From positions 1 through 28,470 of the IMG/VR virus record IMGVR_UViG_3300025141_000558: 28,470 bases of DNA; one strand, given 5' to 3'. This DNA is from a virus. Positions 1 through 28,470 of the stretch are shown one piece after another. The notes beneath the pieces were generated by a model that saw nothing but the letters and a program-made list of their open reading frames with translations, was not told the DNA's origin and did not search any database. Positions within the stretch are counted from its first letter, which is position 1. The number at the start of each line of letters is the position of its first letter. Both the position numbers and the translations under genes were made by a program.

Positions 1-274
1 CGTTTGCGGCCACTTGTGCTGCCATATAAGATTTGCCCGTGCTCTCAAGGCCCGCAAGTTCCGAGACTTTTCCGACAGGAATACCGGCCACCTTACCCTT
101 GCAGACAATAGAGTCTAACCAGCGAGAGCCGGTCGGGATCCATTCCTTCACTTCTGTCGGGTTTTCGCCTGTGAGATCATGCGCGACATTTCGGCCGGCT
201 TTCTTGTTAACTAGGGTCATTAGGTCTTGCATAGATACACGACCAGCTTTGGGTTCTTTGGCTTTTCTAGCCAT
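1..274 (-). CDS. RecA/UvsX-like recombinase, N-terminal part (cut by window edge)
   Basis: Only the first 91 codons are in the window; the gene continues past the left edge. The start is ATG at 274, preceded by a strong Shine-Dalgarno AAGGAGG four bases upstream. The N-terminus is basic, then a RecA-type lead-in (IPTGSRWLDS, residues 46-55; GIPVGKVSEL, 64-73) runs into a Walker A P-loop GLESTGKS at residues 75-82, matching the GPESSGKT loop of RecA. Proteins of this family form ATP-driven filaments on ssDNA and carry out strand exchange; in T4 the counterpart is UvsX, which works with gp32. Here the gene directly follows a gp32-like ssDNA-binding protein, which supports a recombination-replication role. 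The P-loop looks closer to RecA than to T4 UvsX. The catalytic glutamate, Walker B and DNA loops are off-window, so a RadA/DnaB-like RecA-fold ATPase is not fully excluded. Confidence 0.85.
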   Translation of the reverse strand, partial: MARKAKEPKAGRVSMQDLMTLVNKKAGRNVAHDLTGENPTEVKEWIPTGSRWLDSIVCKGKVAGIPVGKVSELAGLESTGKSYMAAQVAAN

Positions 275-285
275 TCTGCCTCCTT

Positions 286-322
286 AAAAAGTGCGGCACC
301 CTATTTTCCCGACCGGGGTGCC
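286..322 (-). terminator. Hairpin plus short U-run between SSB and recombinase genes
   Basis: A 7-bp stem GGCACCC/GGGTGCC (295-301 with 316-322) encloses a 14-nt loop. In the transcript it is followed by GCAC and then five U (286-290). The U-run abuts the Shine-Dalgarno of the recombinase gene, so this may be a weak or partial terminator or attenuator that sets the SSB to recombinase ratio, not a full stop. The large loop and the 4-nt gap before the U-run make it a weak candidate. Confidence 0.35.
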
Positions 323-340
323 AGCGGTCTCACGCAAACC

Positions 341-1105
341 TTACTTAGTCGCAATTAGCTCATCAAACGCTCGGTCCACGTCGCTCTTGGCATTTCCGTA
401 TTTCGCGGTTTCCTTCGAACGTGATTCAGCGCTTCCGTTTCCCGACAACTGTTCATCAAGAATAGCGTCGATCTGCTCCGGAGTATGGCGCTCAAAAAGA
501 GAGCCAAGAACAGGAATACCATCAAGGAGGGCAGAGATAGCTTCCTTATCCTCCAAAAGCGGGGAAGTATTACGGCGCATTTTCAGGTTTGTCTGCGGGT
601 ATGCCCCCGGTGTGGTGGGCTTTGTGTAGGTTAGGGCAATATCGGTCCCCTCCAGAGGATCGGTGATATCGCCATAATCAGGATCTAGAATATATCCTAG
701 AAGATTTTCGTATGCGCGCTTTCCGTAGCCATAGATCTTGACTCCTTCATCTTCTCGGCCGCGTACTACCACGGGAGAGAAATAGCGTGCACGAACGAAC
801 AAAGACTTAGCAAGCTTCTTACTCTCTTCGTCGTTATTACTGGTGCCTTCCTTCCATAAGGCGGAAGCAAATTCACAGATGGGGCAATCTTCCCCATAGT
901 TGCGCTTGGGACAAACGATCCCTCCCCGGTGCTCTCCCACATTATAGTGGAAGTGCATTTCCTTTAGAGGATCTCCGTCAGCAGAGGGAACGATACGGAT
1001 ATCTTGATCGCCCTCATCCGGCTTAAACCAAGCCGATTGCTCCTTATCATACTCACCTCGTAGTTGAGAGAGCTTCTTTCTCATTAAGTCCATATTGATT
1101 GACAT
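341..1105 (-). CDS. gp32-like single-stranded DNA-binding protein
   Basis: Likely the replication/recombination SSB that coats ssDNA, 254 aa from the chosen start (T4 gp32 is about 300 aa). The ATG at 1105 is preferred to upstream in-frame starts because AAGGAG (1114-1119) sits eight bases before it and a promoter lies just upstream; the 27 codons before it would overlap that promoter. A zinc-binding set resembling gp32 is visible: His53 or His59, Cys65, Cys74 and Cys77 (C-x8-C-x2-C). An OB-fold-like core follows with basic and aromatic residues (for example YGYGKRAY, 125-132). The C-terminus (about 204-254) is Ser/Lys/Glu-rich and ends in an acidic, hydrophobic tail (DVDRAFDELIATK), the region through which gp32 recruits replication partners. 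It sits between the polymerase/tubulin-like pair and the RecA-like gene. It probably heads its own transcript. Confidence 0.85.
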   Translation of the reverse strand: MSINMDLMRKKLSQLRGEYDKEQSAWFKPDEGDQDIRIVPSADGDPLKEMHFHYNVGEHRGGIVCPKRNYGEDCPICEFASALWKEGTSNNDEESKKLAKSLFVRARYFSPVVVRGREDEGVKIYGYGKRAYENLLGYILDPDYGDITDPLEGTDIALTYTKPTTPGAYPQTNLKMRRNTSPLLEDKEAISALLDGIPVLGSLFERHTPEQIDAILDEQLSGNGSAESRSKETAKYGNAKSDVDRAFDELIATK

Positions 1106-1157
1106 TAGTTTTTCTCCTTGTTTGTTTGTAAAGTATACCAAGCGTTCCTTAGTATCT

Positions 1158-1186
1158 AATGTAACACTCTTGCTCGAACATGTCAA
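1158..1186 (-). promoter_or_regulatory. Sigma70-type promoter for the SSB gene
   Basis: On the coding strand a perfect -35 box TTGACA (1181-1186) is followed after exactly 17 nt by TACATT (1158-1163), a 4/6 match to TATAAT. The -35 overlaps the stop codon of the upstream gene. The leader to the SSB ATG is about 50 nt and contains AAGGAG. It is the only convincing host-type promoter I found in the window and fits early or middle expression of the SSB and recombinase genes apart from late virion genes. Confidence 0.7.
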
Positions 1187-2028
1187 GAGTTATTTTGTCT
1201 TTGTATCGCGTTTGTGTGGGCCACGACATACCCAAAATCATTGTGTGGTGTTTCGTAGATAGCATACGAAAGTTTACGAAATGCGTTTGATGACTTCTTC
1301 TTCAAAGCGTCTACTATCTTTCTGTGTAGGAGGCCTTCTTGGGCCAATCTTTCCTCATTTATACATAAATAATAACACAGATCACGCTGTACGTCAAGCT
1401 CAAAAAACCATTTTTCTTCTAAATTCTTCACATTTAATATCCCAATGGAGCGAATGCGATTTATTTCTGCTGGCTTTGCCACTTGTCCGATTTCAGGCTC
1501 TGCATGCATGAAGTAGTTAAGATAATGAGTGGCCGCAAAAATGGACCCATTCAGCGTATCATAATAGCCCTTGATGGGAACATCTCCGATGCTTCTCTCA
1601 ATCTCCAGATTAGAAAAAACAGTGAAAGAATTAAAAACGCCTGAGCGAGTATACTCTTGGAGTACTCCGAACGTAACATTTTCTATCAACTTGCGCTCGC
1701 CCGTCACAAGCTCTATATCTGGCTTCACGTAAAAAATATCAATCTTATGGCTTTTTATCTGCTGAAGGATTCCCAATGAATAGTTGGAGCTATAAGAAGT
1801 CCCAACTATAAAAACCTGGACATGCTCTTTAAGGTTCTTGAAAAGTTTCTTAAGGTCTGGAGTGTTTTCGTCATATTCTTCGGGAGTGGAAAATGACTTA
1901 AGTTTAAAGGACTGGGGGGTGTCCTCTTCAAGAGAACTTCCTAACTCGTATACATCATATTGAGAAATATCTTTGAATTTGCGAGCGATGGCTGAGGCGC
2001 CATTTCCAATGCCGATTATTGAGATCAT
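1183..2028 (-). CDS. Divergent protein, possibly tubulin/FtsZ-like
   Basis: Protein of 281 aa whose ATG overlaps the polymerase stop (ATGA), so translation is coupled to it. The N-terminus IIGIGNGASAIA (residues 4-15) resembles the first glycine loop of FtsZ (GxGGGGSNA), followed by a strand like FtsZ's second (YDVYELG, 24-30). A segment VFIVGTSYSSNYSLG (72-86) stands where FtsZ has its GGGTGTG signature. It is followed by a helix, a strand DIFYVKPD (97-104), a helix and FTVFSNLEIE (135-144), in the order of FtsZ's GTPase domain (PF..EG.RR then LIVIPND). The canonical GGGTGTG and the NxDxxD T7-loop signature are absent, and the protein is shorter than FtsZ. It could therefore be a degenerate phage tubulin, a nucleotide-free homologue or an unrelated Rossmann-like protein. 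Function unknown; neighbours suggest a link to replication or DNA placement. Confidence 0.45.
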   Translation of the reverse strand: MISIIGIGNGASAIARKFKDISQYDVYELGSSLEEDTPQSFKLKSFSTPEEYDENTPDLKKLFKNLKEHVQVFIVGTSYSSNYSLGILQQIKSHKIDIFYVKPDIELVTGERKLIENVTFGVLQEYTRSGVFNSFTVFSNLEIERSIGDVPIKGYYDTLNGSIFAATHYLNYFMHAEPEIGQVAKPAEINRIRSIGILNVKNLEEKWFFELDVQRDLCYYLCINEERLAQEGLLHRKIVDALKKKSSNAFRKLSYAIYETPHNDFGYVVAHTNAIQRQNNS

Positions 2029-3212
2029 AGGGATAGATCCTCTAAATCATAGTAATTCTTTCCTACCTTCAAATTAACCATAAATGTACCTAGGCGATTG
2101 TTGGCAAAAGTTCTTTTAATCTCTTCTACTGCTTCCCGGTCTTCATCTGCAAAGTCAATCACTATTTCATCGTGTACAATATGTGACACAAAAGATTTCC
2201 TTCCTTCCAATAATCTGTCTATCGCAAGTGCGCGCTCGTTAACTAGGTCGGCGGTGGTGCTTTGAATTAAGTAGTTGAATGCCTTGCGCGGCTCCACTTT
2301 GATGTGGCGGCCGAATACAGTACTAATATAACCACCATCGTAGCAAGTGTCAAGTACTTTTTGGCGATTATAATAAGGAGTAACAATAGCCGTAGACTCT
2401 GGGTTATAAAGCCACGCAAAAAATATCGTCTTTGCTTCGGAGCGATCTATCTCTAATCTCTTGAACACGTTCGCCACGTTCCATTGATGAATGTCGTTCT
2501 TGGGTTGTTCTTCGCCACTGAGAGCCAGCAGGGTGCGAATTTCGGCACCATTATAATCTAACGAAAGAAACCAATCATGATGAGGCTTCAGTATTTTGCG
2601 CAACTCCTTCTTCATTGTTAGAATAGGGAAGGAATGGGGACTCGTTGCCAGCCGGCCAGTAACGGTTCCAAATAAATTATAATCAATATAAGCCGTACTT
2701 TTTACTAATTTCTGTACAGAAGCGCGAGTACCAGAACTATAAAAAAGATTTTTACAATTATCCGTATTTACATTTAACGTCTGGTATTTCAATTTGTGCA
2801 GAAATTTTTGCATGTGATCCAGGTGGCCGTAGTTCTCCGGAGACGCAAAGTTTGCAAACACATGTTCGGTTATTTTGTTTTTAACTTCTAGAAATTGGGT
2901 CAAGAAGTCATAGGGAACTAAATCAAAGAAGCAGTGGTCCCGAAAATCTATTTTGGCTATTTCAAACGACTTTTTAAATGCATGCATTTTTCGGCGGGCG
3001 GCTTCCCATTCGGGGACCAAGTCTTCGGGGCATGCCTCACCCAAAGGAAGCCCCCCACATCGCAACCATGCATATTCAATAGCTGGATCTTTAAGGGAGC
3101 CTGTGTATTTCCACGTTCTTTGCAGATTCGAAGGGATCCCGTCGAAGTGCAAAGCTCCGTCCACATAGATCCCAAGACACTGCTCTTTATCATCTACTGA
3201 TTGAAAATACAC
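2025..3212 (-). CDS. Family A DNA polymerase, polymerase domain only
   Basis: DNA-directed DNA polymerase of the Pol I/T7 family, 395 aa. Motif A is DYNGAEIR with catalytic Asp219. The O-helix R257-x3-K261-x3-F265-x3-Y269 matches the Pol I residues Arg754, Lys758, Phe762 and Tyr766. IQSTTADL (316-323) corresponds to the IQGTAAD helix, and motif C is VHDE with Asp348 and Glu349. TVTGRLATSPHS (183-194) matches the conserved TGRLSS segment. There is no 3'-5' exonuclease domain (T7 polymerase is about 700 aa), and the region between O-helix and GYISTVFGR (294-302) is shorter than in Pol I. The start is GTG at 3212, with GAGG six bases upstream; it lies eight bases after the preceding gene's stop. 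Catalytic residues look intact, so it is probably active. A proofreading exonuclease could be encoded elsewhere. T4 itself uses a family B enzyme. Confidence 0.92.
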   Translation of the reverse strand: MYFQSVDDKEQCLGIYVDGALHFDGIPSNLQRTWKYTGSLKDPAIEYAWLRCGGLPLGEACPEDLVPEWEAARRKMHAFKKSFEIAKIDFRDHCFFDLVPYDFLTQFLEVKNKITEHVFANFASPENYGHLDHMQKFLHKLKYQTLNVNTDNCKNLFYSSGTRASVQKLVKSTAYIDYNLFGTVTGRLATSPHSFPILTMKKELRKILKPHHDWFLSLDYNGAEIRTLLALSGEEQPKNDIHQWNVANVFKRLEIDRSEAKTIFFAWLYNPESTAIVTPYYNRQKVLDTCYDGGYISTVFGRHIKVEPRKAFNYLIQSTTADLVNERALAIDRLLEGRKSFVSHIVHDEIVIDFADEDREAVEEIKRTFANNRLGTFMVNLKVGKNYYDLEDLSL

Positions 3213-3220
3213 TGCGGCCC

Positions 3221-4420
3221 TCAGCGCTGCTGTTTTGCATGCTTGTCTTTAATATACCCTAATGAGCCGCGATAGTCAAATGGTTTGTTCAAAATATTTT
3301 CAAAACTGTCAAGCGCCTTCCCAAAATCATAACTGGCCATTTCCACGCAGTCATCAATAATGTATGCTTGCTCTGATTCCGTAAATTGGGACTCTTCTTC
3401 AAAAAAGCGAATCTTGCAGTAAAGCTGCAAAAAATACTCGTCCGTATATTGTTCAAAAAAGGCGGTCGGTGTGTACTTGCGAGGTACGACGATTTTGATA
3501 GCTCCCGGCATCTCGGCACAATCGACAGGTTCATATAGGTGATCTTGGCGCGCTTCCTGGTAAAGGTTGTAGAATGTATTTTTAAATGATTGAAAATAGA
3601 GGCGATGGACTTTCTGGTAAGCGCCTCTCAGCACTTCGTTCGTCGAGGTCATTCCGTAAACCCGCGCATATTCCAGCATGCGTGGGGAGCCGATATCTGC
3701 CACCATTCTCCATGGAATCATCTTATCTACCATAAATCCATAACTGCGGCATGCATTTAGATAAAATTCCCAGTTTAAGCTGTTATAAAACTTTTCGATT
3801 TTTTCTACGTCATCGTTGGGATCGATATCTGCGATTTCTACTACGAGGCCGCTCACATTGATGGGACAAAAATTGCTTTTAACATAGGCCGGCATCGTGA
3901 ACGGATTTTTGCGTGCGCTTTTCTCCAACATGGGCATCACTTTTAAAATAAGCTGATCAAAATTAGTAATATTGGCGCGCTCTTGATTTAAAAGACTTGC
4001 TAACGTAGCTTTATATATAAGAAGATGTTGCGTATACAGGTGGGTGGGGTTTTGGTATGACTTAAAGATCCGAAGTTTTGAAAGAAAGGGGTCTGCTGGA
4101 TTAATCTGGCCGTTCATAATACACTTTGTAAATTGGTTATTAAGGGCGTTGAATGCATCCACCACAAAGTTAAGCGCCGATTGGGCGCCGCCATCGCTAA
4201 TGGTAGCGTGGAATTTCTCCAGCGGGGCAATCGTGCTATAGGGAACCATCGGCACAAAATGGAATTTGGTAACGCGCCCATAAAGATGTTTCTCGGCAAA
4301 ATTAAAGTCCATTAAATTCTTATAATCTGGATTTGCTGTGTCATATTTATAAATAAGGCGTTTTGAAAAGATTTTTTCGGCTCCGTCCTCGGGCGTCTTG
4401 CCTACATACCAATCACTCAT
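3221..4420 (-). CDS. Uncharacterised protein between hub and polymerase genes
   Basis: Protein of 399 aa that I do not recognise. The ATG at 4420 is chosen because it overlaps the stop of the hub gene as ATGA; an in-frame ATG six codons earlier (4438) is less likely. It is rich in Tyr, Phe and Asn, without signal peptide, membrane segment or obvious catalytic motif. Much of it looks helical, including a stretch around residues 195-260 that contains MIPWRM and a C-terminal part with EEESQFTESEQAYIID. Position, immediately after the tail-hub gene and tightly coupled to it, suggests a virion or tail-assembly protein. It also directly precedes the polymerase, so a replication role cannot be excluded. 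Reading frame and coupling are solid; function is unknown. Confidence 0.7.
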   Translation of the reverse strand: MSDWYVGKTPEDGAEKIFSKRLIYKYDTANPDYKNLMDFNFAEKHLYGRVTKFHFVPMVPYSTIAPLEKFHATISDGGAQSALNFVVDAFNALNNQFTKCIMNGQINPADPFLSKLRIFKSYQNPTHLYTQHLLIYKATLASLLNQERANITNFDQLILKVMPMLEKSARKNPFTMPAYVKSNFCPINVSGLVVEIADIDPNDDVEKIEKFYNSLNWEFYLNACRSYGFMVDKMIPWRMVADIGSPRMLEYARVYGMTSTNEVLRGAYQKVHRLYFQSFKNTFYNLYQEARQDHLYEPVDCAEMPGAIKIVVPRKYTPTAFFEQYTDEYFLQLYCKIRFFEEESQFTESEQAYIIDDCVEMASYDFGKALDSFENILNKPFDYRGSLGYIKDKHAKQQR

Positions 4421-7400
4421 ACCCACGTGGACTCCCAACTCTCATTCGGCTGCTGCGTGTCTGGCCGTCCGCCCTGCTGGTCCTCAGTCAACTGAGCTTC
4501 AAGCGAAGCCAAATACTTATCGCGGGCGGCCTTGCGCGCAATGCCCGCGTCAACCGGGGCGTCGGGCGGGACAGGTGGGGCGCCTTTCTTTGGTGCCGAC
4601 ACTGTAATGCTGCACTTTTTGGGGTCGGGTTTGCCGGGCTTTGATAATGCGGAACCCTTTTCGCCTGGGCCCAACTCTGCCACCCACTTAGCTGTAATGT
4701 TGGTATCTGCTCGGCCTGGGCCAAAAGAATGCTCTGAGCGAATAATCATATAGTATCCCCCGATTCCGTAGTCCGTTAGATCGTCGACTTGAAAACCTTC
4801 CTTTCGGAGATTGATCCCCATATTGGGAGCAAAGCCGCGAGGATCCACAAAGATGTACAGGCCCGGGAACGCATTTACATTCGCCCAGCAATCAATACTC
4901 ACATCATATACTTCTCGCAACTGGGCTAGACCTTTGAACCCCTGTTGCTGCCATCTTGTTTCAGCGAGGTATGGAACGTCGGTTCTTTTGAGTTGAATGT
5001 TCTTGATGTGCCCTCGATCACGCCCTAAAATATAATGCTGGACCCCAAAAAGCTGATCTTGGTTATAGTCTCCATTTTGATGTTCTACGGGTTGTGTGCG
5101 ACCAGCATAATATATCATATAATTGAGTTCTGTGTCGACCCCCGGATTAACTACGGGACTAGTCCTGTCCCCCGAAATATTTAAAATGGGTCGGAGTGCC
5201 GCCAGGGTTTCGCCGTCCAGCGGAAGTCGTGATATATGCTTGGTCTTATAATGTTTTCGATACATCTCGGTATAATAGGTAATCGGGTCGCTTGGGTCTT
5301 CTTTCTTACGTTTATACCCGCTAACGGCGGACTGATACACTCTTACACTCTGCTTTACATCTCCATTGAAACAAGTGTCATCATTTAAAAAAGTTCCCAC
5401 TAAGTTGTTCATCAGGCTGTTAAGAAACGCAGCTATGGGGAGGGTCGTCTCATCTTTTTTGAGAGTTCTCGCCGTTAGCCATTCCATAAAATAGCGCAAT
5501 GAAATCGGGAGGTCCCCCAAATTGGCAAATATTATTTCTTCGGGGTTCTCAGGGCTTACAATTTCGACAGGCCCTAATAAAACTCTATATTTCTTCCACG
5601 ATGCATATGCCGATACCAAGGCGTCAAACTCCGCTGTCAAGATATGGTCCTTTATTACGTTTTTCGTGTCTGCCGCGTTTATCTCCATCAGAAGTTTGGT
5701 GGCGTTTGATAATTTCTTGTCAATCCCCGCCATAACAACATCGATAAGATCGCTCAGATAAAAGAAAACCAATTGAGCGTTATTAGCATTCGCCACCTTT
5801 GTGTTGACATATTCAATGGCCGGCGGCTTATCTTTCTGCTGCTGGGCCGAGTTATCTTTAATATCTTCTTCAATGTTGCTGGATAGATTTGATGCTTGGG
5901 TGCCTTTAAGGGTTGCCACTGTAAGTTTGGAGCTATTCTTCATTTCATAATAAGGACCTTCCGAGTTAAAAGCTTTTAACTCGGAATGGGGCATCGATAG
6001 GTACCTAATCTTGCTTGCGCTGGAGAGGGCATTAAAAATAAATTGAAGGGAATCGCGCTTGTCTTTTTCCATCTGCTTCATGTTCTGTTTTTTGAATTCT
6101 CCCATGGCAGCGGCACTGCAATCTTCATCGAGGGATAAAAATTTTATTTTTCTTTCTAATTTGTTCTTAAAGGAGGTCTCATCACTAAAAATACTAAAGA
6201 GGGGCTCATCATAACTTTCTTCTATGTACGCCCAATACTGAATCTTGAGGGTTACGCGGCCTGTGTCGTCAAAAGAAAATTCGTGAATCGTGGGGGCTAA
6301 GTTTAGTGTAACGCAAGAGTCATTCATCGCCGTGGCGAGGCGCGAGGACACACTCCCTGGGTTAACGGGGTTGGCCCAACCTACTACAGCTTTTACTCGA
6401 TAATTCAGGTATGCCAAGTTTTCAATTTGTTGATCGCCAGGAATAACAACTGATTGGAGTACGGATTTCTGCTCAAATCTCAATTCCTCTTCCTTAACCC
6501 GTTGCGATAGCTTCTCTCCTCCCGTCTTAAGTGCCAAATCGATATAGCGGTAGCCGCCGCGGTCTTTCATCATCTCGTCGAAACTATTGGCGAATAGAGT
6601 CAAAGAGGCCTTAATGCTCTTTTTGACGGCAAAGGGGTTATTTCCTTCATAGCTAAAAGTAAAGTCCTTTATGCCGACGCCAAAGCCGCGCTTGCCCGAA
6701 CTCTTGAGGAACGTTTCCAGATCGCCAGCCGTTGCGCTCCCATCGAAATAAATCGGTTGAGATACTTCTTCTTCTTTGGGGCCCTTTCCCACCTTATACA
6801 GTTGAATACGCGGCTGCAGATTGGATAGTTCGGCCGGTGTCAGCTCGAAAAGGGTGCCCTGCGAAGGGTAAGCGGTGAGACGATTGAGGAACCCGTACGG
6901 CTCTCCGTCGGTCATGAGGCAGGCATTGGGTTCCGAGTCGTTGTTGTAAGGGAGGGGCTTGACTTCGTGTTTGTCAATTTGATCGCGGCGGATCTCCAAT
7001 AGCTTGAATATTTTAGCCAAGAGAAAGCACTGCTCTTTAAAATCAATAGTTTTGACTTGGCGTGATGCGGCTTGTTGGGCTTTGGTCCTTTTTGCGAGAG
7101 TGTTGGCGGCCGCTTTGTATTGCTTATCGCGGGCAGCTTTGTCCTGGGGGCGCGCCCAGACGTCCTCAGTATCCTTCACGTCCTCGGGATCGACTTTGGA
7201 CGTCCAATTGGGATCCTTTTTGGTGCCGATGTTATTATACTTGGCCAGGAACTGCTCATAAATCTTGGCCGCATAACTCTGAACCGTGTTGCCGGCCATG
7301 TTGTCATTCCAGTTTTGGATGGTCATTCCCGACTTAATGTCCTTGATGGCGTCCGTTATCACCGCGGCGGCAGGGCCCCACGGATCGACTCCGCTGCCAA

Positions 7401-7707
7401 ACGGACTTTCCTGGAGATGTTTTCTGTCGTTAATAGCGTCGTATGGGGTGGCGCTGTCTGCTGGATGAAACCATATCTCTTTTTTAAAATTTGTGAAAAA
7501 CTCGTGTTCTATGGCTGCGCGCAGATTATCTGCGTACCATTCCCTGGCCGTGTCGTTCTCGTCGGCGTCGGCGGGTATCAATGAAAGTTCCTCAAACTGC
7601 GCATTCTTGGACACATGACTGTGGTAGGCGACTTCGATGTCGTATTCGTCTATATTCCCTTCGGTGGAGTACTCATCATTAAAGTCATCTCGAGTAATAT
7701 AACTCAT
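4417..7707 (-). CDS. Large baseplate hub-like virion protein
   Basis: Protein of 1096 aa, the largest in the window. The N-terminal third is charged and Ala/Lys-rich. A middle block has a virion-protein character (GTLFELTPAEL, then GFGVGIKDFTFSYEG and NPFAVKKSIKA), and a further block has LPISLRYFMEWL. The last 250 residues (HYILGRDRGHIKNI, AQLREVYDV, FPGLYIFVDPRGF, GGYYMIIRSEHSF) read like the beta-rich barrel of baseplate hub proteins, where YMIIRSEHSF resembles the strand that precedes the hub's final beta sheet. The tail end is Pro/Lys-rich and probably disordered. It follows the tube-cap and LysM baseplate genes, where a hub or spike protein is expected. Start ATG 7707 lies five bases after the previous stop with no clear Shine-Dalgarno, so coupling is likely. 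Virion role fairly sure; hub identity is inference. Confidence 0.65.
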   Translation of the reverse strand: MSYITRDDFNDEYSTEGNIDEYDIEVAYHSHVSKNAQFEELSLIPADADENDTAREWYADNLRAAIEHEFFTNFKKEIWFHPADSATPYDAINDRKHLQESPFGSGVDPWGPAAAVITDAIKDIKSGMTIQNWNDNMAGNTVQSYAAKIYEQFLAKYNNIGTKKDPNWTSKVDPEDVKDTEDVWARPQDKAARDKQYKAAANTLAKRTKAQQAASRQVKTIDFKEQCFLLAKIFKLLEIRRDQIDKHEVKPLPYNNDSEPNACLMTDGEPYGFLNRLTAYPSQGTLFELTPAELSNLQPRIQLYKVGKGPKEEEVSQPIYFDGSATAGDLETFLKSSGKRGFGVGIKDFTFSYEGNNPFAVKKSIKASLTLFANSFDEMMKDRGGYRYIDLALKTGGEKLSQRVKEEELRFEQKSVLQSVVIPGDQQIENLAYLNYRVKAVVGWANPVNPGSVSSRLATAMNDSCVTLNLAPTIHEFSFDDTGRVTLKIQYWAYIEESYDEPLFSIFSDETSFKNKLERKIKFLSLDEDCSAAAMGEFKKQNMKQMEKDKRDSLQFIFNALSSASKIRYLSMPHSELKAFNSEGPYYEMKNSSKLTVATLKGTQASNLSSNIEEDIKDNSAQQQKDKPPAIEYVNTKVANANNAQLVFFYLSDLIDVVMAGIDKKLSNATKLLMEINAADTKNVIKDHILTAEFDALVSAYASWKKYRVLLGPVEIVSPENPEEIIFANLGDLPISLRYFMEWLTARTLKKDETTLPIAAFLNSLMNNLVGTFLNDDTCFNGDVKQSVRVYQSAVSGYKRKKEDPSDPITYYTEMYRKHYKTKHISRLPLDGETLAALRPILNISGDRTSPVVNPGVDTELNYMIYYAGRTQPVEHQNGDYNQDQLFGVQHYILGRDRGHIKNIQLKRTDVPYLAETRWQQQGFKGLAQLREVYDVSIDCWANVNAFPGLYIFVDPRGFAPNMGINLRKEGFQVDDLTDYGIGGYYMIIRSEHSFGPGRADTNITAKWVAELGPGEKGSALSKPGKPDPKKCSITVSAPKKGAPPVPPDAPVDAGIARKAARDKYLASLEAQLTEDQQGGRPDTQQPNESWESTWV

Positions 7708-7712
7708 TTATT

Positions 7713-8048
7713 CTATACCGCCAGCACTTTGAATACGTTTTCAATATTTACCGGGATCTCAATCGCGTCTCCGGGAAATATGTCGGCTTCAGTTGGTTTG
7801 CTGTTATACCACGCAATCACCCACCAGTAGGAGGGGTTTCCGTAATATTTGGCGGCCAAATTATAATAGCGGTCGCCGTACTTCCAAATGTGAGTGCTGG
7901 TAAGCAGGGACGCTCTCTGCAGAATGGTGGGGTTGTGCAGGATGGGAGTAGCATATTGTACAACGCTCTTGAGATGGCGCCTTCGCCTGAGATACGCATA
8001 GTATTCAAGTGAATTGGAAAGTACATCTGTTTTGTTATATCGTGACAT
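7713..8048 (-). CDS. LysM-domain baseplate protein (gp53-like)
   Basis: Small protein of 111 aa. The C-terminal half (about 52-100) is a LysM-type fold: IWKYGDRYYNLAAKYYGNPSYWWVIAWYN, split as IWKYGDRYYNLA (54-65), KYYGNPSYWW (67-76) and FPGDAIEIP (91-99), the order expected for LysM (gD-ty-iA-k-y---w--i---N--i-pG--l-iP). T4 gp53 and P2-type gpX use such domains in the baseplate, where they bind protein partners instead of peptidoglycan. The N-terminal 50 residues are basic (RRRRH, 21-25). AAGGAGT lies 11 bases before the ATG. It sits between the tube-cap and hub genes, which supports a baseplate wedge or hub-linking role. Confidence 0.75.
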   Translation of the reverse strand: MSRYNKTDVLSNSLEYYAYLRRRRHLKSVVQYATPILHNPTILQRASLLTSTHIWKYGDRYYNLAAKYYGNPSYWWVIAWYNSKPTEADIFPGDAIEIPVNIENVFKVLAV

Positions 8049-8081
8049 GTTTAAATATGACTCCTTGTGATAAGATTTTAT

Positions 8082-9125
8082 TCAGGTGAGGTCGTAGATC
8101 TCATCGCCGCCCTCATCCGTCCCGGCGTACGCCACGAGTCGCTCAGTCTCGTAAGTGCTCAATTTGCCTTCGTTGAATTTTTGATAATCTCGCTTGAGGC
8201 GCCTCTTCCCTCCCAAACTTGTGTAACGCGCGATCGAATTGTCGAGTGTGGCTTGGGCGAGATTTCTCTTTTGTTCGTCCTTTTGGATCTCTGCTATTCT
8301 TTCATTGAAATACTTGCCTTCTGAGTCAGGATCTTGATCGTCTGATTTTAATGTGGCTCCGTAAGGGAAGGACGTGTCGGTGGGCAACATCCCCTCCTCT
8401 CCTATCTTCTCTTTCATCCTCCATCCTATCGTGTCTTCATGAATAACCGCAAACGTTATAGTAATATCCATAAGTTTCGGAAGTATTGTATTGGGCCCCT
8501 TTTCTAACACACCGACTTCCTGAAGGTTATGGTTGACCTGCATGCTCAAAATAGCGCCCAGCTGTCCGCCCTCTGCTTCGGAAGTGCTCATATATCCATC
8601 ATACAGCTGCTGTTCCGAAGGTGGTGGCATCGAGGCTGCTTGCGCTTGGTTGACAGCGAGCAAATTCATTACTTTTAGGCGTACTAGGGGGGATTGCCCG
8701 ATGGTGTTGGCGTGCACGTTGGTGGTGGAGAGTGTGCCGGCCACTGCATGATAAGCAGGATATAAAAACTGAGCAAGTTTTTGGACTCTTCCTAGGTTTT
8801 CATATGCCTCACCTTCAGACGAAGCGGGGACCTTAAAACTTAAGCTGATTTGGCGTTGATTTCCCTTAAATAGGTAGATAGGATCTGTGCGGCCAAACAC
8901 CGGCTCGGTCGACCAGTCGCAATTATAGCTCTCATTATAAGCCACAATAAATGCTTTAAAATATACTTCTCTCTGCGACGGCACATGCTGAAAGGAGATA
9001 AGCTGCCTTCCGTGGTTGGCAAGGGCGTCGGTGCCGTCCACCATGTCGACTATTTTCGTGCCTACTGTAGTCGAGTTATATTTGCTTTGCCAAAAAAAGT
9101 CAGTATCATTTGTGGGATCGGCCAT
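8082..9125 (-). CDS. Baseplate tail-tube cap/initiator protein (gp48/gp54-like)
   Basis: Protein of 347 aa, directly after the tape measure. The first half is beta-rich and resembles tube-cap or tube-initiator proteins that seat the tail tube on the baseplate: ISFQHVPSQREVYFKAFIV (44-62), IYLFKGNQRQISLSFKVPA (83-101), QSPLVRLKVMNLL, and later ILPKLMDITITFAVIHED, a pattern seen in gp48/gp54 homologues of T4-type phages. A Gln/Ala/Pro-rich insertion separates the last two. The C-terminal 90 residues are charged and helical and probably form an arm. Start ATG 9125 has AAGGAGAG about eight bases upstream. The position after the tape measure and before LysM and hub proteins fits the T4 order 29-48-54. 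Whether it matches gp48 or gp54 cannot be settled by eye. Confidence 0.65.
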   Translation of the reverse strand: MADPTNDTDFFWQSKYNSTTVGTKIVDMVDGTDALANHGRQLISFQHVPSQREVYFKAFIVAYNESYNCDWSTEPVFGRTDPIYLFKGNQRQISLSFKVPASSEGEAYENLGRVQKLAQFLYPAYHAVAGTLSTTNVHANTIGQSPLVRLKVMNLLAVNQAQAASMPPPSEQQLYDGYMSTSEAEGGQLGAILSMQVNHNLQEVGVLEKGPNTILPKLMDITITFAVIHEDTIGWRMKEKIGEEGMLPTDTSFPYGATLKSDDQDPDSEGKYFNERIAEIQKDEQKRNLAQATLDNSIARYTSLGGKRRLKRDYQKFNEGKLSTYETERLVAYAGTDEGGDEIYDLT

Positions 9126-9146
9126 TTTTTAATCTCTCCTTGGGTT

Positions 9147-11864
9147 CTATCGAGAAGCTAGGAACGCTTCTCCTCCAACTATATCTACTACTTCACTAGA
9201 AAGTGTCCTACGATCTAGCTGCATATTAATGGTTAATTGGTAAGGTTTTTGTGCGGTGGGGCTGGGTGCGCCGGCTGTGCCTCGTGCTGAAGTGACGCCG
9301 GCCAATGCTGAGGCGCCCGTCGTGAGCATCTGGCTGGTGGCGCGGAGGCCGCCTTGGGCCCACTCGGGCAATTCGTCAATGGCATTGATGGCCATCTGTG
9401 CTAGCGCGGGGCCTAGAGAGGTGAAAGACGCCAGAATGCCGCCTACCATTGGGTCTCCTACGGCTTTCTGCATTTCGGACGAGGGGGAGCTAATTCCGAG
9501 CCAACTTTTTAGCTCAGTTATACCTGCGTCGATACCTTTCTTCCAAGAGGTAATTCCATTTTGAATCTTGTCTCCCATTGCCTCGAAACCAAATGCTTCG
9601 CCCATACTGTTCGCCAATTCTCTAATCTTATTGGGTACTTCCGTCTTCAGTGAATCCCAGGTGTCTAGGAATGCCTTTTGCCACCCCACCACTTTTTCAT
9701 GCATAATGTCAAATACTCCGCCTAGTGATTTAAGTGGGTTGAGAAGAACGCCGGCGGCGCCCCCAATATTGTCAAACAATCCAGGCATCATTACCAGAAT
9801 GTCTAGCAAAGAGGGGCTCCGTTTTTCGAGAACGGCATTCCTTATGCTCACCAAGCCCTCGAATACATTGACTATAGGCCGCACCACACCCCAAAGGGAC
9901 GTTGTGAGTCCCTCCCACGCTGCCTTCAGGTAATCCGTCGCCGTCGCCGTCTCTCCCATTGTCGTATAAACTTTGATCAGGGGCTTCAGAAAATCCCACA
10001 ACATTTCGAGGGGCTTGACTACCGTCCAATAGAGCGGGTTGGCGGCCATCAGGAATTCGAAGATGCCGAGCAATACTTGAAAGGAGGCCCCTATTATCTT
10101 CGACCACATGGCGATCGTTTTAGCAGCCTTGGAGATCTCCTCAAAGCCGGCGGCTACCTTCCCCAAAGAGTCCACGAAGTTCTTCATCATTTCGGGGAAA
10201 TTCTTTTTCTTGACCAGAGGTAGCAAAAGCCCATTTACTATTCTTTCGAGGCTATCTCGAATCTTGGCCACGCTATCTTCATTATTGATAAACTCATCCA
10301 TCACTTCTTTGATAACTTTCCCGAACTCCGAAAATGTGGGTGCCAAACTAGCCAGCGTATTTTTGAGAATATCCATCGTAGATTGCCAGCGCTGAGCATC
10401 TTTGCGGGCGGCTGCATATTCCTTGGAAGTCTTGCCAATGTTGCCGGCCAAGCCTTCCATATCACCAGACATCATTTGAGCTAGCTCACTTTCATCTTTA
10501 AAACCGAGCATTTCGGTAAACATCTTCTTCTGGTGATATCCCATCTCGTCAAAAGATAGGCCCGTCTGCATGATGGCTTTTCGGATAGATTTAAAACGTT
10601 TTGCGGGATCGGTCTCCATCATCATATCCATCGCATTTACAAAGTTTCCACCAAGAGCGGCGTTCAGCTTTCCTGTCATGGTCGCGGCGTCTTCAAAGGT
10701 ATCAAATTTGCCAGTAAGCTCTAGAACCTTGTTCAAATCCATACCGGTGATCTTGCTAATCATTGAAAGATCTTTGAACGCTTTAACCCCTTCCTTTCCG
10801 AATTGAGCCATTGAGCCGGCGGCATTAGCAAATTGGTTGGCTAGAGTGCCCACATCGACGCCTATATCCATAGCATGTGCGCGCATTTCAAGCATTACAT
10901 TGTCGGCATCGCTTAAGGAGACCCCAAGGCCCTTCACAGCGCCTTGGACGCCTTTGGCATAGTCCTTGGAGCTAACGCCTAATTCAGCGAGCACAGCGCC
11001 TGTTTTGGCCATCTGCTTCTGCTGGGCTGACGAAGCTTCTGTAAAAATCGTGGTTTCTCGATATAAGGCCGTGTATTGTTCCCGCATTTCTTCCATGCTG
11101 ACGCCGGTGGCTTGTAACTCTTTCCGGGCAATCGCCATTTGCTCGCCCATAGCGTAAGAAGCCCCTGTCATGCGCTGGAAGCCCACTGCGGCGTCTCGGG
11201 TCTCAACCGCAAGCTTAAAAATCCACTCAACAAGCTTCACTATCACCATGATTACAGCGATAATAATACCAATTCCCAAAGCAGCCGTCAGCATCTGCGC
11301 TGAGATGGCGCCGGCTTTGAGGGCTTTGTCGAGGCCTTTGGCGCCTTTCACAAAGTTCTGCATACCTTTAATGCCGCCACCGATCAGTTTGCCCATCGTG
11401 GACTGCCCTAAAATCATGCTGTTCATATTTTGAAGCATGTCAACACCCTGGCTTACCATTTGATCCCGCGTCTTAAGGCGATCTTTTTCTTTGGCCGCGA
11501 TGGCGTGTTGTTGTTCTAAAAACTCTGCCTCGGCCTCTGAAAGCTTTTCGTTGTTCCTCAGCCGGCGCTCTAACAACTTCACTCTTTCTTTGTCGATTTC
11601 CCGCAAATTCTCGGCAATTTCTTTCTCAGCCTGTTTCTTCATATATTCGGTGTCGGCTGTTTGTATGGCGTCCCACCGCAAGTTGTTCTCTTCCTCCAGC
11701 GCAGCAATACGGGCCTGAATAGCGCCTACGCGGCTTCCGTCATCGGGGTTCCCTCCGGCACCACCGCCACCAGGGGCACTACCGGGGCCGCCTCCTGATA
11801 TGGCTGCTACGGCTTCTTGAATGCCCTCTTTAATCGCTTTTTTTATATCATCATAGCCGGCCAC
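9147..11864 (-). CDS. Tail tape measure protein
   Basis: Protein of 905 aa that sets tail length and is ejected with the DNA. It begins at GTG 11864 with GAGGA six bases upstream. Residues 1-45 contain a Gly-rich linker; 46-135 form a highly charged coiled coil; a strongly hydrophobic stretch around 188-220 (ALGIGIIIAVIMVIVKLVEW) is followed by more amphipathic helices. A second hydrophobic region (IIGASFQVLLGIFEFLMAAN) precedes the C-terminal part. The Gly/Ala-rich character, long helices, hydrophobic segments and position between the gp51-like gene and the tube-cap gene are typical of tape measures. The T4 counterpart gp29 is shorter (about 590 aa), so a longer tail is expected (inference). 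The final 70 residues (NMQLDRRTLSSEVVDIVGG) resemble the C-termini of other tape measures. Confidence 0.9.
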   Translation of the reverse strand: MAGYDDIKKAIKEGIQEAVAAISGGGPGSAPGGGGAGGNPDDGSRVGAIQARIAALEEENNLRWDAIQTADTEYMKKQAEKEIAENLREIDKERVKLLERRLRNNEKLSEAEAEFLEQQHAIAAKEKDRLKTRDQMVSQGVDMLQNMNSMILGQSTMGKLIGGGIKGMQNFVKGAKGLDKALKAGAISAQMLTAALGIGIIIAVIMVIVKLVEWIFKLAVETRDAAVGFQRMTGASYAMGEQMAIARKELQATGVSMEEMREQYTALYRETTIFTEASSAQQKQMAKTGAVLAELGVSSKDYAKGVQGAVKGLGVSLSDADNVMLEMRAHAMDIGVDVGTLANQFANAAGSMAQFGKEGVKAFKDLSMISKITGMDLNKVLELTGKFDTFEDAATMTGKLNAALGGNFVNAMDMMMETDPAKRFKSIRKAIMQTGLSFDEMGYHQKKMFTEMLGFKDESELAQMMSGDMEGLAGNIGKTSKEYAAARKDAQRWQSTMDILKNTLASLAPTFSEFGKVIKEVMDEFINNEDSVAKIRDSLERIVNGLLLPLVKKKNFPEMMKNFVDSLGKVAAGFEEISKAAKTIAMWSKIIGASFQVLLGIFEFLMAANPLYWTVVKPLEMLWDFLKPLIKVYTTMGETATATDYLKAAWEGLTTSLWGVVRPIVNVFEGLVSIRNAVLEKRSPSLLDILVMMPGLFDNIGGAAGVLLNPLKSLGGVFDIMHEKVVGWQKAFLDTWDSLKTEVPNKIRELANSMGEAFGFEAMGDKIQNGITSWKKGIDAGITELKSWLGISSPSSEMQKAVGDPMVGGILASFTSLGPALAQMAINAIDELPEWAQGGLRATSQMLTTGASALAGVTSARGTAGAPSPTAQKPYQLTINMQLDRRTLSSEVVDIVGGEAFLASR

Positions 11865-11919
11865 GCAAAATCCTCACTATACTTCTAAGATAATTAGTTG
11901 GTATATAAAAAAGGCAGAA

Positions 11920-12168
11920 CTATTCAGTTTTGCCAAATTGTCTCCGCATTTGAGGGGGAGGCGTCGGTTGATTATTGGACGTTAGTACCTGATTGCTCGA
12001 ACTACTGCCACCAGAACTCTTATTCATGGCGGCTTTTTCGTCCTCTAATTGGCGAATCAATCGATCTACAAACCACTGTCGTAGACCCACAGGCAAATTA
12101 TAAGCCTCGGAAAATGACCAGCTTCCTGCATATTTTAGGAAGAAGAACTGCTCATAGACCCCTTCCAT
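11920..12168 (-). CDS. Small gp51-like protein/second tail-assembly chaperone
   Basis: Protein of 82 aa from ATG 12168. The core EQFFFLKYAGSWSFSEAYNLPVGLRQWFVDRLIRQ resembles small T4-type gp51 proteins (pattern FYYLKxY..S..EA..LPV..R.W...R). In T4, gp51 promotes hub assembly and its gene is next to gene 26, as here. The C-terminal 35 residues are Ser/Asn/Pro/Gln-rich and likely disordered. There is no good Shine-Dalgarno; the upstream stop lies four bases before the ATG, and the frame is open back to the T-run at 12187-12193. It may therefore be made by termination-reinitiation or as a frameshift fusion to the upstream protein. The location just before the tape measure is the classic site of tail-assembly chaperones. 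Confidence 0.7.
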   Translation of the reverse strand: MEGVYEQFFFLKYAGSWSFSEAYNLPVGLRQWFVDRLIRQLEDEKAAMNKSSGGSSSSNQVLTSNNQPTPPPQMRRQFGKTE

Positions 12169-12172
12169 ATAC

Positions 12173-13033
12173 TCATCGGTCAGGCCAAAAAAACTCCGCC
12201 CCTAGCGGAACCTCCATGTCAGCACTATAATCGCACTCGTCGCATTCAAAATTTTGACTTAAATCGACGTTTGGTGCAGCTGCTTTGTACGCTAGACGCA
12301 AATGGCGAGCATCCTTGGACGGAATGTTACCAACTACGTAATTTAACGCTTCTGGATCAGTGTTGTCGTTTGCTGCAACCAAAATGCTTTTTAGCTGACG
12401 CGTCACCAGAGATTCTGGCTTTTTGGATTTCTTTTCGCGCTCGATGGCTTTGGCCACTCGATTTTCATCATATCCATCTAAAAGCCTAAATGTGATGTCC
12501 AACTTAGTTTGAGGAAGCTGTACATTAAAAGTTCCATCTCCATTATATTTAACATCCATGGACTCAAGATCCTCGCCATGATAAATGAGGGCCTCATTTA
12601 GGTCAAAAGCATAATCTTGAACTTCTCCGCAACCGGGGCATGAGGTCTTTGTGACATATTCAGCACCGTAGCCCGCAACCCGGGTAGCAATGATAATAGC
12701 ATTTCTATCACCCACCAACAGAGAGTCGGGGTTAATGCTCTTATCCACAATTAAGTTTTTAATAACGCGATCAAGGGCAACGCCCTTCTTAAGAAGGGTT
12801 CTGGATGTAAGAATATCCTCTTCTCTCGCAGTCATCTGCTTAATTTCGATATTTCCTTCATTATGTAGGGGATGTCCTTCTGGGTAATATTTACCCTCTG
12901 AAGGAAGCTCTACAAACTCGGTAGGAACTACGAAGGAGAAAGTCGCGCCGCCTGTATCGCTGTTCATCATCTGTTGTACAGGGGGGTTTGAGTTGGACTT
13001 TTGAGAACCTACACGATCTTTATTTCGTGACAA
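12173..13033 (-). CDS. gp26-like baseplate/tail-assembly protein with zinc ribbon
   Basis: Protein of 286 aa matching the T4 gp26-type baseplate family: PTEFVELPSEGKYYPEGHPL (37-56), then IEIKQMTAREEDILTSRTLL (62-81) and INPDSLLVGDRNAIIIATR (100-118). Two CxxC knuckles, Cys132/Cys135 and Cys264/Cys267, could form one zinc ribbon. The first 30 residues are polar and variable. The start is TTG at 13033: AGAGGTG lies four bases upstream and no ATG fits as well before the conserved part. It follows the tail tube gene and precedes the gp51-like gene and tape measure, so it occupies the first chaperone position of other contractile phages. Its 3' end contains a seven-T run, nine codon positions before the stop at most, that could allow a frameshift into the next gene. 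T4 gp26 is described as a hub component; a chaperone role here is inferred from order. Confidence 0.75.
   Translation of the reverse strand: MSRNKDRVGSQKSNSNPPVQQMMNSDTGGATFSFVVPTEFVELPSEGKYYPEGHPLHNEGNIEIKQMTAREEDILTSRTLLKKGVALDRVIKNLIVDKSINPDSLLVGDRNAIIIATRVAGYGAEYVTKTSCPGCGEVQDYAFDLNEALIYHGEDLESMDVKYNGDGTFNVQLPQTKLDITFRLLDGYDENRVAKAIEREKKSKKPESLVTRQLKSILVAANDNTDPEALNYVVGNIPSKDARHLRLAYKAAAPNVDLSQNFECDECDYSADMEVPLGAEFFWPDR
12187..12193 (-). other. Candidate slippery T7 run at the gp26-like/gp51-like junction
   Basis: Coding strand GAG TTT TTT TGG, four codons before the zero-frame stop. The +1 (equivalent to -2) frame is open from here straight into the gp51-like protein, adding the residues GLTDEY before its first Met. 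The -1 frame meets TGA almost at once. A +1 or -2 slip would give a fusion of about 370 aa, as in tail-assembly chaperone pairs of many tailed phages. There is no experimental support. Confidence 0.4.
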
Positions 13034-13058
13034 TATACACCTCTTATTTTAATATTGG

Positions 13059-13658
13059 TTAGCTTGATCTAACGCCGAAGAATTCATTTCCACCACTGGG
13101 GCCGGCGGACTTACCCTGTGGAGTTTCGATGCGGGCCCAATCGTAACGCAGCTTCACCGTCAATTCGGTAAGCTCGTTAGAACCATACTCAAGGCTTCCA
13201 TAGTTGACTTCAGTAACGAAGCCGTTCCAAAGGGTCCATTGCTCCAGCGGGTTACCATCGGCATCAATCTGAGTGATGATAACGGTACCGAGAGCGCCGG
13301 CAGACTTGGCCTTAGACATGGTGGTCATGCTTTCATTGGTAGCATCTGTGGGAGGCTTATAGCCGGAGGCAGTCACGATATCGGAAAGTGTCGCTGCCAC
13401 GTCCGGATCGGCGGGGTCAACAAGGGTACAGTTAACTTCGTTCCACGTCACGGAGCCCGGATACCAGAAAGTATGGTTCAGATACTTATGATCTTGAGAC
13501 TCGATTGTAAAGCTGGGCTTATCGCATGTTTTTGCATACCACAGAACCGGCCCACCCTGTGCTGCTTTTACTCCCGTGAAAGATACCGTAAACCTAAACT
13601 TGCGCTTAGGATCTTTTAAGGTGGCGTTCTCCCCGAAATTTGTTGACCAAAATGCCAT
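13059..13658 (-). CDS. Tail tube protein (gp19-like)
   Basis: Protein of 199 aa forming the inner tail tube through which DNA passes. It starts FWSTNFG near the N-terminus and contains KRKFRFTVSFTG, KPSFTIESQDHKYLNHTFWYPG, WNEVNCTLVDPADPDVA and LEQWTLWNGFVTEVNYG followed by ELTVKLRYDWARIE, the succession of strands known from T4 gp19 and its relatives. T4 gp19 is 163 aa, so this version has an extra loop (around residues 95-120) and a Gly-rich tail. GGGAG lies upstream of ATG 13658. Adjacent to the sheath gene, in the usual sheath-tube order. Confidence 0.9.
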   Translation of the reverse strand: MAFWSTNFGENATLKDPKRKFRFTVSFTGVKAAQGGPVLWYAKTCDKPSFTIESQDHKYLNHTFWYPGSVTWNEVNCTLVDPADPDVAATLSDIVTASGYKPPTDATNESMTTMSKAKSAGALGTVIITQIDADGNPLEQWTLWNGFVTEVNYGSLEYGSNELTELTVKLRYDWARIETPQGKSAGPSGGNEFFGVRSS

Positions 13659-13706
13659 TATTTAGTTTCTCCCTTAATCTATTTTAACTAGTTCGTTTAT
13701 TATTTA

Positions 13707-16700
13707 TTAGTCATCAAATGATGCGCCAGTGCGAGCGACGACGAAGTCAATTGCGATGAATTCAATCGAACGGGCCGGCTTAATCATAATCTTAGCGTAC
13801 AAAATGTTCTGATCAATCAAGTCAGGCGTGGTTGTAGTCTCATCAAGGACCAATCGATAGTCAGTAATACCATACTTAACCATCACGTTTGCAAGGAACG
13901 GCTCAACCAGCGACTTGAATCTATCCCAAGTTGCTTGAACGTTCTGTTCGAAGAGAATCTGAGCGGCGATGATGGAAATCTGCTTCTTGAGGAAGATTAC
14001 CAGTCGTCTCACGTTAATTCTGTCGAGCGCAGAAGCTCTTTCTTGAAGCGTCTTCTGTCCGAAGACCACGATTCCCGTAGAAGGGAAGGAGGCAATCGGG
14101 TTAATTCGCGCTTCGTATAGTAAATCTCTTTCTTTGGAGGTAAGGCGTTCCGTTACATTTACAATCGGAATGCCTGCTGCTCCGTCTGTTAGGCCACCGC
14201 GGTTAAAGCCTGCCGGAGCAAACCATAGCGCGCTCTTCGCCTGAGAACTAGCCAGCACACCCATCATTGCCACGCTGGGCGGAATCCAGAGAAGGCGACC
14301 TGTTCCTTCGTCTCGGGTTTGGACCCAAGGATAGAAGGTGCAGCCGTAGCTGGAGTCAATCCGACGATTGCGCAAGTTGTTGGCAGCCTGAGTCGGCGTT
14401 GTACCAATACGATTTGCTTTGTCGGCTTTATAGGCTTCCTGCGTGGGGATATATACATCCGGCAGATCAATCAAGGCTAGCGAATCTGCGCGGGCTTCGC
14501 ACAGGGCAACCATGTGATCGGTAAGGGAGGTATTCGTAATTCCCGGCACTGCCAAGAGGTTCATATCTACCACTTCCGGATCAGCCACAGTGTCAAGTCC
14601 GCGCTTAATGGTGTGGTACTCATAGCTGCTGTTTTCGGTAGCCGTCGCTCCGATTCCCCCGTTATAGGTCGGGTCGGGCTTGGTGATATCCCAGCCATCG
14701 AACGCGCCAGCTAGCGGAATGGTAAAGCGGTTGTAATCAGCATCTAATAGATCCTTCCAAGACGTTGAGCCATAACTCGTACCCGCTTGGCGGGAGCCTG
14801 AAAGGTAGTAGAAGCCGGCCGATTGGACAGAGCCCGAAACAACATCGTCCAAGGAGAAGACATATGAATAGGCGTCTACACCAGTGGCACTGGGCTGATC
14901 GCTGGCGATTCCGCCGTACAAGAGGCGGTGGAAGTCGGCCACACTGGCATCAGAAATCGTGCTTCCGCTTGCGCGGGTGGTGGACATTCCAAAGTAAGCT
15001 TCTGTAGGGTTGGATGTGGCGCCGGCAGATGCAGACCTTCTAAGTCGAACTTGAGGGAACTTCATCTTAATTCGTGCATATTCGCCCGAGCCCGTAAGAA
15101 GGCCTAGTCGGGTGTCGCCAGGGAGCGAGCATGTCATGAATGTGGCTGGGGCGCCCCATAGTTGACTTAAGTTGCTGCCCACAAACGTGGCCGGTAGACC
15201 CCATCCGCTGGCGCCGAGGGCGCTCTCCGGCGATCCTGCACCGATCCCCGTTGTCACCTGATTTACACCTGGGGTCACCCCGGGGACTGCGGATGCGGTG
15301 ACGGATACCACCATATCGAGATCCTTGAACTTGGGTGGCCCAAAGTAACCAAAGGGGAGCAATTCGGGATCTGTAGCACCGGCGTCAACGTCGGCGTTGG
15401 TTTGCACGTATATATACTTGGATTGGTTATTGTACTCGCCATAAGTCCTAAGACGCTTCTGCGTGGAATCCCACACAGTATAGCGGTCCCCGATCTTCCG
15501 ACCAATAAAGTTGGGAGAAGAAGGATCCAAAGTGCACTTGTCAAATCGTTCTAGAACCTGTACTGCGTTATCTGTGTCGTGTAGAGCACGAACAAGAACA
15601 GTGAAGGTACCGTAGCCCGTTAGGGAATTGGTGGACTGCCTAACCTGTTCGATTGAAATCTTGGCGTTCTTTTGTAGCCACTCTCCTTGGCCGCGGCCAA
15701 CGAAGCGGAAAAGCTTTTGCATGTTCTGCGGGTAATAGTTTGAGTAAACCCCTGTATCCTGAGAGATAATCCATCCAGAGTTGGCCTCCACAGAAGCTTG
15801 TGACTTCATGTTCTGAGGGCCGCGGGTGAGGGTACCGCTGAGGGCGACAGGCCACACCCAAGCTACAGTGTTAACGGTGCTGCCAATAAGCCCTTCGTCT
15901 CGTAGTTGCTGCTCGTAGCTCTCGCCTAACCAGTAATCTTTTTTTACTCCCTCTGGATAGAAGGTTCCTGAGCTGATTAGCTGCGGGTTAGTGTTGATCT
16001 TTCTGCGAATAAAGTGTTCTGAGGAATCATCGAAGTTAAACTTAACAGTGTCATCATTGGTTTGGGTTGCAATTCGAAGCGTATACGTTCCGCCACTTCC
16101 CTTATTAATAAGTGCTCCGATACTGGCGGTGGTCAAAGTGGAATCGTCGACATTGACGATACCAGACGTACGCTTGGCGCCACCAAAAATGCTTCCGGAA
16201 AGAAGCGGAGCACCAGATTCTGTGTAAATGACTGCCGCAAGACTTGCGGTAAGATCAGTTGGGTTGGTATGGGAGGGTGTGCCGGCCACACTGCTGGACT
16301 TGGCTACCCAAATGCCCCAGGCGCCACCAGTTTTGGAGGCATTTCCAGTCGTGCCGGGTGATGCATCTGGACCGATCCCAGCATTAAGCTCGGTCTTCCA
16401 ACCTGCGCCGGCGGCACCGCCAATGGCTGCCCCAGCGGTGGTGTTTTGGCCCAGAAGGCGCACGAAAGTGAGAGGACCCACGTTTGCTCTCAAGAAGGCC
16501 CGGGCCGCATATAGGCCATACATGGGCGACTTGAGGTTTCCGTCGCGATATACGTCGCTGCCGGCTCCTCCCGGTACCGTTTCGCCAAACATTTCCACAA
16601 ATTGAGAGTAAGACTCAACTTTGATGGGATGCATTGCAATCCCCTTGGTGGCGCGCCCAATAATAACAGGGCCGATATCCTCGGCTTTCTTGGGCATAAA

Positions 16701-16763
16701 GGAGTTATCAATTTCATTGATGAAAACTCCAGGAGATACAAACTTAAAATTCTTTACTGACAT
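13707..16763 (-). CDS. Contractile tail sheath protein (gp18-like), oversized
   Basis: Protein of 1018 aa that forms the contractile sheath. The N-terminus SPGVFINEIDNSF (10-22) and GPVIIGRATKG are the hallmark start of sheath proteins. The last 200 residues are the conserved core: RLLWIPPSVAMMGVLA, ALWFAPAGFNRGG, RINPIASFPSTGIVVFGQKT, RINVRRLVIFLKKQI and PARSIEFIAIDFVV. T4 gp18 is 659 aa; the extra length lies between about residues 110 and 760, which is Ser/Gly/Thr-rich and poorly conserved by eye and should correspond to enlarged surface protrusion domains. The ACTATTTA motif lies 51 nt upstream; GGGAG precedes the ATG. The stop is 48 nt before the tube gene. Identity is very sure; the role of the extra mass is inference. 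Confidence 0.95.
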   Translation of the reverse strand: MSVKNFKFVSPGVFINEIDNSFMPKKAEDIGPVIIGRATKGIAMHPIKVESYSQFVEMFGETVPGGAGSDVYRDGNLKSPMYGLYAARAFLRANVGPLTFVRLLGQNTTAGAAIGGAAGAGWKTELNAGIGPDASPGTTGNASKTGGAWGIWVAKSSSVAGTPSHTNPTDLTASLAAVIYTESGAPLLSGSIFGGAKRTSGIVNVDDSTLTTASIGALINKGSGGTYTLRIATQTNDDTVKFNFDDSSEHFIRRKINTNPQLISSGTFYPEGVKKDYWLGESYEQQLRDEGLIGSTVNTVAWVWPVALSGTLTRGPQNMKSQASVEANSGWIISQDTGVYSNYYPQNMQKLFRFVGRGQGEWLQKNAKISIEQVRQSTNSLTGYGTFTVLVRALHDTDNAVQVLERFDKCTLDPSSPNFIGRKIGDRYTVWDSTQKRLRTYGEYNNQSKYIYVQTNADVDAGATDPELLPFGYFGPPKFKDLDMVVSVTASAVPGVTPGVNQVTTGIGAGSPESALGASGWGLPATFVGSNLSQLWGAPATFMTCSLPGDTRLGLLTGSGEYARIKMKFPQVRLRRSASAGATSNPTEAYFGMSTTRASGSTISDASVADFHRLLYGGIASDQPSATGVDAYSYVFSLDDVVSGSVQSAGFYYLSGSRQAGTSYGSTSWKDLLDADYNRFTIPLAGAFDGWDITKPDPTYNGGIGATATENSSYEYHTIKRGLDTVADPEVVDMNLLAVPGITNTSLTDHMVALCEARADSLALIDLPDVYIPTQEAYKADKANRIGTTPTQAANNLRNRRIDSSYGCTFYPWVQTRDEGTGRLLWIPPSVAMMGVLASSQAKSALWFAPAGFNRGGLTDGAAGIPIVNVTERLTSKERDLLYEARINPIASFPSTGIVVFGQKTLQERASALDRINVRRLVIFLKKQISIIAAQILFEQNVQATWDRFKSLVEPFLANVMVKYGITDYRLVLDETTTTPDLIDQNILYAKIMIKPARSIEFIAIDFVVARTGASFDD

Positions 16764-16814
16764 CTTCTAGGTCACTCCCTATCGTGGTAATTTAAATTGA
16801 TGTACAATCATACG

Positions 16815-16822
16815 TAAATAGT
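16815..16822 (-). promoter_or_regulatory. ACTATTTA motif upstream of tail sheath gene
   Basis: Coding-strand ACTATTTA, 51 nt before the sheath ATG, in the 115-nt gap between the gp15-like and sheath genes. One of six copies in the window; candidate late promoter or processing element. Confidence 0.45.
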
Positions 16823-16878
16823 ATTCGGAAGCTCAAAAGTCTTGAAGAGAAACAAGAAATTGCATTTTAGGTCAGGAA

Positions 16879-17757
16879 CTACTTCTCAAAAAAGCCTTTA
16901 TTGCCAGGAACTGGGTCAAGCTCGCGCGGGAATGTGACCTCAACTGTGTTTTCGTCTACCCTCACAATGGGGCGATCATCGTTTTCTCCTTCGCCCATCA
17001 GATACCCCAATACTCGAATGGTAACCTCTGTGCTGAAGAGGCGCGTGTCTTCGTCCAAATTGTTTATATTGTTAGAATGATTGAAGTTTTGATCGATAAA
17101 TGCCTCATAAAGGTGTCCGTTTCGCTTCATAACAAAAGAATCAATTTGCCCAGTACGTCCAATAAATGGCTGTACTAATTCGTTCATCTGCTGTTGATAT
17201 TCAGTTTTAATAGTAATTTTGTAATCTACATTAATATAAATGGGGATTGGGACCGATAAGGACTGGATAACCACTTTCTTATTAACGCGAGGATAATGCT
17301 TCTGGTAGGTTCCCGCGGCCGGCTGCTGTCGCATCGACGCTGCAACCGCAAAATTGCGTGTTTTGTCTTGTACGATTCTTTTGGCAATTACGATACGGCC
17401 GGTGCGGCCGTTCTTGGCACTCGAATAAAGATGTGCCTGAAACCCTCCCTTCCGGGTGGGATCCTTTGTTATTCCGGTGCGCTCGATGCTCACTAGAGGA
17501 AGTTTAAGTGCCCCGCCGTCATCACGTAAGTCTTCCTTGTTCTTAATTTGGTAGGCGCGTTCAGGGACCTGCCACAACACGGGCACTTCGCGATACCCCT
17601 CGTTGGTAAGCGCACTTAACTCCACATCACTCTTAAGCCACGAAGTAATGGCATAATCAATTGTCTCAATGGTAGATGCCAACATCCCCAACGACTGGAG
17701 AGTGTGCTCTGAGCTACCCTCTGGGAGCAACGCAAAATCAAAATTATCAGGTAGCAT
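16879..17757 (-). CDS. Tail terminator/sheath stabiliser (gp15-like)
   Basis: Protein of 292 aa from ATG 17757, chosen because it overlaps the end of the preceding gene by a few bases and has AAGGGG about eight bases upstream; an in-frame ATG at 17802 would extend far into the previous gene. The region IPIYINVDYKITIKTEYQQQ, followed by a helix and LVQPFIGRTG, and then LFSTEVTIRVLGYLMGEGEN, matches the strand-helix and strand pattern of T4 gp15, which caps the tail and stabilises the contracted sheath. Basic residues in the middle (RTGRIVIAKRIVQDKTR) could contact DNA or tube. It lies in the order gp13-gp14-gp15-sheath, as in T4 (13-14-15 upstream of 18). Confidence 0.7.
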   Translation of the reverse strand: MLPDNFDFALLPEGSSEHTLQSLGMLASTIETIDYAITSWLKSDVELSALTNEGYREVPVLWQVPERAYQIKNKEDLRDDGGALKLPLVSIERTGITKDPTRKGGFQAHLYSSAKNGRTGRIVIAKRIVQDKTRNFAVAASMRQQPAAGTYQKHYPRVNKKVVIQSLSVPIPIYINVDYKITIKTEYQQQMNELVQPFIGRTGQIDSFVMKRNGHLYEAFIDQNFNHSNNINNLDEDTRLFSTEVTIRVLGYLMGEGENDDRPIVRVDENTVEVTFPRELDPVPGNKGFFEK

Positions 17758-18235
17758 CGAACAACCCCTTCCGTGCTCTTCTGCAGCGTGCAGAAATCTC
17801 AAAACTATAATCTACTTGGCCAAAGAGCTTTTTGGGCTCTGATAGTTTAACTATCTCGTAATAAAATTCTCCATATAAAACAAAGTCGCCTTCACGCACA
17901 AATAGGTCCTGATCTTCGGTGAGGCGACGGCGATGGAAATGAATATTGATTTCCCAAGTTTTGTCAATGCCCGCGCCTTCCATATAAGACGTCGAATATT
18001 CGGTAAATTCGACTAAGGCATAAACTCGGACGGGAGGCAGGTATGTTTTCTCGATGGCTTCTCCGTAGAGGCCATGAAAATCGGTTCGTTCGAGGTCAAT
18101 AGGGTAATAGAGGACTTGCTGGCCAATGACGTTTTCAATTAATTCGTCATTTACCTGTTTAACCAGATCTCGCTCTTTTTCACCGAAAAACAGCGGAGGG
18201 GGTGGGTTCTTTGGTCTTTTCCATTCGTTACCCAT
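17747..18235 (-). CDS. Neck/head-completion protein (gp14-like)
   Basis: Protein of 162 aa. After a Pro-rich N-terminus (KNPPPPLFFGEKE) comes VKQVNDELIENVIGQQVLYY, where T4 gp14 has a helix leading to a tyrosine-rich strand; later FVREGDFVLYGEFYYEIV and PKKLFGQVDYSFEISARC correspond to the GDLIYF..FEI and EPEKPF segments of gp14. gp13 and gp14 form the neck that seals the filled head and receives the tail. The ATG lies six bases after the previous stop, with AAAGG almost touching it, so coupling is likely. Assignment rests on pattern and order. Confidence 0.6.
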   Translation of the reverse strand: MGNEWKRPKNPPPPLFFGEKERDLVKQVNDELIENVIGQQVLYYPIDLERTDFHGLYGEAIEKTYLPPVRVYALVEFTEYSTSYMEGAGIDKTWEINIHFHRRRLTEDQDLFVREGDFVLYGEFYYEIVKLSEPKKLFGQVDYSFEISARCRRARKGLFDAT

Positions 18236-18241
18236 CCTTTA

Positions 18242-19513
18242 TCACCCTACAAATATCGGCAACGGTGAATTTTTAAAGGTCGTGGCTGCTGATTCCGCTT
18301 TTTCAGAGTCTTGTTTAACAAGCTGGAGATATTCCGTTTCTTTGAGAATTTCCACTAACTTGTCTTTAAGATTTTGTTGTTCTTCTTTGGCTTGCGATAA
18401 TAATTCAGAATGGTTGAGAGTGACACTATCCCCGGGAATGGGGATTGTCTGGAACTTGCCTCGGATTTGGCCAAGCATCTCCTTGCAGAGAGCCAAGCAA
18501 TATTTTCGAATCCACTGCTTTCCAATGGCGTTAATATTTTTATAGGGGATATTATCGTAGGGGAGCGTATTGAGGTTGTTTACGCCGGCTACCCCATCAT
18601 CAACATTAGAATATTCCTCCCACGCTTCTGGTTTAATGTAGAATCTTATCCATATGCGCTGTTGTTCTTGAAAACCCCAATAATTCGGATTAGGGTATAA
18701 TCGCAACAGGTTGTTTATCAACTCATACGAATAATTGGAGGTTCGAGTCATAATTGAGTCTTCATACATGATTGCCTGCATTTTATTCTGCCAAGTCGGG
18801 ATAATCTCAAAAGTAGAATCATCCGCAAACTGGCCGTATGTGCTATAGTTGCCTACAACGTTAATTCCTCCATAATATCCGTAAAATCGCCATGTAGCCC
18901 GGGCAGACTTAAAAAACACCTTGGTTACATAAATGCGCTTGTTGCCTACTTTGCCCGAATAGGGGACAGCGGTGCCGGCGTCATCAACTCCCGAATCCGA
19001 GGCACTAGAGATAATAGTCTGAACGTCATAATCCTGTTTATTCTTGACAGGCTTGAAAGACGCCGAATATTGAGGAACTGTGCCTCCAAACCCGGCCACA
19101 GATGAGAGGCCTTCGCCGACGCGCTTCGCATATGCCATCTGAAAGCGTTGAAACTTCAAATTGCTGCCTGACGGCCCTGTTTTGATGTCGCCCTTGTGAT
19201 CAAAGGTGCCAGTGGTGTTTCCGAGAGCATCGGAAAGCATGTTTTTGCCCTGATGCACGTTTATAATATAGGAGTACTCTAGAACTGCCTCTTCGTAAGC
19301 CGAATACACGTTTTGGGCCGTTAACTCGATGTCAACGACATCTCCACCCAGCTTCTTATATACGTAAGCTACCTGCATACTGGCGCCGCTTATAAAATCG
19401 GCGGATCCGGTGTATATTCCAAAAGGAACTGCACCCGTTACAGCGGAGGTGCTCCCTGTTTTGGGGAGAATGATGGCACTGGCTTGAGACTTGGGGCTTA
19501 AATTGGTTGGCAT
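18242..19513 (-). CDS. Neck protein (gp13-like)
   Basis: Protein of 423 aa, first gene of the neck-tail transcription unit. VYSAYEEAVLEYSYIINVHQ (69-88) resembles head-tail connector and adaptor helices. The C-terminal part NAIGKQWIRKYCLALCKEML, then GQIRGKFQTIPIPGDSVTLN and a charged helix, is a recognisable signature of T4-type marine neck proteins. T4 gp13 is 309 aa; the extra length includes a Ser/Gly-rich region around 110-200. A terminator upstream (19641-19663), an ACTATTTA motif 31 nt before the ATG and AAGGA ten bases before it indicate an independent transcription start. It is followed at once by the gp14-like gene. Confidence 0.65.
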   Translation of the reverse strand: MPTNLSPKSQASAIILPKTGSTSAVTGAVPFGIYTGSADFISGASMQVAYVYKKLGGDVVDIELTAQNVYSAYEEAVLEYSYIINVHQGKNMLSDALGNTTGTFDHKGDIKTGPSGSNLKFQRFQMAYAKRVGEGLSSVAGFGGTVPQYSASFKPVKNKQDYDVQTIISSASDSGVDDAGTAVPYSGKVGNKRIYVTKVFFKSARATWRFYGYYGGINVVGNYSTYGQFADDSTFEIIPTWQNKMQAIMYEDSIMTRTSNYSYELINNLLRLYPNPNYWGFQEQQRIWIRFYIKPEAWEEYSNVDDGVAGVNNLNTLPYDNIPYKNINAIGKQWIRKYCLALCKEMLGQIRGKFQTIPIPGDSVTLNHSELLSQAKEEQQNLKDKLVEILKETEYLQLVKQDSEKAESAATTFKNSPLPIFVG

Positions 19514-19544
19514 GTTAAAATATTCCTTCGCAGACTTTACAACC

Positions 19545-19552
19545 TAAATAGT
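19545..19552 (-). promoter_or_regulatory. ACTATTTA motif upstream of neck gene
   Basis: Coding-strand ACTATTTA, 31 nt before the gp13-like ATG and downstream of a strong terminator, so transcription must restart near here for the neck-tail genes. The T-rich sequence just upstream shows no good sigma70 -35/-10 pair. Confidence 0.5.
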
Positions 19553-19635
19553 TTTCCATATTACAAAAAAGGAAAATCTCAAAAATTGTGGGCAAAAAAA
19601 ATTTGGCAGATCGACGTTTTTGGGTTTTGATCTCC

Positions 19636-19663
19636 AAAAGAAAAACCCCCTCCGAAGAGGGGG
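19636..19663 (-). terminator. Strong intrinsic terminator with UUCG tetraloop
   Basis: In the transcript CCCCCUC, UUCG, GAGGGGG (19646-19663) forms a 7-bp GC-rich stem closed by an extra-stable tetraloop, directly followed by UUUUUCUUUU. It ends the small unit that contains the capsid-neighbour gene 19696-20154. This is a textbook Rho-independent terminator. Confidence 0.92.
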
Positions 19664-19695
19664 AGAAATATAAAGATATATTTTAAACAATCAAC

Positions 19696-20154
19696 TTATG
19701 AGCTGGCGTCCATGGTGAATCTAGTGATACCATTTACATACCAATTAGTTCCGTCACAGTGAATTTCAATCCTATCGTTGATTCCACCACTGTTCAACGT
19801 AAGTGTCGACACTTCGTCGTGGTGATCAATGGTTGCACTAGCGCCATCGGCTCCGAACCAGCCGGCGTAATAAATTTTGCTAGCACCTCCAGTAATAACG
19901 TGCTCCGAGGTGTCGCCCACAATAATCGTGTAGCTTAAGCCCGCCGTCAAAGACGGTAACGTAGCTGTAACAGCGCTGCCACCCTTAAGAACGTGAACTT
20001 CACCACTCATAGCTGCCGTGAGTGAATAATCTGATGTCTTACTGACAACCTTTTTGCTAATTCCGCTAAGTGCGGTATTGCCCATGGCCAGATCTCTTTT
20101 TAAATTCTGAATTAGTGCTTGGGTTCTCGCCAAGCCTACTCTTTTTGTTCCCAT
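19696..20154 (-). CDS. Small capsid-neighbour virion protein with fibre-type domain
   Basis: Protein of 152 aa between major capsid protein and neck. The N-terminal 34 residues (KRVGLARTQALIQNLKRDL) are a basic amphipathic helix. The rest, about 38-145, has the beta-strand pattern of the C-terminal domain found in the fibre-like genes to the right: SDYSLTA, TATLPSLTAG, YTIIVGDTSEH, then DRIEIHCDGTNWYVNG. It has its own leader with GGAGGG eight to nine bases before the ATG and its own ACTATTTA motif, and is bracketed by two strong terminators. That suggests expression at a level different from capsid and tail genes, as for a decoration protein (inference). Exact role unknown. Confidence 0.75.
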   Translation of the reverse strand: MGTKRVGLARTQALIQNLKRDLAMGNTALSGISKKVVSKTSDYSLTAAMSGEVHVLKGGSAVTATLPSLTAGLSYTIIVGDTSEHVITGGASKIYYAGWFGADGASATIDHHDEVSTLTLNSGGINDRIEIHCDGTNWYVNGITRFTMDASS

Positions 20155-20192
20155 AATTTAAAACCCTCCATTTATGTGTTTATAATTTAGGT
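20155..20192 (-). repeat. Leader repeat, copy 1
   Basis: Leader of the 19696-20154 gene. The 16 bases ATGGAGGGTTTTAAAT just upstream of the start are identical to those before the gene at 24796-25770, and a flanking CCTAAAT...ATAAA stretch is also similar. It includes the Shine-Dalgarno GGAGGG. Confidence 0.7.
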
Positions 20193-20222
20193 GAGACAAA
20201 AGATATACTCCTGCCTCACATA

Positions 20223-20230
20223 TAAATAGT
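20223..20230 (-). promoter_or_regulatory. ACTATTTA motif after capsid terminator
   Basis: Coding-strand GACTATTTATA, 68 nt before the ATG of the capsid-neighbour gene and 16 nt after the capsid-gene terminator stem. The 11-mer is identical to that upstream of the gene at 24796-25770. Confidence 0.5.
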
Positions 20231-20246
20231 CTTATACACAAAGAAG

Positions 20247-20272
20247 ACCCCCACCTCTTTCGAGGCGAGGGC
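20247..20272 (-). terminator. Intrinsic terminator after major capsid gene
   Basis: In the transcript GCCCUCGCCUC, GAAA, GAGGUGGGGGU forms an 11-position stem (8 Watson-Crick and 3 G-U pairs) closed by a GNRA tetraloop, followed by CUUCUUU. It lies 56 nt downstream of the capsid stop and would end or attenuate the abundant capsid transcript. Confidence 0.8.
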
Positions 20273-20328
20273 TTTCTGTGTCGCGTTTAGCCGTGCTTTT
20301 TACCTAATATATATCAAATGTTTATATA

Positions 20329-22173
20329 TTAAGATGTAGCGCCAGCTTCACCAAGTAGGCCGCGCACGATAACTAGACCATACATATCAGGTCGAACCAT
20401 CTTCTTCGCATAACGCGTCATGACTCCCTTACGGGGCACGAAATCTTCCGGTCCGAAGATTGTGGGTGTAGTTTGTAGCGGCACATAAGGTGCATACACG
20501 TATCCGCTTTCAAGGAAAGAAGAGCCGCGGCGGCCAACAAGGACCACGTTGCGTAGGAAGTACGGGTCGACAATGACGTCGAACTTCTTGCTCAATGAAC
20601 CAACCTTAACGGCGCCTACTGAACCCTTATCGTCATCCGCCGTAACGGAAGCGCGGAACCCAGCGGTAAACTCAAGGATGTTGGCAACTTCAGGTCCGCA
20701 GACGATGAAGTTAGCACCACCTCGTAGAGTCTTACGATGGATTTGTGCAGATACGTCGTTAATGGTCTCGATAAGAGTCTCATACCATTCGCTGACAGTA
20801 CCGGTGAAGTCGGGAGCAGCAGAGCTAGCCCCAATTTCAGCACCAGTATCGCGACGAACGAAGAGACCCGGAGCACGGGCCCAGTAGTACGTACTGGCGG
20901 TAGCACCATTGATAAGGTCCGCAAGAATCTCACGATCAATCTCAAGAGCAATCTGCTCAGAGAGAATGGAAGTAAGCTCCACCTCAGCATCAAGGTTATG
21001 GTAGGCGTTGAGGTCTTGACCCAACTCCGGTGTCCACTTAGCCTTGAGCTTCTTGGTTTGCGCGGTAACAGCCACGGAATCGACTTTGATATCGATCTCT
21101 GGGATGTTATCATTACCTTCAAGTCCCCACTCAGTCTGGCCCTTAATAGAACCTAGACCCGTACCAGACGCGAAGTCATCAACAATCGGTACCTGAGTAA
21201 CGAGGTCACCGCCAACTGTCATCGTACTTGTGGAAGAAGTAGTAGTAATAACAAAACGGATTGAAGAGGCCGAAACAGCAGAATCGTCTGGGCCGCCCGT
21301 AGTGCCAGAACCACTCGACAATGTAGTCAAACGACGAACAAGGTTATAAGCAGTGTTACTGTCGCCTGTCCCGGCGATAGCCGTGTTAAGGGCTGTTCCG
21401 CCAATCTGAAAAGCACCCAGGTTATCAAGATCAGCCTGAGCACCTGCGCTGGGATTGTTGAGATTACCAAATTGACTACGAAGCGCATCGATTACAAGAA
21501 CCCTATATTGTGCCGTACCTGTGCTAGAGGACAGCGAAAGAACGTCGGGGTCATAAACAATAAGCTTCTTATTAGCATTGCTAACATTCCCGTCCACATC
21601 AAATTGAGCCTTAATGTTCCATTGCTCACCAGTACATGTTGCTGAACCCGTCGGAGACGAGTAGGAATAACCACGCGGCGATGCAGTACGCGGACCTGAA
21701 AGATCCTGTGCTTCATTACCGTATAGCCCCACACCACCAGTTATCTGTGAACCGACTCGGTTCGTACCGTAAATGGACTGATTGACAAGGTTACCAAAGC
21801 GATCTGTTTGGCTGTTGCTGTCTCCAAGATTCGGCGAGAAGACGAAATCCATGAAGAAGATGAGACCTGAAGGTAGGCTCATCGGCTGTACGCTAACAAG
21901 ATCGTTAGCAATCAACCCCGCAAAAACGCGACGAACGATGGGGAATGCGACGGCCGCAAAGCCTTCAACATCACCAGCACCCATGCTGCTGCTCTCACGG
22001 AGGAGTTCTTTAGCTTGGTTCTCAAGGAGTCGCGCCATACTTTGACGATGGCGATCCTCTCCAAGACCCTCTAAAAGTCCGGTTTTTTCCCACTTAGATA
22101 GTAGGGCGTGACCTTCGGCACGCATATCTCGATTGACCACACCTTCGGTCAATCTTTCTACAATGCTAGACAT
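20329..22173 (-). CDS. Major capsid protein (gp23-like)
   Basis: Protein of 614 aa, the shell protein of the head. The N-terminal region contains a strongly conserved T4-type block: LLENQAKELLRESSSMGAGD (49-68), VEGFAAVAFPIVRRVFAGLI (69-88) and SVQPMSLPSGLIFFMDFVF (94-112), the latter matching VQPMNSPTG of T4 gp23. The C-terminus has YAPYVPLQTTPTIFGPEDF and RYAKKMVRPDMYGLVIVRG. T4 gp23 is 521 aa before cleavage; the additional length lies in a Ser/Gly/Asn-rich region about 115-330. In T4 the first 65 residues are removed by the prohead protease; an equivalent site probably lies in the first 70 residues here. A very strong Shine-Dalgarno AAGGAGGT precedes the ATG. It sits directly after the scaffold gene (32-nt gap). 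Confidence 0.97.
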   Translation of the reverse strand: MSSIVERLTEGVVNRDMRAEGHALLSKWEKTGLLEGLGEDRHRQSMARLLENQAKELLRESSSMGAGDVEGFAAVAFPIVRRVFAGLIANDLVSVQPMSLPSGLIFFMDFVFSPNLGDSNSQTDRFGNLVNQSIYGTNRVGSQITGGVGLYGNEAQDLSGPRTASPRGYSYSSPTGSATCTGEQWNIKAQFDVDGNVSNANKKLIVYDPDVLSLSSSTGTAQYRVLVIDALRSQFGNLNNPSAGAQADLDNLGAFQIGGTALNTAIAGTGDSNTAYNLVRRLTTLSSGSGTTGGPDDSAVSASSIRFVITTTSSTSTMTVGGDLVTQVPIVDDFASGTGLGSIKGQTEWGLEGNDNIPEIDIKVDSVAVTAQTKKLKAKWTPELGQDLNAYHNLDAEVELTSILSEQIALEIDREILADLINGATASTYYWARAPGLFVRRDTGAEIGASSAAPDFTGTVSEWYETLIETINDVSAQIHRKTLRGGANFIVCGPEVANILEFTAGFRASVTADDDKGSVGAVKVGSLSKKFDVIVDPYFLRNVVLVGRRGSSFLESGYVYAPYVPLQTTPTIFGPEDFVPRKGVMTRYAKKMVRPDMYGLVIVRGLLGEAGATS

Positions 22174-22205
22174 TTTAATATTACCTCCTTAAATGTATAT
22201 GTGTT

Positions 22206-23480
22206 TTATTTTATTCCAGCTAATTTCTTCATACGATCCGCATAGGGATCCTGTGAAGACGACTCTTGACGAGTCGCGCGAATAACAGAAGATCTGCGAT
22301 TAATGGCTTCGCTCAGTGATTGTGGACGTCTCTTGGGAGCGGCCTCCACTGTGCTTTGAAGCGTTTCGAAAATCGTTTTTGCTTCTGTGACTGAACCAGC
22401 GATAGAAATAGCTTCGACAATTTTTGTTTTTTGTCGCTCATTCAAGGAGGCATTTCTTAATACCCGGTTCGTATAGAGCAAGCGAGCATTAGAAAGATTT
22501 ACATCTTGTAAATTTTCCCTCAACTCTTCAAATGCTTGCTTATATTGAATATTTTGCTCACCGAGTTGGTTATTTTCGAAAACCAACTCCTCATGAGCTT
22601 TCTTCAAAACTTTTAAATCTTCTTCGACGTCGGTGCTGCGTCGGTGTGCGAGAGCCTTTTGGAGGGCCCACTTCATATCTTCGGAAGAGCGGCCGGCCCA
22701 ACCTGATAAGTCTGCACCCATATCGACTGTAAGCTTCTCCATAATGGAGTCCACTATTTCATCGAGGGGATCGCTTTCGTCGTCATCCTTGTCCTCGTCG
22801 CTTACTTCGGGTACAGGCGTCCTCTTGTGCGGACTACGGCGTGATGGACCGGATGTACTCACCCCTGCTACTTCTTCTATATCGGCCGAGGCCTCTTCTA
22901 ATCCCGCGCGGGTTTCGGCCTGTGAATCTGCCTCTTCCTCTTCAGCCGAGGGATCTTCTTTCCCTCCAGGCTGTACTTGCCAGGTCTGAGAAGGATCGCT
23001 TCCTTCTTGTGCTAAAAGGGATTCGAGATCTTCTTCGTTAAGTTCGATCTCGGCGTTTTTATCCATGTTTTCAATAGCTTCCTGTAGCGCACCCAAATCA
23101 ATGGATAATTCAACCTCTTGGCCGGGAGCGACGAAACCCTTCAGGTTCTTGCCGTCTAAATTCGCGAAGCCGTCGGTCGCTGCTAGTGGGATATCGCCTT
23201 CTTCGTCAATGTCCTCGACTTCTTCTCCCGTCGCATCTGCCATAGGATCAGCCATTGGATCGGCAATCCCTTGGTCTAGGCCGCCTTCGGGGGCGCCGGC
23301 TGCGTCTGCACCCATCTCACCTCCCATGTCGAGACTCAGTTCATCTTGTTCTAACATTTGATCGAGAGTTTGCCTCACCTCATCCGAATATTTCTCTATA
23401 ATTGCGCTTTCGGCGTTCTTTAATGCGGCCTCTCGCAACATCTGCGCATCTACGATAGCTTCTCTCAGCAAATCAGACAT
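22206..23480 (-). CDS. Prohead scaffold/core protein (gp22-like)
   Basis: Protein of 424 aa that should form the internal core around which the capsid assembles and then be degraded. It starts with a helix (LREAIVDAQMLREAALKNAE), then has a very acidic, low-complexity stretch from about 43 to 250 with short repeats (ADPMADPMAD) and Glu/Asp runs. A long coiled coil covers about 280-340, and a C-terminal block NARLLYTNRVLRNASLNERQ then KTKIVEAISIAGSVTEAKTI carries the signature of T4-type scaffold proteins (NLF.AKLL..N..L....L...QK..IVE..). It precedes the capsid gene, as gene 22 precedes 23 in T4. AGGAG lies seven bases before the ATG and an ACTATTTA motif 33 nt before it. The prohead protease that would process it is not in the window. 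Confidence 0.88.
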   Translation of the reverse strand: MSDLLREAIVDAQMLREAALKNAESAIIEKYSDEVRQTLDQMLEQDELSLDMGGEMGADAAGAPEGGLDQGIADPMADPMADATGEEVEDIDEEGDIPLAATDGFANLDGKNLKGFVAPGQEVELSIDLGALQEAIENMDKNAEIELNEEDLESLLAQEGSDPSQTWQVQPGGKEDPSAEEEEADSQAETRAGLEEASADIEEVAGVSTSGPSRRSPHKRTPVPEVSDEDKDDDESDPLDEIVDSIMEKLTVDMGADLSGWAGRSSEDMKWALQKALAHRRSTDVEEDLKVLKKAHEELVFENNQLGEQNIQYKQAFEELRENLQDVNLSNARLLYTNRVLRNASLNERQKTKIVEAISIAGSVTEAKTIFETLQSTVEAAPKRRPQSLSEAINRRSSVIRATRQESSSQDPYADRMKKLAGIK

Positions 23481-23513
23481 AAATTAACTCCTAAAATGAC
23501 ACTAATTCAAAAA

Positions 23514-23521
23514 TAAATAGT
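23514..23521 (-). promoter_or_regulatory. ACTATTTA motif upstream of scaffold gene
   Basis: Coding-strand ACTATTTA, 33 nt before the scaffold ATG, within the 65-nt gap. One of six copies; probably drives or processes the scaffold-capsid transcript. Confidence 0.5.
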
Positions 23522-23545
23522 ATGATTTTGATCTAAAGCACCTTA

Positions 23546-24673
23546 TTAAGCGCCCTTTGTTCCAATAACCCACCAGTTTTCGCCGTCGGACTGAAGGATG
23601 CGAGAGGAGTAATTCATTTTTAACACAATCGTGTCACTAATATCCATCGTTCCTTCCTCAACCTTAATCGCTACCGGAAAGGAACGAAGACTGTCTTTCC
23701 GCTGATTGATCTTCTTAATTACTATCATTCTCCCGGTGTGATTACAGGCTGCTGGCAAAGTGATAGTTACGGGGTTGTTGAATGAATCACACAAAATGGT
23801 ATAATCATCTTTTTCTACTTCATAGGTCTCGCTCATCACTTTTTTAACATTGGTGATAACAGCACCACCACACGTTAAACTATTGTCTACGTGGAGGGTC
23901 CCTGTAGATGTTTTTCCTTCTACTCTCAGGACATTTTGGATCGTATCATATGCAAGGTGCGGAGAGGACGTAAATCCAGACTTGCCTTTTAGTTGAATTG
24001 CGTCAATGGGGCCGGCCGGGTGTGGGATTTTGACGTTGACGTAGTTATCGTATAAATTCTTGAGGGTGGTATGGTTAAGAGAGCCGCGAGAAGTATCAGA
24101 CACCAGCAATAAGTCGTTGTCGCTTAAATTTTGGCCGCCGGCTTGAATACTCACTGTCTGGTGCGGATCAATGGTGAGATGATCGCGCGCAACTTTAAGT
24201 CCCCCCGAGGCGCCTACTCGAACGCCCACTCCTTCCTCAGAAATTGTGATGCCGGGGGCTGCTTTCACCTGCAGGGCGCCGCGCACATCTTTCAGGCCGC
24301 GCCCAAAATGGATATTGGCGGCTCTAATGGGCTCCGTGAACTTGTTGTGGGGAATATCCCGCATTGAAGCGGCTGAGCCAACTACTTTCTGGGCACACAC
24401 CACATTAGTTTTAAGAGTCGTGCCGTCAAAGGTAAGATCCGGATGAGCGTTGGCAGTCTGATTGAGTCCATAAGTCAATACTGCGTGCTGTTGGGGCGCC
24501 GTAATGGTTGTGATAGCTACGTCTTTAAGGGTCGCGCACGGACTATCCGCATCTGTATCATAGAACACGCTAGCGCTGATGGTGCTTTTGAAAACTTTAA
24601 CTCCATCGATTTCCTGATCGGCGTGCTGATCGACTGAACCTTCGACGGCGCCCTTTAATACGTTATAAGCCAT
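23546..24673 (-). CDS. Fibre/decoration-like virion protein with paralogous C-terminal domain
   Basis: Protein of 375 aa. The N-terminus MAYNVLKGAVEGS is nearly shared with the genes at 25896-26654 and 24796-25770. DLTFDGTTLKTN (79-90) recalls LIFDGTTLSLTG of the former. The middle is beta-rich (GITISEEGVGVRV; NLSDNDLLLVSDTSRGSLNH, a pattern of phage fibre repeats). The C-terminus (about 282-371) carries the shared domain: EKDDYTILCDSFNNPVTITL, MIVIKKINQRKD, DTIVLKM and GENWWVIG. Probably a capsid- or tail-attached fibre or surface protein; located just before scaffold and capsid genes, so head attachment is more likely (inference). GAAGGGG lies six bases before the ATG and a CTATTTA motif 18 nt before it. 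Confidence 0.75.
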   Translation of the reverse strand: MAYNVLKGAVEGSVDQHADQEIDGVKVFKSTISASVFYDTDADSPCATLKDVAITTITAPQQHAVLTYGLNQTANAHPDLTFDGTTLKTNVVCAQKVVGSAASMRDIPHNKFTEPIRAANIHFGRGLKDVRGALQVKAAPGITISEEGVGVRVGASGGLKVARDHLTIDPHQTVSIQAGGQNLSDNDLLLVSDTSRGSLNHTTLKNLYDNYVNVKIPHPAGPIDAIQLKGKSGFTSSPHLAYDTIQNVLRVEGKTSTGTLHVDNSLTCGGAVITNVKKVMSETYEVEKDDYTILCDSFNNPVTITLPAACNHTGRMIVIKKINQRKDSLRSFPVAIKVEEGTMDISDTIVLKMNYSSRILQSDGENWWVIGTKGA

Positions 24674-24691
24674 AATTTACCCCTTCTTTAC

Positions 24692-24699
24692 TAAATAGA
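24692..24699 (-). promoter_or_regulatory. TCTATTTA motif variant upstream of fibre-like gene
   Basis: Coding-strand TCTATTTA, 18 nt before the ATG of the 375-aa protein; seven of eight bases match the other five motif copies. It follows a terminator, so a restart of transcription here makes sense. Confidence 0.4.
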
Positions 24700-24757
24700 T
24701 TATTTTATGTTTAAGCTCCACAAAAAAGAGGATGATCCCCACAAGGAGGCACCCAAG

Positions 24758-24789
24758 AAAAAATCAGGTTTCTCGCCAAAGGCAAGAAA
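24758..24789 (-). terminator. Intrinsic terminator after the 324-aa fibre-like gene
   Basis: In the transcript UUUCUUGCC, UUU, GGCGAGAAA (24769-24789) makes a 9-bp stem with one G-U pair and a 3-nt loop, starting six bases after the stop codon. Five bases later comes UUUUUU (24758-24763). The stem is moderately GC-rich and the U-run is not immediately adjacent, so efficiency is uncertain. Confidence 0.6.
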
Positions 24790-24795
24790 AAGTGA

Positions 24796-25770
24796 TTATA
24801 GGATGAACCAAGAGTCAGCATCGTATGCAATAGCCACGATAGCTGAACCACTAGCAGCCAGAGTTGGTGCACCTTCTGGGAAGGCGTCACCACCAGCAGC
24901 AGCTAGCACAACGGATCCGGTTATGCCGGACTTGATGTAGAGATACTTACCAGCACTGGCCGCAGGCATCGTAACAGTACCAGCAGATGTGACAAGTGCG
25001 AAGTCAGTAGAGGAAGCAATCGTTGCTCCGCCGGCGACAAGCGCAACATCAAGCGCAGTTGATGCACCAACGATGCTATCAACGTAGATTGTGCTCCATC
25101 GCTTGGCACTTGTACCAAGATCGAAAGCGCTATCAGTGTGCGGTGAGAAAGACGAAGAGACCAGAGCAGTGGTCACAATGGTATCACTAGTAGCGTTACC
25201 AAGAACAGTATTGCCATTAGAGTTGAATGTAGTACTCGCCACTAATGCAGCTGTGGTAATCGAGGTAGCATCGGTGACCGTACCAAGGTTCGCGACAGTA
25301 CGACTAGCGTTGGTCCAGTTAGCACCGAAAGAATCGATGGTAGCCACACCCGCAGAAGTTAAGCCATATTCGCCAACAGACAAGTTGCCAGCACATTGAA
25401 GAGTGCTAGACGCCGAAAGAGTGGTGAACTTACCAGAAGACTGGACAGCAGTACCGATGGTAGCACCATCGACAGAACCACCGTCGATGTCGACAGTGCT
25501 AAGAATACCAGCATCGGCAACAGTACGGCCAGCGTTCGTCCAGTTCGCAGCCATCGAAGCGATGGTTGCAGCCCCTGCAGATGTTAGACCGTAGATACCG
25601 GTAGATAGGTTACCACCCATCGTAAGGTTACCAGAACCAGAATAAGTCGTGACATTCGCCGACGCCCACTCTGCCGCCGCGGCACCAAGAGTCATAGAAG
25701 AGTCGTTATCCGCAGCTGGTGACAAAGCGCCACTTAGGATCGCGTCTCCTTCTTGAAATTTATAAGCCAT
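24796..25770 (-). CDS. Repeat-containing fibre-like virion protein
   Basis: Protein of 324 aa, Ala/Ser/Thr/Gly-rich and almost free of charged runs, as in phage fibres. Residues 53-88 and 128-163 are a direct duplication (27 of 36 positions identical: GNLSxGxYGLTSAG, ANWTNAxRTVA). Between them IDGGSVDGATIGTAVQSSGK (95-114) and later SAFDLGTSAKRWSTIYVDS (214-232) are typical repeats of tail-fibre and surface proteins; the latter often precedes the trimerisation region. The last 70 residues resemble the shared C-terminal domain (AGKYLYIKSG, IVAIAYDADSWFIL). N-terminus MAYKFQEGDAILSG is related to its neighbours. Leader with GGAGGG eight bases before the ATG, an ACTATTTA motif 97 nt upstream and a terminator after the stop. 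Likely a trimeric virion fibre; attachment site unknown. Confidence 0.78.
   Translation of the reverse strand: MAYKFQEGDAILSGALSPAADNDSSMTLGAAAAEWASANVTTYSGSGNLTMGGNLSTGIYGLTSAGAATIASMAANWTNAGRTVADAGILSTVDIDGGSVDGATIGTAVQSSGKFTTLSASSTLQCAGNLSVGEYGLTSAGVATIDSFGANWTNASRTVANLGTVTDATSITTAALVASTTFNSNGNTVLGNATSDTIVTTALVSSSFSPHTDSAFDLGTSAKRWSTIYVDSIVGASTALDVALVAGGATIASSTDFALVTSAGTVTMPAASAGKYLYIKSGITGSVVLAAAGGDAFPEGAPTLAASGSAIVAIAYDADSWFIL
25282..25614 (-). repeat. Internal direct duplication in fibre-like gene
   Basis: Two in-frame copies of about 36 codons (25507-25614 and 25282-25389), separated by 39 codons, 27 of 36 residues identical. This is how fibre shafts commonly lengthen. Confidence 0.8.
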
Positions 25771-25810
25771 ATTTAAAACCCTCCATATTATTAGTTTTTA
25801 TATTTAGGCG
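25771..25810 (-). repeat. Leader repeat, copy 2
   Basis: Leader of the 24796-25770 gene. It has ATGGAGGGTTTTAAAT immediately before the start, identical over 16 bases to copy 1 at 20155-20192, plus the related CCTAAAT...ATAAA stretch. Confidence 0.7.
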
Positions 25811-25867
25811 AACAGGCAAGACAAACCAATGGCCCGAAAGCCTATGGTGCCCCCACCCGTCCACTTA

Positions 25868-25875
25868 TAAATAGT
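25868..25875 (-). promoter_or_regulatory. ACTATTTA motif upstream of repeat-containing fibre gene
   Basis: Coding-strand GACTATTTATA, 97 nt before the ATG, identical over 11 bases to the copy at 20223-20230. Between motif and leader lies an imperfect hairpin (GGC/GCC core around GGCTTTCGGGCC). Confidence 0.5.
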
Positions 25876-25895
25876 CTGCGTCTAACTATAAAGAA

Positions 25896-26654
25896 TTAGT
25901 ATACGAAGTATTTACTGACTCCATTGCAATAAAGGGACACTGCTGCATATGGAGACTCTAAAACTATCAAATTTTGACCGTCAATAGTGTCGGCAGCGGA
26001 GCCGGAAACAATGATATTGTTCGAATCAGCGTTGCCCGATTCGTCTTTAATGACGATCGTCTGCCCATCGCCCATAAGAGAGGCCACCGGCAACGTCAAC
26101 TTGATTGATGTAGAGGTTGTGTCGGCGCCCACATAGTAATCGCTCACCGTTATTGTGTAGTCCGATGCGGTCGTATGGCGCTTGTGAATTAGGGCGCCAC
26201 TCAAGATGGATGCCCCGGCAACGGAAAGGGGGCGTGCGGGGGTGGAGGTGCTACCAATTTGAATGCTGCTTGTGGTGTAGGCCTTGGTTGCATTTACTTC
26301 TGTGAAAATGCCGGCTCCCGTGCCTCCGCCGCCACCGCCAGGCAAATTGGTGAGGCGACTGCCGTCTCCCTCAAAGAAAGACGCAGATATGGCAATGCTC
26401 GCAGTCAGATCGCCTGTCAGCGAGAGAGTGGTGCCGTCAAAGATAAGGTTGGTATCACACCGGAGGGCATTGGCGTCTCCGCCTGTATTAAGCACTATAC
26501 CGTTGCTAGCCGGTGTTGACACCCGCGGGATATTTAAAATGCTGGCGCCGTCTGAGTTACTTAAATTACCAGAAACAATGTTTCCGACAACGTAAGTTTC
26601 AGGCGCATATGTTTGCGCGGCGATTAAGGTACCGGATATCACATTGTAGGCCAT
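25896..26654 (-). CDS. Fibre/decoration-like virion protein, paralogue
   Basis: Protein of 252 aa. N-terminus MAYNVISGTLIAAQ resembles the 375-aa paralogue. TNLIFDGTTLSLTGDL (68-83) and SASFFEGDGSRLTNLPG (90-106) are widespread phage fibre motifs; a run of six glycines (106-111) forms a hinge. The C-terminal domain (about 163-252) is the clearest version of the shared fold: SDYTITVSDYYVGADTTSTS, IKLTLPVASLMGDGQTIVIK, DESGNADSNNIIVSG, DTIDGQNLIVL and VSLYCNGVSKYFVY. AGGGAGA precedes the ATG by about eight bases. It follows the 227-aa gene after a short gap, in the same transcript. Probably a virion surface fibre or decoration. Confidence 0.78.
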   Translation of the reverse strand: MAYNVISGTLIAAQTYAPETYVVGNIVSGNLSNSDGASILNIPRVSTPASNGIVLNTGGDANALRCDTNLIFDGTTLSLTGDLTASIAISASFFEGDGSRLTNLPGGGGGGTGAGIFTEVNATKAYTTSSIQIGSTSTPARPLSVAGASILSGALIHKRHTTASDYTITVSDYYVGADTTSTSIKLTLPVASLMGDGQTIVIKDESGNADSNNIIVSGSAADTIDGQNLIVLESPYAAVSLYCNGVSKYFVY

Positions 26655-26677
26655 TCATCGGCTCTCCCTATCTATAA

Positions 26678-27361
26678 TTAGAAGACAAACCAGTTGGTAC
26701 CATTCGAATATAAACTAATAGCCGGCATTGTGCCTGCCAAATTGTAGAAAGCTCCCCCATCAATGGTTTCGCCGGAACCAACAGAAGCTGATAATGTGAT
26801 GCTCCCTGCCCGGGATGTTACCTCATCTTTGATTACATAAACGGCGCCGGCTTGTGCTACTGCGGCGCTGTGAATGCGTACTTCTACGTTCCCGGCGGCC
26901 GTCACTCCGTAAATATAGGAAGCATTTGAAGAAGTGGTGCCTGTGCTGCCGATCGCGGTGTATAGTCCTCGCGCTCCGGCAAAGGCGATCTGCTCGCTTC
27001 CGAGTTCCACATTAAAAATCTGGGTACCATTGCTTTTACCTACATACATGCTACCTGTTCGGACGTGAATATCGTCGTCGCTGTTACCAAAATAAGTTGA
27101 GCCTGTCGCATCAACGAGAGCAATATCCTCGACGTGGTATATACTCGCGGAAATGGTGCCGGAGACCGCTAAGGTCCCCGAGAGAACTAGAGTGTTAGCA
27201 GTATAACCGCCGCCAGAGGCGCTGTAATACATGAAGTTGACTGAGCCGGTAGTGTTACCGGCACCAGACATAAACTGGACGGAGCCAGTGGGCCCAAAAG
27301 CCCCTCCGTCATCGCTGCCTGAATCGGCGCAGTCTATATATGCCCAGCCAAACTTAGCCAT
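26678..27361 (-). CDS. Fibre/decoration-like virion protein, paralogue
   Basis: Protein of 227 aa. The N-terminal half is Gly/Ser-rich (GPTGSVQFMSGAGNTTGSVN, then SGTLAVSGTISASIY), a pattern of fibre-type stretches. The C-terminal half (about 146-227) is the shared domain: NVEVRIHSAAVAQAGAVYVI, KDEVTSRAGSITLSASVG, ETIDGGAFYNLAG and ISLYSNGTNWFVF. The N-terminus MAKFGWAYIDCAD differs from the MAYNV group, so attachment may differ. The ATG lies four bases after the preceding stop, consistent with coupling. Confidence 0.75.
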   Translation of the reverse strand: MAKFGWAYIDCADSGSDDGGAFGPTGSVQFMSGAGNTTGSVNFMYYSASGGGYTANTLVLSGTLAVSGTISASIYHVEDIALVDATGSTYFGNSDDDIHVRTGSMYVGKSNGTQIFNVELGSEQIAFAGARGLYTAIGSTGTTSSNASYIYGVTAAGNVEVRIHSAAVAQAGAVYVIKDEVTSRAGSITLSASVGSGETIDGGAFYNLAGTMPAISLYSNGTNWFVF

Positions 27362-27365
27362 GGGC

Positions 27366-27800
27366 TTATGCTACTCCGGCCGAACCTGACCAACTGGGTT
27401 TCGAAACAGGGCCAGCGGCTCCAGAGAGAGCTATCTTCTGAGGCCTAATTGATGTTAGGCCGGCAACTACACTTACTGTGCCCACGTTGCCGCCATTAAG
27501 ATACAGTCGTGATATCTTGAGTTCCAGGCGCCCACTTGAGCCGGCCCCGGGAAGCAGGAAATAATTGACAGCGCCGGGAGCATCAATTCCATTTTTAGAA
27601 AACCCGACCTTAAGGGCGGTGGCGCCGTTGTTATATACCTCAACCCATCGCGTCACATACGGAAAGGGAAGTTCTTGAGTGGTACCGGTTGCATCAATGC
27701 CGCCGCTAGCAAACGGAATTCCGCTTACTTGATATGCGGGGGTATGATTCATCCCAACTTCCATGTGCCAGGATGGTGTAAAGTTTTTTCCTTTAGCCAT
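27366..27800 (-). CDS. Small beta-rich virion-type protein
   Basis: Protein of 144 aa beginning MAKGKNFTPSWHMEVGMNHT. The centre PYVTRWVEVYNNGATALKVG followed by FLLPGAGSSGRLELKISRLY looks like a single beta-sandwich domain of virion surface proteins. No signal peptide or catalytic motif. TAGGAGAT precedes the ATG. It opens the cluster of fibre-like genes and probably belongs to the virion; exact role not recognised. It lacks the shared C-terminal domain of the next four genes. Confidence 0.65.
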   Translation of the reverse strand: MAKGKNFTPSWHMEVGMNHTPAYQVSGIPFASGGIDATGTTQELPFPYVTRWVEVYNNGATALKVGFSKNGIDAPGAVNYFLLPGAGSSGRLELKISRLYLNGGNVGTVSVVAGLTSIRPQKIALSGAAGPVSKPSWSGSAGVA

Positions 27801-27845
27801 AATGAAATAAATCTCCTATTTTTTTAAGTAGTTCACTGTAATTAG

Positions 27846-28094
27846 TCACTTTTTTTTTCTATTGCGTCTTTCTTGTGCTTTAAGGCGTTTTAAGGCCTCT
27901 CGCCGGCGTAATCGAATAGCGCGCATTCTTTTTTCTTTTTTCTTGACTGATGGCTTCTTGTGGTATCGGCGCTCTTTGTATTGTTCTATAATCTTTTCTT
28001 TTTTTGCTTTCTTAATGAACCGCCGAATCATTTTTTCGTGATTGCCGCGGCATTCTTTTGCTGTTACTTTTACATGTGCGCCTTTTTTTTTCAT
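27846..28094 (-). CDS. rpsU: Phage-encoded ribosomal protein bS21 homologue
   Basis: Very basic protein of 82 aa. Residues about 22-60 follow the bS21 pattern: MIRRFIKKAKKEKIIEQYKE matches E. coli LRRFKRSCEKAGVLAEVRR, then RRYHKKPSVKKKEKRMRAIR matches [20 protein letters not shown]. E. coli bS21 has 71 aa. bS21 sits on the small-subunit platform near the anti-Shine-Dalgarno sequence and helps select mRNA start sites. Phage copies are known from several marine and large phages and are thought to replace host bS21 and favour phage messages. The N-terminus (MKKKGAHVKVTAKE) and Lys/Arg-rich C-terminus are longer than in bacteria. AGGTGA lies five bases before the ATG. Unusually it lies in the middle of a virion operon, between an unknown gene and fibre-like genes. 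The name rpsU is given by homology. Confidence 0.88.
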   Translation of the reverse strand: MKKKGAHVKVTAKECRGNHEKMIRRFIKKAKKEKIIEQYKERRYHKKPSVKKKEKRMRAIRLRRREALKRLKAQERRNRKKK

Positions 28095-28101
28095 CCATCA
28101 C

Positions 28102-28470
28102 CTACTTCATTGCGTTCCACATGCGCGATGCACCGCCCATTAAGGAACTAATATCAACACCCGCATCGGCCGGCGATCCTAGATCTACAGATCCGGCGCG
28201 CGGTTCCGCAGATTCATAGGAACTCATCGCATCTGTTCCTTCGAACAGGTTTACACCATTATAAGCATCTGCACCGATTGCGTTCATTAATTTTTGGCGC
28301 TGCGCATTGTTCTGCTTGGGCGGCAGGGCTGGGGGAGTATGCTCGCGTGGAGGTGGCGCATGATTCTCTGTTAACACAGAACCTTGCATACCTTTGGCCA
28401 CTTCCGCGACCACACTTGAAAGGAGTCCTTCTTCTAAAAGAACTTCATGAATACATTCTTTAACTATAGG
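28102..28470 (-). CDS. Uncharacterised protein, 5' end outside the window
   Basis: The frame is open to the right edge (at least 122 residues); an internal GTG at 28413 is not needed as a start. The first visible residues IVKECIHEVLLEEGLLSSVV form an amphipathic helix, followed by a Pro-rich linker (PPPREHTPPALPPKQ), then RQKLMNAIGADAYNGVNLFE and a short end PADAGVDISSLMGGASRMWN. No known domain. Small proteins of this composition occur beside head genes of T4-type marine phages, so a head-assembly role is possible. The stop is seven bases before the bS21 ATG, so the two are co-transcribed. Confidence 0.7.
   Translation of the reverse strand, partial: PIVKECIHEVLLEEGLLSSVVAEVAKGMQGSVLTENHAPPPREHTPPALPPKQNNAQRQKLMNAIGADAYNGVNLFEGTDAMSSYESAEPRAGSVDLGSPADAGVDISSLMGGASRMWNAMK

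Follow-up and report, generated by a model that had tools for sequence, protein, structure and literature searches.

A +1 frameshift near the end of a T4 gp26-family gene is the most probable source of two tail chaperones, a short form and a rarer long fusion, in the viral sequence analysed here; judged from sequence, we give this reading a probability of about 0.92. The sequence, hereafter called the window, is a whole IMG/VR record of 28,470 bases. Its minus strand contains a myovirus tail operon with genes for the sheath and tube, the gp26-family gene, a short open reading frame (ORF), and a tape-measure-like gene (Table 1). The analysis shows the geometry of the frames and how far it is conserved, that both frames are under selection, the synteny, the similarity of fold, and homologues with the two parts in one frame; we infer that ribosomes really shift at this junction, how efficiently they do so, which codon slips, and how the two forms divide their labour. 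One gene appears to be programmed to yield a short and a long tail chaperone in the window and in at least 194 related sequences.

Table 1. Features of the tail operon and of the proposed shift site in the window.
Feature	Position	Strand	Basis
Tail sheath gene	13707..16763	-	PF17482 and PF04984 above cut-off
Tail tube gene, directly upstream of the gp26-family gene	13059..13658	-	phrog_4542 tail tube, E 1.2e-26
T4 gp26-family protein, 286 aa, predicted short product, read as tail assembly chaperone (TAC-N)	12173..13033	-	PF12322 T4_baseplate
Candidate upstream stimulator, clade-specific, TGGAGGTTCCGCTAGGGGCGGAG	12194..12216	-	Synonymous constraint, codon counts, co-occurrence of parts
Putative shift site: T7 run, with P-site TTT 12190-12188, then T 12187	12187..12193	-	Sequence
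Overlap of zero and +1 frames, 29 nt	12173..12201	-
+1 open frame, including stop	11920..12201	-	Open-frame check; C-domain HMM
ATG start of an 82-aa ORF if called separately	12166..12168	-	ORF from ATG 12168 to 11920
Tape-measure-like gene, 905 aa, directly downstream	9147..11864	-	Position and length

Geometry and gene order of the junction

The gp26-family protein matched PF12322 with 56.7 bits (cut-off, 24.5) over residues 41-283 and the baseplate hub family phrog_150 with an E value of 1.9e-17. Together with the short ORF, its gene sits between the tail tube and tape measure genes, which is the position of a locus of the lambda G/GT kind. No match was found in Pfam or PHROG for the tape-measure-like gene; the gene at the equivalent place is annotated as tape measure in three relatives (L002, L005, and L009).

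In the zero frame, the gp26-family gene ends with GAG TTT TTT TGG CCT GAC CGA TGA. GAG occupies 12196-12194, the two TTT codons 12193-12191 and 12190-12188, TGG 12187-12185, and the TGA stop 12175-12173. The original prediction had noticed a T7 run four codons ahead of this first stop, and its positions were confirmed on the minus (coding) strand. By itself, the run is unremarkable (three runs of at least seven on the minus strand of the window). The downstream frame had been predicted to be open from just before the run into the next ORF; it indeed opens past a TAG at 12204-12202 and is stop-free down to the stop codon at 11922-11920. The C-terminal part of the long form extends from GGC at 12186 to 11923 (88 codons), and the predicted fusion has 370 residues with EFFGLTDEYMEGVYEQ across the junction, in which the proposed junction peptide FFGLTDEY is correct.

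In the proposed mechanism, most ribosomes would read gp26 through to TGA and release the short form, which consists of the N-domain. In a fraction of ribosomes, with TTT in the P site and TGG waiting in the A site, the P-site tRNA-Phe would slip one base forward onto the overlapping TTT at 12189-12187. GGC (12186-12184) would be read next, and +1 translation would add a C-terminal domain of approximately 85 residues to give a fusion of approximately 370 aa. If lambda gpG/gpGT is a guide, the tape measure protein is probably coated by the short form, and the tail tube protein is probably brought in by the long form, which is the rarer of the two.

Conservation of the putative shift site and competing explanations

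Near relatives were defined as the 80 nearest viral contigs, which are 42-63% identical (81 sequences including the window). Alignment queries were used for the homologue scans, and single-protein queries yielded almost nothing: the gp26 proteins of the window and RAS14 retrieved no sequence, and that of SP-15 retrieved only itself. For a broader survey, two more viral scans and one genome scan were carried out, and a C-domain HMM was iterated over the three frames.

In all 80 nearest relatives the two frames overlap and the +1 frame is open; thus, it is the conservation, and not the T7 run itself, that goes beyond chance. An open +1 frame likewise leads past the gp26 stop region into the ORF that follows in Flavobacterium phage immuto, Microcystis phage Mel-JY01, Bacillus phage SP-15, Rhodothermus phage RM378, Streptococcus phage GXN1, Listeria phage LIS04, Streptomyces phages BRock and LuckySocke, and the uncultured LR756508. 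The junction core is TTTTTTTGGCCT in 72 of the 81 near relatives (window included), and the variants TTTCTTTGG, TTCTTTTGG, and TGGTCT/TGGACT keep YTT.T. Of 201 loci in the broader survey (E<1e-3), 195 had the C-domain in the +1 frame relative to gp26, 6 had it in -1, and none had it in-frame; this ratio is not a census as the survey was seeded mostly from +1 phages, and the counts are not independent events as its members are related. The C-domain of Paride (L095) was likewise -1, at an E value of 0.003. RM378 (L006) was left out of the count because the HMM did not recognise its downstream domain, although TTT TTT TGG and the +1 overlap are present. In every case tested (202/202), the shifted frame is stop-free from the Phe-Phe codons to the domain. 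An overlapping second ORF and a conserved shift site, as in a locus of the lambda G/GT kind, therefore recur across the relatives, and the comparative data strongly support the predicted joining of the two ORFs by frameshift.

The slip codon was classified in 185 distinct +1 loci as TTT.T (155), TTT.C (19), CTT.T (7), or none (4). The conserved unit is thus a Phe or Leu codon, TTT or CTT, followed by T or C (181/185), and in all 181 loci the P-site tRNA can re-pair after a +1 slip, Phe on UUU or UUC and Leu from CUU to UUU. The natural variants TTT.T, CTT.T, and TTT.C fit +1 re-pairing in the P site, and not a -2 shift, reinitiation, or RNA polymerase slippage. When the junction is compared across relatives, the overlap and open +1 frame are kept and the seven-T run is not the conserved unit. 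The original prediction named relatives that lose the run and keep both proteins as the contrary case. Such relatives occur; they are not counted against frameshifting because their slip codon survives without the run or their frame has switched to -1 (L134/L179). The A-site codon is TGG in the window and most relatives, and UGG, UAC, UUC, or CGN overall. Points against the +1 reading are that the A-site TGG is a sense codon, stimulators are not consistent across clades, and four distinct loci lack TTT.Y. In these four (L198, L200, L204, and L205), the C-domain is in the +1 frame and gp26 ends with TTA TTT/TTC AAT CCC AGT; the shift may have moved elsewhere, perhaps to CCC.A.

If the two ORFs were separate genes, the downstream one would be translated from the ATG at 12168 by termination-reinitiation just past the gp26 TGA. 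This ATG is the first of the +1 frame in the window, lies only 4 nt beyond the stop, and is kept at +1 codon 6 in 44 of the 81 near relatives including the window. However, the position is not conserved as a start, its codon varying among M/I/N/S/T/A/Q and the like, and between the slip site and the domain core there is no ATG in 116 and no ATG, GTG, or TTG in 76 of 186 distinct +1 junctions. As originally remarked, the downstream ORF is not preceded by a clear Shine-Dalgarno, here sought in GGCCTGACCGATGAGTAT, the sequence ahead of the ATG. Moreover, conservation in the +1 frame, with third-position changes that are synonymous, extends to residues ahead of the ATG and even to some ahead of the zero-frame stop. 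Codon-position entropy, calculated per position over 80 loci in +1 numbering, was 0.32/1.38/0.60 just upstream of the slip site, where the variable base is the zero-frame third position, 0.43/0.42/1.13 in the six codons that start at the slip site and end ahead of the ATG, and 0.63/0.37/1.35 past the ATG position. Variability thus switches frame at the T run, six codons ahead of the ATG position, which indicates that the zero frame is under selection as far as the run and the +1 frame from there onward. We consider two separate genes very unlikely. Given the ATG in those 44 sequences, a second, internally initiated product may be made besides the fusion.

The original prediction allowed a shift of +1 or -2, and the +1 alternative is favoured. 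A -2 shift at the run would give a product one residue longer (EFFFGL instead of EFFGL). TTT TTT T also lets the P-site TTT re-pair two bases back, and the -2 codon is TTT in 160 loci; yet -2 re-pairing is mismatched in 21 of the 181 loci with a slip codon. It would put tRNA-Phe on TCT, AGT, TGT, ACT, or CTT in 14 distinct loci and tRNA-Leu(CUU) on TTC in 7, all of which pair after a +1 slip, and it fails in TTC TTT CGT, CTG TTT CGC, and GCT TTT TGG. The -2 shift is accordingly held to be less probable still than separate genes. RNA polymerase slippage on the T7 run, with mixed mRNAs as the result, has a very small probability: there is a homopolymer at the shift site, but seven bases is a short run for such slippage, and several relatives without the run keep the geometry (TTC TTT CGT, CTG TTT CGC, and TTT CTT TGG). 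A sequencing or assembly error that split one gene could be suspected, since the frame is broken by a single base at a homopolymer and the record comes from a virus database; it is refuted by recurrence of the same break at the same codons in approximately 190 other contigs and in the isolate genomes L002, L004, L005, L006, L008, L009, L092, and L093.

As for signals that could assist a +1 shift, synonymous sites of gp26 vary at the level expected from codon usage and are constrained only in the last 25 nt or so before the slip site. The constraint starts eight codons before the second slip-site Phe (GAG 66/66, CCG 63/80, GAC 59/61, and TTT 78/80 twice), and the codon before Asp/Glu ends in G in 56/80 relatives versus 11.5 expected. 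All three parts, GGAGG, CCG, and CGG, are present in 49/80, and all three are missing in 10/80. This pattern marks the 23-nt upstream sequence as a putative cis element of the window's clade, and it may stimulate the shift there; the other clades lack it. In the window (12194-12216) and 49/80 relatives, GGAGG stands approximately 20 nt ahead of the shift codon and is accompanied by conserved CCG and CGGAC; this spacing is unlike that of known frameshift Shine-Dalgarno elements. The window also has GGAG followed by TTT ahead of the shift codon, and GGA is found near there in 55/80 members of the clade and is absent in other clades; beyond the window's clade, no Shine-Dalgarno rule like that of prfB holds. 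Downstream RNA folding was unremarkable (mean z -0.3 to -1.0) with no consistent stability, and RNAalifold found no base pairs. An attractive candidate hairpin, CCGY...GCGG, immediately 5' of the shift site covaried no more than shuffles did; it is unsupported and no more than a possibility.

Relation to known frameshift systems

Tail chaperone frameshifts were reportedly surveyed by Xu, Hendrix and Duda in 2004. Shifts of -1, -2, or +1 are known in tail chaperones, and the G-T frameshift is described as conserved among long-tailed phages "except T4" (PMC5009743). In the lambda model, the short form acts on the tape measure and the long form recruits the tube protein (PMC5009743). The window resembles lambda gpG/gpGT in its overlapping ORFs between tube and tape measure, its predicted short and long chaperones, and a chaperone-like predicted fold. 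It differs in the less usual +1 direction rather than -1, the U-rich TTT.T/TTT.C/CTT.T site, and an N-domain of the T4 gp26 family with zinc-ribbon-like cysteines.

In the +1 shift of RF2 (prfB), the peptidyl-tRNA slips +1 at CUU_U, or at UUU_U in few species (PMC5009743). A P-site CUU or UUU followed by U is likewise found here, as TTT.T in the window and as TTT.T (155) or CTT.T (7) among the 185 loci. Unlike RF2, the A site holds a sense codon instead of UGA, and no Shine-Dalgarno is conserved 3 nt upstream across clades. The tail chaperone of Vandenendeviridae/Andersonviridae uses a -1 frameshift at GTTTTT (PMC12846349), in contrast to the +1 direction here. The tail frameshift of the haloarchaeal myovirus HSTV-2 is "very likely +1" (PMC5009743). 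The window is likened to it on direction and on its myovirus tail chaperone locus.

To go by its title, a 2022 paper of Vladimirov argues for a different mechanism in T4-like phages. Vladimirov et al. 2022 is the source that PMC12846349 gives for -1 signals of the poly-T kind in the TAC-N genes of these phages; some of the findings on -1 shifts are therefore probably known already. In the literature searched, no report of a +1 frameshift in the T4-gp26 family was found, which is not proof of absence. Tail chaperone frameshifting is thus known; what appears to be new is the +1 direction, in the T4-gp26 family, with switches of direction. None of the annotated relatives inspected has the two ORFs joined; their C-domain is either overlooked or annotated from a late start, as a truncated hypothetical protein, and this recurring annotation error is corrected here.

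Protein domains and proposed changes of decoding route

An AlphaFold2 model of the gp26 N-domain alone, based on 58 sequences, had a pLDDT of 90.6 and a pTM of 0.84. Its best PDB match was 2OB9, the HK97 tail assembly chaperone (Z 6.0), followed by 3KLU (Z 5.7), which is YqbN and which we take to be a prophage tail chaperone. Both matches cover approximately 80 residues, and a Z below 8 is not decisive; the Foldseek E was 0.58. The structural scores are modest, but the top two matches are of the expected kind and the gene order fits, which is consistent with gp26 as a tail chaperone.

T4 gp26 and gp51 are hub assembly chaperones (PMC3004832). Their genes, 26 and 51, both match PF12322 above the cut-off, and the C-domain is colinear with the gp51 C-terminus (hhalign probability 70%, E 4e-5; HMM E 1.7e-5 to 0.014 with a 4-sequence set). 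On this alignment, T4 gp51 would be a gp26 paralogue with the C-terminal domain in a single frame. The description of the small ORF as gp51-like therefore holds for the C-terminal 50 or so residues of gp51; the rest of gp51 is unmatched, and the small ORF alone is not gp51. The two systems are alike in that gp26 corresponds to the N-domain and gp51 probably to the N-domain plus C-domain. They differ in that T4 has its two forms from two divergent genes and the window would have them from one gene by frameshift.

In Atu_ph07, RAS14, Paride, LR756511, and P-SSM2, the C-domain is in the -1 frame, and the same Phe-Phe codons read T TTT TTY. In cyanophage P-SSM2 (L224, 6519-7208), gp26 ends with AGT TTT TTC GTA TAA and the C-domain is -1. 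It seems that T4-like cyanophages shift by -1 at this same pair of Phe codons. Two loci, L134 and L179, are nested in the +1 clade (SH-aLRT 97); TTC TTC TGG replaces TTT TTT TGG, the C-domain is in the -1 frame, and the pair is, as read from these codons, a natural reversal of shift direction. On the tree, the -1 label requires at least three changes on well-supported branches, with caution for long branches.

On balance, we favour a history in which the two-form output was kept as the route changed: +1 at UUU.U/UUU.C/CUU.U in the window and many myovirus lineages, -1 at U_UUU_UUY in P-SSM2, Atu_ph07, Paride, RAS14, and LR756511, the reversal in L134/L179, duplication in T4, and in-frame fusion in loci of the injection-system kind. 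The frameshift would be ancestral and lost in T4, and the +1 shift would operate with a sense codon in the A site and no conserved stimulator. By comparison across relatives, the T4 gp26 family itself bears the shift site in many lineages; hence, the two genes of T4 look derived. The natural series of +1, -1, duplication, and fusion lends itself to testing how the direction of recoding evolves while the protein motif stays fixed.

Against Pfam, nothing exceeded the cut-off for the C-domain; the only match was a weak one to DUF6760 (best 0.0043; 0.16 for the window). A search for DUF6760 in four MAGs found nothing, and a wider Bacteroidota search gave three loci. In two of them, L232 and L233 (859-1623), the gp26-like part, SFF, and the C-domain lie in one 255-aa ORF, which is hit by Pfam DUF6760 as well as by the C-domain HMM and is preceded by an injection-system-like tube gene. 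This fusion suggests that DUF6760 is a tail chaperone C-domain. In L231 (reverse complement 1115-1486 and 1471-1665), DUF6760 is a separate -1 ORF without an ATG, which overlaps the upstream gene by approximately 16 nt at TCG GGG GAA TCA TAG; this arrangement may reflect -1 frameshifting in a contractile injection system of bacteria.
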